64,000 nt of DNA, from positions 186,001 to 250,000 of the forward strand of contig CAMDBB010000002.1 of NCBI GenBank assembly GCA_945889195.1, written 5' to 3'. The DNA is from Bifidobacterium breve (GTDB lineage Bacteria > Actinomycetota > Actinomycetes > Nanopelagicales > Nanopelagicaceae). The notes beneath the pieces were generated by a model, which was not told the DNA's origin, ran no database searches, and was given only the letters and a program-made list of their open reading frames with translations. The position numbers and the translations under genes were made by a program. Positions 1 through 64,000 of this stretch are shown piece by piece; position 1 is the first letter of the stretch; the number at the start of each line of letters is the position of its first letter.

Positions 1-740
1 ATTATGCGCCCACGATTGCTTAACGCCCCAAAAGATTTTGAAATTACTTCTACGTTGCCAGTTGTATCCACAATTAGGTCTATTTTGTTCGGAATCTCTG
101 AGATATCACTGAAAAAGAAGTTGGCTCCTTGGTTTAGGCATATTTCTTTTTTTGATTCAGTCCTATCAACTGCATAGATTTCTCCGGCTCCCGCAAGTCT
201 GGCTGCTGCCAATACATTTAGCCCCACGCCACCACATCCAACTACTGCAACTCGCTCCCCAAACTTCAAATCTGATTCATTGTCGATAACTCCAAGAGCT
301 GTGGTCAATGAACATCCAAGTAATGCTGCAAATTCAGGATCTGTATCCTGTGGCACAACTGTCAACCTGTTTTCAGAAACAATAGATTTTTCAGTTAACG
401 TATTCACCTTTCCACTCGAAAATAGTTTGCCATTCATTTTGTATTTTGGGAATTCAGCTTCGATCCCTAGCCCTGGGCGCCAATGCATAACTACTTTGTC
501 GCCTGGCTTTACCAGGGTTACACCTGGCCCTATTTCTTCAACAATTCCACATCCCTCGTGCCCCATTAGATGTGGCAGAAATTTGCCATTTCCTTTGTGT
601 CCGGATATCTCATGTAGTTGTGATCCGCATATTCCACTTACTAGAACTCGGACAAGTACCTGTCCAACAGACAGCTCTCCCACTTCCACTTCAGAGAGTA
701 ATAAAGGTTTGTTTAATTCAACCAAGACTGCAGACTTCAC
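1..740 (-). CDS. Zinc-type alcohol dehydrogenase family protein (partial, C-terminus off the window)
   Basis: MDR-superfamily dehydrogenase; about 246 residues are visible and the C-terminus lies beyond base 1. The chosen start is GTG at 740, preceded by GGAG at 747-750 with a 6-nt spacer. The N-terminal catalytic domain shows GICGSQLHE (catalytic-zinc Cys) and MGHEGCGIVEEIG (zinc His and Glu), followed by the Rossmann motif VVGCGGVGLNVLAAARLAG. Between KPGDKVV and the Rossmann fold I find no four-cysteine structural-zinc lobe, unlike classical ADH. It lies 1 bp after a cupin gene and downstream of a nucleotidyltransferase, so a role in oxidising or reducing a sugar or polyol intermediate of surface-glycan synthesis is inferred. 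Family is clear; substrate is unknown. Confidence 0.85.
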   Translation of the reverse strand, partial: MKSAVLVELNKPLLLSEVEVGELSVGQVLVRVLVSGICGSQLHEISGHKGNGKFLPHLMGHEGCGIVEEIGPGVTLVKPGDKVVMHWRPGLGIEAEFPKYKMNGKLFSSGKVNTLTEKSIVSENRLTVVPQDTDPEFAALLGCSLTTALGVIDNESDLKFGERVAVVGCGGVGLNVLAAARLAGAGEIYAVDRTESKKEICLNQGANFFFSDISEIPNKIDLIVDTTGNVEVISKSFGALSNRGRI

Positions 741-741
741 A

Positions 742-1110
742 TTAATCTCCTCTAACGACTCTGTAGCTGTCTTCTTCCAGATGTTGGGTGGAAAACTCAA
801 ATAAATCTGATTCTTCCAGCGCAATCATTTGGTGTCTTAGTCCAATCGGAACGTGAAAAATCTGGCCTGGGCTCAGTATCAATTCATCCGCAGTGCTAAT
901 GTCATCAGTGAATGAGAAAAGAATTTTCATCATTCCAGATTGAAGATAGAATGTTTCCGTTTTCAGTTTATGAAAATGATATGAACAGCGTTTTCCATCT
1001 TGAAAATGAAGAATCTTTCCACAATACAAATCATTGTTGACTATCCATTCTTCATGGCCCCAACCTTTAGCATGGATACTCGATTCAATTAACGGAGCCA
1101 TATCAATCAC
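742..1110 (-). CDS. Small cupin-domain protein (122 aa)
   Basis: A single-domain cupin. The metal-site pattern is visible as YHFHKLKTETFYLQSG (motif 1, about residues 42-57) and PGQIFHVPIGLRHQM (motif 2, about 82-96). The start is GTG in a GTGA overlap with the stop of the upstream nucleotidyltransferase. It resembles stand-alone phosphomannose-isomerase-like cupins found beside sugar nucleotidyltransferases in surface-polysaccharide loci. An isomerase or epimerase role on a phosphosugar is therefore plausible but not shown. The SD of the following dehydrogenase gene lies inside its 3' end, which suggests coupled translation of the three genes. Confidence 0.75.
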   Translation of the reverse strand: MIDMAPLIESSIHAKGWGHEEWIVNNDLYCGKILHFQDGKRCSYHFHKLKTETFYLQSGMMKILFSFTDDISTADELILSPGQIFHVPIGLRHQMIALEESDLFEFSTQHLEEDSYRVVRGD

Positions 1111-1511
1111 CCTGACACAATTTTGGAAATGGACATATTCTCAATTAGCGCAGTTGATGAATACCCCTTCAAGGTTTCAAAGATTTTGACTTCGCACAAA
1201 TCGTAACCCGCGACTTCTTCTGGTTTATAGTCGCCACCTTTTACAATTAGATCCGGTCCAATAGACTTAATCAAATCGTAGGGTGTGTCTTCTTCAAAAA
1301 TGAATACCTGGTTCACATACTTAATTGATTCTAGAATTGCCAAACGATTTCTTTCATTGTTAAAAGGCCGAGTTGGCCCCTTCAATCGACGTACACTTTC
1401 ATCACTGTTGAGGCCAACAAAAACTTCACCTAACGTTGAACAATACTTCAGAAGTTCCACATGCCCGACATGTAAGACATCAAAACAGCCATTAGTAAAA
1501 ACCTTCACCAC
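1107..1511 (-). CDS. Cytidylyl/adenylyltransferase family protein (RfaE C-domain/TagD-like)
   Basis: A 134-aa nucleotidyltransferase of the HxGH superfamily. It begins KVFTNGCFDVLHVGHVELL, with the phosphate-binding HVGH signature, and has VKGGDYKPEEV and a late SSTALIENM segment where family members carry the nucleotide-binding STT/I motif. It matches the length and layout of the HldE/RfaE C-terminal domain and of glycerol-phosphate cytidylyltransferases. It probably activates a sugar-1-phosphate or polyol phosphate for a surface polymer. The start is GTG at 1511; a second in-frame GTG follows directly. No SD is evident and TACAAT lies just upstream. First gene of the nucleotidyltransferase-cupin-dehydrogenase set. 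Confidence 0.85.
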   Translation of the reverse strand: MVKVFTNGCFDVLHVGHVELLKYCSTLGEVFVGLNSDESVRRLKGPTRPFNNERNRLAILESIKYVNQVFIFEEDTPYDLIKSIGPDLIVKGGDYKPEEVAGYDLCEVKIFETLKGYSSTALIENMSISKIVSG

Positions 1512-1615
1512 CTGATTGTAGTGGTTTTATGGTTTGGGTAAAGACTCAGTGGAGAAACACCCCCAATGAGTTAACTCATCATGACATGGTGGGCTGTTCA
1601 GCCTGCCTGTTCGGA

Positions 1616-1627
1616 TACAGTAATTCC
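1616..1627 (+). promoter_or_regulatory. Leaderless-type promoter: -10 TACAGT, 6-nt spacer, ATG
   Basis: TACAGT at 1616-1621 ends exactly 6 nt before the ATG at 1628, and no SD is present. This is the same geometry seen at ten other starts in the window. It decides the start of the downstream glycosyltransferase at 1628 rather than 1634 or the far-upstream alternatives. Confidence 0.5.
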
Positions 1628-2353
1628 ATGCGAATGAGCAAGTGGGTTGTCATTACTCCACACCAAGGGCTGGGAGACCACCTGCTTTGCAACGGACTTT
1701 ACCGTCAATTTGCGAAGTTTAATGATCGAGTCTTTCTTTCTGTGAAGAGAAAGTATCATTCAGAGATTACTAATATGCTGCGTGATGTAGAGAACGTAAC
1801 ACTCCTTAAAATGCCAAACTTTCAATCTTGGAAAACAACGCGAGTCATACAGAGACTTGCAAGAATTATGAGAATTAGAGTTGTCGGTTTGGGATCATAC
1901 GGAATCGGGTTTTTTCCTCAGGGAGTTAGGTTTGACAATAATTTCTATGACCAAGGGGAAGTAGACTTTAAACACCGATGGGACTCCTTTCACGTGCCAA
2001 GGAATCATGCAAGAGAGTTTGACCTTTTCAATCTTCTGGGATGCCAAAAGGGTAAGTACATCTTCTTGCACGAGGACAACTCAAGAAACTTCACCATTAA
2101 TCGAGATTTACTTCCAAAAGGCTACCGTGTAATTTCACCGATATCTGACAATGATGGCATATTTCTTGTCGACTACAGATTAGTTATTGAGGAAGCGTTC
2201 CAAGTACACGTCATTGAGAGTTCATTTGCCGCATTTATTGAAAGTATCGACATCGATATTCCGTTGTTTGCCCATAGGTATGCAAGGAACCACGCACTCC
2301 ACGACTTCCGACACGAGTTCACATATAGGAAACCTTGGCAAATTCTGATCTAG
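1628..2353 (+). CDS. Putative glycosyltransferase (GT-B, heptosyltransferase-like N-terminus)
   Basis: A 241-aa protein beginning with a Rossmann-like segment WVVITPHQGLGDHLLCNGLY, the GLGD loop typical of GT9-like and related GT-B enzymes. Near the C-terminus VIESSFAAFIESIDI resembles the nucleotide-sugar-side motif 'ESS' found in small GT-B proteins of polysaccharide loci. No membrane segment or signal peptide is seen. The reading frame stays open upstream to 1529, but that extension looks non-coding and the leaderless promoter geometry favours 1628. It is convergent with the aminotransferase gene 9 bp away. The donor and acceptor cannot be deduced. Confidence 0.6.
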   Translation: MRMSKWVVITPHQGLGDHLLCNGLYRQFAKFNDRVFLSVKRKYHSEITNMLRDVENVTLLKMPNFQSWKTTRVIQRLARIMRIRVVGLGSYGIGFFPQGVRFDNNFYDQGEVDFKHRWDSFHVPRNHAREFDLFNLLGCQKGKYIFLHEDNSRNFTINRDLLPKGYRVISPISDNDGIFLVDYRLVIEEAFQVHVIESSFAAFIESIDIDIPLFAHRYARNHALHDFRHEFTYRKPWQILI

Positions 2354-2362
2354 TGAGAAAAC

Positions 2363-3724
2363 TCAACTACAAACCAGTTCTGCGCACATAGTTCTAAAGG
2401 CCGCTGTATGTGCATCAACATCAGCAGTTGTTGTATCGGGACACATCAGGGCCATATTGTGAAATGGAGTTAACAAGAAACCATCATTTAGCAGGCGCAA
2501 ATGAATGTACTGCTCTAGCTCAAAGTCTCCTGAATCTGCAGCTTCTTTACCTGTAACTGGTGCCTTGCCCGTGAAAACATACTCACCGCGTGCACCTAAA
2601 CGATTGCAATGCCAATCTAAATCAAACTCTTTGATCGCAGCATCGATGCCATCGCACCAGCGGTTACCTAGTTCGATCATGAGCTTAAAGTTCGCTTCCG
2701 TTAACACTTCACTCAACGTCGCCTTCATCGCAGCAAGCGACAGAGCATTACCCGCCAAGGTTCCACCAATTCCACCCAGATCAATAATCGATAGTTCAAC
2801 TAACTTCTTGATTTGATCGGCAATTTCTTGCGTCATTCCAAATGTTCCAGTTGGGATTCCGCCCGCGAGCGCCTTACCAATCGTCAGAAAGTCAGGCTTA
2901 AGTCCCAATTCCTTAGTCATTCCTCCTGGTCCCACAGAAATTGTGTGGGTCTCATCAATAATCAGAAAGGCGCCGTACTTCTTGGCAAGTTCTTGCACGC
3001 CAACTAAATAGCCATCAAGCGGCAAAACAATTCCGATATTGGTCATGGCAGGTTCCATCAAGATTGCTGCAACATCGCCATGCGCCAAAGCTTTTTCAAT
3101 TGACTCTAAATCATTAAATTCCACAACCCGCGTAGTTTCAGCTAAATCAACAGGGGCTCCGATATTTCCTTCACGTTTTACTGTAAATCCTGCATCGTCC
3201 AAAGTTGCAAAGGTTTCATCAACTGATCCGTGATAGCAACGATCAATCACAATAATCTTGCTACGACCTGTAATCATTCGTGAATAGCGAATGACGTGGC
3301 GATTAGCATCGGTTGCTGACACTGTAAATTGCCACAGAGGCAGACCAAAGCGATCGCGCAAAAGCCCTGAAACAATTGCAGCATCTTCAGTTGGCAGCAT
3401 CGCCGTAATGCCCTTACCTACTTGTTCGCGCACCGCAGCAACTGTGGCATCAGGTGAATGCCCAGTCATCGATCCGGTATCGCCCAAACAGAAATCAACA
3501 TAGGTATGGCCATCGATATCTGTAAAGCGAGCGCCTTTTGCCTCTTTCACAAATACTGGGTGAGCCCCCGGCCACTTAGCCATCCATGACATCGGAACAC
3601 CTTCGTGCATGACCATCTTAGAATCTTCAAAGGCTGCAGCCGATTTCTTATGGGTATCAAGAAAGCGTTGTTCTTCCTTTGCGCGAAGTTCTTTGAGGTG
3701 CTGGCGATTGATTACGGTGCTCAT
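2363..3724 (-). CDS. PLP-dependent class III aminotransferase (glutamate-1-semialdehyde aminomutase-like)
   Basis: A 453-aa fold-type I aminotransferase. Visible signatures are GARFTDIDGHTYVDFCLGDTG (substrate/entry loop, about 64-84), RYSRMITGRSKIIVIDRCYHG, IIDETHT (PLP aspartate) and FLTIGKALAGGIPTG (Schiff-base lysine). The overall pattern is of the HemL-like subgroup, but the extended N-terminal arm and poor match to HemL-specific regions argue for a catabolic or other transaminase. It is the last gene of a same-strand run with an aldose epimerase, PfkB kinase and UPF0303 protein, separated from the epimerase by 14 bp. A TAGACT lies 7 nt before the ATG, so it may also have its own leaderless promoter. 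The substrate is unknown. Confidence 0.85.
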   Translation of the reverse strand: MSTVINRQHLKELRAKEEQRFLDTHKKSAAAFEDSKMVMHEGVPMSWMAKWPGAHPVFVKEAKGARFTDIDGHTYVDFCLGDTGSMTGHSPDATVAAVREQVGKGITAMLPTEDAAIVSGLLRDRFGLPLWQFTVSATDANRHVIRYSRMITGRSKIIVIDRCYHGSVDETFATLDDAGFTVKREGNIGAPVDLAETTRVVEFNDLESIEKALAHGDVAAILMEPAMTNIGIVLPLDGYLVGVQELAKKYGAFLIIDETHTISVGPGGMTKELGLKPDFLTIGKALAGGIPTGTFGMTQEIADQIKKLVELSIIDLGGIGGTLAGNALSLAAMKATLSEVLTEANFKLMIELGNRWCDGIDAAIKEFDLDWHCNRLGARGEYVFTGKAPVTGKEAADSGDFELEQYIHLRLLNDGFLLTPFHNMALMCPDTTTADVDAHTAAFRTMCAELVCS

Positions 3725-3738
3725 GCGGATGAGTCTAT

Positions 3739-4503
3739 TTAGTCATTTGAGAAAACAAAGAGGGCTTCGATGTAGTTCTCGCCACTAATGCCCAAATTTG
3801 CAGCATCCGGTGGAGCAGTCTGTGGCTCGATACAAACCCCATCAGGATCTTCGGTATACACAACCCACCATGGCGCATCTGATTCAATATCAATACGTGC
3901 AACGCCTTCCCAGACAATCGCCGGGGTTCCGCGCAACTGCGTAAAGGCATCATCCCAAGGTGGTGAAGGAGGTGAAATCAATTCACCAGTCGGTAGACCT
4001 TCAGAATTTCGCTTTAACATTTTCTCAGCCGAAAATTCAATCTCTGCCGTTCCACCTCGATCTAAATCACGAGCAAACCAAGGGTGCATCCCCATCCACA
4101 CAGGAATATCGCAACCGTTGTCGTCATATTCCAAAGACCATCTAATTGCATCATCTAACACTTCGATTGTCTGTTCGACAGTTGCGCCCATATATGGCTT
4201 TGGTAGATGCAGCAAAGATCTTCCTGGGCCAATTTCTTGCCATGATGATGTAAAACCAAATCCATGAATTGCATGTGGTGGATCGATATTTGTAGGCAGT
4301 TGATGTTCAACACCGGAAGCAGAAGTAATTAGCCCATCCTTTATACGGCCAGCCCATGGCGCCATTGGATACCAACCATTGGTTAGCACACCGCCTCTGA
4401 ATGGCACAGTAAATTCCATTTCACGCCACTTAATCAATGTGATCCGCCCACCACCATCTAAATCAATTGCTACTTGAAATTCTGCATCATCAATAAATTG
4501 CAC
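3739..4503 (-). CDS. Aldose 1-epimerase family protein
   Basis: A 254-aa galactose-mutarotase-fold protein. It carries HAIHGFG (catalytic histidine region), MGMHPWFARDL (second histidine) and VCIEPQTAPPDA (catalytic glutamate), in the order expected for aldose 1-epimerase/GalM-like enzymes. It is shorter than GalM and lacks a signal peptide, so it should be cytoplasmic. It probably interconverts sugar anomers for the kinase encoded 9 bp upstream (PfkB). The stop codon is followed after 14 bp by the aminotransferase start. Family assignment is firm; sugar specificity is unknown. Confidence 0.82.
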   Translation of the reverse strand: MQFIDDAEFQVAIDLDGGGRITLIKWREMEFTVPFRGGVLTNGWYPMAPWAGRIKDGLITSASGVEHQLPTNIDPPHAIHGFGFTSSWQEIGPGRSLLHLPKPYMGATVEQTIEVLDDAIRWSLEYDDNGCDIPVWMGMHPWFARDLDRGGTAEIEFSAEKMLKRNSEGLPTGELISPPSPPWDDAFTQLRGTPAIVWEGVARIDIESDAPWWVVYTEDPDGVCIEPQTAPPDAANLGISGENYIEALFVFSND

Positions 4504-4512
4504 AGTCGCTAC

Positions 4513-5421
4513 CTATATTCCCTTGAGTTCATGCTTATACGGAGGCTGAGCCCCTTTACGAGAACAGGTAATGCCTGCGGCAATTGCCGCACGGCTAAGA
4601 ACTGCCTTCAAAGTATCCCCAGTTAAATTCAAGATTCCCTTTTCAATCATCGCTTCCACAACTATCGCACCAACAGTGTCACCTGCGCCAACAGTGTCAG
4701 CCACATCAACCTTTACGCCAAGGACTTCAATAGAACCATCGGCTGTAAAGCCCGCAAGGCCATTAGCGCCTCGTGTCACCACAACGAGCGCTGCTCCATC
4801 GTTGATCCAACGCTTTGCAACATCTTCATATTGCTGGCCTGGATACAGCCACGCCATATCGTCATCACTGACTTTCACAACAGATGAGATTGCTACCCAG
4901 CGCTCAACAGCTGCTAAATACTTATCTCTATCGTTCATCACTACTGATCGCACATTGGGGTCAAAGACAATAGGTGCAAACTCAGCCACCTGCATCGCCC
5001 AGTCATATAAGACATCAGCACCAGGCTGAATAACAGTTACCAGCGTGCCTATATGCAGCACGCTCGGCTTATATCTTGATGGATCAGGCAACCACGAAGC
5101 AGAAAAATCAAAGGTTGCTGTGCCATCAATCTCAAATTCATATGATGCCCCACCGTTTCCATTGAGCGAGACAATCGCTAAACAAGTGGGCTTATCGCTA
5201 TTCAAAGCTAAATCAAGCTTTACTTCATCTTCTAGCAACTCTTGGCGAGACATCTGCCCGTATTTATCACTTGAGATTCCATCAATAAAATAAACCTCGT
5301 GGCCTAAACGCGCTAGCGCCTTTGCAGTATTCGCAGGTCCTCCACCAACATGAGGTACTCGTTCACTGCTGCCATCTGGAATTAAATCGATCAGTACTTC
5401 ACCACAGACCCAAATGCTCAC
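4513..5421 (-). CDS. PfkB-family carbohydrate kinase (probable fructokinase)
   Basis: A 302-aa ribokinase/PfkB-fold kinase. It has the N-terminal substrate motif VGGGPANTAKALARLG (PfkB signature 1) and the C-terminal ADTVGAGDTVGAIVVEAM, containing the anion hole and catalytic aspartate. ATP-binding residues precede it in VVVTRGANGL. The closest functional group by layout is bacterial fructokinase, and a GH32 beta-fructosidase is encoded elsewhere in the window (51636-52934), so phosphorylation of released fructose is a reasonable inference. It overlaps the UPF0303 gene by 4 nt (ATGA), which indicates translational coupling. Confidence 0.85.
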   Translation of the reverse strand: MSIWVCGEVLIDLIPDGSSERVPHVGGGPANTAKALARLGHEVYFIDGISSDKYGQMSRQELLEDEVKLDLALNSDKPTCLAIVSLNGNGGASYEFEIDGTATFDFSASWLPDPSRYKPSVLHIGTLVTVIQPGADVLYDWAMQVAEFAPIVFDPNVRSVVMNDRDKYLAAVERWVAISSVVKVSDDDMAWLYPGQQYEDVAKRWINDGAALVVVTRGANGLAGFTADGSIEVLGVKVDVADTVGAGDTVGAIVVEAMIEKGILNLTGDTLKAVLSRAAIAAGITCSRKGAQPPYKHELKGI

Positions 5422-5906
5422 AACTGTTCACCTGTGCGAGCCAAGTATTCAGTAATGATTTCAACACCCAACATATGGTCCGCAACTTGTTCTAAGCCGC
5501 TCACAATCAAAACACCAGTTAAACCAAGTCCAACAACGTTGAGTGCTAACCCACCACCATGGATGGCATAGAGCTCATCTTCCACACCCTTTGATTTGTG
5601 CCAATCAATTCCTTGCTCTTCAGCCAGTACTCGCTCATGCAGAGTTGATCGACCTGTTAAATTCACAGCGCACGCTTTGCGACCAATCCACCAATCATTT
5701 TCTGGTGTTGATCCAGGAAGGGACGCATGAAAGACAATCCAATCCTTCATTCGCACTTCAACTGCAATTGGCAACTTTCGTTCCAACCCAATTGCCTGTG
5801 AAATTGAGCCGATCTCGAGCGCCTCAGCTTGAGTAAGAGAAGAAAGCTCAAGAGCCTTTGCCTCGCGCTCTAAATCAGCGCCACTGAGTCCACCTGTCGT
5901 TGCCAC
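5418..5906 (-). CDS. UPF0303 / heme-degrading-domain (GlcG/HbpS-fold) family protein
   Basis: A 162-aa protein with the UPF0303 pattern: an N-terminal helix of ELSSLTQAEALEIG type, then VRMKDWIVFHASLPGSTPEND, WIGRKACAVNLTGRST and a C-terminal GLTGVLIVSGLEQVADHM. The family shares the GlcG/HbpS fold; some relatives bind heme or cobalamin, and the biochemical role is not established. It starts with GTG at 5906, preceded by CAAGAT and a 6-nt spacer. It is the first gene of the run leading into the PfkB kinase, aldose epimerase and aminotransferase, so a role in sugar metabolism rather than heme is equally possible. Confidence 0.75.
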   Translation of the reverse strand: MATTGGLSGADLEREAKALELSSLTQAEALEIGSISQAIGLERKLPIAVEVRMKDWIVFHASLPGSTPENDWWIGRKACAVNLTGRSTLHERVLAEEQGIDWHKSKGVEDELYAIHGGGLALNVVGLGLTGVLIVSGLEQVADHMLGVEIITEYLARTGEQL

Positions 5907-5924
5907 GCGCCTATCTTGCCGTAC

Positions 5925-6698
5925 TCAATACCCCTTGTTAGGCCCATAGGACCATGCAGTCTCGTCATCTCGATTGATGACCCAGAAACTGTATTCAGCC
6001 AGCTCTGGCCGCCCCATCCACCGCTGCGCTTCTCGCCCATCAACCATCAGAGCCGTCGCCAGCGCATCACAGAGCGCCCCATCAGGGCCAACAACAGATG
6101 CTGAACGAGCACCGATTGCAATCAACCCAGTATGCGGATCAACGATGTGCGCACCCTTCTCATAATCGCCACTAGTTGCAACCGACCCATCAACCACATC
6201 TAAGGTCTTCACAATCTGATTCACATTATCAGGGCTTGAAATCCCAACGTTCCAAGGTTTCAGTTCACCATCTTCAGATATCTGTCCACCGCGCAACACC
6301 AAGTCACCTGCGGCATTAATCAACACACTTTCAACGCCAGCACCAACAAGCATCTTCGCTGCAACTTCTGCAGCCCATCCTTTAACTAACCCCGATGGGT
6401 CAAAACCACCATCAACTTTCCAGGGATCAAAAGCTCCCAAAGTCAGCTCACGTGCATGTTCACATAACTTCCAAACCTCTTTCACATCATCACTCGCATC
6501 AGCAACCTCTAACTTACCTTTGCGAATACGAGAAACATCCGACTCACTCTTGTAAGTAGAGAAAACTTCATCTACCTTATGCAAGAACTCTTTAACTTTG
6601 TCTATTTCTAATCCCAGCTCAACTTCGCTCAAACTCTTTGAGGCAACCTGAACCACAATGACTGTTCCCCAAGTTTCAACAAAACGCTCTAACTTCAA
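5925..6698 (-). CDS. FAD:protein FMN transferase (ApbE family)
   Basis: ApbE attaches FMN to a Thr/Ser of extracytoplasmic flavoproteins. The 257-aa product has FSTYKSESDVSRIRKG, GGFDPSGLVKGWAAEVAA (conserved ApbE core), LINAAGDLVLRGG (metal/FAD-binding region) and VDGSVATSGDYEKG plus HIVDPHTG (FAD-diphosphate site). The start chosen is TTG at 6698, which overlaps the TGA of the FMN-binding protein gene by 4 nt; the longer open frame would overlap that gene by about 100 nt. No signal peptide is evident, so its compartment is uncertain. Its likely substrate is the FMN-binding protein encoded immediately upstream. Confidence 0.88.
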   Translation of the reverse strand: MKLERFVETWGTVIVVQVASKSLSEVELGLEIDKVKEFLHKVDEVFSTYKSESDVSRIRKGKLEVADASDDVKEVWKLCEHARELTLGAFDPWKVDGGFDPSGLVKGWAAEVAAKMLVGAGVESVLINAAGDLVLRGGQISEDGELKPWNVGISSPDNVNQIVKTLDVVDGSVATSGDYEKGAHIVDPHTGLIAIGARSASVVGPDGALCDALATALMVDGREAQRWMGRPELAEYSFWVINRDDETAWSYGPNKGY

Positions 6699-7249
6699 AG
6701 ATTTGCCTTGGTAATTGCGGATTGCACGGATGACCAGAAAGCACCCGCTGTGTATGAAGCTTGTGAGCGACAACTGTTCTGCAGTCCACATGGCAACTGC
6801 ACTGCTGGGTTCTGTTTGATCTGCTCAACAGTGATCTTGTTGTTATTCACAAAGGGAATCAAGGTTGATAATGAGTTATCACTCCATGAACGCGGACTCT
6901 GCGAGGCAGTCACGCTTGTAATCTTGCCGTTACTAAATGTCACCGTTACAGAAAGAGTTCCATAGTTACGTGCGCTAAAGGAAACACCTGTAACTGTTCC
7001 TGAATACCCACCAGGTGCCGGTGCCACACTTTGAGAAGCTGCAGGTGCAGGCTTAACATTCTTCGTCGGCGCAGTCGACGAAGAAGTTGCCTTTGGTGTT
7101 GGCGCCGAACTTGGCACCTTGGTTTCAGAAGGCAAAGGGCCACTTAAGACCTCAATACTCTGCGTAGAGGTAATCTGCGGTGGAGTAATGGCAAGCACAG
7201 CCCCAAGGCCACCCACAGTCCCACCTGCGATTAAGAGCGCGCGTCTCAT
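6695..7249 (-). CDS. Secreted/membrane-anchored FMN-binding domain protein
   Basis: A 184-aa extracytoplasmic protein. Residues 1-22 form an N-terminal hydrophobic signal or anchor (MRRALLIAGGTVGGLGAVLA). A Pro/Ser/Thr/Ala-rich linker of about 50 residues follows, then an FMN-binding domain (about 80-184) of the NqrC/RnfG-type fold. The flavinylation-site region is QASYTAGAFWSS near the C-terminus; the threonine in YTAG would carry covalent FMN. Two cysteines (PCGLQNSC) may form a disulfide. It overlaps the ferric-reductase gene upstream and the ApbE gene downstream by 4 nt each, so the three are tightly coupled. Confidence 0.82.
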   Translation of the reverse strand: MRRALLIAGGTVGGLGAVLAITPPQITSTQSIEVLSGPLPSETKVPSSAPTPKATSSSTAPTKNVKPAPAASQSVAPAPGGYSGTVTGVSFSARNYGTLSVTVTFSNGKITSVTASQSPRSWSDNSLSTLIPFVNNNKITVEQIKQNPAVQLPCGLQNSCRSQASYTAGAFWSSVQSAITKANL

Positions 7250-8595
7250 GAGAACGAGAAGCTTTCATCATGGAAGCGATTCTTAGGAACACCTAAATCA
7301 TCAGCTGCTTTTCGAACGGCGTCAACAAGTGGCTCAGGGCCACAGATGTAAATATCTGAATCAGCAATTCTTGGCACCAGCGCCTGTAGCGACTTTGCAT
7401 CCATTGGGTACTCACGTCTAGATCCAACTAAGTAATGCACTCGTGCAGAACCACCTGATTGCGCAACCAAGTAATCCAGCTCTTCTTTCAGCACCAAATC
7501 TGCACTGGATGAAGCACGATAGATGACATCCAACTGAACTCCGTTCTTGAACTCATCCATCAAGGCTCTAATCGGTGTAATTCCAACACCGCCCCCAATT
7601 AGAACTATGTGTGGCTGTGTTGCTCTACCAGCCGTAAACGCCCCATAAGGACCTTCTACAAAGACTCTGGTGCCAGGCTTAAGTAAAGCCACAGATCTTG
7701 AATGATCGCCTAAATCTTTCACAGTAATACGCAAATACTTATCTGTTGGAGCAGCTGACAGAGAGTAAGGATGTGACATCAGAAAGTGACCGCGAGTAAG
7801 AAATCTCCAGCCAAAGAATTGACCACCCTCAGCCGCCAACCCACGCAACTTACGGCCACGCATCACAACTGAAGTAACCCCTGGTCCTTCAACAATGACT
7901 TTATCCACCACCAAGTTATGTCGCACAGATCTAACAAGTGGAATACCAAACCTTAATAAAACAATTACTGTAGCCATCAATACATATAGCGAAGTCCAAT
8001 AGATCCGATTAAGTGGGTGACCTACAAACATCTGCCCGTTAAGCACTTGGTGCATAAACGATGCAGCGATAGCAACATATGAATACACATGGATAATCCA
8101 CCATGTTTCATAACTCATCTTCGCTCTTGCTTTCTTATACGAAGTAACCCCCGCCAAGATCATCAATAGAAACCCAGCCATCGCAGGCCACATCCAGGCC
8201 ATGCCGTTGAGCATCCGCCACGTCTCAACAACCAACATAACCCCGTCTTGTCCTGCAGAGCTCAAGACAATAAAGAGAACATGAAAACCAATCAGGTAGA
8301 GACTCCATGGCCCCAACTTGCGATGCCAGGTCACCAATCGATCATGGCCAACCCCACGTTCCACCCACGGAATTCGCGCCACTAAGAAGATGCCCACTAA
8401 GGCAAAGTAAGTTCCCGTCAGCGCACACAACCGAGAGAAGGTGGCAACAGCCGCATAGACCGTTGAAAGATCGCTCTGCCTCATCGTGGTGACCTCCAGA
8501 GCCAGCGTCAGCCCCAAACCAATCCCAAGTAAGCCAGATGCCCCATCAACCCCACGGGATGAAAACTTTCTATAGGTCGCTTCCAGGCTCTTCAT
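7246..8595 (-). CDS. Ferric-reductase-like flavocytochrome (transmembrane heme domain + FAD/NAD(P)H domain)
   Basis: A 449-aa oxidoreductase. The N-terminal half has about six hydrophobic helices with paired histidines in helix contexts (WHRKLG, GFHVLF, IHVYSY, SFMHQ) as in heme-binding ferric-reductase/NOX domains. The C-terminal half is an FNR-like module: HPYSLSAAPT (FAD), LIGGGVGITPIRALM (NAD(P) phosphate loop) and YICGPEPLVDAVR. It likely moves electrons from cytoplasmic NAD(P)H across the membrane to the neighbouring FMN-binding protein. The start is ATG at 8595; the frame opens 18 nt earlier. It is first in the reductase/FMN-protein/ApbE operon and divergent from the SDR gene at 8673. 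Confidence 0.85.
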   Translation of the reverse strand: MKSLEATYRKFSSRGVDGASGLLGIGLGLTLALEVTTMRQSDLSTVYAAVATFSRLCALTGTYFALVGIFLVARIPWVERGVGHDRLVTWHRKLGPWSLYLIGFHVLFIVLSSAGQDGVMLVVETWRMLNGMAWMWPAMAGFLLMILAGVTSYKKARAKMSYETWWIIHVYSYVAIAASFMHQVLNGQMFVGHPLNRIYWTSLYVLMATVIVLLRFGIPLVRSVRHNLVVDKVIVEGPGVTSVVMRGRKLRGLAAEGGQFFGWRFLTRGHFLMSHPYSLSAAPTDKYLRITVKDLGDHSRSVALLKPGTRVFVEGPYGAFTAGRATQPHIVLIGGGVGITPIRALMDEFKNGVQLDVIYRASSSADLVLKEELDYLVAQSGGSARVHYLVGSRREYPMDAKSLQALVPRIADSDIYICGPEPLVDAVRKAADDLGVPKNRFHDESFSFS

Positions 8596-8660
8596 ACCCA
8601 GACCATCTCGCACTTACCTGAGAACCACCTGTATGTATCCAGAGCGCCAGCCTCGAAAGA

Positions 8661-8672
8661 TAGACTCAACCC
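8661..8672 (+). promoter_or_regulatory. Leaderless-type promoter: -10 TAGACT, 6-nt spacer, ATG
   Basis: TAGACT at 8661-8666 and the spacer CAACCC lead directly into the ATG of the SDR gene at 8673. No SD is present. The same TAGACT hexamer and spacing precede the tmk and galE starts. Confidence 0.5.
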
Positions 8673-9626
8673 ATGCGCGCTTTCATCACCGGTGGTGCCG
8701 GATTCATCGGTTCTCACCTTGCAGATGCCCTCATCGCCCGAGGAGATAGCGTCACAGTTCTCGACAACATGAGCACAGGCTCTACCAAGAACATCGCACA
8801 TCTGCAAGGAAAAATCCAAGTTCATGAAGGCGATATCCGCGATAAAGCGCTCATTGAAAAGCTAGTCGAACAATCAGACATTGTTTTTCACATGGCAGCA
8901 GCTCTTGGTGTTAAGAACATTATGGAGCACACTCTTGAATCCATAGACCGTAACTTCAATGGGTCTGAGATAGTTCTACACGCTGCGACTGAATACAACA
9001 AGCGTCTAATCATCGCCTCAACATCTGAAATTTATGGCAAGAATCCCAACCAGCCATTAAATGAAGAATCTGATCGAGTGGTCGGTGCGCCACAAAAGAT
9101 TCGCTGGACCTACGCAGATGCTAAAGCTCTTGAGGAAGCGGTTGCACACACACTTCATAAAACCCATGGCCTTAAAGTCACCACAGTCCGCTTCTTTAAC
9201 ACCGTAGGACCACGTCAAACAGGCCAATACGGAATGGTCGTCCCTCGCTTTATCCAGTCAGCCCTGAAGAACCAAGACATCACTATCTATGACGATGGAT
9301 CTCAATCCCGAGTCTTCTGTCATGTTGAAGATGCAGTCAAAGCCGTGCTTACTTTGAGTGAAACCGATTCAACGATTGGGGATTACTTCAATGTTGGCGG
9401 GGTCGGCGAAATCACCATTAAAGAGCTTGCCGCCAAAGTAATCGAGCGCACCAAATCTGCATCCGCAATTAAATTTGTCCCATACTCAGATGCCTACCCT
9501 GCAGGGTTTGAAGATATGCAACGCAGAGTTCCAGATATCTCCAAGATTAAGCGGTTTATCGGTTGGCAACCCCGACATTCCTTAGATTCAATTATTGATA
9601 GTGTTGCGACAAATCTTAAAGGTTAA
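8673..9626 (+). CDS. NAD-dependent epimerase/dehydratase (extended SDR, nucleotide-sugar)
   Basis: A 317-aa extended short-chain dehydrogenase. It has the N-terminal TGGAGFIGSHLADALIARG Rossmann motif, VFHMAAALG, a STSEIYGK serine region and the catalytic YADAK tyrosine-lysine pair. RFFNTVGPRQTGQYGMVVP and DDGSQSRVFCHVEDAV are typical of UDP-glucuronate decarboxylase/epimerase and related nucleotide-sugar enzymes. The exact reaction is not decided by these motifs. It is convergent (3 bp gap) with a nucleotide-sugar dehydrogenase, so together they may make a UDP-uronic-acid derivative. Leaderless promoter upstream. Confidence 0.82.
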   Translation: MRAFITGGAGFIGSHLADALIARGDSVTVLDNMSTGSTKNIAHLQGKIQVHEGDIRDKALIEKLVEQSDIVFHMAAALGVKNIMEHTLESIDRNFNGSEIVLHAATEYNKRLIIASTSEIYGKNPNQPLNEESDRVVGAPQKIRWTYADAKALEEAVAHTLHKTHGLKVTTVRFFNTVGPRQTGQYGMVVPRFIQSALKNQDITIYDDGSQSRVFCHVEDAVKAVLTLSETDSTIGDYFNVGGVGEITIKELAAKVIERTKSASAIKFVPYSDAYPAGFEDMQRRVPDISKIKRFIGWQPRHSLDSIIDSVATNLKG

Positions 9627-9629
9627 CTG

Positions 9630-10835
9630 CTACAAACCTTTTGCGCCCTTAACTTTGCCAGTTGTATCAAATACATAAGGAGCACTAGCCAAAATCTTGT
9701 TCTCATCCACCGAGTCATGCTTAGTCACTACAACTGCAATATCTGCACCATAAAGCGGAGCTGAACTCTCACCTTTCCAATTACCCACAACTTCATCATG
9801 CCAAGAAACAACTGCACCCTGGCTTTGTAAGTGTTGAATTACCAATTCTGCGGCAGTTTCTCGAACATCGGCAACATTCGGCTTATACGCAACCCCAACA
9901 ACCAACACATTCTTGCCTTGCAGGTTACCGTCGTTGTCTTCGGCAACTCTCCTGACGATGTACTCAGACATTTCTAGATTAACTTCATTTGCGCGACGAA
10001 TAAAGGTTGCTGGAGCCCCATGTTCTTCTGCAACAGCAGCCAGGTAAGTTGGATCTACTGGTATGCAGTGTCCGCCTACACCCGCACTGGGGGTGAACTT
10101 CATGAATCCATATGGCTTTGTATCCGCCGCATCCAAAGTTTCATAAACGCTTATCCCCAAAGAATGGGCAATCTGTGCAAACTCATTCACGAGCGCAATA
10201 TTTACTTGCCTAAAGGTATTTTCGAACAACTTAGCAGCTTCAGCAACTTCTGGAGATGAAACTTCAACCAAATTATCGCAAAACTTCGAATAGAACTCTC
10301 TTGTTTTTTTCGAAGCTTCGGGAGTTAGTCCCGCGTACAGCCGTGGAGTGCTCTTTTGGTTGAAGTCTGTTCGACCTGGATCGACTCGTTCCGGGGAAAT
10401 AGCAAATAAATGTTCAATTGGGTTTTTGGAGTATCTCTCAATTGCTGGCTTGATGTAGTCTCGAAGTGTTCCGGGAAATGACGTTGACTCATTAATTATC
10501 AGAATTCTTCTTGTTACATGGTGGCCAATTGTTTTGCATGCAGCATCTATATAACTCAAATCCGGCTTACGATCTGATGTAAGTGGGGTTGGAACAGCAA
10601 TTACAGCCACATCCACATCAGCAATGTCATGCCCATCGATAGTGGCTCGATATCTCCCAGCATTAATCCACTTCCGCAACGTTGCGCCTTCTATGCCTTC
10701 AATGTGAGAGACGCCATTATTGAGATTTTCAACAATCTTCGGGTTGTTGTCAAAACCGACTATCTCGAAGTACTCTCCGGCAAAGGCAGAAATTGTTAAA
10801 CCAACGTAGCCCTGTCCAATAATTGCAATCTTCAC
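9630..10835 (-). CDS. UDP-sugar 6-dehydrogenase (UDP-Glc/UDP-HexNAc dehydrogenase family)
   Basis: Oxidises the C6 hydroxyl of a UDP-sugar to a carboxylate in two NAD+-dependent steps. The 401-aa protein begins IAIIGQGYVGLTISAFAGE (NAD-binding), has VAVIAVPTPL, ESTSFPGTLRDYI and the catalytic-cysteine motif GVGGHCIPVDP, and ends with a UDP-binding domain (KNVLVVGVAYKPNVADVRET). The EST-x-PGT pattern is nearer the WbpA/TviB (UDP-GlcNAc) branch than classical Ugd, but this needs a tree. The start is GTG, overlapping the stop of the upstream O-antigen-ligase-like gene (GTGA). Confidence 0.85.
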   Translation of the reverse strand: MKIAIIGQGYVGLTISAFAGEYFEIVGFDNNPKIVENLNNGVSHIEGIEGATLRKWINAGRYRATIDGHDIADVDVAVIAVPTPLTSDRKPDLSYIDAACKTIGHHVTRRILIINESTSFPGTLRDYIKPAIERYSKNPIEHLFAISPERVDPGRTDFNQKSTPRLYAGLTPEASKKTREFYSKFCDNLVEVSSPEVAEAAKLFENTFRQVNIALVNEFAQIAHSLGISVYETLDAADTKPYGFMKFTPSAGVGGHCIPVDPTYLAAVAEEHGAPATFIRRANEVNLEMSEYIVRRVAEDNDGNLQGKNVLVVGVAYKPNVADVRETAAELVIQHLQSQGAVVSWHDEVVGNWKGESSAPLYGADIAVVVTKHDSVDENKILASAPYVFDTTGKVKGAKGL

Positions 10836-12526
10836 TGAGTCGTTGCAACAATCCGTGGATTTTTTGGATCAAGTTCTTTCATCTTACTTAAAGCGATTTG
10901 TAGTTCTTCTGGTGTGGTGCTTTGTATCAAGGTAAAAAGACGCCATGACTCATAACTGTGTGGGTTAAATTCTACTGCTTTTATTGCGTATTTATGTGCC
11001 ATGTTGCTTAGGTTACTCTCCTCGAACGCACCGACAATTTGTAAGAACTTTAAGGTAGTTGGTGGGTTGAAATAGCTGGGGACTAACACTGCTTCGATTT
11101 TTGCAGCATCCAGAGATACTTGCGCTTTGCGCCATCGAACATCTGCCGCCAATGGTGGAACTGCTACAAGTACTGCTAAAACAATGGCTACGCCCGCACG
11201 CAAATTTGGAGAAATGACTTCAGCACTGACCGATTTAACTGATTTAGATTTTGTCGGTGCTGGGCTGTTAGATTTGCGATTATTCCTTTCGTAGGCGATA
11301 ATTGTCGCGCCAAGCACCCACCCCCACACTGCTAATCCAATTTGGTTGATGCTAATCACTGATTGCAGTTGAAAACACAGCCAGGCACCAACGAGGCTCA
11401 CAAAAAGATAGTTAAACTCCCGATTTCTCAAGGTATGTCTCATGATCGAGAGAAATACGATTGCAATGATAGCTACGTAAGAAATAAGTAGTGGAAGCCC
11501 TCCAAAAGCAAAAATGTCAATGAATACATTATGCGCTGTATTGGTAACCGTTTCGGGTCCGGGTCTAACCAGGGCTGATGCCCTGCGAGACAATCGATAC
11601 CAGTCTCCATAGGAATCAAAGCCAACCCCAGAGAAAAGGTGGGTTTTCCCCATGTTTATTCCTGCATTCCAGTACTCGCCACGAAGCGAAACTGAATCCT
11701 TATAGATAAAACTAGTAAGAGGTCCAATTTGCAAGGCTCCAAGTAATGCTACAACGCTACCCAAGGTAGAGAAGATAGAAAAAATCAATATGGGTACGTG
11801 GCTTTTGAATTTTGACCTAATGAAGAAAAAGGCATTAAATGTCATGCCCACCAATAACAAGACCCGCCCTTGGATGGCATTCGACTCCAAAATTTCAAAT
11901 ATTGTTACCCCAAGGGTTATGATGATCAAGCAAAATGCTTTGAGATTCCTTAGGTTTGCTATCGCCAAAGAAACGAGTACCGAAGAAAACATACCTAGGA
12001 ATGCACCGATAAAATTCGGATTGCCAAGAGTCCCTAAAATATTGCCGTATGGGTTTGTCCACCCGATAAAATCACCAAAAGCTAATACCCAACCACAATA
12101 TATGATGTTTACAACTCCGGCAATCACAATGGAAATGACTACGTTTCTAGAAGTTGAAATCTTCCCTGCTGAGAGAGTTGCAATGAAGATGAGGAGCAAG
12201 AAGAGATAAAGAAAGAAACCATTATTTCTACCATACACTCCGTAGATTTGTTGCGTTATCGGGGATTTGCTCTGAATGATTGAATTTATTGAGGCAAGCA
12301 AGAAACCAATCAATGCAAATACAAGGAATTTGTGTTCAGTCCAAATAAATCGATAAGATTTTATGGTTAATATGGCAATTGAAGCACAAGATACAATTCC
12401 GATCGCAACCAGTTTATTGACATTTACTGGGTCCGTTACCCCTGTAGTGAAAACCAGCAGTGTTACCAAGGCTGGCCCTATCAATAGAATTTTAGAAAGA
12501 AGCGACTCGGAGTCCTTGCTCAACAT
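10832..12526 (-). CDS. O-antigen ligase/polymerase-like integral membrane protein
   Basis: A 564-aa polytopic membrane protein with about 10-12 hydrophobic segments over residues 1-430. The extracytoplasmic loop contains GVGFDSYGDWYRLSRR and NTAHNVFIDIFAFGG, the HN-containing pattern of the Wzy_C/WaaL ligase family. A soluble C-terminal tail (about 430-564) is helical and repeat-like (AHKYAIKAVEFNPHSYESW), reminiscent of TPR tails on these enzymes. It would polymerise or transfer glycan chains on the outer membrane face. It is preceded by a leaderless-type promoter and overlaps the UDP-sugar dehydrogenase gene downstream by 4 nt. Confidence 0.8.
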   Translation of the reverse strand: MLSKDSESLLSKILLIGPALVTLLVFTTGVTDPVNVNKLVAIGIVSCASIAILTIKSYRFIWTEHKFLVFALIGFLLASINSIIQSKSPITQQIYGVYGRNNGFFLYLFLLLIFIATLSAGKISTSRNVVISIVIAGVVNIIYCGWVLAFGDFIGWTNPYGNILGTLGNPNFIGAFLGMFSSVLVSLAIANLRNLKAFCLIIITLGVTIFEILESNAIQGRVLLLVGMTFNAFFFIRSKFKSHVPILIFSIFSTLGSVVALLGALQIGPLTSFIYKDSVSLRGEYWNAGINMGKTHLFSGVGFDSYGDWYRLSRRASALVRPGPETVTNTAHNVFIDIFAFGGLPLLISYVAIIAIVFLSIMRHTLRNREFNYLFVSLVGAWLCFQLQSVISINQIGLAVWGWVLGATIIAYERNNRKSNSPAPTKSKSVKSVSAEVISPNLRAGVAIVLAVLVAVPPLAADVRWRKAQVSLDAAKIEAVLVPSYFNPPTTLKFLQIVGAFEESNLSNMAHKYAIKAVEFNPHSYESWRLFTLIQSTTPEELQIALSKMKELDPKNPRIVATTQ

Positions 12527-12538
12527 ATCTCAATCTTA
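12527..12538 (-). promoter_or_regulatory. Leaderless-type promoter: -10 TAAGAT, 6-nt spacer, ATG
   Basis: On the minus strand TAAGAT (12538-12533) is followed by a 6-nt spacer and the ATG at 12526 of the O-antigen-ligase-like gene. No SD is visible. Confidence 0.45.
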
Positions 12539-12550
12539 TCTATAGAAATG

Positions 12551-12588
12551 CCGAATCCCGGCTCCCCCGAAGGGGAACCGGGATTCGG
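12551..12588 (-). terminator. Strong stem-loop downstream of the surface-protein gene (probable terminator)
   Basis: A near-perfect inverted repeat: 11-bp outer arms (CCGAATCCCGG / CCGGGATTCGG), a 1-nt mismatch, then 5-bp inner arms around a 4-nt loop. It sits 30 bp after the surface-protein stop codon and just upstream of the next gene's promoter. On the minus strand the hairpin is followed by CATTTCTATAG, a weak U-run, so termination may be partial or helped by stem strength. Confidence 0.75.
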
Positions 12589-12617
12589 TTCTGATCTTTT
12601 CAGTTAAAGGGGGCTAA

Positions 12618-14576
12618 TTAAGCCTTGACCTTCTTCTGGATCTTGATGACCAAGTTGGTCAATGAAGTGATCTGAGCGCGAAGGCTTGAGATCAACTTGC
12701 TTACTGATGCTGATAGCGCTGCTACTGCATCAGATGCATCCTGAGCTGCAGCTGTTGCTGCATCTGCTGCATCTGCTGCTGCGAGAGCTGCATCTGTAGC
12801 TGCGTTAGCTGCATCTGTAGCTTCGTTAGCTGCATCCGTAGCGGCATCTGCTGATGGGTTAGTAACTTCTGCTGAAGCTGTAACTGTTACCTGACCTGCA
12901 ATAGCAAGGCTTGTGCCGCCCTTTGCTGTGAGGGTAACTGTTCCAGTTGTCTGTGGCATTGTTACAACGTATGTCACGTGACCTGCATTTGCTGGGTTGT
13001 TGGCATCTGATGAGCTGTTAGCTCCTGCAACTGTTCCAGATACGCTCGTCAAGACATTTGAGCTCACAGCTGTGAGGCCCATGTTTGAAGAGATAGCACC
13101 TGTAGCAAAGAGGTTAGCAAGTGTTGTAGCTGGCATTGCAAGTCCTGCTGTATCAAGAACCTGAGCAGTAATTACTGCACGCTCTCCTGGTACATAACTT
13201 GACTTGTCAAACGCGAGCTTGACGCTTCCTGCTGTAGCAGTTGAGACACGAACTGAAACTTCAGCTGATGTCGCAGTAGCTAGGGCGACAGTTGAAGCAT
13301 CGATGATCTTAAATGATGCTGTTCCTGAAGCCTTACCTGTTACTGGGCACTCGTGGCGATTGTCAGCAGCATCGAAAGTACATGCAACTGGTGTCTCAGA
13401 TCCTGCAATAAGTGCAGAAGCTGCTGATGTTGCGTAGATATACGCTGCGCCAGTCCATGCGTTTCCAGTTGCATCTACCGCTGTTACGCGCACAACATCA
13501 CTTGTAGCTGTTGTGTCGATAACTGGGCGAGCTACTGAAGGAGCAGCGAATGTCTTTGCTGCCTTAGCAAAGAAGTTCACAGTCTTAGCTGGGAATGTCT
13601 TTGTAGTAGTTGCTACAACGATTGAGCCTGTTCCAGCTGTTCCATCTGCGCGAACTGTAAAGTCAGTAGAACCACCGGTTCCAATAACTGTAATGCTCTT
13701 ACCGCAGATAGAGCTCTGACAGATAACTCCAGCGCCAGTAACAGTGACTGTTACTGATTCAGGAGCTGGGTCGGCAGCTGCTGTGAATGTTGTTACACGG
13801 AGCGTTGCGTGATCAGTTGAAGCTGCAGTAGAAACTACAGATACAGCTGAATCGTTAGCTGTTGTGTAAGTTGAGCCAGCGTTAATCCAAGCACGTGTAC
13901 GGCCTGCATCAATTGCTGTTGCGCCAGTAAGTGCAACAGTTGCATCAGAAGCTGCAACTACAATACTTACATCTTGGGTTGTTGTTGAAGCTGGAGCACC
14001 GGTAAGGGATCCACCGTTGTAAGCCTTAACAATAACGGTGTATGTGTAGGTACCGGCAACACGTGAAGTTGTCGAATCCAACTGGATAGCAAACTTCGCG
14101 CCAGCATAACCTACGTTAGTAGTCTTTATCTGATGAATTGGGTTTGAGCTACCAACAATTACACCAGAAGTAGTATCGCTAGCTGAAGTTACAACAATAT
14201 TATTGAAACCTGTTGTAGCCATACCTGGAGCAGTTACAGTTTCAACTACTGTAGATGATGCAGCAGGAGTTGTTGTATCCAGCAAATACACATAAGCCTT
14301 TGAAAGCGAAGCTGTAGTGGTTGAAGGAATTGACTTAACAACTGTTGATACGGTGATTGAATCACCAGCTGTGTCAAGTAGTGCGTTGATTGTAACTACT
14401 GCAGCAGTTGTCGAGTCTGAAACGTAACCTGATCCAGTGAGCGTTGAAGTTCCGTTAGCTCCTGTAACTGTTAGTGTAGACACAGTCGCTGATGATGGTG
14501 CAACAGAGAGAACTCCGAGGCCCAACGCAGCAACAGCTACAAGCGCGATGCGCTTGAATGTTGTCTTTGTAGACAT
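12618..14576 (-). CDS. Secreted Thr/Ser/Ala-rich surface protein with C-terminal heptad coiled coil
   Basis: A 652-aa protein with a clear Sec signal peptide (basic N-terminus KRIALVAVAALGLGVL, cleavage near SSA-TVST at about residue 30). Residues 31-570 are beta-rich, low-complexity Thr/Val/Ala sequence like stacked Ig-like/invasin modules, with two cysteine pairs. Residues about 574-652 are ten consecutive 7-residue repeats (ATDAANE, ATDAANA, ATDAALA ... QITSLTN, LVIKIQK), alanine-cored first and leucine/isoleucine-cored later, ending in a basic KKVKA tail. A strong SD (AAAGGAAAC) precedes the ATG. It may be an S-layer or abundant surface-coat protein; no known family was recognised. The upstream gene encodes a membrane-tethered ECF sigma factor. 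Confidence 0.8.
   Translation of the reverse strand: MSTKTTFKRIALVAVAALGLGVLSVAPSSATVSTLTVTGANGTSTLTGSGYVSDSTTAAVVTINALLDTAGDSITVSTVVKSIPSTTTASLSKAYVYLLDTTTPAASSTVVETVTAPGMATTGFNNIVVTSASDTTSGVIVGSSNPIHQIKTTNVGYAGAKFAIQLDSTTSRVAGTYTYTVIVKAYNGGSLTGAPASTTTQDVSIVVAASDATVALTGATAIDAGRTRAWINAGSTYTTANDSAVSVVSTAASTDHATLRVTTFTAAADPAPESVTVTVTGAGVICQSSICGKSITVIGTGGSTDFTVRADGTAGTGSIVVATTTKTFPAKTVNFFAKAAKTFAAPSVARPVIDTTATSDVVRVTAVDATGNAWTGAAYIYATSAASALIAGSETPVACTFDAADNRHECPVTGKASGTASFKIIDASTVALATATSAEVSVRVSTATAGSVKLAFDKSSYVPGERAVITAQVLDTAGLAMPATTLANLFATGAISSNMGLTAVSSNVLTSVSGTVAGANSSSDANNPANAGHVTYVVTMPQTTGTVTLTAKGGTSLAIAGQVTVTASAEVTNPSADAATDAANEATDAANAATDAALAAADAADAATAAAQDASDAVAALSASVSKLISSLRAQITSLTNLVIKIQKKVKA
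12787..12849 (-). repeat. Three 21-bp tandem repeats within the coiled-coil coding region
   Basis: Units at 12787-12807, 12808-12828 and 12829-12849 share GCTGCATCTGTAGC with few changes. Each encodes one heptad (ATDAANx). They show recent in-frame duplication of the coiled-coil repeat. Confidence 0.85.
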
Positions 14577-14594
14577 TTGTTTCCTTTCGATAGT

Positions 14595-14619
14595 CGAACT
14601 ACGGACGATCCGTGGTTCG
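14595..14619 (-). promoter_or_regulatory. Inverted repeat in the 5' leader of the surface-protein mRNA
   Basis: Arms at 14595-14605 and 14609-14619 pair over 11 positions with one mismatch and a 3-nt loop. The hairpin lies about 9 bp upstream of the SD at about 14581-14587. It could stabilise an abundant mRNA or gate ribosome access. Confidence 0.55.
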
Positions 14620-14648
14620 GCTTTGGAGCTAGTTTCCTAACTCCGCTC

Positions 14649-14673
14649 GATTCATCGCACGTGCTGATGAATC
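14649..14673. promoter_or_regulatory. Inverted repeat GATTCATC-N9-GATGAATC upstream of the surface-protein gene (candidate operator)
   Basis: Perfect 8-bp arms at 14649-14656 and 14666-14673 flank GCACGTGCT, which itself contains the palindrome CACGTG. It lies 73-97 bp upstream of the ATG, in the 142-bp gap after the sigma-factor gene. The size fits a dimeric regulator site; the binding protein is unknown. Confidence 0.5.
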
Positions 14674-14718
14674 AAATTCTCCACCGTGTATCCGGACGCG
14701 GTGAAGAAACTTATTTAA

Positions 14719-16041
14719 TTATGCTCTGGGTACTAGTACCGCCTGAGCCAAAATTTGGGTCTTGCTCGCGTTGAGCAAGAGACGAGACGTGATCGTCTTA
14801 GGTGCGCCAACAAGATCAAAGCCTCGGTCACCGACCGGAATAGCAAAGTCTGAAGTTGGGGTTGAGAGTAGGGAAATTGTAACGGTCATAAGGTACTGGC
14901 CATTGGACATACGCTCAAAATCGACGTTCGTGGCGGAAGCATCAGCTACCGCCCAATTCCCGCCTATTCCGAAGGAAACGTAACCGACCTCATACTTTGT
15001 GCCGTTGCCATCGACTGTGATGCTCTGATCGATCATCACGTTTGGTCCACCCCCAGATGTGATGGCCTGGGTGGCCAAAATTGTGCCTTGCTCGGTCGCC
15101 ACAGGAACATTGCGGTTTACGCGAATCTTCCCTGCTGGACCGCTCTCACCTGTGACGGTGAAACCTGTTGGGACGCCTTCAGCATCAAGGCCAGGCCACT
15201 GAGCAGCCTTGCCAGTCTTGACGTATACGCCAGAGACCATGGTTGATGACTTCTTAGCTGGCATCGAGATAGATGGTGCCGGAACTGCTGAATCCTCACT
15301 TGGAGCAGATTCTGCAACTACGCCTGCTGAATCGTTCGAAGAGACTGTAGGAAGGATTCCCTCACGGCCTGTCATTGAGTTAAATCCAAGGAAGGCTGTG
15401 ACTACTAATAGTAAGGAGAGAGCAACTCTTGAAGACTTGGCTGCTAGCTCAGATGCCTTCTTATAGGTAGTTGAAAGCATGTCAAGAGCTGTGAGGCCAC
15501 GCTCTTGATCGATAACAAGCTCTGAAAGCACGCGGCGAAGAGACGTGCGAGCGCGTGACACTGTGTGGCGCACTGCAGATTCCTTGATTCCAAGCTCTGC
15601 TGCAATCTCTGAAGTTGAACGGCCTTCCATCTCCCACATAACGAGCGCTGCGCGCTCAGCAGGAGAAAGTAGGGCCAAAGCCTGGCGAATAATCGCCGCG
15701 TCCTCTGCCTGTGTAAGAACTTCTGAGTGATCACCATTTACTTGCCATGCAGCCTCAACTTCAGCCTGGGCATCATCTAGAACAACAAGGTTTGGACGGC
15801 GCCCTTCCATGCGGAAGTAGTCGATGCAGAGGTTTTCAATGGTGCGGTGTAGATAAGAGAGTGCGTGCTCTTGTGATTCAAGCTCAGGGGCAGCAAGCAT
15901 GAACTTAATAAGTGAGTCTTGGGTGATCTCTTCAGCTTTAGCTGAATCCTTCAATACGCGATTGGCATGCGAGAGAAGCTCTGAACGGTGCTCGGTGTAA
16001 AAAGCCCCCAGTTCAGCAACTGTCCAAACGCTAAGTGCCAC
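14719..16041 (-). CDS. ECF-type sigma factor fused to a transmembrane segment and extracytoplasmic domain
   Basis: A 440-aa protein. Residues about 10-80 form sigma region 2 (AEEITQDSLIKFML, HRTIENLCIDYFR). Residues about 118-172 form region 4 (LSPAERAALVMWEMEG, helix-turn-helix TSEIAAELGIKESAVRHTVSRAR). A single hydrophobic helix at about 205-222 (RVALSLLLVVTAFLGF) is followed by about 218 Ser/Thr/Gly-rich residues predicted to be outside. No separate anti-sigma gene is adjacent. The start is GTG at 16041 with GAAGG 9 nt upstream. It lies directly upstream of the surface-protein gene on the same strand. A membrane-held sigma factor released or gated by an envelope signal is the natural inference; this is not demonstrated. 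Confidence 0.85.
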   Translation of the reverse strand: MALSVWTVAELGAFYTEHRSELLSHANRVLKDSAKAEEITQDSLIKFMLAAPELESQEHALSYLHRTIENLCIDYFRMEGRRPNLVVLDDAQAEVEAAWQVNGDHSEVLTQAEDAAIIRQALALLSPAERAALVMWEMEGRSTSEIAAELGIKESAVRHTVSRARTSLRRVLSELVIDQERGLTALDMLSTTYKKASELAAKSSRVALSLLLVVTAFLGFNSMTGREGILPTVSSNDSAGVVAESAPSEDSAVPAPSISMPAKKSSTMVSGVYVKTGKAAQWPGLDAEGVPTGFTVTGESGPAGKIRVNRNVPVATEQGTILATQAITSGGGPNVMIDQSITVDGNGTKYEVGYVSFGIGGNWAVADASATNVDFERMSNGQYLMTVTISLLSTPTSDFAIPVGDRGFDLVGAPKTITSRLLLNASKTQILAQAVLVPRA

Positions 16042-16162
16042 TTTATTGATCCTTCATTAACCGGTATTGGTCTTACAGAGCCAACCGTCGCTGCCTCTAT
16101 CCCCTACTACGAATCCCAGTCTAGTTTGTAGCGGGAAGGGGACAAAATGGACATTTCGGCTT

Positions 16163-16849
16163 CTATTCTTTTCTTGCCTCGAGAAACAAGCTAACCCCAA
16201 ACGGAAGGGTCGAAATCCAGCGATCAGGAATCAATGCAAGCCTAAGTATAAAACTCGCCAATGGGCCATTCTTCTTTAACTGCGATTCTTGCATGTCCGC
16301 TCGGGAGAGTTTCCTTACCAGATACGCAATAGGGAACACTGTCGAGAACGTGTATCTCACTGAAATGACTTCTAAACCAGATTCGATTACGAGACTAATC
16401 AATTCAGCCTTGCGATATCTTCTAAAATGTTTTAGGTAAGTATCGTGGCCACTCCATAAGCACTTGAGGGCAGGAACTGTAATAATAAAACTAGATTCCG
16501 AGTCGGCTTCTTTTACAATTTTCGAGAGGAATTCTCTGTCGTCCTTGATATGTTCCAGGATGTCAGTCATAAGAAAATGAGAAAAATCTCGATATTGCGT
16601 TTGTTTACAATATTGGATTCCTTCAGAAAAATCTGAAATTGCCACATATCCTTTATCGACAGCAACAACCTGATCAACCAATTTAAGTTTTAGTAACTCT
16701 TTGCTAAATAATGCAGATCCTGCTCCTATATCTACCAGTCGATTTGAACTCTCACTACTCCATGTGCCAGAATTTTTTATGAACCAAAACTTATGCTGGT
16801 AGTACCAATGTTGTATGGGGTTAGAAATTCCGTTTTCAATCAAGTCCAT
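16163..16849 (-). CDS. Class I SAM-dependent methyltransferase
   Basis: A 228-aa Rossmann methyltransferase. NRLVDIGAGSALFSKELL is motif I (SAM-binding), VVAVDKGY motif II, and FLMTDILEHIKDDREFL motif IV/V with the D-I-LEHI pattern of UbiG-like enzymes. The second half (FRRYRKAELISLVIESGLE) matches Methyltransf_11/23 families. Start chosen at ATG 16849 with GAGAGG upstream; a GTG 18 nt earlier is possible. It overlaps the upstream glycosyltransferase gene by 14 nt. It may methylate a glycan or its lipid precursor. Confidence 0.78.
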   Translation of the reverse strand: MDLIENGISNPIQHWYYQHKFWFIKNSGTWSSESSNRLVDIGAGSALFSKELLKLKLVDQVVAVDKGYVAISDFSEGIQYCKQTQYRDFSHFLMTDILEHIKDDREFLSKIVKEADSESSFIITVPALKCLWSGHDTYLKHFRRYRKAELISLVIESGLEVISVRYTFSTVFPIAYLVRKLSRADMQESQLKKNGPLASFILRLALIPDRWISTLPFGVSLFLEARKE

Positions 16850-17621
16850 TATTTTTTTGCCTCTCACTTAGAAACAATTTCACTTGTTTACGGGCGGTAA
16901 TAAACTCTTTCCCAATTGAAAACAACTTTGTTGCTTTTAGTTTAGACCCACTAACTTCATTCCAGGACATTAATGGCTCTTCCCAAATCAGTAGTCTTCC
17001 ATTATTGGCTATCGCAATTCTTGTCAGGAGTTCTATATCAACAAACCACTTGGTGGAAAACGCTAGCTTTAGGGATTCGCGAAAAGATATAGTATTGCGG
17101 AACAACTTAAACCCAGATTGGGTGTCATATGGCGAATCAATCCACTTGTGGGTTAGTAAAGTTGCAATAATTCGGCCTATGTAATGTCGGGATTGACTTC
17201 TTTGGATCGACCTCCCAGACAGTGCAACCCTTGAAGACAGCACCGCATCGATCGAATTCTCTCTGCTCCGAATCATTCTCATATCAGCTATGTCGATCAG
17301 ATGACCAATATCAACAATTGAAAAGGCTCCATCTGAATCCAAGAAGCCCAGAACCTTCAATTCAGGATTCGTCACAAGTGCTTGGATTAGCCCGCGACGC
17401 ACGGCATTTCCTTTTCCACAATTCGGTTGCAAAGTCAGGACATAAACATTTCCTTTACTTTCTAGCTCTCTGAGTAAACCAGAAGTCCCATCGGTGCTTC
17501 CATCGTCAACAAAAATCCAAAGAATTCCTCTATGCGCGGCTAAAATCTTTTGCCAATGCTCAACTGGGAAGCGTGTCTCCTCGTTAAAGCACGGCACGAC
17601 AATAGCAAAAGTTTTAAACAT
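16836..17621 (-). CDS. GT2 glycosyltransferase (dolichyl/polyprenyl-phosphate hexose synthase-like)
   Basis: A 261-aa GT-A enzyme of the DPM1/ALG5 group. It begins FAIVVPCFNEETRFP, has FVDDGSTDGT, the NCGKGNAVRRGL loop and DSDGAF (DxD metal site), then SPYDTQSGFKLFR, which is characteristic of polyprenyl-phosphate glucosyl/mannosyl transferases. No C-terminal membrane helices are seen. It likely loads a hexose on undecaprenyl phosphate for extracytoplasmic glycosylation. Start chosen at ATG 17621, 8 nt inside the upstream membrane-protein gene; the longer frame adds an implausible N-terminus. Confidence 0.85.
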   Translation of the reverse strand: MFKTFAIVVPCFNEETRFPVEHWQKILAAHRGILWIFVDDGSTDGTSGLLRELESKGNVYVLTLQPNCGKGNAVRRGLIQALVTNPELKVLGFLDSDGAFSIVDIGHLIDIADMRMIRSRENSIDAVLSSRVALSGRSIQRSQSRHYIGRIIATLLTHKWIDSPYDTQSGFKLFRNTISFRESLKLAFSTKWFVDIELLTRIAIANNGRLLIWEEPLMSWNEVSGSKLKATKLFSIGKEFITARKQVKLFLSERQKNNGLD

Positions 17622-18951
17622 TACTAGTACCAAGAACTTTCGATTCCTTTTTCTGTCCAAGGTAAAGAGCCAATGAGAGCAGCACCACGGTGTATGTATA
17701 CCTCCCGTTGCTTCCAATGTATGCGATTGAACTGAGCCAAAGCCAAAGTAATTGGGAGAAAATTAGGTAGATCGAGATTCTATCTAGCTTCAATCCATCT
17801 TCCATATTTCGACGAAATTTCTGTATCGGAATCAAAAAAAGATAAATGAGTGACGCTGCAATTGAGTAAAGATGTAATGAAATAGCTAATTCATAAGGGA
17901 TCCTGTACATCGCCAAAATTCTATTTTGGGTTGAATCCTGGCTTAAAAAACTTAGGCCGCGGGTATCTGAACCAATCAACAGTTTACCCGCAAAAATTAT
18001 CTTATTTTGGAAGTATGAGATTGGATCAGTCAGCACCAATATTCGCCACTCATGAACTAATCTTTCAAATTTCCTCCCTTCGCCCGGTGCAATCAGGCGA
18101 AATTTGATTTCATCTTTAAGCGAGGGCATTCTTTCAGCACTCTTTAAGCTCACCCAAGTATCTGGTCTAAATACGTTACAGACTATTTCAGAAAACCTTT
18201 CGTTATTTGAAAAAAAGGTCAAAATATTTTTTGCTTTTTCTCCCGTTTCAGAGTTTGTGGTGTAGCAAAAAGTTGCCGCCGCATCCATAAGGAGCACCTG
18301 CTGGGCAGGATAGCTCTTCTCAAGCCGTAAACTTTTTGATGCAGCTATATCTAGGGCGATAGGTAGAAGTGAGATTGAAAGAATTAGAGTCAGGTTAAAG
18401 AATTTTGAGAGAGTTAACTTACTATGGTGGAAAGTGATATAAATTAAGGGCACTATTGCAAAAGCTGCCCACGGACGAAAACTCATCGCAAAAACAATAA
18501 TCATAATTCCAATTACTAATTGAAATCTTGAAAGTTTTGTAGTCGACACTCTCTTAAGAATTCCAATTCCGAAGGTCAATAAGCTAAACATCAAACCGTC
18601 GCGCGTCATCTGGGAACCAAGAATTAACGCTGAATAACAGATGAATAACTCCAATAAATTGTTACGCTTGAACTCTAAAGGCCGACTAAAAATTCTGTTT
18701 AAACCAACTGCAGTGATTAGTATTTGGACTAAGGCTAGAGAAATTTGCCATCGAAATCCGAAACTTGGAAAATACCCATAGACCAAGGATGACGTACCCC
18801 CCCAAAAATCGATCCTGGAACCACTGAGATAATCGATTCTGGCATTTACTATGTCTTCACCAAAAAAGTACGGTACTTGGCAAAAGAAAGTGAGGTTAGC
18901 TAAAACTACAATAGGAGAAGAAAGAAACTCTTTATAGTGATTGGTCCACAA
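17614..18951 (-). CDS. Polytopic membrane protein, possible GT-C glycosyltransferase or polymerase
   Basis: A 445-aa protein with about ten hydrophobic segments (for example LVIGIMIIVFAMSF, LTLILSISLLPIALD, LIYLFLIPI) and a soluble loop around residues 215-320. QMTRDGLMFSLL near residue 115 and the topology resemble Wzy/EpsG-like or GT-C proteins, but I recognise no family motif firmly. The start is TTG at 18951 with a GAGAG purine-rich stretch upstream. It overlaps the polyprenyl-phosphate hexose synthase gene by 8 nt. Such synthases commonly supply GT-C enzymes, which supports but does not prove that role. Confidence 0.6.
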   Translation of the reverse strand: MWTNHYKEFLSSPIVVLANLTFFCQVPYFFGEDIVNARIDYLSGSRIDFWGGTSSLVYGYFPSFGFRWQISLALVQILITAVGLNRIFSRPLEFKRNNLLELFICYSALILGSQMTRDGLMFSLLTFGIGILKRVSTTKLSRFQLVIGIMIIVFAMSFRPWAAFAIVPLIYITFHHSKLTLSKFFNLTLILSISLLPIALDIAASKSLRLEKSYPAQQVLLMDAAATFCYTTNSETGEKAKNILTFFSNNERFSEIVCNVFRPDTWVSLKSAERMPSLKDEIKFRLIAPGEGRKFERLVHEWRILVLTDPISYFQNKIIFAGKLLIGSDTRGLSFLSQDSTQNRILAMYRIPYELAISLHLYSIAASLIYLFLIPIQKFRRNMEDGLKLDRISIYLIFSQLLWLWLSSIAYIGSNGRYTYTVVLLSLALYLGQKKESKVLGTSNV

Positions 18952-19056
18952 AATTCTCTCTCTTCTACTCAGCTTGTCTAGATCTGTTGGGCATCATTTA
19001 TTAGTTAAGTGGGTTAAAGGTGTCAGATAAATGTGGATTATATTTCATTATGAACT

Positions 19057-20895
19057 CTACAAACCCATGAGTTGTGCTTGTCTGTCAAAATTAGGAACAA
19101 TACGCCTTACTTCTTCAAATGATCCACTTGCAAGAACTTTCCCTGACTCGAGATAGCAAACAATATCCGCTTCTCTAACCGTAGAAAGTCTATGAGCAAT
19201 CAAAACAACAGTAACCGTTCCTTTCAATCTCTGAATTGAAGCTGTGACATTAGCTTCCGTTTGACCATCCAGGGAGCTTGTCGCCTCATCAAGTATCAAT
19301 AGCCCTGGTTTAGTAAACATGGCTCTGGCTATACCCAAGCGCTGTCGCTGGCCTCCGCTGATTTTGGCGCCTCGGTCACCAACAGAAGTGCGAATCCCGT
19401 CTCTTAGGTTACTTATAAAATCTTCCAACTGTGCAATTTGCAACGCTTCCAGTACGTCCTTGTCAGAAATCGATTCCTCTGGATATCCCATGCTGATATT
19501 GGAGAGAATGGAACCGTTGGACAACATGACGTCTTGAGGTACATAACCGATTGCACCTGACCACTTCTTGATGGCTTCCAAAGGTGGAACACCACTTACT
19601 AGCACCTCTCCCGATGAAGGTTCTAGAATTCCCAGCATTAAATCAACAAGAGTGCTCTTGCCTGAACCCGATGGGCCAACTAAAGCAAGTACCTTTCCTG
19701 GCTCAACAGATAATGAAACTCCTGCAACTGCAAGATTTTCCTTCCCTGGATAACTAAAATTGACATTCTTTACGTCAATTTTTGAATTAAAACCAATATG
19801 TTCAAAATCTATTACGTCCGTGGTCTCCTCGATTGCAGGTGCGTTATATAGTTCCTCAATTAGATCCAAGGTAGGGCCGGCAGATCCAAGTTGGGTTCTT
19901 AATTCAATTGCACCTTGTTGGATTCTAAGTGTTGCGGGAGCAATTCTCGTGCTCGCAGCCATAAATACTGAAAGCACAGCAACGGCATGCGCTGCATCAT
20001 TAAGACTGAACTGGACCGCAGAAATTACTAAAGTTCCAATGACCAAAGTTAATTCGATTACATATTTGCTTATATTCGGCAAAAAAGCTCGTTCTGCAGC
20101 ATTATTTGCTGATTGTAATTTTGTCTTCCCTATTTCGCGCGCATAATAATTTCTGCGGTTTCGAACGATAATTTCCCGGTAAGAATTAAGAACTTGAAGA
20201 ATTTTCTCTGAATTCTCAACATCCAGAGTGGCTTCAGATAATCCTATCTTTCTCGATCTTACTGCCAGCAGCCTATAAAGGGTGTAGGCGACAGAAGAAA
20301 AAATGGCTAAGGTACTGAGTGCCACAATTGGGTCGACGATGAATAAGCCGATAACTAAAATTAGTAAAAGCGAAGCATCTGAAATAAGCTGCACAGAGGT
20401 ATTCAAGATCCCCATTGTAATTGAAACCACGCCTTGATTAACCAAATAAAGAGTTTGTTGCATTGATCTTGATTGAAGTTTTGTGATTGGTTGAGCAAGT
20501 AACTTGGCAAGCAATCGGGCAGAGACAACTGCTCCACGCCGACTTAAAAAATATGTTACACGTCGAACTAGGACAACTGAAAAAATCGTCTTCATAATTA
20601 GCACTGAGGCCGCCAGTGAACCAAGAATAAAAGCTTGATTTTGAAGCGACAAATCTTGAATTCTTAAGTTTTCTAAGACAGCCGAAACGCGATCCCCTGG
20701 CTTTCGAGATCCTACTCCAGTAATTGCCAAGGCCCCAAGTACTCCCGCAAGTGCAACACCCAATAAATCTAGTAGGCTTAAAGCGATTTGAATTAGTATG
20801 ATAGAGAACACTCTGAACTTCTCCGCTGGATTTAACACTCTTGCAGCCCGGAGAGTTATGCCCAAATTTGATGTATCGCTGATCATCTTTCTCAC
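19057..20895 (-). CDS. ABC transporter with fused permease and ATPase (PglK/MsbA-like flippase)
   Basis: A 612-aa half-transporter. Residues about 1-330 contain six membrane helices, starting with RVFSIILIQIALSLLDLLGVALAG, a pattern typical of PglK-like lipid-linked-oligosaccharide flippases. The ATPase has Walker A GPSGSGKST, Q-loop YVPQDVM, signature SGGQRQRLG and Walker B LLILDEATS followed by the H-loop AHRLS. It probably flips the lipid-linked glycan made by neighbouring enzymes. GTG at 20895 or ATG at 20886 may be the start. It is divergent from a GT4 glycosyltransferase at 20956. Confidence 0.87.
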   Translation of the reverse strand: MRKMISDTSNLGITLRAARVLNPAEKFRVFSIILIQIALSLLDLLGVALAGVLGALAITGVGSRKPGDRVSAVLENLRIQDLSLQNQAFILGSLAASVLIMKTIFSVVLVRRVTYFLSRRGAVVSARLLAKLLAQPITKLQSRSMQQTLYLVNQGVVSITMGILNTSVQLISDASLLLILVIGLFIVDPIVALSTLAIFSSVAYTLYRLLAVRSRKIGLSEATLDVENSEKILQVLNSYREIIVRNRRNYYAREIGKTKLQSANNAAERAFLPNISKYVIELTLVIGTLVISAVQFSLNDAAHAVAVLSVFMAASTRIAPATLRIQQGAIELRTQLGSAGPTLDLIEELYNAPAIEETTDVIDFEHIGFNSKIDVKNVNFSYPGKENLAVAGVSLSVEPGKVLALVGPSGSGKSTLVDLMLGILEPSSGEVLVSGVPPLEAIKKWSGAIGYVPQDVMLSNGSILSNISMGYPEESISDKDVLEALQIAQLEDFISNLRDGIRTSVGDRGAKISGGQRQRLGIARAMFTKPGLLILDEATSSLDGQTEANVTASIQRLKGTVTVVLIAHRLSTVREADIVCYLESGKVLASGSFEEVRRIVPNFDRQAQLMGL

Positions 20896-20943
20896 GACCT
20901 TACAATAGCCGCAACAGGTCGGCCCTGACGGGCAAATTTGGAG

Positions 20944-20955
20944 TACCTTTCATCC
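20944..20955 (+). promoter_or_regulatory. Leaderless-type promoter: -10 TACCTT, 6-nt spacer, ATG
   Basis: TACCTT at 20944-20949 lies exactly 6 nt before the ATG at 20956. A GGAG is present but 12 nt away, too far for a normal SD. Confidence 0.42.
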
Positions 20956-22065
20956 ATGCGGAGGAAAATCGCTCTTTTTTCAGGTATCTACCCACCCGCG
21001 ACCGGTGGGCCTGCAAAGTTTGCTGAAACTTTTTACGGCTATTGTCAAGAAAATTCAATTGAGATTACAGTTTATGCCTACAGCGCTTTGCAAGAAGACA
21101 GGCATGTAGATAGTAAAGTCAAATTAATTCCACTCTCACTTCCTGTGCCAATTCGATACTTATTAATGGTGTCCTATATTTTGAGGGAAGCATTTAAAGG
21201 GAGCGCACTACTAGCTAACGGTTGTTTCTGGGAGTTTTCTATTGCAGCATTTATTTGGCGTTTCAAGTATATAGCCAAGATTCCAGGAGACATTGTATGG
21301 GAGCGAGCCAAAAATAAGGGTTTGACCTCTGATTCGATAGAGGTATTTCAAGGACAAAAAATTAATTGGAGATTCTCTGTGCTTCGCAAAATGTTTTCAT
21401 ACTCATTGAAGAAAGCTGAGTGTGTGATTGCTCCTTCTGATCACTTAAAGGGGCTTGCCGTCAATTGGGGAGTGGCATCAGACAAAATACGTATCGTAAG
21501 TAATTCGATATCTCTCACCCAATTCTGTCCCGCACCGCTCAAAGATAAAAGCTACGATTTTGTGACGGTTAGTCGGCTAGTTCCCTGGAAAGGTATAGAT
21601 AAGGTTATCGAAACTTCGGCATTGCTTAACCAGAGCTTACTCATCGTGGGTGATGGCCCAGATAGAGAAAGGCTTGAAAGGCTGTCTCGTCAAGTTGGAG
21701 CAACGACCACTTTTGTAGGTGATATAGCCCAAGTGAATCTTCCTAAACTATTAGTTCGAGCGTCTGCATTTGTACTAAACAGTAGTTTTGAAGCTACTTC
21801 GTATGCCTTGCTCGAGGCCATGGCCTGCGGGTTATTGGTAATTGCAAATGAGAAAACTGGTAGTGAAGAAATACTAGTCCACATGAAGAATGGATTACTC
21901 TGCGGGGATAAGTCCGGATTTCTTCTAATAGACGCGATGAAATTTTGTATGAGGGAATCACAATTAACTGACGCGATTCGAGTTCACGCCCGCGAAACAG
22001 TTGCAATGAATTTCAATTTGATTTTGAACTACCAGACCATTGGAAATCTATGTCTAGCAATTTGA
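20956..22065 (+). CDS. GT4-family glycosyltransferase
   Basis: A 369-aa GT-B enzyme. The N-terminal domain begins IALFSGIYPPATGGPAKFAE (glycine-rich acceptor loop). The C-terminal domain has FVTVSRLVPWKGIDKVIE, LLIVGDGPDRERLERL and a nucleotide-sugar E-x7-E region, NSSFEATSYALLEAMACG. No signal or membrane helix is seen; it acts on the cytoplasmic side. It shares a 16-nt overlap with the next glycosyltransferase gene, which is read in another frame. Donor and acceptor are unknown. Confidence 0.85.
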   Translation: MRRKIALFSGIYPPATGGPAKFAETFYGYCQENSIEITVYAYSALQEDRHVDSKVKLIPLSLPVPIRYLLMVSYILREAFKGSALLANGCFWEFSIAAFIWRFKYIAKIPGDIVWERAKNKGLTSDSIEVFQGQKINWRFSVLRKMFSYSLKKAECVIAPSDHLKGLAVNWGVASDKIRIVSNSISLTQFCPAPLKDKSYDFVTVSRLVPWKGIDKVIETSALLNQSLLIVGDGPDRERLERLSRQVGATTTFVGDIAQVNLPKLLVRASAFVLNSSFEATSYALLEAMACGLLVIANEKTGSEEILVHMKNGLLCGDKSGFLLIDAMKFCMRESQLTDAIRVHARETVAMNFNLILNYQTIGNLCLAI

Positions 22066-23210
22066 GCGGGGTCCCAACTTTAGTTTTGATTCACCCTCGC
22101 TTAAATAAGATAGCAACCCAAGAAATAGACCTCCTGGCACGTTTTGAAAAGTACGCAGAAGTGTTTTCATTGGCTACAAAAGATCCAAACATTAAGTTTT
22201 TGGTTATTGGTGGCATCGATGGTTCTAGGAAACTTAAGTTTCCAAAAGAGACTCACTCCCGGGTAGAAATTGTCCTTTTTAAGTCTGCTAAGTGGACATT
22301 TCCATTTTTTATGTTCAATGCAGTTAAATACTTAAGATGTTCTAAAGTTTCACCTCGAATTTTTTTGGCTGGGGACTTGACATTAGGTTTATTTGCAACT
22401 TGGTGCGTAAGATTTTTCTGGTTCAGGGGCGTCCCTATCCAGATCTCTGTACACGGATCAATTCGTTCATACGGCGCGAAAATGCGAGGACTTTTTAAGT
22501 CAATTGTGTTTAACTCAATATCGCTTCCTTTAATTAGGAAGGTTGAAAGCGTCAGGGTTGTTTCAAGACATCTTGCGAGAGAAGTAGAAGAGTTTGCAGG
22601 ATTGCCAAACAGTAGGATTGTAATTGCTCCAATTCCAATGGCATGGTTCTCTGAGAATCGCTTAATCCGAACAGATGGATTTCACATTGCTGTTATCGGT
22701 AGATTTCATCAAGAAAGAAATATTTCAGAAATTCTTTCAATCCTAAGTGCGGTACTACCAAACCAGGATCTACGAAAGGTTACTTTTGCGGGCTCTGGGG
22801 AGTTAATCGGGGTGATTGAATCTTGGTCCCAAAATTCTCCACAATCTGCAAAGATTGAAATCATTACCGGACTAAACGCTACTAAAGTTGTAAAATTGCT
22901 TAGTGGAACAGATGCCCTCCTAAGTGCCGCAATGACGGAAGGGTACGGGTTGTCGATTAGAGAAGCCTTGGTTTCAGGGGTAACAGTAGTGGCGCGTAAA
23001 AATAAGGGGACTGAAGAAGTTCTCGAAGATTTTAACTCGGGTATCTATTTGTATGACAAAATAAATTTAGCTGTAGAAATTATCAATAAATTGATTCGGC
23101 ATGAATTTTCAGGACCATCTGTGAATGCACCAGCAATTCAAAAAGCAATCGATACCCACTCCATGAGGAGTTTAGCTTCTAGTTGGTCCCAATTAAGCAA
23201 CAGTGTTTGA
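22050..23210 (+). CDS. GT4-like glycosyltransferase
   Basis: A 386-aa GT-B protein. The C-terminal nucleotide-sugar domain is evident: HIAVIGRFHQERNISEIL, VTFAGSGELIGVIE and the E-x7-E-type SAAMTEGYGLSIREALVSG. The N-terminal half is divergent, with a hydrophobic patch (IFLAGDLTLGLFATWCVRFFWF) that may mediate membrane association. Its 3' end overlaps the convergent epimerase gene by 18 bp. Substrates are unknown. Confidence 0.8.
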   Translation: MSSNLSGVPTLVLIHPRLNKIATQEIDLLARFEKYAEVFSLATKDPNIKFLVIGGIDGSRKLKFPKETHSRVEIVLFKSAKWTFPFFMFNAVKYLRCSKVSPRIFLAGDLTLGLFATWCVRFFWFRGVPIQISVHGSIRSYGAKMRGLFKSIVFNSISLPLIRKVESVRVVSRHLAREVEEFAGLPNSRIVIAPIPMAWFSENRLIRTDGFHIAVIGRFHQERNISEILSILSAVLPNQDLRKVTFAGSGELIGVIESWSQNSPQSAKIEIITGLNATKVVKLLSGTDALLSAAMTEGYGLSIREALVSGVTVVARKNKGTEEVLEDFNSGIYLYDKINLAVEIINKLIRHEFSGPSVNAPAIQKAIDTHSMRSLASSWSQLSNSV

Positions 23211-24194
23211 CCATTTTGCAAGATTTACAGATACTTCAGGCGACTTCGCCCAATCCGAGACTAGCTTAATTCCTGCTCCGAGTGAAGTAATTCGATTTTC
23301 ACCAATCAATTTTGAGAGGTAGTTGGAATCAGCTGATGTACGAATCACGTCATTTCTATTTCGAGACTGAAGCTGAATGCTTAATCTAGCCTTGAGGTTT
23401 TTTTCAATTTCAGCAATCATTTGATCCAATGAAACTGGGTTTCCTGCTCCTACGTTTACGACATCAGAAAAACCAGTAGCGTGGGAGCCCAGTTCGGATC
23501 CAAGTTTTACGCTGGTTGATATAACGTCATCAATGTACGTAAAGTCTCTTACCACATTCCCGTCACCCATAAGATTGAATTCATATCCACCCAGAATATT
23601 GCCAAAAATTCTGAAATAGGCCATATCGGGTCGTCCCCAAGGACCGTACACTGTAAAAAATCTGAGCCCTCTGGTTTTCATACCTGTCACAGCGCTCAAT
23701 GACTTTGCCAACACCTCATTCGCAAGTTTAGTTGCTCCATAAAAGCTGATCGGCTCCAGACCGACATCTTTTTCCGAAAATAATTTTTGTGGAGAATTTC
23801 CGTAGACACTTGAAGAGGACGCATAAAGGAAATTTTTAACATTCGCCTGTGCAGCACAGGTGATTACATTTGAAAAAGCCACCAAGTTATTAGTGACATA
23901 TTTTGTATAATCCTCGATAGGGATTCGGACTCCAGCTTGTGCTGCTAGGTGATAGACGCAGTCAAATTGGTTTATGTTGAACAGTGCACTCGTTAGTGAG
24001 TGCTGATCCAAGGCTACGTTTTGAACTTGGACTCCTAATGGAGTAAGCAATTCAGACACTCTCCTTATTTTCAATTCAGGAGAGTAGTACTCGTTGAAGT
24101 TATCAACCGCCACTACATCATGGTCCTCTGCAATAAGCTTGGCTGTGAGATGGGCCCCGATAAAACCTGCGGCACCAGTTACTAAGATTCTCAT
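23193..24194 (-). CDS. NAD-dependent epimerase, probable UDP-glucuronate 4-epimerase
   Basis: A 333-aa extended SDR. ILVTGAAGFIGAHLTAKL is the NAD-binding loop. VDNFNEYYSPELKIRR right after it is characteristic of UDP-glucuronate epimerases (LspL/Cap1J-type). Further support comes from YHLAAQAGVR, the SSSSVYGN serine triad, catalytic YGATK and FFTVYGPWGRPDMAYF. It would convert UDP-GlcA to UDP-GalA. A UDP-xylose synthase gene lies 1.1 kb away on the opposite strand and would use the same UDP-GlcA pool. It has a leaderless-type promoter and overlaps the convergent glycosyltransferase by 18 bp. Confidence 0.83.
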   Translation of the reverse strand: MRILVTGAAGFIGAHLTAKLIAEDHDVVAVDNFNEYYSPELKIRRVSELLTPLGVQVQNVALDQHSLTSALFNINQFDCVYHLAAQAGVRIPIEDYTKYVTNNLVAFSNVITCAAQANVKNFLYASSSSVYGNSPQKLFSEKDVGLEPISFYGATKLANEVLAKSLSAVTGMKTRGLRFFTVYGPWGRPDMAYFRIFGNILGGYEFNLMGDGNVVRDFTYIDDVISTSVKLGSELGSHATGFSDVVNVGAGNPVSLDQMIAEIEKNLKARLSIQLQSRNRNDVIRTSADSNYLSKLIGENRITSLGAGIKLVSDWAKSPEVSVNLAKWSNTVA

Positions 24195-24206
24195 TACCCT
24201 ATATTA
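24195..24206 (-). promoter_or_regulatory. Leaderless-type promoter: -10 TAATAT, 6-nt spacer, ATG
   Basis: On the minus strand TAATAT (24206-24201) is followed by AGGGTA and the ATG at 24194. AGGG is only 2 nt from the ATG, too close to work as an SD. Confidence 0.5.
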
Positions 24207-24258
24207 CATACCTAAAACTCTATTGGGCTATACTTCACAAAAACAAAGAGAGTTGCGC

Positions 24259-25293
24259 TTGAAAAAATCACTACTTGTCTTAAATTACAAAATGGATTCT
24301 TCGGACGGCATATTCGGCCATCAGGTGCAGTCAGTCTGGGAACTTGCGCAACATTTTGAGAGAGTATATGTCGTCACTGGATCAATTGGAGACATGCGCA
24401 TACCGTCAAATACATACGTTACATCTACTTACTGGGAATCAGGCGCAAGACTGATGAGTTCAATTCGATTTTACCGACAAGTACTTAGATTCATATTCAA
24501 GAAGGATTTGGTGATTTTTTCTCATATGACTGAAGTTCAGTCTGCCTTAATCGCTCCACTGACAAGAATCTTAAGGATTCCCCATTGGCTATGGTATGCG
24601 CATGCACAAAAATCGAAGTTCTTGACTTGGGATCATTTTTTTCTAAGTGGAATTGTTACATCGAGTCCAGGCTCTTGCCCAATCAAAGGAGACAGGGTCC
24701 ATCCTATTGGCCAAGCAATTGACCCCAGGATGTTCCCTCCTAGGAATTCCCTAAAGCAAAGAGAGCCAATTAAGTTATTGCATTTTGGTAGGTTCGACCC
24801 AAGCAAAAATATACCTGGAATTATTCAAAGTTGTTTGGATATTCGATCGAAAGGCATTGATCTAGAATTTTTGCAGGTGGGACGGAGTTCAAATAAGAAA
24901 TATGAGAAACTATCTTCAGAAATTATTGAGAGTTATTCAAATCTGGCTTGGATTAATTTCTCCGATTCTGTGGTGCGCTCCGAGCTTCCAAGTATTTTGG
25001 ATGACGCATATGCCTTTATTCACAACTTTCAAGGATCACTTGATAAGACCTTAATTGAAGCGACTATGCATGCTGTTCCGGTTCTAACCGTGAACTTAGA
25101 GTACTTACAAATTTTCGGAAGTTGGGGCGATCTCAAGGATTTAACTCTGAGTTCAGAATTTTGGGCGCTTTATAACCTTCCGCAAGTTGAGATTTATTCC
25201 GAGCTCCAGAGACGCAGAGAGCTAGCAATAAGTGCGCATTCTTTAGACCACTGGACAAGATCGCTGATTCAAATTCTAGGCATATCTACATAA
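24259..25293 (+). CDS. GT4-like glycosyltransferase
   Basis: A 344-aa GT-B type protein. Start chosen at TTG 24259, because AAAGAGAG ends 6 nt upstream and the protein then begins MKKSLLVLNYK; the open frame further upstream lies antisense to the epimerase gene. The C-terminal half has LLHFGRFDPSKNIPGIIQ (GT-B phosphate loop) and AFIHNFQGSLDKTLIEATMHAVP, a degenerate E-x7-E motif with one glutamate preserved. The divergent neighbour is the UDP-glucuronate epimerase gene. Function within glycan assembly is inferred. Confidence 0.78.
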   Translation: MKKSLLVLNYKMDSSDGIFGHQVQSVWELAQHFERVYVVTGSIGDMRIPSNTYVTSTYWESGARLMSSIRFYRQVLRFIFKKDLVIFSHMTEVQSALIAPLTRILRIPHWLWYAHAQKSKFLTWDHFFLSGIVTSSPGSCPIKGDRVHPIGQAIDPRMFPPRNSLKQREPIKLLHFGRFDPSKNIPGIIQSCLDIRSKGIDLEFLQVGRSSNKKYEKLSSEIIESYSNLAWINFSDSVVRSELPSILDDAYAFIHNFQGSLDKTLIEATMHAVPVLTVNLEYLQIFGSWGDLKDLTLSSEFWALYNLPQVEIYSELQRRRELAISAHSLDHWTRSLIQILGIST

Positions 25294-25312
25294 TGACTCC
25301 AAGTAACTGAGT

Positions 25313-25324
25313 TACAATTATTGA
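25313..25324 (+). promoter_or_regulatory. Leaderless-type promoter: -10 TACAAT, 6-nt spacer, ATG
   Basis: TACAAT at 25313-25318 stands exactly 6 nt before the ATG at 25325 of the UDP-xylose synthase gene. No SD is visible between them. Confidence 0.55.
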
Positions 25325-26260
25325 ATGAGAATTCTTATTGCTGGCGCTGCTGGATTCTTGGGATCCCATTTGGCAGAAAAATTAATCGCACTTGGCCATA
25401 ACGTAATTGGAATAGACGATATATCAACTGGAAGGTTGGTAAATCTCGATTGCGTTATTAACCATGAAAGATTTGAATTTATAAATCATGATGTCAGAAA
25501 TCCACTTGATATAAAGATTGATGCCATATTGAACTTCGCATGTCCTGCGTCACCAATTCATTATCAGTCAGATCCTGTAAAGACAATCGAAACAAATTTT
25601 CTTGGAGTTATAAACTTGCTTCATCTCGCTAAGAATCAAGAAATCCTATTATTACAAGCGTCAACGAGTGAGATATACGGAGATCCAACTATATCGCCTC
25701 AACATGAAGCATATTGGGGAAATGTAAATCCCATCGGAATTCGATCTTGCTATGATGAAGGTAAGCGCGCAGCAGAAACACTGTGTTTTGATTACAAACG
25801 CCAGTATTCTGTTGACACGAGAGTAATCAGAATTTTTAACACATACGGGCCGAATATGGCCCTTCATGATGGGAGAGTAGTCAGTAATTTCATTGTTCAA
25901 GCTTTGCAAGGCCACGATATCACGATTTATGGCGATGGATCTCAAACTCGATCCTTTTGCTATGTGGATGATCTAATTGAGGGGATTTTAAAAGTACTTT
26001 TTCTAAAGAATCCTATAGGCGCGCCTATTAACCTAGGTAACCCAATTGAGTTTTCGATGCACCAGCTTGCTGAACAAGTTATAGCTCTTACTGGATCCGA
26101 TAGCAGAATTGTCTTTGAAAACCTTCCACAAGATGACCCAAAACAGCGTAAGCCTGACATTTCTCGCGCTAAAGAGATTCTTGGTTGGGAGCCTGGCACT
26201 CAGCTCAATGAAGGACTAGCTAAAACTATTGAATACTTCAGAGGGGAACTGTCCCGTTGA
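25325..26260 (+). CDS. uxs: UDP-glucuronate decarboxylase (UDP-xylose synthase)
   Basis: Converts UDP-glucuronate to UDP-xylose with loss of CO2, using enzyme-bound NAD+. The 311-aa SDR starts [18 protein letters not shown] and has the family hallmarks [32 protein letters not shown] and catalytic [13 protein letters not shown], then [11 protein letters not shown] and [15 protein letters not shown]. Length and motifs are standard for bacterial and plant cytosolic Uxs. It overlaps the following GT4 gene by 4 nt (TTGA), so that transferase may use UDP-xylose. Confidence 0.93.
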
Positions 26261-27339
26261 GCTCAGTCGTGCATGTAATTACCACCATTGAACGTGGCGG
26301 GGCAGAAAATCAACTATTGATTCTCGCAAGAGAGCAAGTCTCATTAGGGCTCCAAGTTACTGTAGTGCCGCTAAAGGGTAACCCAGAACTGATGAGTGAA
26401 TTCCAAGCCGCAGGAGTGGACGTGAATGTAACTTTACTCAATGTTTGCCTTCCGCTTCAAATATTGAGACTTAGAAAAGTAGTTACTGGTCATGGGATAG
26501 CTCACGCGCATTTACCAAGAGCAGAAGTATCTACTGCTCTTGCGAACCCGCCAAAGTTTGTATTTTCTCGACACAATACTGAACCATTTTTCCCAGGCGC
26601 TCCCAAATTTATTTCTAGAGCATTATCTCGTTTTGTTGCGAGCAAAGCCAATCATTGTATTGCGATTTCAAATGCGGTAGCAGCTTTTGGAATCCAAGAG
26701 AATGAACTTTCCTCAAAATTTCCAACAACTGTAATTTATTACGGGGCAGATAGAACGGTTTTTCCAGACGCAAGTCAGACTAAGTGGCTCAGAGAGAAAA
26801 TGTCTCTCGCGGACGATGATATTGTGATTGGGGCAATCGGAAGACTAGCTCCGCAAAAGGATTACATCACTCTTCTGAACGCATTCAGCTTAGCGTTTCA
26901 GGGTGAAAAGAAATTGAAACTTATAATAATTGGGGGAGGTAGTCAAAAAAAAGAACTTCAAGACCTAGCAGCGAGCCTTGGAATTGAAAAGGAAATCACA
27001 TGGGTCGGAAGGACAAGTTTGATTCGAGATTACCTCCAAGTATTTAACCTCTTCGTCCTGACAAGTCTTTACGAGGGGTTTGGACTAGTGCTATTAGAAG
27101 CCATGCTTGCAGGGGTTCCAATCATTGCTTCAAGGAATTCAGCAATCCCAGAAGTACTCGGTGAGCGACATCTTGGGTTGTGTGCAACTGGATCAGCTCA
27201 AGATTTTTCAGAACGGATAATTCAGTTCAAAGGTTCAGCGGTCAGAGAAAGAGTCTTAAAGCAGCAGGCGAATCAAATTGTTCAATTTGATTCTGCGGTG
27301 ATGGCTAGTCAAATATCTCAACTGTACTTAAGAGTTTAA
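26257..27339 (+). CDS. GT4-family glycosyltransferase
   Basis: A 360-aa GT-B enzyme. The N-terminus [19 protein letters not shown] is the classical GT4 acceptor loop. The C-terminal domain has [34 protein letters not shown] and the complete E-x7-E motif [17 protein letters not shown]. The start is TTG at 26257 with GAGGGG about 10 nt upstream, overlapping the uxs stop codon by 4 nt. Cotranslation with uxs suggests a xylosyltransferase; that is inference only. Confidence 0.87.
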
Positions 27340-27345
27340 CAACCA

Positions 27346-28377
27346 CTAAGAGACAACATGAATGAACTGTTCACTTAAGTAAGCTTGACTAGCCCTGTCT
27401 CGATAATTCATCCCTATATTTGTCTCCAAACTCTTTATTTTGGTTGGGTTGTTGAGAGTTGATTGAATTGTTTTGGCAAGACCTTGCGCGGTTATGTCCA
27501 CAAGCGGAATAAATGAATTAGAGTCAAGAAGTTCATTGAGCGCTAAGCTTGGTGGGGTTAAGTAACATTTATTGAAGTAGGCGGCTTCAAAGACTTTATG
27601 TGGGAGAGTTCGCGAAAGTCTTCGATTAGTCGAAATTTGACCAAGAACGATTATGGAATTTTTGTAGAGCCAAATTAACTCACCAATCGGGATGAATCTT
27701 CGTATAACCACGACATTCGACGGAATTCGGCCTGAGCACCTATTTGTAACAATAACAAAAGTAGTTTGGCCAATCAAAAATTCCGCAGCCTTGATTATAA
27801 CGTCTAAGCCTGCTTCAAGATTATTCTTTCCTCTAAAAAATACGATTGGAAGAACTTTGCTATCGGTGGTCTGAGCATTGAGTTCTATCGGCCGCACAAT
27901 GTGATTTTTGGATTCACTAAAGAGGATTTCATTCATTCCTGTAAGCAGACTTCGCAGTTTTTCTCTAGGTACACAAAACTTTGAAGACACGTGAACAACT
28001 TGAGCTTGGGACTCGAGAACTATTCTGCTTGCAAGTTTAAAAGAAATATAGTCAATTACGTAGCTATAGAAATTTCGTCGTCGGCCTGAGAATTTACTTT
28101 TTTCGAAGGTAGCATCCGATAATGGCCACCCTGCATCAAGAACTACTCGGAAATCGGTAAATATGTAGAAGAAAATAACAAGCGAGTGTTGCGGTGACAT
28201 AACCACGATTTTGGTGTTTGTGCTTGAGTGTCTTACCTTCATTTCTCTGATTTTCTTAACCAATTTAATCTTTTGCTTGGGTAGTTTTATGAATAGCTTC
28301 GGCTCTTCACATTTTGCAAAGTAGACACCAGATCGCGAGTAATCCCAATCCAATTTTGACACGAATATAAGTGGCAT
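27346..28377 (-). CDS. Putative glycosyltransferase (GT4-like, divergent)
   Basis: A 343-aa protein. The N-terminus PLIFVSKLDWDYSRSGVYFA and a later SPQHSLVIFFYIFTDFRVVLDAGWP fit a GT-B N-domain. The C-terminal half has IVFFRGKNNLEAGLDVIIKAAE and PHKVFEAAYFNKCYLTPPS, a position equivalent to the E-x7-E region but degenerate. I assign family by layout only. Start at ATG 28377 is supported by GAGAGG upstream; a TTG at 28404 is the alternative. It is convergent with the GT4 gene at 26257-27339 and divergent from the GT11-like gene at 28423. Confidence 0.6.
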   Translation of the reverse strand: MPLIFVSKLDWDYSRSGVYFAKCEEPKLFIKLPKQKIKLVKKIREMKVRHSSTNTKIVVMSPQHSLVIFFYIFTDFRVVLDAGWPLSDATFEKSKFSGRRRNFYSYVIDYISFKLASRIVLESQAQVVHVSSKFCVPREKLRSLLTGMNEILFSESKNHIVRPIELNAQTTDSKVLPIVFFRGKNNLEAGLDVIIKAAEFLIGQTTFVIVTNRCSGRIPSNVVVIRRFIPIGELIWLYKNSIIVLGQISTNRRLSRTLPHKVFEAAYFNKCYLTPPSLALNELLDSNSFIPLVDITAQGLAKTIQSTLNNPTKIKSLETNIGMNYRDRASQAYLSEQFIHVVS

Positions 28378-28422
28378 TTTGATTAGACCTCTCGGGTAAT
28401 CCAATTGGTATTATTGTGAGCT

Positions 28423-29262
28423 ATGAAAATATCTTACCCTCCAATCCGCGTCCATGTGTGGGGAGGCCTTGGATCCCAACTTTACGCTTGGGCATTTAGT
28501 ATTGACTTGGGAATTAGATTCCCAAGACGTCGAATAGTTCTAGTTTTGCATGATGGAGGAGTTACAAAACGTAAATCAGAGCTACATGCTTTTTTGCCTC
28601 CAGATTTGATTGAGGTCGTTCATGACTTTAATATTCCGGGTGACAAAGTGAGACTATTCCTTCAAAAAGGAATTCGTCTTGCTTCAAGAATGTTGGGGTT
28701 CACTCGTTCTGGAAATCTTTTTTCAATTCGTGCATTTCTTCTACCTTGGATAGTCAGTTTTCGCGGGCATTATTCAACGCGAATGCTTTCTATTGAATCT
28801 ATTTCCCACATCCGAGCCAGAATATTGAGTCTGCCAGATATTTTCTCCGGTGGATTTGTGGAGCCAGACATCGCTCTCCATTACAGGTTAGGTGACTTGC
28901 TCACATTGACTACGAAGGCACCACTTTCTCCAAAATTAGTCTTAGCGGGTCTTTCTCTTGCACAAAAGGCTACCAAATCAGAGCTAGCTATTGCAGTTTG
29001 CTCTGATTCTCCAGAAGTGGCTGTACGAAGGATTTCTGAGGGTGCAGGTCGTGAAGTTTACCAGGTGGCCTTACCACCATTGCAAACAATTAGATTCCTA
29101 ATATCTGCAAAGATATTTGTTGGCACCCCAAGCAAAATTAGTGAATGGGTTGTGCTTCTGCGCTCCCTCCAAAAAAATGGTCAACTCACTTTTCTTCCAA
29201 ACCAGATGAGTAATCAAATGAATCGCGTACTTTCACATTCTGATTCTATTTCATATTATTGA
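28423..29262 (+). CDS. GT11-like glycosyltransferase (alpha-1,2-fucosyltransferase superfamily)
   Basis: A 279-aa protein. It has VHVWGGLGSQLYAWAFSIDLG at the N-terminus, equivalent to the GGLGNQ(L/M)FQ loop of GT11 enzymes. HYRLGD near residue 155 is the HxRxGD donor-binding motif of the fucosyltransferase superfamily, and IFVGTPSKISEW resembles the C-terminal 'S-x-FS-WW' site with changes. Donor could be GDP-fucose or another 6-deoxy sugar. No GDP-fucose genes lie in the window, but dTDP-deoxysugar genes are adjacent. The aminotransferase start follows closely. Confidence 0.68.
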   Translation: MKISYPPIRVHVWGGLGSQLYAWAFSIDLGIRFPRRRIVLVLHDGGVTKRKSELHAFLPPDLIEVVHDFNIPGDKVRLFLQKGIRLASRMLGFTRSGNLFSIRAFLLPWIVSFRGHYSTRMLSIESISHIRARILSLPDIFSGGFVEPDIALHYRLGDLLTLTTKAPLSPKLVLAGLSLAQKATKSELAIAVCSDSPEVAVRRISEGAGREVYQVALPPLQTIRFLISAKIFVGTPSKISEWVVLLRSLQKNGQLTFLPNQMSNQMNRVLSHSDSISYY

Positions 29263-29264
29263 AG

Positions 29265-29276
29265 TACTATTCCCCT
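29265..29276 (+). promoter_or_regulatory. Leaderless-type promoter: -10 TACTAT, 6-nt spacer, ATG
   Basis: TACTAT at 29265-29270 and TCCCCT lead into ATG at 29277. It supports that ATG over the TTG at 29259, which has no SD. Confidence 0.5.
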
Positions 29277-30383
29277 ATGACGTTAGATAGCTTCTCGGTC
29301 CCTCTTAATGATCTCTCCAGAAAACCTCCCTTCACTCAGGATCAAACTGAACAGATTATGGAATTAATTCTGAAAGGTCCATACTTAAATGGTGCGCACA
29401 CTAGGCAATTTGAAAATGATTTTTCGAATTTTGTTGGGAGTAAGTATGCTTTAGGCGTTTCATCAGGTACTTCGGCGCTTCAAATTGCATTTAGAAGTTT
29501 AAATCTTGAGAAGGGATCACAAGTTATTGTCACGGCAAATTCTGGTGGATATTCAACAATTGCCGCCTTACAGTGCAATTTAAGCCCCATCTTTGCCGAG
29601 GTTAGTGAACTAGGTATTCTCAACCCTGATTCGATGTTTGATCACTCGAGTAATCCTAAAGCCATCGTTGTAACGCATCTCTACGGTCAAGCAGCTCCAA
29701 TTGATCGAATAGTTGCAATTGCGAAGGAAAGAAATGTATTTGTTATTGAAGATTGTGCACAAGCCGCTGGGTTGAAATACATGGGTAAGATGGTTGGATC
29801 TTGGGCAGATATTTCAACTTTCAGTTTCTATCCTACAAAGAACTTAGCAGCCATCGGTGATGCTGGAGCAATTACAACTTCAGATGACGAAATTTATCAA
29901 CGTGCGAGATGGCTTCGTGAATACGGTTGGAGCCAAAGATACTGGGCTGAAATTCAAGGTGGGTCGAATTTCCGAATTGACGAGATTCAGGCACTTATTC
30001 TAAATTTCAGATTGCCCAATTTAATGGCCATGAACTCTAGAAGGAAAGAGATCTGGATGCGTTATCAGCGGTTATGCATGCGCTACGGAGTAGGAATTTT
30101 GGGGAGTTTAGATGAGTCATTCGTTGCGCATCTTGCAGTTCTACAGCTCCCGAATCGTCAGGATTTTGTCAACCACATGAAGAGATTCGGAATTGAAACG
30201 ACCGTGCACTACCCTTACCCAGATTATGTTCAGCCCGGCTTCAACCAGATTAATCAATCTGCCTTCCCAATTACAGAAATGCTATGTGAGAGCGTGGTTT
30301 CGATCCCATGTTTTCCTGAAATGACAGAAGGGGAAGTAATCATGGTTGAAACCGCTTTATCCGGTCACTTTGAGGCGATTTAG
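29277..30383 (+). CDS. DegT/DnrJ/EryC1/StrS-family sugar aminotransferase (FdtB/QdtB-like)
   Basis: A PLP enzyme that aminates a keto-sugar nucleotide. The 368-aa protein starts SFSVPLNDLSRKPPFT, shows GVSSGTSALQIAFRSL (PLP phosphate loop), VIEDCAQAAG (PLP aspartate) and FSFYPTKNLAAIGDAGAI (Schiff-base lysine), with the GTSALQ and NFRIDEIQALIL patterns standard for the family. Directly downstream lies an FdtA-like 3,4-ketoisomerase, and rmlA/rmlB lie opposite. Together these predict a dTDP-3-amino-3,6-dideoxyhexose. TTG at 29259 is an alternative start overlapping the previous stop. Confidence 0.88.
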   Translation: MTLDSFSVPLNDLSRKPPFTQDQTEQIMELILKGPYLNGAHTRQFENDFSNFVGSKYALGVSSGTSALQIAFRSLNLEKGSQVIVTANSGGYSTIAALQCNLSPIFAEVSELGILNPDSMFDHSSNPKAIVVTHLYGQAAPIDRIVAIAKERNVFVIEDCAQAAGLKYMGKMVGSWADISTFSFYPTKNLAAIGDAGAITTSDDEIYQRARWLREYGWSQRYWAEIQGGSNFRIDEIQALILNFRLPNLMAMNSRRKEIWMRYQRLCMRYGVGILGSLDESFVAHLAVLQLPNRQDFVNHMKRFGIETTVHYPYPDYVQPGFNQINQSAFPITEMLCESVVSIPCFPEMTEGEVIMVETALSGHFEAI

Positions 30384-30776
30384 TTGAATGCTGACTATCT
30401 AGATGCAGCTTCCCCTTACCTAGTTGCACTTGAGGGTCATTCAGACACTCGAGGAACACTTAAAGTTCTTAGTTTCGAAAGTATGAATTTCACGGCAGCT
30501 CGTATATTCAATATTCAAGTAAGTGATTTAAAGTATTCACGAGGGGGGCATGCTCATAAACAATGTTCTCAGCTGTTCTTCTGTGGGGTTGGCTGGTGTG
30601 AAATTTTTGTTAAGAATTTAAGCGGTGAATATCGATTTGAATTGGACCCAACAAACTGCCTCGTCGTTCCACCTTACAATTGGGCAGAGATTTGGTTTAA
30701 GACCTTATCCACTTCAGTAACCGTTCTCGCAAGTCACAACTACGATCCTAGAGACTATATTTACACAACCCCTTAG
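30384..30776 (+). CDS. dTDP-4-oxo-6-deoxyhexose 3,4-ketoisomerase (FdtA/QdtA/WxcM-like cupin)
   Basis: A 130-aa cupin. The decisive motif is YSRGGHAHKQCSQLFFC, the RGxHAHxxxxQ signature of FdtA/TylM-type ketoisomerases, preceded by GHSDTRGTLKVL and followed by PPYNWAEIWF. It isomerises dTDP-4-oxo-6-deoxyglucose to the 3-oxo compound that the adjacent aminotransferase would aminate. The start is TTG at 30384, directly after the aminotransferase stop, supported by GAGG 8 nt upstream. Its stop abuts that of the convergent rmlA (TAG and CTA adjacent, no gap). No FdtC-like N-acetyltransferase was found nearby. Confidence 0.87.
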   Translation: MNADYLDAASPYLVALEGHSDTRGTLKVLSFESMNFTAARIFNIQVSDLKYSRGGHAHKQCSQLFFCGVGWCEIFVKNLSGEYRFELDPTNCLVVPPYNWAEIWFKTLSTSVTVLASHNYDPRDYIYTTP

Positions 30777-31637
30777 CTAAAAAACTAGTTTTTCAAGGTA
30801 ATTTCGATACTCGCCAGAAGGCATCTCGTGAAGGTTGGCTAAAAACTTTTCCTTGTCAACCATTCCCAACCGTAGCGCTACTTCCTCGGGGGAACCAATT
30901 TTCAAGCCCTGTCGCTCCTCGATTACTCGCACAAATTCTCCAGCAGAAAGCAAATTCCTAGCATTTCCAGTGTCTAACCAGGCAGTTCCTCGTTGAAGTA
31001 TTTCAATATGTAATTTACTTTCTAACATGTAAGCTGAGAGTAGGTCTGTAATTTCAAGCTCTCCGCGCAAACTTGGTTTAAGGTGCCCAACCTTGCTATA
31101 TACAGACTTATCAAAAAAGTACAAGCCTGGAATAGCATAGTTGGATTTTGAATCCTTTGGTTTTTCACGAATTTTGATGGGCCTGCCTAGCTCATTGAAA
31201 TCAATTACCCCATAGTCACTTGGATTCGAAACCCAATACCCAAATGCAAGGGCACCGTCCAAATTTTGTCGTTCTTGTAATGATTCTCCTAATCCTGCAC
31301 CGTAAAGCAAATTGTCACCAAGCATCAGAATTACGGGCTCATTCAAAAAGTCAGCTGGGACCAAAGAAAATGCAGCGGGGATCCCATCAGGTTTTTCCTG
31401 GACTGAGTATCTAATTCGTAGTCCCCATTGCGATCCGTCTCCGAGAAGAGTCTTGAAAGAAAATAAATGTGTTTTGGAGGATATCAATACGACATCCCTA
31501 GCACCCGCAAGCATTAGTGTCGTTAATGGGTAATAAATCATGGGTTTATCAAATACGGGAAGTAAATGCTTGTTCACCGCTTGACTAAGTGGCCAAATTC
31601 GAGAGCCGATTCCGCCTGCTAAAAGTATCGCTTTCAT
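30777..31637 (-). CDS. rmlA: Glucose-1-phosphate thymidylyltransferase
   Basis: Forms dTDP-glucose from dTTP and glucose-1-phosphate. The 286-aa protein has AILLAGGIGSRIWPLSQAVN (nucleotidyltransferase loop), NKHLLPVFDKPMIYYPL, LMLGDNLLYGAG (metal-binding aspartate), IREKPKDSKSNYAIPGLYFF and GELEITDLLSAYM, all standard RmlA elements. Length is as expected. It overlaps rmlB by 4 nt (ATGA). It supplies the substrate for RmlB and, through that, for the FdtA/FdtB-like pair on the other strand. Confidence 0.94.
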   Translation of the reverse strand: MKAILLAGGIGSRIWPLSQAVNKHLLPVFDKPMIYYPLTTLMLAGARDVVLISSKTHLFSFKTLLGDGSQWGLRIRYSVQEKPDGIPAAFSLVPADFLNEPVILMLGDNLLYGAGLGESLQERQNLDGALAFGYWVSNPSDYGVIDFNELGRPIKIREKPKDSKSNYAIPGLYFFDKSVYSKVGHLKPSLRGELEITDLLSAYMLESKLHIEILQRGTAWLDTGNARNLLSAGEFVRVIEERQGLKIGSPEEVALRLGMVDKEKFLANLHEMPSGEYRNYLEKLVF

Positions 31638-32584
31638 GCTAGCAAACCTTCTTTACGGTACCAATCTAATGTGTTTAAGAATCCAGCATCGAAGTCAACG
31701 GTTGCCTTCCAGCCAATTTCTCTACGGACTTTTGTTGAATTGAGGGCATAGCGGTAATCATGACCCAAGCGATCCGTGACATAGTCGACCTTGTCCCAAG
31801 TAAAGTTCAAGCTCCCAAGTAACAAATCTATAATCTGTTTATTTGTTTTTCTCGTACCTGAACCTAAGTTATAGATTTCTCCTGGGCGGCCCTGTAGTAG
31901 GACCTGCTTTATTCCCTTGGCGTGGTCTGAAACATGCATCCACTCGCGAACATTCTCTCCTGTTCCATAAAGTGGGACTGGCTTCCCGGCAAGCAAATTA
32001 CCAATAGCGCGCGGAATAAACTTCTCTTCGTGTTGGAATGGCCCATAAGTATTACAACCTCGTGTAATCACAACATCTTGTTGAAAAGTTTTATGCTGGG
32101 CAAGTGCGAACAAATCCGCTGCCGCCTTGCTGGCTGAATAGGCAGAACTCGGTTTTAGATTGACTGACTCATCGGTTTCGCCTCTTTCTATAGAACCATA
32201 AACTTCATCTGTTGATACAACCAATGTCCTGCCAACTTGGTTTGCACGACATGCCTCTAAAAGTCTATATGTCCCCATAATGTTTGATTCTAGAAAGGGA
32301 ATTCCGTTTTTTATGCTGTTATCCACGTGCGACTCAGCTGCGAAATGTACCGCGTAGTCCACGCCCTGAAGCGCCTTGACATAACTTTCAACATCAGAAA
32401 CGTCTGTGTGAATAAATTCAACTAAATTACTTGTGATTTCTTTTTGAATTCTCAGTAAATTTCCTGCGTAAGTTAGCTTATCTAAAACGTAAATCTTTTT
32501 GAATTCATTTTCGGCGCAGAGTTGTCTGACAAATTCAGAACCTATAAAGCCCGCACCACCAGTGACCAATATCCCTGATCTCAT
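31634..32584 (-). CDS. rmlB: dTDP-glucose 4,6-dehydratase
   Basis: Converts dTDP-glucose to dTDP-4-oxo-6-deoxyglucose with bound NAD+. The 316-aa SDR has LVTGGAGFIGSEFVRQL, VDYAVHFAAESHVDNSI, VVSTDEVYGSIERGE (Thr-Asp-Glu catalytic triad region) and the YSASKAAADLF tyrosine-lysine pair, then NTYGPFQHEEKFIPRAI. All are RmlB hallmarks. It is first in an rmlB-rmlA pair; rmlC and rmlD are absent nearby, which argues against dTDP-rhamnose being made from this locus alone. Confidence 0.94.
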   Translation of the reverse strand: MRSGILVTGGAGFIGSEFVRQLCAENEFKKIYVLDKLTYAGNLLRIQKEITSNLVEFIHTDVSDVESYVKALQGVDYAVHFAAESHVDNSIKNGIPFLESNIMGTYRLLEACRANQVGRTLVVSTDEVYGSIERGETDESVNLKPSSAYSASKAAADLFALAQHKTFQQDVVITRGCNTYGPFQHEEKFIPRAIGNLLAGKPVPLYGTGENVREWMHVSDHAKGIKQVLLQGRPGEIYNLGSGTRKTNKQIIDLLLGSLNFTWDKVDYVTDRLGHDYRYALNSTKVRREIGWKATVDFDAGFLNTLDWYRKEGLLA

Positions 32585-32649
32585 TTTGGGTTCCCGATTG
32601 AAATCTCTTGCACATACATAAGCCTAGCGCATCTAATGATATCGGTTAC

Positions 32650-33588
32650 TTAGAATCCAGCTTTCTTGAAATTCCTGTAAAGCTCCTTTAATTTTCGCTT
32701 GTATCTCCTATAAGAGAATTTACTGTAAGTGCCATATTTAGCGCGTAAGAATTTTGAAAGTTTTGAGGAATCAAGCTTGCTCTCCAAAATTTGCTCCGGG
32801 TATTGATTTGGCAGGATTTCGGCTGGGTCCGGCGAATGCTGGTCAGAATTGCCGGCATGGGTCCCGGATCCGTCTTCACCTCTATTGGAAACTAGCGATT
32901 GATACGGGTAAAGCGATAACCTGTTTTGTAGAAACATTGATGCATGCCATCTGATTGCCCAGGAGTCTACTTTTCCCTGGGCTTGCCGAGAAAGTAAATT
33001 TGTATATGGGTAGGCACCATTCAAATCAAAAATATTCGTTAGGTTAAATCGCCTCATTTTCATTAATAGAGTCGCTGAGTCTCGTTCCAGGCTTGCCCAA
33101 CGGTCACTCCATGTAGCCCAACCCCAACAATCTGCGCCTCTTAAGAAATAGGTTCCCTTAGAATTCGGGGCGAAAGGGTAAGAAAATCCCTGAATGCTTG
33201 CGATTGTCTTCTCAGACGAGAAACGATCAAGATTTTCGTTGCAATATTTTAAGAAAACAGGGCTCACAATCAAGTCGTCCTCAAGCACGATTACCCTGTC
33301 GTATTGTGCTAAAACGATATCAATGCCAGCGAGGATTGAGTTTGACAATCCTTGATTTTCAGTGGCTCTTATCAGTTTAAAGTTTAGGTCAATCAGCTCG
33401 GTTTCAATCAATTTCTGAACATTATCCACGATTTTAGATTCCTCCATGCTTCTTGGACCGTCTAAAAAGACAAATAAAGGGGAATCTGCAAACTCTTCGT
33501 TTCTCTTCAGGGAATCAAAGAGTTCACGAAGATGTCGTTCTCGATTAAATGCAAATATAACGATTGGCGCGAGCAATTTACTCCTCAT
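32650..33588 (-). CDS. GT2/GNT-I-like glycosyltransferase
   Basis: A 312-aa GT-A protein. It has PIVIFAFNRERHLRELFDSL, FVFLDGPRS, NQGLSNSILAGIDIVLAQYD and VIVLEDDLIVSPVFLKY, where EDD is the DxD-type metal site. GADCWGWATWSDRWASLE follows as in hemolytic/GNT-I-like glycosyltransferases of polysaccharide loci. The C-terminus is strongly basic (YRRYKRKLKELYRNFKK), perhaps for membrane binding. It is divergent from the GT8-like gene at 33633. Substrates are unknown. Confidence 0.78.
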   Translation of the reverse strand: MRSKLLAPIVIFAFNRERHLRELFDSLKRNEEFADSPLFVFLDGPRSMEESKIVDNVQKLIETELIDLNFKLIRATENQGLSNSILAGIDIVLAQYDRVIVLEDDLIVSPVFLKYCNENLDRFSSEKTIASIQGFSYPFAPNSKGTYFLRGADCWGWATWSDRWASLERDSATLLMKMRRFNLTNIFDLNGAYPYTNLLSRQAQGKVDSWAIRWHASMFLQNRLSLYPYQSLVSNRGEDGSGTHAGNSDQHSPDPAEILPNQYPEQILESKLDSSKLSKFLRAKYGTYSKFSYRRYKRKLKELYRNFKKAGF

Positions 33589-33620
33589 TTCTACCTACAC
33601 AGATTAGCCTCAAATAGATG

Positions 33621-33632
33621 TAAAATCTAACC
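33621..33632 (+). promoter_or_regulatory. Leaderless-type promoter: -10 TAAAAT, 6-nt spacer, ATG
   Basis: TAAAAT at 33621-33626 ends 6 nt before the ATG at 33633. No SD is present. Confidence 0.52.
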
Positions 33633-34652
33633 ATGGAAAATTCCTTGTCGGAGAAAGCAGCGAGGGTCAATACTTCGCGGGCTGTGCACCTATGCACATT
33701 ATTTGATAAGAACTTCCTGATTCAGGGATTAGCGCTCATTGAAAGCGTATCAGCTCAAACAACTTCGGATGTGTCCTGGACTGTCTTAGCACTTGACAGT
33801 GAATCCTACTTAAAGTTGTTTGAGCTTCGAATCCCAAATTTGAATGTCCTAGATTTTAACACCCTAGCCGATGCTGACCTCATTGCTTTAGTTGGAGTTC
33901 GTCCGTGGCGAGAATTGTGCTGGACCTCCGCGGCGTGCCTACTCGCGTATACATTGCGCAATGACAAAACGTCAGAGTTTGTTGGATATGTTGATGCGGA
34001 TTGCTACTTCTTCGGAGACATCTCGGAAATGCTCGACGAAATACCCATTTCCAAGTCCTTCGCTATTCATGAACATAATTTCTCTGCTGATCGAAAAGAT
34101 TGGGAGACAAAATCTGGAAGATTTAATGTAGGCGTAATTATTGGTAGGAAATCGGCGCAGTTTATTTACTGTATTAATCGGTGGAGGATAAATGTTTTAG
34201 ATCGATGCGATGTTGACCAAGCCTCAGGACGATGTGGTGACCAATCTTACCTAAATTCATGGCCTGGCGAATTTAGTGACTTGTATATTTTTGAACAGCC
34301 TGGGGTGGGTGTTGCGCCTTGGAATTTAAATAATTTCGAGATTAGTGAAAAAGATTCCAACATACTTGTTGACGGTTTACCAATCTATTTCTTCCATTTT
34401 CATGGATTGAAAGTAGGTTTTTTATCTAGCTGGCTATCCTTAATCATTCCTGCTTCAGGCTACAAACTCTCATACATCCCTTGGCAAGAGATATACTCCC
34501 CCTACATAGATAAACTGATGAAGTTGAAAGCCTCCGAGGGTTTAACTAAGTCAAGAAGAATTAACTCTTTTAATTGGTACTTCAAAAATGGAATCAAAAA
34601 CCGAATTTACATAGCCTCCAGATTGACTCATAGAAAGACTGGATTGAATTAA
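33633..34652 (+). CDS. GT-A glycosyltransferase, GT8-like
   Basis: A 339-aa protein. HLCTLFDKNFLIQGLALIESV is a GT8-like N-terminus. FVGYVDADCYFFGDISEML contains the DxD metal motif. GDQSYLNSWPGEF, VAPWNLNNF and a late FFHFHGLK match the acceptor and metal-binding histidine elements typical of this fold. No membrane helix is seen. It starts a plus-strand run with two methyltransferase-like genes, the first following without a gap. The reaction is unknown. Confidence 0.75.
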   Translation: MENSLSEKAARVNTSRAVHLCTLFDKNFLIQGLALIESVSAQTTSDVSWTVLALDSESYLKLFELRIPNLNVLDFNTLADADLIALVGVRPWRELCWTSAACLLAYTLRNDKTSEFVGYVDADCYFFGDISEMLDEIPISKSFAIHEHNFSADRKDWETKSGRFNVGVIIGRKSAQFIYCINRWRINVLDRCDVDQASGRCGDQSYLNSWPGEFSDLYIFEQPGVGVAPWNLNNFEISEKDSNILVDGLPIYFFHFHGLKVGFLSSWLSLIIPASGYKLSYIPWQEIYSPYIDKLMKLKASEGLTKSRRINSFNWYFKNGIKNRIYIASRLTHRKTGLN

Positions 34653-35495
34653 TTGAGAATCTTAAAAATAAGAGTACTGATGCGGCCTATAGAGCTCAGA
34701 TTTAGAGCCCTGCGCGTCTGGTCCTACCTAAAGAATGATATTTGGCTGGGCGTCAAATGGGTTTTTCAACGGACTGAACTTAGTAATTTTTACTACAAGC
34801 TCGAAGAAAACAATATTTCCGATTTGGTTGCGCTGATTTCAACTTTGACCACAATACAGCCCTCAAGGATTGAAGATTTTGTACAAGAAATTAACTCAGA
34901 TTCGCATGTGAGGGAAGTTTTGCTGGGATTTCAGGAATCGCATCCAGAATTGAGAGACTCTGAGTTTTCCCTTGGGCGAAGAATTGGATGGTATGTCTTC
35001 GCAAGAATTACAAAACCACAACTAATCGTAGAAACTGGAGTCCACCACGGTATGGGCGGCCTGACTCTTCTAGCTGCCTTACACAAGAACGGCCTTGAGG
35101 GTTCACCCGGAGAATATATCGGTACGGACATTGATACAAAAGCTGGAATTCTCCTCTCTGCCTCAAAATTTAAAAATTGGCAAATTTTGCTTGGCGACTC
35201 CTTAGCTAGCCTCCAAGAATTACATGATGGCTCGGTTGGTTTATTTATCAACGACAGTGATCATAGCGCGAACTACGAACGTGATGAATATTCTGCAATC
35301 AAAGATAAGCTGACAACCGAGGCGATAATACTGGGTGACAATTGCCATGCCACATCTTCACTTCGAGAGTTTTCACGGACACAGAATCGTAATTTTGTTT
35401 TTTTCCGTGAAATACCAAAAGATCATTTTTATCCCGGTGCAGGAATTGGAATTTCAATGCCGGCTATGAATCCCTCGGTTTCAAATGGCAGCTAA
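34653..35495 (+). CDS. Class I SAM-dependent methyltransferase-like protein
   Basis: A 280-aa protein. Residues about 1-95 form a helical N-terminal region. The Rossmann part begins at LIVETGVHHGMGGLTLLAAL (motif I, with ETGV-x-G typical of Methyltransf_24/cephalosporin-hydroxylase-like enzymes), then EYIGTDID (motif II) and VGLFINDSDHSANYERDEY (motif IV). TTG at 34653 directly follows the previous stop; ATG at 34680 is an alternative start. It overlaps the next methyltransferase gene by 11 nt. A role in O-methylation of glycan sugars is inferred from context. Confidence 0.7.
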   Translation: MRILKIRVLMRPIELRFRALRVWSYLKNDIWLGVKWVFQRTELSNFYYKLEENNISDLVALISTLTTIQPSRIEDFVQEINSDSHVREVLLGFQESHPELRDSEFSLGRRIGWYVFARITKPQLIVETGVHHGMGGLTLLAALHKNGLEGSPGEYIGTDIDTKAGILLSASKFKNWQILLGDSLASLQELHDGSVGLFINDSDHSANYERDEYSAIKDKLTTEAIILGDNCHATSSLREFSRTQNRNFVFFREIPKDHFYPGAGIGISMPAMNPSVSNGS

Positions 35496-36132
35496 ATTTC
35501 ACTCTTGGGTTTATTGGAGGTTGACCCCAGCTTGGTTGAGGCTTCAACGAGATAAAATCACTTTCTCAAGAAATCACTTAAAAGCTTCAGGCTGGTCGCT
35601 TTCTAGGAGTCTTGGGCAATCAGTTGACTCTGAATCTTCAGAGATTCCTTGGATAACTTATGCTGCTACAGATTTCCTTAGCTCTCTGACATTTACGGAG
35701 TATGAGGTGCTCGAATTCGGGGGAGGCAGTAGCTCACTCTGGTGGGCAAAACGTTGCAGGAAGCTTACAGTAATTGAACATAACGAAGAATGGTTTCAGA
35801 TTCTTCTGGAGAAATTGGGAGACTGCACAAATGTGAGCGTTTACAAAGCCAGTTCTGAGAGTGGATACGTAGAATTCGTAGACATTCGCAATCCAGATGT
35901 AATCGTAATTGACGGTGAGTTCCGGGATCGTATTATGGATCAGATTGAAAAGAAATTTGTTGGGCAGCTTCTTCCCCTACCGAAAGTGATAATCATTGAC
36001 AACTCTGATAGAATGCCTGTGAGGGTTACAGATTTTTGTAGAAATTTGAATTACTTAAAGATTGATTTTCCAGGTATGAGCCCTATAAATACATATAGCT
36101 CAACCACTACCATCGCAATAAGGTGGCATTAG
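35485..36132 (+). CDS. Putative SAM-dependent methyltransferase (small, divergent)
   Basis: A 215-aa protein. YEVLEFGGGSSSLWWAKRCRK is a methyltransferase motif I with GGGSSS, followed by LTVIEHNEEW (motif II, acidic residue contacting the ribose) and VIVIDGEFRDRIMDQI (motif IV). The residues just before motif I (PWITYAATDFLSSLTF) resemble FkbM-like and polysaccharide-locus methyltransferases. It overlaps the upstream gene by 11 nt. Convergent with the methyltransferase at 36138, with a gap of 5 bp. Confidence 0.65.
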   Translation: MAAKFHSWVYWRLTPAWLRLQRDKITFSRNHLKASGWSLSRSLGQSVDSESSEIPWITYAATDFLSSLTFTEYEVLEFGGGSSSLWWAKRCRKLTVIEHNEEWFQILLEKLGDCTNVSVYKASSESGYVEFVDIRNPDVIVIDGEFRDRIMDQIEKKFVGQLLPLPKVIIIDNSDRMPVRVTDFCRNLNYLKIDFPGMSPINTYSSTTTIAIRWH

Positions 36133-36137
36133 GTTTC

Positions 36138-36911
36138 CTATCGGTTTCCCCCAGCTCCTGCCTCATTCAAAGTACAATAGAAAGTGAAACAGGGAAACCT
36201 GCCTACGTTGTCAAAATTTGTTTCACCTTCATTGATAGTCATGCGAATGCTGTATCTTGACTCAATTAGCTTAATTATTTCCGCTTTGGGGATTATCTTT
36301 ATTGGATAAGAAAGTACGGTGTCCTCAAAATTTTTCGGGAGTTTACCAGGTCCATTGCTGCTCAATTTTGAGACCTGAACTCCAACTATATATTCGGGTC
36401 GCTCAGTCATTGGCGTTCTCGTAATGATTAGAACTTTTGAACCTTGTGAAATAAGGAAGTTTAGGGTTCCTACTGGATCTTCGGTGTACTGTAAAGAACT
36501 ACTGCAAAGAATAACATCGTAGGGGATTACGCTTTTGTTTACTACGCTGTAATTATCAACAAAAGAGAGTATCGGATTTTTCGTTTCCTTAGAAGCAACC
36601 TTTACCATTTCTTCAGTCTCAAGAATTGTCCATGACTCGATGAATTCTGGAAATAAGTTTTCTACAACATTGAAGTGGTTCCCTCCTCCTCCTCCAAAAT
36701 CTAAAACTTTTACGCTCTTCCCTGTTCTGCCAAGAGCAATGAGAGCTAAAGCTTGGAACTCTGAATAAGTGATGGTTTTATCGGTTTGAATTTGCCTTAG
36801 TCTTGCATCATTTTTCCCGAAAACTACCTCAGCCAGTATCCTCGAGTTGTAAGTAGAGACTTGGGTTGCATGAGGGATACCCGCAAGTAATTTCTTGATT
36901 TTGCCTAACAT
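36138..36911 (-). CDS. Putative methyltransferase, TIGR04325-like
   Basis: A 257-aa protein. KSVKVLDFGGGGGNHFNVVE is motif I, and VILCSSSLQYTEDPVGTLNFL is the segment used to define the TIGR04325 group of putative methyltransferases common in surface-polysaccharide loci. Late LIITRTPMTERPEYIVGVQ also fits. The start at ATG 36911 is supported by GGGAG 8 nt upstream. It is the last glycan-island gene before housekeeping genes resume. Confidence 0.72.
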   Translation of the reverse strand: MLGKIKKLLAGIPHATQVSTYNSRILAEVVFGKNDARLRQIQTDKTITYSEFQALALIALGRTGKSVKVLDFGGGGGNHFNVVENLFPEFIESWTILETEEMVKVASKETKNPILSFVDNYSVVNKSVIPYDVILCSSSLQYTEDPVGTLNFLISQGSKVLIITRTPMTERPEYIVGVQVSKLSSNGPGKLPKNFEDTVLSYPIKIIPKAEIIKLIESRYSIRMTINEGETNFDNVGRFPCFTFYCTLNEAGAGGNR

Positions 36912-37030
36912 TCAGCTGCTCCCATTCTCCAACGGAACACAATAATCACTTCAGACATTAGATTACTGTCCATTTTCCCACAGCAGCACTTTTCTTTCGG
37001 AGTCTGCGTTGATGGATTCTTGTGAAGTGG

Positions 37031-37675
37031 TTAATCTAAAATCACCACCCCGTTTGGGGTAATCATGTGAACCGCAAGAATCCCGGTTTCGATGTAGTTT
37101 AACTCTGGGTCTACCCATTGAATCTGTACCTGGCCAAGCGAGGCAAGAATATCTTCCTTAAACCAAGATCCTGCAAGTTGCTCTTTATCAGCGATAACAA
37201 TTTTCTCTATTTCGGCAATTGGAGTTCCATCTTGTGATGGATGGTCCGCAGAAAGCCACTCAATAAAAAATGGGAATTCGCGAGTATCCGCAATTTCCTT
37301 AACTCCGATTTGCTTCCACTTTAGATCAGAACCATTCGGGCGAGTACGATGGCCTTCGGTTGCTTCACGACCAAATTTTGCAGCTATCGGTGCGATGTCC
37401 TCCGTGCTGAACACCCATGTAAACCAGCCGCCACCTTCGTTGGCTTTCTTTGATACAGCTTTCCCCCAAGGAGTTTGCTCTGTTGCCGGGTGATCTAGTG
37501 GGCAGACAACTTCGATGTACTGACCATTTTTGAGTGCAGCGGTGAAATTGCGAGTGCCGAAACGTGGGTGAATGCCCCCATCAACGAATGTGCTTCCAAG
37601 ACGTGAACCCAAGCGTTGAACTGTGTCAGCAAGTTGGTCATGGGACGTCACATAAGAAACATGGTCTAGGCGCAT
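37031..37675 (-). CDS. Glyoxalase-like (VOC superfamily) domain protein
   Basis: A 214-aa protein. It begins LDHVSYVTSHDQLADTVQRLG, a VOC-fold opening with a potential metal histidine, then GIHPRFGTRNFTAALKNGQYIEVV, where a second histidine and a glutamate sit as in the Glyoxalase_3 (PF13468-like) family. WFTWVFSTEDI opens the second half. The substrate is unknown. Its base composition matches the housekeeping block rather than the glycan island. A CAGAAT lies 6 nt upstream of the ATG. Confidence 0.72.
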   Translation of the reverse strand: MRLDHVSYVTSHDQLADTVQRLGSRLGSTFVDGGIHPRFGTRNFTAALKNGQYIEVVCPLDHPATEQTPWGKAVSKKANEGGGWFTWVFSTEDIAPIAAKFGREATEGHRTRPNGSDLKWKQIGVKEIADTREFPFFIEWLSADHPSQDGTPIAEIEKIVIADKEQLAGSWFKEDILASLGQVQIQWVDPELNYIETGILAVHMITPNGVVILD

Positions 37676-37710
37676 GATGGAATTCTGCCGTATGGCGGGG
37701 GGTGCTCATG

Positions 37711-37729
37711 ACCACTCTCAAGGAGTGGT
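37711..37729 (-). terminator. Small stem-loop after holB (weak terminator candidate)
   Basis: 7-bp arms ACCACTC/GAGTGGT around a 5-nt loop lie 8 bp beyond the holB stop codon. There is no U-run on the minus strand, so termination is uncertain. Confidence 0.3.
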
Positions 37730-37736
37730 TTAGAGG

Positions 37737-38894
37737 TTATTTACGCGCTAACTGGCACATCAGCGCTTCGCATGTGACGAGCGGAGCTGAATTCCGAGAG
37801 AGGTTTTCGCGCGCTTCCATGATGGCGTTGATTTTGGTGATGGATGAGTGTGAAGGTGAGTTGGCCGCATAGCTTTCGATTTGTTCACACATATCGTAGT
37901 TGATCACTGAATCTGTATTGCCTGATTGAACCATCATGACATCGCGGTAGAAAGTTGCAATATCAAGGAGTGCTCCGTCAATTGAGTCGCGGACCATTCG
38001 GGTGGAGCGAGACTTCTGTTCCTTCTCAAGTTCTTTGACCGCTTTGGCACCGCCTATTGCCATACCTCGGCCGGTTGCGCCTTTTCCGTAAGCTTCTTGA
38101 AGTTTCTCAACTTCCTTTTCATCTCGTTCATCTGATGAGGCATTTGCTTCTGTTGTTGCTAAATCCACGAGAATTTGTGCTGCCTGAAAAGCTGCTGCAA
38201 GAGATCCGAGTTGTAACGGCAACTGCATGATGGCTTTACGGTTGCTGCGAACTGATTCGTTAGTTGCTAAGTATTTTGCTCGTCCAATATGCCCTTGGCT
38301 TACGCGAGCTGCGAAATCTGCCATCCCTGGTGCGATGTGGTCGCGGTTGATAAGTACGTTGGTGACTGCTTCAAGAGATGGTGTGCGCAGTTGTAGGTGG
38401 CGACAACGTGAACGAATCGTTGGTAATACATCGTGAAGCGTCGGTGCGCAGAGTAGCCAGACGGTAAGTGTGCCAGGTTCTTCGATTGCTTTCAGTAGTG
38501 CATTGGCGGCAGACTCTGTAAGTCGATCGGCATCTTCCATCATAACTACGCGCCAACCTCCCATAGATGGTGCCCATGCAACGCGGGTAAGGAGTTCGCG
38601 GACTTCTTCGACTTTGATTGAAAGACCTTCGGTGCGAATGATTTCAACGTCAGGGTGACCGTGGGTTTTGGCAGAGTTACAGTCGTTGCAGGTGCCGCAG
38701 CCATTGTTAGGGCAGATAAGTGCTTGTGCGAAGGCGACTGCAGCTGATGAGCGACCTGAACCTGGTGGGCCTGTAAATACCCAAGCATGCGTCATTTCCT
38801 GTGATTCCTCGCCTGTGCGAGAAGCAGCAACAGCTCCTTGAAGGATTTCGATGATGTGTTCTTGGCCGACGAGGTCATCAAAGACTGAAGACAT
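37737..38894 (-). CDS. holB: DNA polymerase III subunit delta' (clamp-loader)
   Basis: Part of the clamp loader that places DnaN on primed DNA. The 385-aa AAA+ protein has VFDDLVGQEHIIEIL, P-loop GPPGSGRSS, four zinc-binding cysteines (CPNNGCGTCNDC), ALLKAIEEPG and PTIRSRCRHLQLR (SRC motif with arginine finger). The P-loop lysine is arginine, as expected of a delta' subunit that need not hydrolyse ATP. Its ATG directly abuts the stop of the MFS-tmk gene, continuing the actinobacterial tmk-holB pairing. Confidence 0.93.
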   Translation of the reverse strand: MSSVFDDLVGQEHIIEILQGAVAASRTGEESQEMTHAWVFTGPPGSGRSSAAVAFAQALICPNNGCGTCNDCNSAKTHGHPDVEIIRTEGLSIKVEEVRELLTRVAWAPSMGGWRVVMMEDADRLTESAANALLKAIEEPGTLTVWLLCAPTLHDVLPTIRSRCRHLQLRTPSLEAVTNVLINRDHIAPGMADFAARVSQGHIGRAKYLATNESVRSNRKAIMQLPLQLGSLAAAFQAAQILVDLATTEANASSDERDEKEVEKLQEAYGKGATGRGMAIGGAKAVKELEKEQKSRSTRMVRDSIDGALLDIATFYRDVMMVQSGNTDSVINYDMCEQIESYAANSPSHSSITKINAIMEARENLSRNSAPLVTCEALMCQLARK

Positions 38895-41033
38895 TTACTT
38901 CTTTTTCTTCTTTGTAGTTGCTGACTTACTTGCCTTGGCTGCACGGGTAACTGTTGTTGTTACTGCATGTGTGGCTGTGCGAATTGGCTTAAGGAATTTG
39001 TTTTGTTGTGGCCCTTGCGCATTGCGCTTGAGTGCAGGAAGTTCAGCAACGCGGGCGATGATTTGTGTGTGAATTTCTTCAACGCTTTGTGTGCCATCGA
39101 CAACGAAGTGGCGTTCTGGATCCATCATTGCGATTTGTAAGAACTCTTGACGGACGCGCTCATGGAATTCTGTTGGTTCTGCTTCAAGTCGATCACGTGA
39201 TTGAAGACGACTTAAGCCCACCTCCGCTGGGACATCAATAAGAATTGTGAGAGTTGGATACAAACTCTCTGTCGCCCAACGACTAATGCGAGCTACTTCT
39301 GATGGATTAAGAACTCGGCCTGCGCCTTGGTAGGCAGCAGATGAATCAAAGTAACGGTCACTAATGACAACATCTCCACGGTCAAGGCCCGGACGGATTA
39401 CAGAGAAGACGTGATGCGCGCGGTCTGCTGCATAGAGGAGTGCTTCGGCACGTGGGCTAATGATGCCCGTTTCATGTCCGAGAAGAATCTTGCGTAGATC
39501 TTTTCCAAGATCTGTGCCTCCTGGTTCGCGAGAGAGAACAACGGTTTCGCCCTCTTGCTCTAGCCACTTCTGCAATAACTTTGATTGTGTTGATTTCCCT
39601 GTGCCTTCACCGCCTTCAAATGCAATAAAGATTCCCTTTGCTTGCGCTCCAGTAATTGCACCGAGTTCACCTTGAAGAGCTGCAAGGATGTCAGACCAGA
39701 GAGAGACTGTTGGGCGATCTTTCATCTGGTGATAAGAAACAGAACCAATGAGAACTGCAATGAGTCCTGCGATAAGGATTGTGATCTGTGCGCCGTTGTA
39801 GTTAAGGACGATTGTCTGGAATTCATAGCGGTGCACACCGATTGTGGCAGCGATGATGGGAGCAATTGCAAGAACTGCCACCAAGGTAATGCGGATCAGT
39901 GATTGCACGAAGGCGAAGGTGCGCCCGCGCACATCATCATGGACCTCCATGCCAAGCATGGTGAAGCCGGTAACCCAAGCGATTCCACTAAAAGCACCAA
40001 GGATTGCCACGATTATCACTGAGAGAACGAGGTTTGAGATAAGAGCTAAGAGGACGAGGAATACACCTGAGGTTGTAAGGGATGCTCCAAAGAGCCTACG
40101 TCGTGAGAACTGTGCAAATACTTTAGGGCCGAATGCAATACCGATTGCAAGTCCTGTAAAGACAGAACCAAAGAGAACACCGTATGCAGCATCACCACCG
40201 CCGAGATCGCCCACGAATGTGCGGGCTAGGCCGATAACTGCTCCTGCTGCTGAGAATGCACCGACCATACCGATAATCAGGCCACGGATGATTTTGGATT
40301 CAGAGACTGATTTCCACCCCTGAATTAAAGATTGTCCAACGTTCTCGTCTTTATTTGATTTTGATGCTGAACCCTTTGGAATCTCTTTCAGTCCCCGGAT
40401 AGTCCATGCAGCAAAGAGGAATGAGAGTGCGTTGATATAGAGCGCAATATCTACAGAGTTACTTGGCAAGAGTGGACTAATTGCTGCAATTGCACCAGAG
40501 AGAAGTGTGAGCAGTGAGAACAAGATTGCAGCAATAGGTGCTGTGCCATAGGCAGCCAAGAGTGAGACTTGATTTGCGTTCTCAAGCTTCTCACGTGGAA
40601 CAAGATTGGGAACTGATGCTTCTTTGGCCGGTGACCAGAAGAGAGTCAGGCACTCAACGAGAATCATCGCGGTATAGAGCCAAAAGTATGTGTGAACAAT
40701 TGGGATAGAGATATAGAGCCCAGCTCTCATCACATCTACCGAAACCATCAGCCTGCGGCGATCAAAGCGATCTGCAATTACTCCAGCTATAGGACCAAGA
40801 AAGACAGCAGGTAATAGGCGAGCAATAAAGACACCAGCGATTGCAAAGTTTGCTGTGGCATAAGAACCACCGGAGAGTTGTTGTGCAAGGGCTGTAGTTG
40901 CAAGAAGGCCGAGCCAATCACCAAGGGATGAAAAGAGCATCGAGTTCCAGAGCTTGCGAAAGGCTGGGATTGCAAGGACTCCACGTCGAGCATCCTGCGC
41001 TGGAGCAGCAGGGGTTGGAAGGCTTGCAGGCAT
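38895..41033 (-). CDS. tmk: MFS transporter/dTMP kinase fusion protein
   Basis: A 712-aa two-part protein. Residues about 20-455 are a 12-helix MFS-type domain with LGDWLGLLATTALAQQL and the loop ADRFDRRRLMVSVDVMRAG between helices 2 and 3. Residues about 468-675 are thymidylate kinase: AFEGGEGTGKSTQ (P-loop), VVLSREPGGT, DRYFDSSAAYQGAGR and a RDRLEAEP lid. A Lys-rich tail (TTKKKKK) ends it. dTMP kinase makes dTDP for DNA synthesis and here also for dTDP-sugars. The two halves are in one continuous frame with no stop. It lies directly upstream of holB and has a leaderless TAGACT promoter. Confidence 0.92.
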   Translation of the reverse strand: MPASLPTPAAPAQDARRGVLAIPAFRKLWNSMLFSSLGDWLGLLATTALAQQLSGGSYATANFAIAGVFIARLLPAVFLGPIAGVIADRFDRRRLMVSVDVMRAGLYISIPIVHTYFWLYTAMILVECLTLFWSPAKEASVPNLVPREKLENANQVSLLAAYGTAPIAAILFSLLTLLSGAIAAISPLLPSNSVDIALYINALSFLFAAWTIRGLKEIPKGSASKSNKDENVGQSLIQGWKSVSESKIIRGLIIGMVGAFSAAGAVIGLARTFVGDLGGGDAAYGVLFGSVFTGLAIGIAFGPKVFAQFSRRRLFGASLTTSGVFLVLLALISNLVLSVIIVAILGAFSGIAWVTGFTMLGMEVHDDVRGRTFAFVQSLIRITLVAVLAIAPIIAATIGVHRYEFQTIVLNYNGAQITILIAGLIAVLIGSVSYHQMKDRPTVSLWSDILAALQGELGAITGAQAKGIFIAFEGGEGTGKSTQSKLLQKWLEQEGETVVLSREPGGTDLGKDLRKILLGHETGIISPRAEALLYAADRAHHVFSVIRPGLDRGDVVISDRYFDSSAAYQGAGRVLNPSEVARISRWATESLYPTLTILIDVPAEVGLSRLQSRDRLEAEPTEFHERVRQEFLQIAMMDPERHFVVDGTQSVEEIHTQIIARVAELPALKRNAQGPQQNKFLKPIRTATHAVTTTVTRAAKASKSATTKKKKK

Positions 41034-41045
41034 GAGGTGAGTCTA
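41034..41045 (-). promoter_or_regulatory. Leaderless-type promoter: -10 TAGACT, 6-nt spacer, ATG
   Basis: On the minus strand TAGACT (41045-41040) is followed by CACCTC and the ATG at 41033. It matches the galE promoter in hexamer and spacing. Confidence 0.5.
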
Positions 41046-41074
41046 TCGGCAGGCGCTGATAGGCCTAGAAAGGG

Positions 41075-42043
41075 CTAAAAGAGGCTTCTGACGCTGGCTT
41101 CAAGTGAGTATTGGGACTCAAAGCCCATTGCACTCTTTGCGAGGTTGATATCAGCACACAAGAAGGCTGGGTCACCTGCACGGCGTTCGACCTCAATAAC
41201 CTTGGTGCCGGCCTTGTTGGTGGCATTAAGTACGAGCTTGATGATCTCGCGCACTGACGCACCGCGCCCTGTGCCGATATTCATTGCAGGTGGAAGTTTG
41301 GTTGTGGCATTTGCTGCGGCTAAATGTGCGCGGGCGATATCGCGGACATCGACGTAGTCTCGGATACATGTGCCATCCGGTGTTGGGTAATCAGTACCGA
41401 AGATTGTTGGTGCCTCACCTGCATTCAGTTTGCCAAGCACGATAGGAACAAGGTTTTCCACTGAGTTATCGAGAAGTTCAGGGGCTGCGGCTCCTACGAC
41501 GTTGAAGAAACGTAGTGACGTACCAAAGTTACCGTCAGTATTGATGAAGTCGGTGACCTTTGACTCTGCTTGATACTTTGAATCACCGTAAGGAGAGATT
41601 GGTTTCTTATCCCCATCTTCTTTGCATGGATCCATGGAATCTGGGCTGCCGTAGACGGCCGCGGTGGATGAGAAGATGAATTTCTTAACGCCGCATCTCT
41701 GTGCGATTTTCAAGAGTTCAGTTGTTGCATCAAGGTTCACTTCGAAGTACTCATCAGGCTTCTCCATAGATTCACCGACTGCTTTAAGTGCTGCGGTGTG
41801 GACGATGCCATCAATTTTGTGGGTGCGGACTACGTTTTCAATCTCGTTGTAATCGCGGATATCAGCTTTGATCAGTGGGATCTCTACGTTGTGCTTTGCG
41901 CGCAGGTAGACGATGCGGGATTCAAGGCCCTGGTAGAGCGAGTCATAGATAACGACGTTCTTGCCGCTTGCGATGAATTCATCAGCGATATGTGTGCCGA
42001 TATATCCAGCGCCTCCGGTAAGTAACCACGTCTCTTGAGTCAT
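41075..42043 (-). CDS. galE: UDP-glucose 4-epimerase
   Basis: Interconverts UDP-glucose and UDP-galactose with bound NAD+. The 322-aa SDR has LLTGGAGYIGTHIADEF, IVHTAALKAVGESMEKP, FIFSSTAAVYGSPDSM and catalytic YGDSKYQAE, then SLRFFNVVGAA and DGTCIRDYVDVRDIARAH, all GalE hallmarks. Length is slightly below the E. coli enzyme. It sits between topA and tmk, separated from topA by 25 bp. It would supply UDP-galactose for glycan assembly or salvage. Confidence 0.93.
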   Translation of the reverse strand: MTQETWLLTGGAGYIGTHIADEFIASGKNVVIYDSLYQGLESRIVYLRAKHNVEIPLIKADIRDYNEIENVVRTHKIDGIVHTAALKAVGESMEKPDEYFEVNLDATTELLKIAQRCGVKKFIFSSTAAVYGSPDSMDPCKEDGDKKPISPYGDSKYQAESKVTDFINTDGNFGTSLRFFNVVGAAAPELLDNSVENLVPIVLGKLNAGEAPTIFGTDYPTPDGTCIRDYVDVRDIARAHLAAANATTKLPPAMNIGTGRGASVREIIKLVLNATNKAGTKVIEVERRAGDPAFLCADINLAKSAMGFESQYSLEASVRSLF

Positions 42044-42055
42044 GAGTGGAGTCTA
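42044..42055 (-). promoter_or_regulatory. Leaderless-type promoter: -10 TAGACT, 6-nt spacer, ATG
   Basis: On the minus strand TAGACT (42055-42050) is followed by CCACTC and the ATG at 42043 of galE. The region lies in the 25-bp gap after topA. Confidence 0.5.
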
Positions 42056-42068
42056 CTTGGCGAAGTAG

Positions 42069-44831
42069 TTAAGCCTTCTTCGCTTTTCCTGTGGCTTTCT
42101 TGGCAGCTTTCTTCTTTGTTGCAGCCTTCTTTACAGTGTTCTTTGTAAGAGTTGGAGCGGCATCGCCTGGCTTTACTTTCGCTGCTTTCTTACGTGACTT
42201 CTTAGGTGATGGGCCATTCTCTGCTTCCCACGCGCGGCGTCCTGCAAGGAGTTCTAGTCCGCGCTCGAGAGTCATTGCCTCTAACGTGTCACCGCGACGA
42301 AGCGTTGCATTGGTTTCACCATCAGTGACATACATACCAAATCTTCCATCTTTAATGATGACTTCTTTTTCACTGCCTGGATCAACACCGAGTTCTTTTA
42401 GTGGTGGCTTCGTAACACCGCGGCGACGTTCTTTTGGCTTTGAGTAAATGTCGAGTGCTTCATCGAGGTTGATGGAGAAGAGTTGGTCCTCAGATGTGAG
42501 GGTGCGCGAATCTGCGCCGGCCTTTAAATACGGACCGTAGCGGCCGTTCTGTACGGTGATTTCATCGCCCGCCGAGTTTGTACCCAGTACGCGAGGAAGA
42601 GATAGAAGCCTGAGTGCATCATCGAGAGTGATGGTGTCGAGGTTCATGGTGGAAAGTAAGGATGCGGTCTTTGGCTTTGGCGCATCAGCTTTCTTGCGCT
42701 TCTTCTTTGGTTCACCTTTATCGTTAGGTTCGACAGGTTCTTCAGGGAAGATCTCGGTGATGTATGGACCGAAGCGTCCTGACTTTGCAACAACTTCTAG
42801 GCCGGTATTTGGATCTGTGCCGAGTTCACGTTCACCAGAAGGAGCCGCAAGGAGTTCGATTGCTTTGGCTAGCGTTAGCTCATCAGGGGCTAAATTTTCT
42901 GGGATGTTGGCAAGCTTGCGATCTTGGTCAGGGATGTTCTCTTGTAAATACGCACCGTAGCGACCAACTCGGATTTCGATGGTGTCAGATAAGTTCATTG
43001 TGTTGGTAGCACGGGCATCGATAACACCAAGATCAAGAGCTAGTTCGTTAAGGCCTGGTTGGCCATCGACGCCGTAGTAGAAATCGCGGAGCCAATCAAC
43101 GCGACCTGCCTCACCGGATGCGATCTTGTCGAGGTCTTCTTCCATAGATGCTGTGAAGTCATAGTCCACCAGCTTGGTGAAGTGGGTTTCAAGAAGGCCA
43201 GTTACTGAGAAGGCGAGGAATGTGGGAACGAGTGCGCGGCCGCGCTTATAGACATAGCCGCGGTCTTGAATGGTTTGAATGATGGAGGCAAATGTTGATG
43301 GGCGGCCGATACCGAGCTCTTCTAACTTTTTAACGAGAGTTGGTTCGGTATAGCGAGCAGGTGGTTTGGTTTCGTGTCCTTCGCAAGAGTATTCATCGAC
43401 CTTTACTGATTGACCGACTGTCATTGCAGGTAGGCGTCGGTCTTCGGATTCTTCATCCTTGTTTTCATCTGTTGCAATGTCGTCATACGCTGCAAGGAAT
43501 CCTGGGAAGGTGATAACAGATCCGTTGGCGCGGAAGATTGTTTCCTTTTTATCAGCAGTGGTTGCATCGAAGTCAACGCGCATCTGCATCTTCTTAGCAT
43601 CAGCCATTTGGGATGCAACTGTGCGCTTCCAGATGAGGTCATAGAGTGCGAATTCATCGCGAGAAAGTTCAGGTGCTAGCTCACCCGGTGTTTTAAAGGC
43701 ATCTCCTGCTGGACGGATTGCTTCGTGGGCTTCTTGTGCATTCTTAGACTTTCCTTGATAGAGGCGTGCTGTTTCATAGACGTGGTCTTTGCCGTAGAGC
43801 GCAGTTGCTGCTTGGCGAGCAGCTTTGAGCGCTTGCTCAGATAAGTTGATTGAGTCGGTACGCATATAGGTGATGTAACCGTTTTCGTATAAGCGCTGTG
43901 CGATACGCATAGTGATCTGTGCGCCCCAACCAAGGCGTGAACCTGCATCTTGTTGCATGGTGGAGGTTGTAAAGGGTGGCTTAGGGCGTTCAGTGCGTGG
44001 GCTCTCCTCCATCGACTTAACAGTCAGTGGAGTGTTCTTTAGGGATTCAGTCAGCGCTGTTGCTTGTTTTTCATCAAGCAAGAGGATGTCTTTGAGGGAC
44101 TTTTCTTTGACTGCGCCATCGGCTCCGAAGTCAGCAGTTGACGCTACTTTTTTACCGTCTACTGAAAGTAGGCGCGCTATGAAGCCAAGATCTGTCTTTG
44201 CATTGAGATCCCACCAAGAGGAAGAGATAAAAGCCATGCGTTCGCGTTCTTTTTCAACAATGAGGCGCGTTGCAACAGATTGCACGCGCCCTGCTGAGAT
44301 GCGGGGCATGACTTTCTTCCATAGAACCGGTGACAGACGGTAGCCATAGAGGCGGTCTAGAACACGGCGGGTTTCTTGTGCATCGATGAGGTTGTAATCA
44401 AGGTCGCGGGTATTTTCAACAGCTGCCTTAATTGCTTCTTCAGTGATCTCGTTAAAGACCATGCGCTTGATGGGAATCTTTGGTTGTAATACTTCAACCA
44501 GGTGCCAAGCGATTGCTTCACCTTCGCGGTCTTCGTCCGTTGCCAGCAAGATCTCTTCGGCATCCTTCATCAACTCTTTGAGCTCGGCAACCTTGGCTTT
44601 TTTATCTGGGTTGATGACATACAGGGGTGCGAAATCGTTTTCGATATCGACGCCCTCTTTTGACCAGGCGAGCTTCTTTACATCTTTGGGGATATCGGCA
44701 GCGCGCTGTGGCAGATCACGGATGTGACCGACGCTAGCCTCGACGATGAAGCCATCGCCGAGGTAGCCGCCAATTTTGCGTGCTTTAGCAGGTGACTCAA
44801 CAATCACCAGCTTCTTGAGGATTTTGGCCAT
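42069..44831 (-). CDS. topA: DNA topoisomerase I
   Basis: A type IA topoisomerase that relaxes negative supercoils. The 920-aa protein has an N-terminal Toprim domain (KLVIVESPAKARKIGGYLG, LATDEDREGEAIAWHL), a DNA-gate domain and the active-site tyrosine in GYITYMRTDS. The C-terminal third has repeats of the type GRYGPYLKAG / GRFGMYVTDG instead of zinc fingers, as in actinobacterial TopA. It ends in a long Lys/Ala-rich tail (KKAATKKKAAKKATGKAKKA) that would bind DNA. It is followed by galE and preceded by hppA on the same strand, 25 bp apart. Confidence 0.95.
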   Translation of the reverse strand: MAKILKKLVIVESPAKARKIGGYLGDGFIVEASVGHIRDLPQRAADIPKDVKKLAWSKEGVDIENDFAPLYVINPDKKAKVAELKELMKDAEEILLATDEDREGEAIAWHLVEVLQPKIPIKRMVFNEITEEAIKAAVENTRDLDYNLIDAQETRRVLDRLYGYRLSPVLWKKVMPRISAGRVQSVATRLIVEKERERMAFISSSWWDLNAKTDLGFIARLLSVDGKKVASTADFGADGAVKEKSLKDILLLDEKQATALTESLKNTPLTVKSMEESPRTERPKPPFTTSTMQQDAGSRLGWGAQITMRIAQRLYENGYITYMRTDSINLSEQALKAARQAATALYGKDHVYETARLYQGKSKNAQEAHEAIRPAGDAFKTPGELAPELSRDEFALYDLIWKRTVASQMADAKKMQMRVDFDATTADKKETIFRANGSVITFPGFLAAYDDIATDENKDEESEDRRLPAMTVGQSVKVDEYSCEGHETKPPARYTEPTLVKKLEELGIGRPSTFASIIQTIQDRGYVYKRGRALVPTFLAFSVTGLLETHFTKLVDYDFTASMEEDLDKIASGEAGRVDWLRDFYYGVDGQPGLNELALDLGVIDARATNTMNLSDTIEIRVGRYGAYLQENIPDQDRKLANIPENLAPDELTLAKAIELLAAPSGERELGTDPNTGLEVVAKSGRFGPYITEIFPEEPVEPNDKGEPKKKRKKADAPKPKTASLLSTMNLDTITLDDALRLLSLPRVLGTNSAGDEITVQNGRYGPYLKAGADSRTLTSEDQLFSINLDEALDIYSKPKERRRGVTKPPLKELGVDPGSEKEVIIKDGRFGMYVTDGETNATLRRGDTLEAMTLERGLELLAGRRAWEAENGPSPKKSRKKAAKVKPGDAAPTLTKNTVKKAATKKKAAKKATGKAKKA

Positions 44832-44856
44832 CAGTACTTAGGGGAAGTGATTTCTC

Positions 44857-47142
44857 TTAGTACTCGATAGTTGTTGATTGGCGGCGGTTGCGGATAAGCG
44901 CGCCGATGATGATGAGCGTTGCAACTGCTGCAATCAAGAGTGATACAGATGATTGTGCAGGGAGTGCAAAGCTAACAATTGCTGGAGTGATAAGAAGACC
45001 GACAAGGTTCATCACCTTGATCAGTGGGTTGATGGCAGGGCCGGCGGTGTCCTTAAATGGATCTCCGACAGTGTCGCCAACGACAGTTGCTGCGTGGGCA
45101 TCTGTGCCCTTGCCGCCGTAGTGGCCATCTTCAACCATCTTCTTCGCGTTATCCCAAGCACCGCCTGAGTTAGAGAGGAAGACAGCCATTAGTGTGCCTG
45201 TGCCGATTGCACCAGCAAGGTATGCACCGAGTGCGCCAACGCCGAGACCGAAGCCGACTGCGATTGGTGCCATCACTGCAAGAAGACCTGGGGTGACAAG
45301 CTCACGAAGTGAATCGCGTGTGCAGATATCTACAACGCGGCCGTATTCTGGCTTTTCAGTTCCCTTCATGATTCCTGGGTGCAACTTAAACTGATTGCGT
45401 ACTTCCATCACGACTGCACCAGCAGCGCGTGAGACTGCGTTGATGGCAAGTCCTGAGAAGAGGAAGACAACTGCTGCGCCAATAATTAAACCAACGAGGT
45501 TACGTGGGTCTGCGATATCGAGGATGCCTTGGAACTCAAGTGCAACATCTTGGCCTTCGCCAACTGCCTGGATAACTGCAATCTTGATTGCGTCGGTGAA
45601 GGCACCGAAGAGCGCAGTGGCCGCAAGTACTGCCGTAGCGATTGCGATTCCCTTGGTGATTGCCTTAGTTGTATTTCCAACTGCATCGAGAGATGTAAGA
45701 ATCTGAGCGCCTTCGCCCTTAACATCTCCTGACATTTCAGCGATGCCTTGTGCGTTATCTGAAATAGGTCCGAAGGTATCCATTGCAACGATGACACCGA
45801 CAGTAGTCAGAAGTCCGGTACCGGCGAGCGCGATTGCAAATAGTGACAAGACGATAGATCCGCCGCCGAGTAAGAATGCGCCGAATACGGCAGCTGCAAT
45901 CAGCATCGCTGAATAGACAGCTGATTCAAATCCAACTGAGATACCAGCCAAGATGACTGTGGCTGAACCTGTCTGAGAAGAAGCTGCAACATCGTTTACT
46001 GGGCGCTTACCTGTTTCGGTGAAGAAGCCTGTAAGTACCTGGATTGCAGCCGCTAGAACGATACCGATGATTACTGCGCCAAAAGCGAGTACGCGTGGGT
46101 TGATATTGCCCGCATCTTCGAGAACTGATGGTGAGTAGTTGGTAAGAAGGTTGAACTTACCTGGAAGGTATGTGAATGTGGCAAGACCTGTAAGACCGGC
46201 CGAGATAATCGCTGACATAAAGAATGAGCGGTTAATCGCTGTCATTGCTGACTTATCGGTTGGGCGCAAGCGGGTAGCAAAGATTCCGATTACAGCTGTG
46301 ACGATACCGATTGCTGGAACGATCAGCGGATAAATCAGACCTTCGTTACCGAAGGCAGCTTTTCCTAAGATGAGGGCTGCAACGAGCGTTACTGCATAGG
46401 ATTCAAAGAGGTCTGCAGCCATACCAGCGCAGTCACCGACGTTATCACCGACGTTATCTGCAATCGTTGCAGGGTTACGTGGGTCATCTTCTGGAATTCC
46501 CTTTTCAACTTTACCGACGAGGTCTGCTCCGACATCGGCAGCCTTGGTAAAGATTCCGCCGCCGACGCGCATAAACATCGCAAGCATCGCAGCGCCGAAA
46601 CCAAATCCTTCAAGAACAACTGGTGCGTTCTCGCGGAACAAAATAACAACGAGGGATGCGCCAACTAGACCGAGGCCGACTGTTGTCATACCGACAACGC
46701 CGCCTGTGCGGAATGCGATCTGCACAGCCTTGGTGCCATCTTTCTGACGTGCAGCTTCTGCAACGCGCACATTTGCACGAACTGCGAGCCACATACCGTT
46801 GTAACCAACGAGCGCGGAGAAACCTGCGCCAAGGAGGAAGAAGATTGAGCGACCCACGCGAAGGGCTGTGGTGTCGGCAGGGAGTGCAAGAAGTAAGAAG
46901 AAGACGATTCCAACGAAGTAAGAGAGTGTGCGGAATTGGCGGGCAAGGTATGCCGCAGCACCTTCTTGCACAGCTTCGGCGATCTCGCGCATCTTTGCAG
47001 TGCCATCGTTTGCCGCAAGTACTTGCTGGCGTAGCGCGAAGGCGATTCCAAGGGCGCCAAGGGCGACTGCGAGGACTACGTAGGTGATGTTGAGATTGGA
47101 GCCGGTTACTTCCACATTTGATAGAGCGCTAGCAGCGTTCAT
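44857..47142 (-). CDS. hppA: Membrane-bound proton-translocating pyrophosphatase
   Basis: Hydrolyses pyrophosphate and pumps protons outward. The 761-aa protein has about 15-16 membrane helices and the signature loops DVGADLVGKVEKGIPEDDPR, ADNVGDNVGDCAGMAADLFE and GDTVGDPFKDTAGPAINPLI, which hold the catalytic aspartates. GNTTKAITKG has lysine at the position that distinguishes K+-independent from K+-dependent enzymes, so an H+-PPase not needing potassium is expected. The start has a strong SD (GGAGGAGAA). The gene is divergent from the LacI regulator. It probably conserves energy from biosynthetic PPi. Confidence 0.95.
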   Translation of the reverse strand: MNAASALSNVEVTGSNLNITYVVLAVALGALGIAFALRQQVLAANDGTAKMREIAEAVQEGAAAYLARQFRTLSYFVGIVFFLLLALPADTTALRVGRSIFFLLGAGFSALVGYNGMWLAVRANVRVAEAARQKDGTKAVQIAFRTGGVVGMTTVGLGLVGASLVVILFRENAPVVLEGFGFGAAMLAMFMRVGGGIFTKAADVGADLVGKVEKGIPEDDPRNPATIADNVGDNVGDCAGMAADLFESYAVTLVAALILGKAAFGNEGLIYPLIVPAIGIVTAVIGIFATRLRPTDKSAMTAINRSFFMSAIISAGLTGLATFTYLPGKFNLLTNYSPSVLEDAGNINPRVLAFGAVIIGIVLAAAIQVLTGFFTETGKRPVNDVAASSQTGSATVILAGISVGFESAVYSAMLIAAAVFGAFLLGGGSIVLSLFAIALAGTGLLTTVGVIVAMDTFGPISDNAQGIAEMSGDVKGEGAQILTSLDAVGNTTKAITKGIAIATAVLAATALFGAFTDAIKIAVIQAVGEGQDVALEFQGILDIADPRNLVGLIIGAAVVFLFSGLAINAVSRAAGAVVMEVRNQFKLHPGIMKGTEKPEYGRVVDICTRDSLRELVTPGLLAVMAPIAVGFGLGVGALGAYLAGAIGTGTLMAVFLSNSGGAWDNAKKMVEDGHYGGKGTDAHAATVVGDTVGDPFKDTAGPAINPLIKVMNLVGLLITPAIVSFALPAQSSVSLLIAAVATLIIIGALIRNRRQSTTIEY

Positions 47143-47313
47143 AGGTTCTCCTCCATTGGAGAGTCAGGGCGCGCTGCTATTTGAAGGGGCAGAGCGCGAA
47201 GATTGGGGAAGTTTAGGGTGCTGAGGGGCGGTTTTACCAAATTTATACCTATTTATTGCAGTGAACTCGGTCTACCCACAATTGGGGCTGGGTAGTACCT
47301 TCAGACCATCTTT

Positions 47314-47327
47314 TGCAGGAATTTGCA
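47314..47327. promoter_or_regulatory. Candidate LacI-family operator TGCA-N6-TGCA upstream of lacI-type gene
   Basis: TGCAGGAATTTGCA at 47314-47327 lies 21 bp before the regulator's ATG. Arm spacing equals the common LacI-family layout (TGCA, six centre bases, TGCA). A matching site lies at 51620-51633 upstream of the binding-protein gene. Direct autoregulation is inferred. Confidence 0.5.
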
Positions 47328-47348
47328 GGTCTGGGTGGAAGGTTGGCA

Positions 47349-48353
47349 ATGGCGGGGATCGTCGAAATCGCGAAAAAGGCTGGGGTCTCACCGGCCACTG
47401 TCTCGCGCGCTCTGCGGGGAATCCATCATGTCAACGAGAAGACCCGAAAGAAGATTGTTGATGCAGCTCGCGATTTAGATTATCCAATCCGCCCAGATTT
47501 ATTGCCGCGTGGGGCAAGTGAGAAGACAAATACGATCGGTGTAATCGCGCCTTTTCTTTCACGTTGGTACTTCTCGCAGGCGGTTTCTGGTGTTGAACAA
47601 GCGCTGCGAGAAGCGGGCATGGATCTGTTGCTCTATAACTTTGCGCAGGTCGATGCGAGACAGCGAATCTTTCAGCAGAAGAAGTTGGTCGACAAGGTCG
47701 ACGGGTTGATTGTTATCTCACTTCCGCCATCAGATAAAGAGTTTCAAGAGATTTTAGGTTTGGGAATTCCGGTTTCACTTATTGGAATTTCTGACCCAAG
47801 GTGCTCATCTGTTTCAATCGATGATGTCAAGGGTGGCGAAGTTGCTACTCAACATTTAGTCGATATGGGACATACCGAAATTGGTCTGATGCTGGGGCAG
47901 AAAGATTGGGCCTTTGATTTTAAGGTGGCTAGCAATCGCAAAGATGGATTTTTATCAGTGTTAGAAAAGCACAACTTAGAGTTCAATCCTGCCTTTGAAT
48001 TGATTGCAGACTTTGCTAGCCACACAGCTGAGCTTGCAATGGATGAGTTTTTGACGCGGAAAAAACGACCGACTGCGATCTTCTGCGAATCAGATGAGAT
48101 GGCCTTTGGTGTGTATCGCTCACTTCGCAAAAAAGGTCTACGTATTCCTGAAGATATGTCGATTGTTGGCTATGACGGCCACGATTTTGCGCAGACTTTA
48201 GGAATTACAACGATTGCCCAACCGGTGCCATTCTTAGGTCAACTTGCTGCATCCCAAGTGATGGCACATATTGAAAAACCAGATAGCCCTGATTCGCAGA
48301 TTGTTGTGCCGACCGAATTGGTTGTGCGCCAATCGGTTTTAAAAGTGAACTAG
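47349..48353 (+). CDS. LacI-family transcriptional regulator of the sugar-uptake locus
   Basis: A 334-aa repressor. Residues 3-25 form the LacI helix-turn-helix (GIVEIAKKAGVSPATVSRAL), followed by a hinge region and a periplasmic-binding-protein-like effector domain (TIGVIAPFLSRWYFSQAVSG ... GYDGHDFAQTLGITTIAQP). Start at ATG 47349, with GGAAGG 6 nt upstream; the frame opens 36 nt earlier. It lies convergently next to the ABC permease genes and GH32 gene, which suggests that it senses a fructoside or related sugar and controls them through the TGCA-N6-TGCA sites. Confidence 0.9.
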   Translation: MAGIVEIAKKAGVSPATVSRALRGIHHVNEKTRKKIVDAARDLDYPIRPDLLPRGASEKTNTIGVIAPFLSRWYFSQAVSGVEQALREAGMDLLLYNFAQVDARQRIFQQKKLVDKVDGLIVISLPPSDKEFQEILGLGIPVSLIGISDPRCSSVSIDDVKGGEVATQHLVDMGHTEIGLMLGQKDWAFDFKVASNRKDGFLSVLEKHNLEFNPAFELIADFASHTAELAMDEFLTRKKRPTAIFCESDEMAFGVYRSLRKKGLRIPEDMSIVGYDGHDFAQTLGITTIAQPVPFLGQLAASQVMAHIEKPDSPDSQIVVPTELVVRQSVLKVN

Positions 48354-48370
48354 TTACTTAACGGCGCGCT

Positions 48371-49195
48371 CTACTTAACTGCGCCCTGGGAAATACCTGA
48401 AATGAACTGTCTTTGCAGGATGAGATAGAAAATCACGATTGGGATAACAGCGAGTGCAAGTCCAGCCATCGCTTGTCCATATTCAATTGAATACTGTCCG
48501 AAGAAGAGATAGGTAGATAGTGGCAGTGTCTGTGTCTCTCTTGTCAACACAAGACGAGGCAATAAGAAGTCATTCCAGATCCAGAGCGCATTGATGATGG
48601 CAACTGTTGCAGTGATTGGGCGCATCATTGGGAAGATAATTTTCCAGAATGCCACCATATCGGAGGCTCCATCAATAGATGCTGCCTCATCAATCTCGGT
48701 AGGAATCGTGGAGATAAAGCCGTGATATAAAAATGTTGAAAGTGCGACGCCGAAGCCGATGTAGAAGAAGACAAGGGATGCGCGATTGTTCCAAGAAACA
48801 AATGGAGCAAAGAGCGCCATAAATGGAATCATCAAAGCTTGGAAGGGAACAATCATCGAAGCAACAAGCCCCAAGAAGATGTACTTCGATGACTTTGACT
48901 TGGTGCGCGCTAGGTAATAGGCAAGCATGGAAGAGAAGACAATCAAGAGAGAGACGCTAAAGACTGTGATGATGAGTGAGTTGGTAAGTGAGCGGAAAAA
49001 TTCCATCTTCGTCAAAGCTTGCTGAAAGTTATCCCAAGTAATTGGCGCTGGAAACGCTAATGGATTTTCTAGGATGTCGTACTTGAGCTTAACTGAGTTA
49101 ACAAAGACTAAGAAGAATGGGAAGAAATAGGCAAAGGCGAGGGTAATTCCGACTCCGAATGTGGCTCTCTTACCCCAACTGGCGCGAGTATTCAT
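48371..49195 (-). CDS. Sugar ABC transporter permease (MalG-type)
   Basis: Membrane subunit of a CUT1-family sugar importer. The 274-aa protein has six helices and the cytoplasmic EAA loop DEAASIDGASDMVAFWKIIFPMM that docks the ATPase. It overlaps the other permease by 4 nt (ATGA). It is the last gene of the uptake operon, and no ATPase gene follows, so a shared MsmK/UgpC-type ATPase encoded elsewhere must serve it. Convergent with the LacI regulator. Confidence 0.9.
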   Translation of the reverse strand: MNTRASWGKRATFGVGITLAFAYFFPFFLVFVNSVKLKYDILENPLAFPAPITWDNFQQALTKMEFFRSLTNSLIITVFSVSLLIVFSSMLAYYLARTKSKSSKYIFLGLVASMIVPFQALMIPFMALFAPFVSWNNRASLVFFYIGFGVALSTFLYHGFISTIPTEIDEAASIDGASDMVAFWKIIFPMMRPITATVAIINALWIWNDFLLPRLVLTRETQTLPLSTYLFFGQYSIEYGQAMAGLALAVIPIVIFYLILQRQFISGISQGAVK

Positions 49196-50061
49196 CGTTG
49201 CACCTCGTATCTCTTTGAGATCGTTACTTGGACAAGAGCTGCCAGGGCAACGACTAAGAACATAATGACCGCCTTAGCTTGGCCGGTACCGAAATCGCCT
49301 TCGGCAAAGGCGTCCTCGAAGATGTGGAGTGAAATCAGTTCGGTTGTGCGGAATGGTCCACCGCCAGTAAGGGCTACGTTGACGTCGTAGGCCATAAAGC
49401 CGCTTCGCAGCGTCAAAAAGAGCGCAATAGTGAAGGCCTGCGCCATAAGTGGGATCTTGATTGAAAATAGGGTGCGTACTGGTGAAGCGCCATCGATTTG
49501 AGAAGCTTCAATGACGTCATTTTCGATTGAGATGAGCCCGGTAATGTAAACAATCATCATGTAGCCAGATGATTGCCAGATGGTAACAATGATCAGCGCC
49601 CAGAATGCCTTGTTTGTATCTTGTAACCAGGATTCTTTAAACATCTCCCAGTCATATTTTTCGGCAAGTGCAACGAGTGCGCTATTGAAGATAAATTGCC
49701 AAATAACCCCGAGGATGACGCCGCCGATGAGGTTTGGTACAAAGAAGAAGGTGCGGAGGAAATTTTTGCTCTTAAGCTTTGAGGTAACTATGAGCGCTAG
49801 CCCAAAAGCAACTGCGTTAACCAGAATGAGGGATACCACTACAAAAAGAGCTGTGAATTTTAGGGTTGACCAGAATCTTGGATCTTCAAATGATTCTGTG
49901 TAATTAGCAAATCCAACTAACTTGGTTGCTTTGAAACCATCCCAATCTGTAAATGAGTAATAGAAACCATTTACAAAGGGGACTACGAGAACGATGATGA
50001 AGATTGCAAGTGGAACGCCAGCAAACTTCATAAATTTCTTTATGGATCTCGCTCGAGTCAC
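49192..50061 (-). CDS. Sugar ABC transporter permease (MalF-type)
   Basis: A 289-aa CUT1 permease with six predicted helices and the EAA loop EASQIDGASPVRTLFSIKIPLM. The start is GTG at 50061 with GGGAG 6 nt upstream. A 17-bp stem-loop separates it from the binding-protein gene upstream. Works with the MalG-type partner that overlaps it and the binding protein. The substrate is inferred to be a fructose-containing sugar from the GH32 neighbour. Confidence 0.9.
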   Translation of the reverse strand: MTRARSIKKFMKFAGVPLAIFIIVLVVPFVNGFYYSFTDWDGFKATKLVGFANYTESFEDPRFWSTLKFTALFVVVSLILVNAVAFGLALIVTSKLKSKNFLRTFFFVPNLIGGVILGVIWQFIFNSALVALAEKYDWEMFKESWLQDTNKAFWALIIVTIWQSSGYMMIVYITGLISIENDVIEASQIDGASPVRTLFSIKIPLMAQAFTIALFLTLRSGFMAYDVNVALTGGGPFRTTELISLHIFEDAFAEGDFGTGQAKAVIMFLVVALAALVQVTISKRYEVQR

Positions 50062-50083
50062 TCGAATCTCCCTTCCTAAGTGA

Positions 50084-50121
50084 AATCATCCCGAGGCGAG
50101 TTTCCTCGCCTCGGGATGATT
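50084..50121 (-). terminator. Intercistronic 17-bp perfect stem-loop between binding-protein and permease genes
   Basis: Arms 50084-50100 and 50105-50121 pair without mismatch around the loop TTTC. On the minus strand the hairpin is followed by TCACTTAGG, not a U-run. It therefore looks like a processing or stability element or partial terminator that favours binding-protein mRNA over permease mRNA. Confidence 0.75.
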
Positions 50122-50162
50122 CTATTTACTTCTTTTTAGACTTTAAAGTGGTGGAAGCGCAA

Positions 50163-51500
50163 TTAAGCAGCTTCTCCACGCCAAGTCTTTGGCTTGCCCT
50201 TCCATGCATTTTCAATCGCCTTAGCAAGGTCAGCTGCGCTGATCTTGTCGGTGAAGTACTGCTGCATAGATACCTTTCCAACTTCCTCCTGGAGGCCAGC
50301 TGGGTAGTAAGAGTTCATCCAGTCAAGAGTCTTACCAGCAGAGGCATACTTTGAAATTTCCTTCGCCATGTAAGTCTTTGGCTCGACCTTGAAGCCCTTG
50401 TAGACAGGGATGAAGCTCATGCCACCTTCTTCAACTGGACCAGCTACGCGCTTCTGTCCTGCTGGAGATGTGTAGAGCCATGTAAGGAAGTCAATTGCAC
50501 CCTTACGCTGCCATGTTGTTGACTGCTGTTCATCGATCATGAAGTAACCAGGAACACCGACAGGAATTGAATCGTTGCCGTAATCCTTAGCGTTGTTGCT
50601 AATTGGTAGAGGCATGATTCCGAAATCATCGCCCTTTGAGGCTGTGATCAAGTTTGGCTCTGTCCAGTTACCTTGGAACATGAATCCAAAGTCGCCGCCT
50701 GCAAGGTTGGCGATTGAAGCGTCATATTCAGTATCTGTGAGGTTTACCTTGCCAGCGTTGTACTTCTTGAGAAGGTCCATGGTCGCAACCCAGTTCTTGA
50801 ATGTACCGTTATTTGCAATGTTTGCTTTTCCATCTACAAGATCATCCAAGCCCTTGAGGCGTGCTTCTTTTGTCTTTCCAACATTTGTGTGGAAGATATT
50901 TGTGAAGTGTGCACCAAGTGACCACCAGATAGCTGAGAAGTGAAGTGGCTTCTTACCAGAAGCTTCTACCTTCTTAAATGCTGCTTCGAGGTCTGCGCGA
51001 GTTGCAATCTTTGATGGGTCTACGCCAGCCTTATCGAGAACCTTCTTGTTGTAAAGAAGTCCGAATGCTTCAGCGGTTGATGGAACACCAACTTGACGTC
51101 CGTTGACGTTACCTGATGCAAGGAGGCTCTTTGAGACAAGACGTGCAATACGTGTTGTCTTGAGATCCATAACCTTGTCGGCCATATCTGGGATCTCTTG
51201 AAGTGTGTACATAATTGTTGGTGCGTTCTTGGCTGCATACATTGGTGTCACGTTCTGAAGGAATGTGAGCTTGCGATCGCCAGGAATTGACTTAACTGTG
51301 TAGCAATTTTGTGACTTGTTGTATTCAGCAACTGTTGCAAGGAACTGATCCTGAATTTCAATCTTGATTGTTCCGAGCATTGTTACTGTCGCTTTTCTTG
51401 GGCATGTGTTTGCAGATGCTGATGGTGTAGCAATTGCAATCAATGACAAGGAAAGTGTTGAAGCTAGAGCAATTGCTCCGAGTTTCATTGACTTCTTCAT
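50163..51500 (-). CDS. Sugar ABC transporter substrate-binding protein
   Basis: A 445-aa extracytoplasmic solute-binding protein of the MalE-like family. Residues 1-30 are a Sec signal peptide with likely cleavage after PSASA. There is no lipobox: the only nearby cysteine follows AN-T. The mature part has VPSTAEAFGLLYNKKVLDKAG and GGDFGFMFQGNWTEPNL, typical of CUT1 binding proteins, and a conserved late TWLYTSPAGQKR. A strong SD (AAAGGAAAC) precedes the ATG. It is first in the operon with two permeases and follows a candidate LacI operator. Confidence 0.9.
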   Translation of the reverse strand: MKKSMKLGAIALASTLSLSLIAIATPSASANTCPRKATVTMLGTIKIEIQDQFLATVAEYNKSQNCYTVKSIPGDRKLTFLQNVTPMYAAKNAPTIMYTLQEIPDMADKVMDLKTTRIARLVSKSLLASGNVNGRQVGVPSTAEAFGLLYNKKVLDKAGVDPSKIATRADLEAAFKKVEASGKKPLHFSAIWWSLGAHFTNIFHTNVGKTKEARLKGLDDLVDGKANIANNGTFKNWVATMDLLKKYNAGKVNLTDTEYDASIANLAGGDFGFMFQGNWTEPNLITASKGDDFGIMPLPISNNAKDYGNDSIPVGVPGYFMIDEQQSTTWQRKGAIDFLTWLYTSPAGQKRVAGPVEEGGMSFIPVYKGFKVEPKTYMAKEISKYASAGKTLDWMNSYYPAGLQEEVGKVSMQQYFTDKISAADLAKAIENAWKGKPKTWRGEAA

Positions 51501-51619
51501 ATGAAGTGTTTCCTTTCGAGGGTTAGCCGGCGTCCTAGGTTGGCCGACTGTGGGAAAACGATAAAGCCAGGCTTGTGGGGTTTGAAGGGTTGAGCAGTAA
51601 CGCTCTTACAACGCTTTTT

Positions 51620-51633
51620 TGCAGATTTTTGCA
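51620..51633. promoter_or_regulatory. Candidate LacI-family operator TGCA-N6-TGCA upstream of the uptake operon
   Basis: TGCAGATTTTTGCA at 51620-51633 lies between the GH32 stop and the binding-protein start, about 120 bp before the latter. It has the same arms and spacing as the site in front of the regulator gene. Together they define a likely local regulon. Confidence 0.5.
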
Positions 51634-51635
51634 GT

Positions 51636-52934
51636 TTACGCGGGGGTGGTTTGCAGTCCTGCGACCTTGAGGTTGTTGGCGCCAGCGAGAGGCGCAACCG
51701 AGGTCAGGGCGGTCTCGACGAAGACCAAGTTGGTCAGGACGACTGTGCCGCCGGCTGCAAAGACTTCAACTGAACCGCGATCAACAATCACACGAATATC
51801 AATCTCGCCTTTTTCGATTGCAATCTCTTGCAGCGTCGGTGCATCCAAATCATTCCATGCGTGCGATGTATCTACATATAACTTCTGGTTGCGCACACCG
51901 ATTTCAACATAGCGTTCATTGCTTTCGCAGATGCGGATTGCGCCATCTTGGGTTGTAAAAGAAACTTCTGGGAACCCGTCGGGGTGGTTAATGGGGGTTT
52001 GAATAATGCGATCACCTTGTAGTGAAAGCTCGCGAGGTAACGTCATTGCGCTGCGCCATGGATCGGTTGGAGCTTTGCCGGCGTAGTGCCAATTGCTCAT
52101 CCATCCTAAGAAAATCTTCTTACCTTCTGGTGCGTTTGAAAAAGTAACGCCGGCATAATTGTCGCGACCGTAATCAAGCCATCTTGTCTGCAGATCATCG
52201 GCGATAAATTCTCTACCGTTCCATTGCCCAATAAAGTATTGAGTGCCTGAACCTACTTGGTAACCACCTGGGTTAAGTGAAACAAGTAGAACCCATTTGT
52301 TTCCCAATTGAATTAGGTCTGGGCATTCCCATACTCCGCCAACTTCAGCAGCTGGTCCGAAGTTACTTAAGTGTGCCCAACTCTTTAAATCAGGGGATGA
52401 ATAGAAGGAAATCTTGAAATCATTAGCTAACGCCACAGTCATAATCCACTGGTTATCAATCCACTGCACCTTTGGATCGCGGAAATTCTTGGCGTTGATA
52501 TTGAGCACTGGATTGCCTTCATATTTAGTAAAGGTGGCGCCTTCATCAACGCTAAAAGCTAAGCACTGAGATTGATTGCTCTCATCGTTTTGATGCTCCG
52601 TGTAAATCGCCACTATTGGTGGGTTATCTGTTGTGCCAAACCCACTTGTGTTATTGATGTCTACAACTGCGCTACCGGAAAAGATTCCTGAAGTTGGTGT
52701 GCAGGCGATTGCAACAGGCTCTTCGTGCCAGTTATAGAGATCAGCACTTGTTGCATGTCCCCACGACATATTGCCCCAGACATTGGCCTGCGGATTATGT
52801 TGAAAGAAGAGGTGATATTTGCCTTTGTAATAGAGCAAGCCGTTTGGGTCATTCATCCAGTTTCGATCTGGTGTGAAGTGAAACTGTGGGCGATATTTCT
52901 CGTTACGAAATTCCCCAGTTGGATGCGCAATCAC
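51636..52934 (-). CDS. GH32 beta-fructosidase (sucrose/levan/fructan hydrolase)
   Basis: Hydrolyses beta-fructosides. The 432-aa protein starts with the hallmark FTPDRNWMNDPNGLLYYKG (nucleophile aspartate in WMNDPNG), has FRDPKVQWI (transition-state aspartate) and VWECPDLIQLG (acid/base glutamate). A C-terminal beta-sandwich (IDIRVIVDRGSVEVFAAGG) completes the fold. There is no signal peptide, so it acts on imported sugar. The start is GTG at 52934, with only 24 bp to the divergent DedA start. Released fructose could feed the PfkB kinase encoded at 4513-5421. Confidence 0.93.
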   Translation of the reverse strand: MIAHPTGEFRNEKYRPQFHFTPDRNWMNDPNGLLYYKGKYHLFFQHNPQANVWGNMSWGHATSADLYNWHEEPVAIACTPTSGIFSGSAVVDINNTSGFGTTDNPPIVAIYTEHQNDESNQSQCLAFSVDEGATFTKYEGNPVLNINAKNFRDPKVQWIDNQWIMTVALANDFKISFYSSPDLKSWAHLSNFGPAAEVGGVWECPDLIQLGNKWVLLVSLNPGGYQVGSGTQYFIGQWNGREFIADDLQTRWLDYGRDNYAGVTFSNAPEGKKIFLGWMSNWHYAGKAPTDPWRSAMTLPRELSLQGDRIIQTPINHPDGFPEVSFTTQDGAIRICESNERYVEIGVRNQKLYVDTSHAWNDLDAPTLQEIAIEKGEIDIRVIVDRGSVEVFAAGGTVVLTNLVFVETALTSVAPLAGANNLKVAGLQTTPA

Positions 52935-52958
52935 GGCACGTACCTTATCCTCACGGGT

Positions 52959-53609
52959 ATGGAATTCATTACCAACCTATTTGATGCCTCCGCGGTGGTC
53001 TCAACTCTTGGTCTTATCGGAGTTTTGGCGATCATCTTTATGGAGACAGGCTTATTAATTGGTTTGGTATTTCCGGGTGGAGAAGTTGTCTTCCTTGCAG
53101 GTATCGCAGCATCGGGTGCGGGCTCGGCTGTATTGGGAGATGCCAAACTTTCAGCGCCATGGCTCTTCGCGTTAGCCCCGATAGCTGCAATTGTCGGCGG
53201 TGAAGTCGGGTATTGGTTCGGTAAGAAGTATGGTCGCCGCTTCTTTGATCGCCCCGATAGCCGCTTCTTTAATCAGAAGATGGTCAACACCACCGAGAAG
53301 TGGTTGCTCAAATATGGGCCACGTAAGGCTTTGATCTTCGGTCGTTTTATTCCCTTTGCCCGCACGCTGATTAACCCGGTTTGTGGCGTTGTCCATCTTG
53401 AGCGCAAGCTCTTCTCAACCTGGAACGCAATAGGCGCAATCATTTGGACTCAGGTTGCGATGGGAATCGGTTATTTGCTCGGAGATGCCATCGAAGGATC
53501 GGTAAATAAGTATCTCTACCCAATTATCGCTCTGATTGTGCTCGTTACCTTGGTGCCGTTGCTCTTTGAAATCTTTAAAGAGTGGCAATCAAAGAGATAT
53601 AAGAAGTAG
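52959..53609 (+). CDS. DedA-family membrane protein
   Basis: A 216-aa membrane protein of the DedA/SNARE-associated family, whose members include undecaprenyl-phosphate or phosphatidylethanolamine flippases. Family features are ETGLLIGLVFPGGEVVFLAG, GGEVGYWFGKKYGRRFFDR and the re-entrant motif GRFIPFARTLINPVCGV. About four to five hydrophobic segments are visible. Start chosen at ATG 52959, because upstream frame runs antisense through the GH32 gene; TATCCT 7 nt before it suggests leaderless initiation. Convergent with pyrE, stops abutting. Confidence 0.87.
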   Translation: MEFITNLFDASAVVSTLGLIGVLAIIFMETGLLIGLVFPGGEVVFLAGIAASGAGSAVLGDAKLSAPWLFALAPIAAIVGGEVGYWFGKKYGRRFFDRPDSRFFNQKMVNTTEKWLLKYGPRKALIFGRFIPFARTLINPVCGVVHLERKLFSTWNAIGAIIWTQVAMGIGYLLGDAIEGSVNKYLYPIIALIVLVTLVPLLFEIFKEWQSKRYKK

Positions 53610-54143
53610 CTACAAACCTAAATCTTGCAGTGAATACGCTGCATAGTATTTATAGCCTGCATCAAGAATTGCTTGCTTAGCTCCTCGTTCAACGATAACT
53701 GCAACTCCAACAACAATTGCACCTGCTTCTTTCAGAGCATCAACGGCGGTAAGAACTGAACCACCTGTAGTTGATGTGTCTTCGACTGCCAAGACGCGCT
53801 TGCCCACAACATCTGGACCTTCGATGCGGCGCTGTAAGCCGTGAGCTTTTTCAGCTTTACGGACAACGAATGAATCAAGTGCGCGGCCCTTACTTGCGGC
53901 GACATGCATCATCGCAGTTGCTACTGGGTCCGCGCCAAGCGTTAAACCGCCAACTGCATCAAACTCAAGGTCTTCGGTCAGATCGAGCATTACCTCACCA
54001 ACAAGAGGTGCTGCAACATGATCCAAGGTGACGCGACGCAGGTCTACGTAGTAATCAGCCTCTTTGCCGGAGGAGAGAATTACCTTGCCGTGGACAACGG
54101 CTTTGGTAGTGATTTGTTCTCGGAGAAGTTCCTGTGCGTTCAT
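53610..54143 (-). CDS. pyrE: Orotate phosphoribosyltransferase
   Basis: Transfers ribose-5-phosphate from PRPP to orotate in pyrimidine synthesis. The 177-aa protein has YYVDLRRVTLDH, GGLTLGADPVATAM, FVVRKAEKAHGLQRRIEG (flexible catalytic loop lysine and histidine) and the PRPP motif VLAVEDTSTTGGS. Start taken at ATG 54143 with AAGG 7 nt upstream; GTG two codons earlier is possible. Divergent from the DUF1800 gene; its promoter must lie in the 44-bp gap. Confidence 0.92.
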   Translation of the reverse strand: MNAQELLREQITTKAVVHGKVILSSGKEADYYVDLRRVTLDHVAAPLVGEVMLDLTEDLEFDAVGGLTLGADPVATAMMHVAASKGRALDSFVVRKAEKAHGLQRRIEGPDVVGKRVLAVEDTSTTGGSVLTAVDALKEAGAIVVGVAVIVERGAKQAILDAGYKYYAAYSLQDLGL

Positions 54144-54175
54144 GTGCACACCTTACTGGCAAAAGTATTCACACC

Positions 54176-54187
54176 TACTATGGCAAC
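54176..54187 (+). promoter_or_regulatory. Leaderless-type promoter: -35 TTACTG, -10 TACTAT, 6-nt spacer, ATG
   Basis: TACTAT at 54176-54181 is 6 nt before the ATG at 54188. TTACTG lies 17 bp further upstream as a plausible -35. No SD is seen. Confidence 0.5.
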
Positions 54188-55486
54188 ATGAATGCGGGCC
54201 GTTTAGAAATCTCTCGGTTGTATCAGCGCTTTGCATTTGGGCCGCGCCCTGGAGAATTTACCGCTGCGTTAAAGGCTGGTCCTGCACAAACAAGAAACGC
54301 ACTTCTGGCTCCACCTGCACAAGATATTGGTGCGCAATCTGTGCAGCCCCCGTTGCTTACCGATCTTGGACAACGGCCTAAACCAAATACACCTGAGCTT
54401 GCTGACTTTGTATTAGGGATACGCACTCAACGAGAAGCGCTGATGTTGTGGTGGCTTGATCTGATGGTCAAATCCGATCATGGTTTAACAGAGCGAATGG
54501 TCTGGTTCTGGCATGGACATTGGGCGACTTCAATGTCAAAGGTTGATCATCCGCTTGCGATGTATAAACAGAATCAAAGTTTTCGCGCTCATGCACTAGG
54601 AGATTTGACTGCGATGAGCCGCGCCATGCTTAACGATGGCGCACTTCAATTTTGGTTAGATGGTCAGACAAACACTAAAGGTAAACCAAATGAGAATCTG
54701 GCTCGAGAATTTATGGAGTTATTCCTACTTGGCGTCAATCGCTACACAGAAGATGATGTGAAGGCGCTATCTAAATCTTTTACTGGTTATCAACTCACTT
54801 CTAGTACTGGAGAAGTCAGGTTTAATGAGAAGCGACATGATTTTGCACCTGTTGCTTTACTAGGAACAACTCGTCACTTCTCTGGCGAAGAAGCTTCGGA
54901 TTATCTGGTTGGAAAGAGTGATTGCCAGAAATTTATCGCAGAAAGAATTTGGTATCGCTTCCTTTCCAGCACTGAGACGATGCCAAATAACTTCAGCGCT
55001 GTCTCTGCTTACTCTTCTCGGAATATGTTGAGTGCGATTACGGCCGCAGCGACTGATCCTGAGATGCAGAAGGTAAAGAATCAGATGGCGAAGGCGCCGC
55101 TTGAGTGGTTTATTGCAGCGTGCCGTGCCCTTGAGTTAACGCCTTCGCAATTGAAGCGGCCTGCTCAGATTTCTGCGCATTTAAATAAGCTCGGACAAAT
55201 TCCATTTAGCCCTCCCAATGTTGGAGGTTGGCCCGCTGGTGAAGCATGGCTCTCCTCGGCATCTGCTCAATACCGAATCGAATTTGCAACTTGGTTGGTG
55301 AAGCAGAGTTCGCTGAGGGCGCTCAATGAGATTCCGGTCGAGAAGCGCGTTGTGCAAAGCGCTGATTGGTTAGGTGTTGCGCAATGGAGTCCACGAACAC
55401 AAGCTGCACTTCGCAGCAGCGTCAACAATCCAACTGAATTTACAGTGCTGGCTCTTACCAGCCCCGAATATGTTGTGAGCGCATAG
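54188..55486 (+). CDS. DUF1800 family protein
   Basis: A 432-aa protein of DUF1800. It begins SRLYQRFAFGPRPGEF, the F-G-rich start common in the family, and contains WWLDLMVKSDHGLTERMVWFWHGHW, NENLAREFMELFLLGVNRYTEDDV and SPPNVGGWPAGEAWL. These segments are conserved in DUF1800, whose biochemical role is not established. No signal peptide is visible, while the DUF1501 partner 8 bp downstream has a Tat signal. Co-export as a complex or a cytoplasmic role is possible. Confidence 0.87.
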   Translation: MNAGRLEISRLYQRFAFGPRPGEFTAALKAGPAQTRNALLAPPAQDIGAQSVQPPLLTDLGQRPKPNTPELADFVLGIRTQREALMLWWLDLMVKSDHGLTERMVWFWHGHWATSMSKVDHPLAMYKQNQSFRAHALGDLTAMSRAMLNDGALQFWLDGQTNTKGKPNENLAREFMELFLLGVNRYTEDDVKALSKSFTGYQLTSSTGEVRFNEKRHDFAPVALLGTTRHFSGEEASDYLVGKSDCQKFIAERIWYRFLSSTETMPNNFSAVSAYSSRNMLSAITAAATDPEMQKVKNQMAKAPLEWFIAACRALELTPSQLKRPAQISAHLNKLGQIPFSPPNVGGWPAGEAWLSSASAQYRIEFATWLVKQSSLRALNEIPVEKRVVQSADWLGVAQWSPRTQAALRSSVNNPTEFTVLALTSPEYVVSA

Positions 55487-55494
55487 GAGCTGCC

Positions 55495-56730
55495 ATGGAT
55501 ACCTTAACGAGAAGAAAATTCCTCAAATTAACCGCTGGCTCTGTGGCTGTTGGTGCAGCGGCTCCGTTATTAAATATCGCAGATATTGCAGAGGCTGCCA
55601 TTAGCCGTCCACTTCCTTCAGGGACACCGATTCTTGTGATGGTGACTTTATATGGTGGTAACGATGGTTTAAATACTGTAATTCCATTTAAGGATCCGAT
55701 TTATTACTCATCTCGTCCTGATATTTCATATAAAGAAGAGTTAGTCCTTCCGCTCGATGCAGAACTTGCCTTTAACCCTGCAATGAAGAGCATGAAGGTG
55801 TTATGGGATCAAAAGAAAGTTGCCATCATTCGCGGCGTTGGTTATCCAAATCCTGATCGTTCACATTTCTCATCGATGGCAAAGTGGCAGACTGCTTCCC
55901 CTGAAAAACACATCAACACAGGTTGGTTGGGTCGCTGGATTGATACACAACCATCGGATTCAATGCTCGCCATCTCTCTTGGTTCAGTGTTGCCGCCACT
56001 CTTTGCTGGTGGACGTCTTTCGGGGTCCGTTCTTCCACTGGGTGGATTAGTAATCCCACAAGGCTCTCTTGGAAGACAGTGTCAGCAATTAGCTAAACCA
56101 TCGCGTATGGATTCAAATCTGATGGCAGCAGCTGCAACATCTATGCGCAATCTCTTCTCAGTTTCAACAGAGGTTCAGCCAATACTTAAGGCGCCAGCGC
56201 CGGTTGCAGCAGATCTGCCAGTTGTTAATGGCGGAAATGCAGGGGGTGATAGCAATCTTTCACAGCAGCTCGACATTGTCGCCAAGTTAATTGCGGCAGG
56301 TGCACCAACGAAAGTTTGGTCAGTCTCCCTCGGTGGTTTTGATACCCACGCAAATGAAGCAAATGCGCAGTCGGCTCTTCTTGGGGTTGTCTCCGACTCA
56401 ATCGCGCGCTTTATGAGCCAACTTCGCTCTACTTCTCGTTCACAAGATGTGACTGTTGCGGTTTATAGCGAGTTTGGTCGTCGCGTTGTTGGAAATGGTT
56501 CTCAAGGAACTGACCATGGAACATCAGGGCCGATGTTTATTGTGGGCGAAAAAGTAAATGGTGGCTTCTATGGGGATCAACCATCACTGAAAAACCTCAT
56601 CTCTGGCGATTTAGCTGTAACGACAGATTTTAGAGATGTCTATGCCACGCTCTTGGAAAAGGTTTTGCGGTCCCCTGCTGAACAGACTCTTGGGCGGTGG
56701 GCCGGTCGAACTCAATTTATGAAGAGTTAA
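55495..56730 (+). CDS. DUF1501 family protein with Tat signal (sulfatase/phosphatase-like fold)
   Basis: A 411-aa protein. The N-terminus TLTRRKFLKLTAGSVAVGAA is a twin-arginine signal. The mature part has LYGGNDGLNTVIPF, YPNPDRSHFSSMAKWQTA, LGGFDTHANEANAQ and VYSEFGRRVVGNGSQGTDHG, which carry the metal-binding-type residues conserved in DUF1501 and related to the alkaline-phosphatase superfamily. The pair DUF1800-DUF1501 is widely conserved in order. Its function is unknown. The stop overlaps that of the convergent hspR by 3-4 nt. Confidence 0.88.
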   Translation: MDTLTRRKFLKLTAGSVAVGAAAPLLNIADIAEAAISRPLPSGTPILVMVTLYGGNDGLNTVIPFKDPIYYSSRPDISYKEELVLPLDAELAFNPAMKSMKVLWDQKKVAIIRGVGYPNPDRSHFSSMAKWQTASPEKHINTGWLGRWIDTQPSDSMLAISLGSVLPPLFAGGRLSGSVLPLGGLVIPQGSLGRQCQQLAKPSRMDSNLMAAAATSMRNLFSVSTEVQPILKAPAPVAADLPVVNGGNAGGDSNLSQQLDIVAKLIAAGAPTKVWSVSLGGFDTHANEANAQSALLGVVSDSIARFMSQLRSTSRSQDVTVAVYSEFGRRVVGNGSQGTDHGTSGPMFIVGEKVNGGFYGDQPSLKNLISGDLAVTTDFRDVYATLLEKVLRSPAEQTLGRWAGRTQFMKS

Positions 56731-57116
56731 TCCTCTTTATAAATAATTACATCGTTCTTTTTGCGAGACTTTAAACTCTTAGGTGGGTTCTCGGCAATCA
56801 GAGCATCTACCTCAATACGTAACTTGGCGACTTCGACTGCCATATTTGCCATTGCAGTCTCAAGTTCAATGATGCGCTTAATGCCTGCATGGTTGATGCC
56901 TTCGCCCACTAATCGTTGCACCATGCGAAGAGATGCAATGTCACGGAGTGAATATCTACGGTTGCGGCCTACTGTGCGATCGGGTGAGACTAAACCTAAA
57001 CGATCATACTGGCGCAGAGTTTGTGGATGTAGCCCAGAAAGTTCTGCAGCAACTGAAATTACATAAAGTCCAGCATCGTCATCTGGGTGATCTTCTTGGG
57101 GCAAGTCCTTTGTCAT
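56727..57116 (-). CDS. hspR: Heat-shock repressor, MerR family
   Basis: HspR binds HAIR elements and represses dnaK, using DnaK as co-repressor. The 129-aa protein has a MerR helix-turn-helix (VISVAAELSGLHPQTLRQYDRLGLVSP) and RNRRYSLRDIASLRMVQRL, plus a coiled C-terminus. It overlaps dnaJ by 4 nt and closes the operon. A HAIR-like site lies upstream of dnaK at 60486-60506, giving a feedback loop. Confidence 0.92.
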   Translation of the reverse strand: MTKDLPQEDHPDDDAGLYVISVAAELSGLHPQTLRQYDRLGLVSPDRTVGRNRRYSLRDIASLRMVQRLVGEGINHAGIKRIIELETAMANMAVEVAKLRIEVDALIAENPPKSLKSRKKNDVIIYKED

Positions 57117-58036
57117 GAGCGCGCCTTCGCTGCAAATTCAGCGCGAACATCTTCATTAGCTGTTGCTTGTGCAAAATTCTTAATTGCATCTAGCGCCTTA
57201 CCTTCTAGCGCGCGAGGTACTTGCACTTCGATAGTAATAAGTAAATCTCCAGTGACTGCGCCTTTTTTAATACCGCGACCTTTAACACGCAACACTCGAC
57301 CCGTTGGTGTTCCGGCAGCTAAGCGCACAGTGACATCATCTCCTGCAAGAGTTGGCACCTTTAAATCAGCGCCTAACGCTGCTTCTGCGAAGGTGACCGG
57401 CAGAGTTAAAAGTAAGTTCTCGCCTTTGCGTGAAAAGACTGCGTGTGGCTTTACATTAAGTTCGATAAAGAGGTCCCCTGGACCTGCTTCACCTGGCGCA
57501 CCTTTACCTTTGACGCGAATCTTGGCGCCATCATTGACGCCGGCAGGTACGCGAGCCGAGATTGTTTGTGATCCAGTGCCATCGACATTAAGTTTGAGAT
57601 CAAGTGTTGTGCCAAAGACAGATTCTTTAAAGGAGATGTTTGCTTCCGTTTGTAAATCGGAACCTTTGCGTGGGCCGCGTCTTCCGCCACCGCCAAAGAG
57701 GTTTGAAAAGATATCTTGCGGGTTACCGCCACCAAAGAGATCTGAGAAATCTCCGCCTTGGTAGTTGCCACCACCTGTTGGTGCACGGAATCCACCGCGT
57801 TCAAACATGGAGCGCGCTTCATCGTATTCAGCGCGTTTTTTGGAATCAGACAAGATGTCATATGCCTCAGAGACAGCTTTGAACTTCTCTTCGCGGGCAG
57901 CATCCCCTTGGTTCTTATCAGGGTGTAAATCGCGCGCTAAAGAGCGGTACTTCTTCTTAATTTCATCGGCGCTGGCTTTCTTGTCGATACCGAGAACTTT
58001 GTAGAAGTCCTTTTCATAAAGGTCTTTAGCGGCCAT
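57113..58036 (-). CDS. dnaJ: Chaperone DnaJ-like protein lacking the zinc-finger domain
   Basis: A co-chaperone that stimulates DnaK ATPase. The 307-aa protein has a J domain (DFYKVLGIDKKASADEIKKKYRSLAR, with HPD in ARDLHPDKN), a Gly/Phe-rich linker (about 80-125) and a C-terminal substrate-binding domain. No CxxCxGxG repeats are present between them, so it is a type B (CbpA-like) J protein. It is encoded between grpE (6 bp) and hspR (4-nt overlap), the usual place of actinobacterial dnaJ1. Confidence 0.9.
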   Translation of the reverse strand: MAAKDLYEKDFYKVLGIDKKASADEIKKKYRSLARDLHPDKNQGDAAREEKFKAVSEAYDILSDSKKRAEYDEARSMFERGGFRAPTGGGNYQGGDFSDLFGGGNPQDIFSNLFGGGGRRGPRKGSDLQTEANISFKESVFGTTLDLKLNVDGTGSQTISARVPAGVNDGAKIRVKGKGAPGEAGPGDLFIELNVKPHAVFSRKGENLLLTLPVTFAEAALGADLKVPTLAGDDVTVRLAAGTPTGRVLRVKGRGIKKGAVTGDLLITIEVQVPRALEGKALDAIKNFAQATANEDVRAEFAAKARS

Positions 58037-58042
58037 GTGTAA

Positions 58043-58555
58043 TTAGCCCTCTGCGCTTACTTCTTCGTGAGACTGCGGTTCGGTTACTGCAACGCGCGCA
58101 GGGCGCAAGATGCGTTCTTTATATTTGTAACCTGGCTGCAGAATCTTTGATGCAGTCGAGACTGCAACATCGCTTGAAGTGTCATGTAACAAGGCTTCGT
58201 GGATCTGTGGATCGAATGCATCGCCTGCTGTTCCATATTTTTCAAGACCGATGCGAGTGGTAATTGCAGCAAGCTGGTCTGCAACAGCCTTAAAGCCGCC
58301 AGTGAGCTCGTTATGTTCGCTGGCGCGATCGATATCGTCGAGGGTAGCCAATAACTCAGTTAAAACTGAGCCAATAGCAAGCTCGTGGGCTACTGCGCGA
58401 TCGCGTTCTACGCGCTTTCGGTAGTTGGCATATTCAGCTTGGAGTCGTTGTAGATCTGCAGTGAGCGCTGCAACCGGATCAGTCTCCTGAACCGGTGCAG
58501 CCTCTACTACTTCATCTACAGCTTCTGTAATTACCTCAGAAGTTTCGTTTGACAT
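58043..58555 (-). CDS. grpE: Nucleotide-exchange factor GrpE
   Basis: Promotes ADP release from DnaK. The 170-aa protein has an acidic N-terminus, a long coiled coil (LTADLQRLQAEYANYRKRVERDR), LLATLDDIDRASEH and a beta domain (EKYGTAGDAFDPQIHEALLHD). The ATG overlaps the dnaK stop codon by one base (TAATG). Standard length for the family. Confidence 0.93.
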   Translation of the reverse strand: MSNETSEVITEAVDEVVEAAPVQETDPVAALTADLQRLQAEYANYRKRVERDRAVAHELAIGSVLTELLATLDDIDRASEHNELTGGFKAVADQLAAITTRIGLEKYGTAGDAFDPQIHEALLHDTSSDVAVSTASKILQPGYKYKERILRPARVAVTEPQSHEEVSAEG

Positions 58556-60387
58556 TAATTTGAGCCTTCGTCAATTACCTCTGCGTCTTCGACGTGATCA
58601 TCCGAGTTGCTAGATGCACCTTCTGCTTGTGCTGATGCGTTTGCATACATCAAAGCGCCTAATGCTTGTGAGATAGTCGAAACCTTTTCAGTGTTTGACT
58701 TAATCGATTCGAAGTTTGCTCCACCAAGATCTGTCTTAAGTAGCGCTAGCGCTTCATCAAGTTCAGCCTTCTTGGTAGCAGCTTCACCTTCGGTGAACTT
58801 ATCTGCGTTATCGGTGAGGAACTTCTCTGTCTGATAGACGAGTGAATCACCAGTGTTACGGATTTCAGCTTCTTCACGACGCTGCTTATCTTCATTAGCG
58901 TGTGCTTCAGCGTCTGCCATCATTTGTGCGATTTCATCCTTAGAGAGCGCTGAACCACCAGTGATGGTCATGCCCTGCTCTTTACCGGTTGCAAGATCCT
59001 TTGCAGATACATGCACGATTCCGTTGGCATCGATATCGAATGTCACTTCAACCTGTGGAACTCCACGAGGCGCTGGTGCAATTCCAGTAAGTTCGAACAT
59101 GCCGAGCTTCTTGTTATATGCAGCCATCTCGCGCTCACCTTGGTAGGCCTGGATCTGCACAGCTGGTTGATTGTCATCAGCAGTTGTAAAGATCTCTGAA
59201 CGCTTTGTAGGAATTGTGGTGTTACGTTCGATGAGCTTTGTCATTACGCCACCCTTGGTTTCGATACCAAGTGAGAGTGGTGTGACGTCAAGGAGAAGAA
59301 CATCCTTCACTTCACCCTTAAGAACACCTGCTTGAAGAGATGCGCCAACGGCGACTACTTCATCAGGGTTTACGCCCTTATTTGGCTCTTTTCCGCCAGT
59401 GAGTTCACGGACTAAGTCCACAACTGCTGGCATACGAGTTGATCCACCAACAAGAACTACTGATTGGATATTTGCAATTGGAATTCCAGCATCTTTAAGA
59501 ACTGCTTGGAAAGGCTTCTTGCAGCGATCAAGTAGATCTGCTGTTAGCGACTGGAACTGTGCGCGGGTGATTGTTTCATCGAGGAACAATGGGTTCTTCT
59601 CTGAATCAACTGTGATGTATGGAAGGTTGATGGTTGCTGATTGTGAAGATGAGAGTTCAATCTTCGCCTTTTCAGCAGCCTCGCGGATACGCTGCATCGC
59701 CATCTTATCTTTTGTGAGATCGATACCGTTTGCAGATCCGAAAGTCTTTACTAGGTGGTCAACGAGTGCTTGATCCCAGTCATCTCCACCAAGGTTGTTA
59801 TCACCATTGGTTGCCTTTACTTCAACAACCCCGTCGCCGATTTCAAGGAGTGAAACGTCAAATGTTCCACCACCAAGGTCGAAGACAAGAATTGTCTGTT
59901 CTTGGTCAGCCTTGTCAAGACCATATGCAAGCGCTGCAGCAGTTGGCTCGTTGATAATACGAAGAACGTTGAGGCCAGCAATTTCGCCAGCTTCTTTAGT
60001 TGCTTGACGTTGTGCGTCATTAAAGTATGCAGGCACAGTAATAACTGCATCTGTCACGGTTTCGCCGAGATAACTTTCGGCATCGCGCTTTAACTTCTGC
60101 AACACACGTGCTGAAATTTCTTGTGCGGTGTACTTCTTACCGTCGATATCCATCGTCCAGTTAGTACCCATGTGACGTTTAACGGAACGGATTGTGCGTT
60201 CAACGTTTGTCACTGATTGACGTTTAGCAACTTCACCGACAAGAACTTCGCCGTTCTTTGCGAACGCGACGATCGATGGGGTTGTGCGAGCGCCTTCTGC
60301 ATTTGCAATAACCGTTGGTTCGCCACCTTCGAGTACTGAAACGCAGCTATTTGTTGTTCCGAGGTCGATTCCGACTGCTCTAGCCAT
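58555..60387 (-). CDS. dnaK: Chaperone DnaK (Hsp70)
   Basis: The 610-aa Hsp70 has [19 protein letters not shown] (phosphate 1), [38 protein letters not shown] (phosphate 2) and [16 protein letters not shown] (adenosine), followed by [17 protein letters not shown] and a substrate domain plus lid. The end ([13 protein letters not shown]) is the acidic tail. A SD (AAGGAG at 60395-60400) is 7 nt before the ATG. First gene of dnaK-grpE-dnaJ-hspR and under a HAIR-like operator. Confidence 0.97.
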
Positions 60388-60471
60388 TTATTTACTCCTT
60401 ATGTCTTTTTATCCGCTCGAGCCGATCTGGGTCGAGGCTGCCCTTTCCAGGGCTCTTTGTAACCTGAGTCG

Positions 60472-60477
60472 ATTCTA
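60472..60477 (-). promoter_or_regulatory. dnaK promoter -10 element TAGAAT
   Basis: On the minus strand TAGAAT lies about 85 nt upstream of the dnaK ATG, giving a leader of about 78 nt. The HAIR-like operator begins 8 bp upstream and covers the -35 region, consistent with direct blocking by HspR. Confidence 0.5.
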
Positions 60478-60485
60478 CGCAAAAG

Positions 60486-60506
60486 GTTGAGCCTGGGCGA
60501 CTCAAG
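60486..60506. promoter_or_regulatory. HAIR-like HspR operator upstream of dnaK
   Basis: Minus strand reads CTTGAGT-N7-GCTCAAC against the HAIR consensus CTTGAGT-N7-ACTCAAG: 12 of 14 arm positions match and the 7-bp spacer is exact. It lies 99-119 bp upstream of the dnaK ATG. HspR is encoded in the same operon. Confidence 0.8.
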
Positions 60507-60545
60507 TTACATACGGTTGAACAGGCAAGGAGCGGGATTTATTCC

Positions 60546-60995
60546 TTACCCATATGTATCGCGGGGGCCTCGGCCGTTGGAGATTGAGCGCAGGCCTCGC
60601 TTCCAGGACGGAGCCTGGGGGCCGATGAAGTCGAGGGATTCAACCAAGGCGCCTGGGGCGCTGGAGCGGATCCGCTCAAGAAGTGAGGGTCCGACCAAGT
60701 TGAGCTGGGTCGCCCAGGCGGTGGAAGAACATTGCACAAGCAACCTGCCATCAAGGAGTGAGAGTGGTGTTGTGTGTTCTGCAATTTCAGGGCCGACTAC
60801 TTGAGGCCAGGTTGCAAAGAGAGTTCCTTCAGCAAGTCCTGAGTTCCAATCGCGTTGTGCAATTAAATCGTTAAGCACATTTGAAATAAGGGTTGGGTCG
60901 CCGGGCGTTTGGGTGCGCTCCTCAATCTTCTTTGCTTTCTTAATAAAGCCAGTCTTATAACTTTTAAAGAGATCGACAGCAAGGTCGCGCTTCAC
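60546..60995 (-). CDS. dciA: DUF721 protein, DciA-type helicase loader
   Basis: DciA loads the replicative helicase in bacteria without DnaC/DnaI. The 149-aa protein has the DUF721 core: LAEGTLFATWPQVVGPEIAEHT, PLSLLDGRLLVQCSSTAWATQL and LLERIRSSAP. The N-terminal basic extension (KSYKTGFIKKAKKIEERTQ) is typical of actinobacterial members. It overlaps recF by 4 nt (GTGA), in the classic dnaA-dnaN-recF-DUF721 order. The next gene in many actinobacteria, gyrB, is not here. Confidence 0.87.
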   Translation of the reverse strand: MKRDLAVDLFKSYKTGFIKKAKKIEERTQTPGDPTLISNVLNDLIAQRDWNSGLAEGTLFATWPQVVGPEIAEHTTPLSLLDGRLLVQCSSTAWATQLNLVGPSLLERIRSSAPGALVESLDFIGPQAPSWKRGLRSISNGRGPRDTYG

Positions 60996-62092
60996 GGTTG
61001 GCTCTTTTCGCTACTGACAGCACCCGGTGTGACATAGAACTTCTTTGATAATAGTTCAGCCGGTAGATCACTTTCAACAGCTGCAGTAATAAAAGTTTGC
61101 TCGGCCATCTGGGTTACTGAGGTTAATTGTTGGCGGCGTGCGGTATCGAGCTCAGCGAAAATATCATCAAGGATCAATACGGGTTCGGCGCCTTCTGCCT
61201 TTAAAAGATTGTAAGAACCGATCCGTAGTGAAATCGCCATCGACCAGGACTCGCCGTGGCTGGCATAACCTTTTGCCGGAAAGTCACCGAGTTGTAGGTG
61301 TAGGTCATCGCGGTGTGGGCCGATCAGTGAAACACCGCGTTCGATTTCTTGGCGCGATATTTCTTGTTGGCGCGCGATTAATACATCAGTGTTGTTCTGG
61401 ATATCTGCAGTTAGGTTTTCAGTACTTGACTTATATGAGATAGATGCAGGTTTCACTTCGTTAAGATTTTTATAGTTTGCTGCAACATATGGGTTTAGAT
61501 CATCGACTAACTTGATTCTTTCGGCCGTTAGCTGTGCGCCATATTGAATAAGTTGCTCTGTCCATGGAATAAGAGCGTTCTCGGGGGCGCGGGTTTTAAG
61601 TAGCGTATTTCGCTGCTTTACAACGCGTTCGTAATCAGAGATAACGCCAGCTAAACGTGGTGATTGGGTAATGAGAAGTTTGTCTAGAAAATCGCGGCGG
61701 TGGGTGGGTTCGCCTCGCACTAAATCAAGATCTTCAGGTGAGAAGTAGATGATTTGCAGAGCGCCCAATATCTCGCGCTGGGATTTAACTGAGTTGCCAT
61801 TAAGGCGTGCCCTGTTTGCCTTTGTTGCATTGATTTCAAGATCAACTTGCAAGGTGTGACCTTGGCTCTCGATTTCGGCACGGATGATTGCTTGCTCTTT
61901 ATTGAGTGCGATAAGTGGTTGGTTCTGTGAAACGCGGTGTGAAGAAAGGTATGCCAGATAGATCAAGCTCTCGGCGATATTGGTTTTACCGCTGCCGTTA
62001 TTCCCAATGAAGGTGGTGGAACCTTCAGAGAACTCAAGATCCAACTGCGGGTATGAGCGGAAATTGGTGAGCGATAGACGCGTAACGCGCAT
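60992..62092 (-). CDS. recF: DNA replication/repair protein RecF
   Basis: An SMC-like ATPase that helps load RecA at gaps. The 366-aa protein begins LSLTNFRSYPQLDLEFSEG, has P-loop GNNGSGKTNIAESL, FSPEDLDLVRGEPTHRRDFLD and the signature/Walker B region SWSMAISLRIG ... VLILDDIFAELDTARRQ. All family features are present. It follows dnaN after 19 bp and overlaps dciA. Confidence 0.95.
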   Translation of the reverse strand: MRVTRLSLTNFRSYPQLDLEFSEGSTTFIGNNGSGKTNIAESLIYLAYLSSHRVSQNQPLIALNKEQAIIRAEIESQGHTLQVDLEINATKANRARLNGNSVKSQREILGALQIIYFSPEDLDLVRGEPTHRRDFLDKLLITQSPRLAGVISDYERVVKQRNTLLKTRAPENALIPWTEQLIQYGAQLTAERIKLVDDLNPYVAANYKNLNEVKPASISYKSSTENLTADIQNNTDVLIARQQEISRQEIERGVSLIGPHRDDLHLQLGDFPAKGYASHGESWSMAISLRIGSYNLLKAEGAEPVLILDDIFAELDTARRQQLTSVTQMAEQTFITAAVESDLPAELLSKKFYVTPGAVSSEKSQP

Positions 62093-62111
62093 TGCGAAGG
62101 TTGCGCTCTCT

Positions 62112-63242
62112 TTACGAGGCGTAACGCATCGGCATCAACAGGTAGCGATAGTTCTCGATAGAAGGACCGTTTGGTTCGGTGCGTCCTGTGAGAATCGCTG
62201 GTTTGTTAGAGCCGGTAAATGAGATCTGCACAAATGGTGTGCCGACTGCTTGCAGACCATCCGCTAAGAAGGTTGGGTTAAAAGCAATTGAGATTGGTTC
62301 ACCGTTGAGTAGCACGTCGATAGTTTCAGTAGCTTGCGCCTCTTCGCCAGCGCCTGCTTCGAGAGAGACGCCACCATCTTTAAATTCAAGGCGTAGTGGA
62401 ACAGTCTTATCGGTAACAAGTGCCACGCGACGCACGGAATCTAAGAATGGAGCTACTTCAATGACAGCGATTGTTGCTGTTTCGGTGGGAAGTAAATGGC
62501 GGTATGGAGGGAAGGTTCCATCCAACATACGTGAAGTCATTGATTTACCCTCGCCGGAAAAGCCTGCCAGGCGATCGTGGGAAGTGGTGGGTGCAAATGA
62601 AAGTGAAACGTTCTTTGTGCCAACAAGTGATTTAGCTGCATCTGCAAGTGTGCGAGCGCGCATGAGCGCCGATGTTGAAAATCCTGGTGTTGCTGGGTTC
62701 CAGGTAAATTCACGGACTGCTAAACGGTAGCGATCTGTGGCCGCAAGTGTGATTGTCTCTTCATTAATTTCAACATGAACACCAGTAAGTGTTGGTAGTG
62801 AATCATCGCGGCCGGCCGCGATTGCAACCTGTGCAACAGCTGTTGCGAAGGTGTCGCTAGCAACCGAACCGGTTGTTTCAGGAAGTTCTGGAAGGTTTGG
62901 ATATTCAGAGAGTGAGAGTGTTGGAAGAGTAAATTTCGCAGAGCCTGATGTAACTAGGACTCGAGAACCATCGAGTGTGATGGTGATCGGTTTATTTGGA
63001 AGCGAGCGCGAAATTTCAGCGAGTAACTTTCCAGGAACTAGAACTGCACCTTTTTCGAGAATATCTGCTTTAAAAGAAGATTTGCTTGATGTCTCAAGAT
63101 CAGAACCACTAAGAAGTACTTCATCACCGGTTGCATCGATTTTGATTCCAAGGAGTTCGGTTTTTATTGGGCGTGATGAAAGTGAGCGCGAAACCCAATT
63201 CACTCCATCTGTAAGTGATTGTTGATCAACTGTAAATTTCAC
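62112..63242 (-). CDS. dnaN: DNA polymerase III beta sliding clamp
   Basis: The replication clamp. The 376-aa protein has three similar domains and standard elements such as LLSGSDLETSSKSSF, GKLLAEISRSLPNKP, PTLTGVHVEIN, ATDRYRLAVREF and the C-terminal NYRYLLMPMR peptide-binding region. The start is GTG at 63242, with GAGGG 7 nt upstream. It lies downstream of dnaA across the oriC-like gap, on the same strand, and is followed by recF. Confidence 0.96.
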   Translation of the reverse strand: MKFTVDQQSLTDGVNWVSRSLSSRPIKTELLGIKIDATGDEVLLSGSDLETSSKSSFKADILEKGAVLVPGKLLAEISRSLPNKPITITLDGSRVLVTSGSAKFTLPTLSLSEYPNLPELPETTGSVASDTFATAVAQVAIAAGRDDSLPTLTGVHVEINEETITLAATDRYRLAVREFTWNPATPGFSTSALMRARTLADAAKSLVGTKNVSLSFAPTTSHDRLAGFSGEGKSMTSRMLDGTFPPYRHLLPTETATIAVIEVAPFLDSVRRVALVTDKTVPLRLEFKDGGVSLEAGAGEEAQATETIDVLLNGEPISIAFNPTFLADGLQAVGTPFVQISFTGSNKPAILTGRTEPNGPSIENYRYLLMPMRYAS

Positions 63243-63593
63243 GCCGTAGCCCTCGCACTCATGTAGGTGTTTTGATGTAGTAGAACTGTAATTTGTGGAT
63301 GGTCCGCTTGGAAACGGGTTTTATATATATAAAGGTAGTAGTAGTAACTGGAGGTGAAAACTGTGGAAAGGTAAGGAAAGAGCAGGTCAGAACCTTTATT
63401 TAATTGCGCAAGGATGTGGGTAAGTGGGTAAAAGGTGTGGGTAGAGCTGTGCGCTAACTTCATCGTCCCTCTCCCTCTCTGATGTCTTAAATAATTACCC
63501 ACAGAAATCTTCGATCTATCCACAGTTATCCACAAGTTATCCCCACCTTGGGGGTAAAGAGGGTGAAAGCGGACAAATAAGCGTAAATCAGCC
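63243..63593. other. oriC: dnaA-dnaN intergenic region, probable oriC
   Basis: This 351-bp gap holds no gene. Plus-strand DnaA-box-like 9-mers are TTACCCACA (63495-63503), CTATCCACA (63516-63524), TTATCCACA (63526-63534, perfect) and TTATCCCCA (63537-63545); the last three start 10 and 11 bp apart. Reverse-oriented boxes are TGTGGGTAA (63415-63423), TGTGGGTAG (63436-63444), and weaker ones at 63362-63370 and 63294-63302. An AT-rich perfect palindrome TTTATATATATAAA (63320-63333) and a TAG-triplet run TAGTAGTAGTAA (63336-63347) follow. Position and content fit an actinobacterial origin. Confidence 0.85.
63320..63333. repeat. 14-bp AT palindrome in oriC (candidate unwinding element)
   Basis: TTTATATATATAAA at 63320-63333 is a perfect palindrome without G or C. 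It is directly followed by the TAG-triplet run and lies on the dnaN side of the DnaA-box cluster. Confidence 0.6.
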
Positions 63594-64000
63594 TTAACCC
63601 ACCTGCTGCTTAATACGGGTGGTGAGCTCATTAACCTGGTTATAGATCGAGCGGCGCTCTGCCATGAGTTCGCGGATCTTTCGGTCGGCATGCATCACGG
63701 TGGTGTGATCGCGGCCGCCAAATGTCTGACCGATTTTCGGCAATGAGAGTTCGGTTAACTCACGACATAGATACATCGCAATCTGTCGCGCATTAACAAG
63801 TGCGCGAGAACGAGATGTTCCACAAAGATCATCAATTGTCAGGCTGTAATAAGCAGCGGTTTGAGCCATGATTGTTGGAGCGGTGATTTCAGAGGTTGAT
63901 TCATTAGGAATCAAATCTTTTAATACGATTTCAGCAAGCCCCATGTCAACAACTTGGCGGTTAAGGGATGCGAAAGCAGTAACACGAATAAGCGCACCTT
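63594..64000 (-). CDS. dnaA: Chromosomal replication initiator DnaA (partial, N-terminus off the window)
   Basis: The visible C-terminal 135 residues include the end of the AAA+ domain ([14 protein letters not shown]) and all of DNA-binding domain [22 protein letters not shown] and the signature [14 protein letters not shown]. The frame continues through base 64000, upstream of the ATG at 63944, so the gene is cut by the window edge rather than short. It is transcribed towards the oriC-like gap and dnaN. Confidence 0.96.

Follow-up and report, generated by a model that had tools for sequence, protein, structure and literature searches.

The 351 bp gap between dnaA and dnaN at 63243-63593 of the window (the whole stretch of 64,000 nucleotides that was analysed) is very probably the chromosomal oriC, working in the manner of the Bacillus incC/BUS origins; we put the probability of this reading at roughly 0.87. 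Judged by its sequence, the origin is ordinary in kind, a BUS member with a weak second box. What its family adds, as far as comparison among relatives can tell, is natural evidence of unusual clarity on two mechanistic questions, together with one unexplained element. In this regard, the action of distal DnaA boxes and the reading of single-stranded DNA by DnaA are so far known mainly from engineered B. subtilis origins; the natural spacing by whole helical turns and the A/C switch at the third trio constitute evolutionary evidence for the phasing and capture model, and the family supplies ready-made natural variants with which phasing and the trio code could be tested.

Gene context and layout of the origin

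The gap is bounded by the start of dnaN at 63242 (gene 62112-63242, minus strand, from its open reading frame and a profile search) and by the stop of dnaA at 63594, also on the minus strand. The window holds the 3′ end of dnaA (63594-63998, minus strand, PF08299 match), the contig ending within the gene, past the window. The draft assembly is in fact split within dnaA, the two parts being carried by the end of contig G000:C2 and the start of G000:C15, which match overlapping parts of the DnaA profile (46-162 and 1-93, respectively). Beyond dnaN the gene order continues with a recF-like gene and, directly after it, a gene for DciA (60546-60995; PF05258, 83 bits), all on the minus strand. DciA acts on the replicative helicase. 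A row resembling dnaK-grpE-dnaJ-hspR, recognised by eye from the translations, also lies near the origin (56727-60387, minus strand).

Read from dnaA towards dnaN, the gap contains a distal cluster of four DnaA boxes, two intermediate boxes, the element TGACCTGC, a last box, 14 nt, a run of DnaA-trios, the bases CC and an AT palindrome. The distal boxes, found by box scan on the plus strand and with a spacing that is kept in the genus, occupy 63495-63503, 63516-63524, 63526-63534 and 63537-63545. Three of them, CTATCCACA at 63516, TTATCCACA at 63526 and TTATCCCCA at 63537, are those described in the sequence-only reading, and their starts do indeed lie 10 and 11 bp apart; the fourth, TTACCCACA at 63495, is 21 bp further out and was absent from that reader's list. 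All four point back to dnaA, whereas the intermediate boxes point forward. These latter, both on the minus strand, are CTACCCACA at 63436-63444 (2 mismatches), 74 bp or 7 turns before the last box, and a further TTACCCACA at 63415-63423, which at 53 bp or 5 turns holds the commonest intermediate position in the family; an extra weak box at 63423-63431, 61 bp from the last box, is out of phase. The element TGACCTGC (63382-63389, minus strand) is conserved across relatives and is followed by the last, trio-proximal box CTTTCCACA (63362-63370, minus strand, 2 mismatches) and by the 14-nt spacer (63348-63361, minus strand), the first 9 nt of which, GTTTTCACC, occupy the place of the second tandem box of other actinomycetes. 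The four trios, TAGTAGTAGTAA at 63336-63347 on the plus strand, give 5′-TAG TAG TAG TAA-3′ on the strand presumed to be bound and TTA CTA CTA CTA on the minus strand; under the BUS model the bound strand is the plus strand, with the box on the 3′ side of the trios. Two bases from the trio run is the 14-bp AT palindrome TTTATATATATAAA (63320-63333), placed as originally described and forming the least stable duplex: the least stable 20-mers within 62943-63893 start at 63318-63324, i.e. at the palindrome, which is likely to be the unwinding element. On its dnaN side a CGAACC/CGGACC-like block (63301-63309) is also conserved in the genus.

The gap thus has both the box cluster and the AT-rich element expected of an oriC of the dnaA-dnaN type. 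Its five DnaA boxes with at most one mismatch compare with a mean of 0.1 and a maximum of 2 among 2000 dinucleotide shuffles, and none of the 2000 shuffles gave any 14-bp AT palindrome. GC skew, taken from sampled 20-kb pieces with a resolution of only 67-120 kb, is a coarser guide. Of two complete relatives, G001 has dnaA at the contig start; as far as 623 kb, 8 of its 10 pieces have positive skew, and from 670 kb onwards 9 of 10 have negative skew. In G012, with dnaA at 255 kb, all 6 pieces between 380 and 1000 kb are positive, and all 3 between 1100 and 1360 kb, like the two at 1-140 kb, are negative; the two pieces flanking its dnaA carry the sign opposite to expectation. In both, the signal is weak, mostly below 0.05. 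For the draft genome that contains the window, the skew on the left side of the gap has the unexpected, positive sign (0.07), and the contig ends within dnaA, so the skew decides nothing here. On the skew check proposed with the original call of an oriC at this site, the two complete relatives fit an origin at dnaA, weakly and coarsely, and the window's genome is locally opposite. The call itself is upheld, with the dnaA/dnaN position, the boxes, their conservation and the skew of the two relatives in agreement, and it rests mainly on gene order, boxes and conservation.

From this layout we infer a course of binding, looping, opening and helicase loading. DnaA would bind the distal cluster and the intermediate boxes, whose phasing holds them to fixed faces of the helix, and would be delivered to the last box either by looping or within a complex on one face. 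A DnaA-ATP oligomer starting at that box would then grow along the plus strand, with two bases of each trio (a purine, then A or C) captured by a pair of protomers; this would open the AT palindrome and let the helicase be loaded, probably with DciA.

Spacing by whole helical turns

The comparison was made at three levels. Among 135 genomes of the genus, 94 had a DnaA match and 82 gave complete gaps (window included), all distinct. Adding 53 gaps from 15 other genera, which represent part of the family's genomes, brought the family set to 135. The scorer used to place the trios drew on trio content, and six of the 53 other-genus gaps scored 5 or less (L132, L152, L153, L156, L184 and L191), partly through misplacement; these were dropped from the tree and the phasing counts, leaving 129 of 135. 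At class level, loci with no dnaN in the stretch were excluded before the box rule was applied, and no gap is identical between the two samples taken. In the first, 54 of 64 gaps pass a boxes-only rule, 10 being dropped. The second, named sample (Streptomyces, Nocardioides, Arthrobacter, Nocardiopsis, Cellulomonas and others) comprised 80 loci and 73 gaps, from which 7 freshwater relatives were set aside; 62 of the remaining 66 pass a two-box rule, 4 being dropped, and many of these gaps are longer than the window's.

The cluster itself is well kept in the genus, the spacing 0/11/21/42 with at most two mismatches per box being found in 64 of 82 gaps, against 0 of 82 for six other sets of spacings; a strict sequence pattern for the phased triple boxes matches only 7 of the 82. 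In the other genera of the family all four boxes are found in 8 of 53 gaps and the first three in 32 of 53. Under the cluster rule the distance from cluster to last box could be measured in 105 of the 135 family gaps. It ranges from 133 to 208 bp and falls into groups at 133-134, 144-146, 154-156, 163-166, 174-177, 184-187, 195-197, 205 and 207-208 bp, with one gap at 200; the window's distance is 175 bp. The vector strength R at 10.5 bp is 0.83 for the 105 gaps, and 0.74 for the 27 distinct distances, a value reached by none of 20000 random sets. Control lengths give much less (trio to dnaN 0.31, dnaA to cluster 0.24, gap length 0.21), and pairing the cluster of one genome with the last box of another gives a mean of 0.08 and at most 0.25. 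A looser rule, with the single best box in each of 129 gaps, gives 0.79. Several of the entries labelled G in the spacing or trio tables represent descent from one change. Among 26 path-disjoint pairs taken from the tree, the distance differs by 1-2 bp in 13 and by 8-25 bp in the other 13, with no difference of 3-7 bp; the differences of at least 4 bp have R = 0.64 versus 0.23 for the trio-to-dnaN control. In other words, spacing in the family changes almost only by whole turns, as a loop or a one-face complex predicts.

In B. subtilis, according to PMC6669920, distal boxes are likewise needed and helically phased; there an engineered distal box revealed the phasing by half-turn shifts, the phasing being essential for about three turns and weaker beyond. 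A distal box remained functional at up to 462 bp. The family differs in that its cluster is 133-208 bp away yet phased. At these 13-20 turns the family data fit a loop and a continuous one-face array alike, and it is possible, if somewhat doubtful, that the phasing reflects the latter, i.e. an unbroken double-strand array with about one DnaA per turn, running from cluster to last box with no loop. Such an array would accord with the intermediate same-facing boxes, which themselves keep phase with the last box (R = 0.89 for 99 boxes of at most one mismatch across the 105 gaps) and sit chiefly at 53, 64-66 and 74 bp, and with the same-facing boxes at 20-120 bp in the class, which are phased in both samples (R = 0.79 and 0.88). 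It fits less well with the distal boxes, which point the opposite way, with recognisable boxes that leave turns empty, and with the 462-bp reach of the B. subtilis box. Boxes of the class lying 120-300 bp from the last box have R values at 10.5 bp of 0.11 and 0.67 when same-facing, and of 0.16 and 0.27 when opposite; since three of these four sets are unphased, long-range phasing is claimed for the window's family only.

The last box, the trios and the AT palindrome

The order of last box, spacer of 13-14 nt and four trios is present in 82 of 82 genus gaps, the spacer being 14 nt in 77 and 13 nt in 5. The suggestions that the TAG run resembles a DnaA-trio element, and that its triplets might be conserved and keep their phase to a DnaA box, are thereby borne out. 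On the minus strand the first trio is TTA in 73 and CTA in 9 of the genus gaps, the second CTA in 76 and TTA in 6, the third CGA in 41, CTA in 40 and CGG in 1, and the fourth CTA in all 82. Beyond the genus, 52 of the 53 gaps carry a trio-like run that a plain pattern picks up; in some family origins the trios number five or the register is shifted (e.g. L162 and L139), such that 'trio 3' is not always the same position.

In the published BUS rule a DnaA box with at most two mismatches lies 0-16 bp from the trios (PMC8287927); in the window this is CTTTCCACA, with 2 mismatches and a spacer of 14. Beside it stand four trios, where at least three of the form NAN are looked for, all with a central A. 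The DnaA residues that read single-stranded DNA are also in place, together with the arginine finger: the equivalents of E183, N187, I190 and I193 are identical in 87 of 87 genus loci, and those of K222, E228 and R264 are found in 86 of 87, the remaining one not being covered (locus counts include some repeats). N187 and E183, both of which contact A, are retained in all 84 class loci, with the same caveat on repeats. At the position of R202, the residue that contacts G in B. subtilis, all 87 genus loci have Q. This substitution, the two mismatches of the last box and the TTA of trio 1 are among the points against the BUS reading.

Compared by published description (PMC6669920, PMC8287927, PMC10721633), the B. 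subtilis origin has the same parts, namely a DnaA box, a short spacer and 3′-GAT-5′ trios between dnaA and dnaN. It differs in that the window's second tandem box is weak or gone, its trios number four versus six, and R202 is replaced by Q. The resemblance to a Bacillus-type trio that had first been remarked upon therefore stands, whereas the notion that the trio is special to Bacillus does not, since DnaA-trios are predicted in 1755 of 2070 origins (PMC8287927) and have been named, along with two box arrays, in the actinobacterium Kocuria rhizophila Noodlococcus (PMC12500396). That origin and the Streptomyces, Nocardioides, Arthrobacter and Nocardiopsis loci share with the window the same gap and the same core order. 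In the passing class gaps the layout is two tandem boxes, then 4 nt, then the trios; from the window's family the second box has largely disappeared, yet its 13-14 nt are retained. At the window's second site, GTTTTCACC, 2 of the 7 specified bases differ (4 of 9 versus the full box), just inside the published limit, and a second box with at most 2 of 7 mismatches is found in 8 of 82 genus gaps (window included) and in 8 of 47 scored gaps of the other genera.

The TATATA that follows the trios is nearly fixed in the genus (95-100% per base), and in 72 of 82 gaps the 20-mer of lowest duplex stability begins within the trio-to-AT region. A point against the proposed opening is that the site opened in vitro in M. 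tuberculosis was placed −500 to −518 from dnaN (PMC2607554). It is unlikely that the palindrome and the conserved bases near it are instead a dnaN promoter, conserved for transcription. They do lie about 80 nt before dnaN, and the TATATA keeps its phase more strictly than melting alone needs; nevertheless a scan of 63150-63700 gave no sigma-70-like pairs (0.8 expected by shuffling), and a promoter leaves both the fixed box-to-trio distance and the A/C rule unexplained. The same scan gave one terminator-like site at 63301-63320 (0.5 expected). A chance or coding origin of the TAG run, which is read as tyrosines in a 150-codon open frame spanning the gap and of which a three-fold CTA or TAG version appears in 15 and the exact 12-mer in none of 2000 dinucleotide shuffles, is ruled out by its presence in 82 of 82 genus gaps whose lengths vary from 307 to 438 bp and cover all three remainders modulo 3 (37, 18 and 27).

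Central bases of the trios and the element TGACCWGC

As described in PMC10721633, the bases captured in B. subtilis are 3′-GA-5′, and C can replace the central A where G or T cannot. The published BUS search required a central A, the same source itself suspecting deviant trios (PMC8287927). On the bound strand, the centre of trio 3 in the family is A in 66, C in 61, T in 2 and G in none of 129 gaps. A quick tree of dnaA/dnaN DNA calls for 11 changes at this position, 9 of them between A and C and two to T under one most parsimonious reconstruction. Within the genus the step from A to C is a single change, so that the 42 C-centred genus cases are not independent. Trio centres 1, 2 and 4 read T on the minus strand (a bound A) in all 82 genus gaps, and on the family tree trio 1 has no change of centre, trio 2 one (A/C) and trio 4 two (one to C, one to G). 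In so far as it can be read from these sequences, the A/C alternation at trio 3 agrees with the base-capture rule of B. subtilis (PMC10721633). Trio 1 is TTA, with A and not G, in 73 of 82 genus gaps, which counts against the reading of the gap as a BUS-type origin.

Over the class, 403 of 464 centres (116 cores, trios 1-4) are A or C, with 47 G and 14 T. As A/C/G/T the counts are 99/16/1/0 for trio 1, 63/45/6/2 for trio 2, 51/32/25/8 for trio 3, 53/44/15/4 for trio 4 and 29/52/35/0 for trio 5 (n = 116 cores). In the register used, 79 of 116 cores have only A or C at their first three centres (A throughout in 43, C throughout in 8); with the register shifted either way, none of the 116 does. 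In the first class sample C exceeds G at the centres by 69 to 28 (binomial p = 4e-5, a value that ignores relatedness), against a background elsewhere in the gaps in which Y-G-A and Y-C-A are about equal (1179 to 1117). Exceptions do occur, 8 Arthrobacter and Paenarthrobacter origins having G at the centre of trio 3.

The family further differs from B. subtilis in an extra TGACCWGC about 19 nt before the box. It stands at this distance from the last box in most of the families examined and is missing in Arthrobacter. Scored as TGANCWGS at −21 to −18 from the last box, with at least 6 of 7 specified bases, it is present in 78 of 82 gaps of the genus, 37 of 47 from the family's remaining genera and 37 of 54 from the class, against 7 of 574, 5 of 329 and 7 of 378 control windows, respectively; 30 of the 54 class gaps have its start at −19. 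In the named sample it occurs in 49 of 62 cores and was not found in the 8 Arthrobacter and Paenarthrobacter rows, nor in the Bifidobacterium row. A strict pattern of element plus box occurs in 64 of 295 class genomes, with 66 matches versus 1 for the reversed control. Of the 29 matches with a known place of dnaA (compared by hand), 19 lie within 3 kb of it and 10 elsewhere, from which it follows that the strict pattern is not confined to origins. A looser pattern occurs in 20 of 246 genomes of the phylum (control 0), 14 of the 20 outside the class; four of these 14 (L392-L394 and L400) had neither element nor trios.

TGACCWGC, which the window shares with the Streptomyces and Nocardioides loci, may be a component of actinobacterial origins that has so far been overlooked. 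No name for it was found in the literature on conserved origin motifs, and no report was found of turn-quantised spacing or central-C trios in natural origins, or of the element; this is weak evidence of absence, subscription papers and the supplements of PMC8287927 lying mostly outside the search. Similarly, no literature was found that links Nanopelagic* with oriC, and the accessible text on Kocuria rhizophila Noodlococcus (PMC12500396) has no mention of central-C trios, phasing or an upstream element. A bolder account, plausible enough to be set out tentatively though short of even odds, would combine, for actinobacterial origins, a turn-quantised DnaA complex on one face of the helix with TGACCWGC, two helical turns ahead of the last box, as a third unwinding part, bound by another factor or by an unrecognised mode of DnaA, and with a relaxed code 3′-[GA][AC]T-5′ under which some origins would open without any central adenine. 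The sequence that follows the element differs between groups, being GGGCTTTT-like in the window's genus and GGAAAC in many other actinomycetes.
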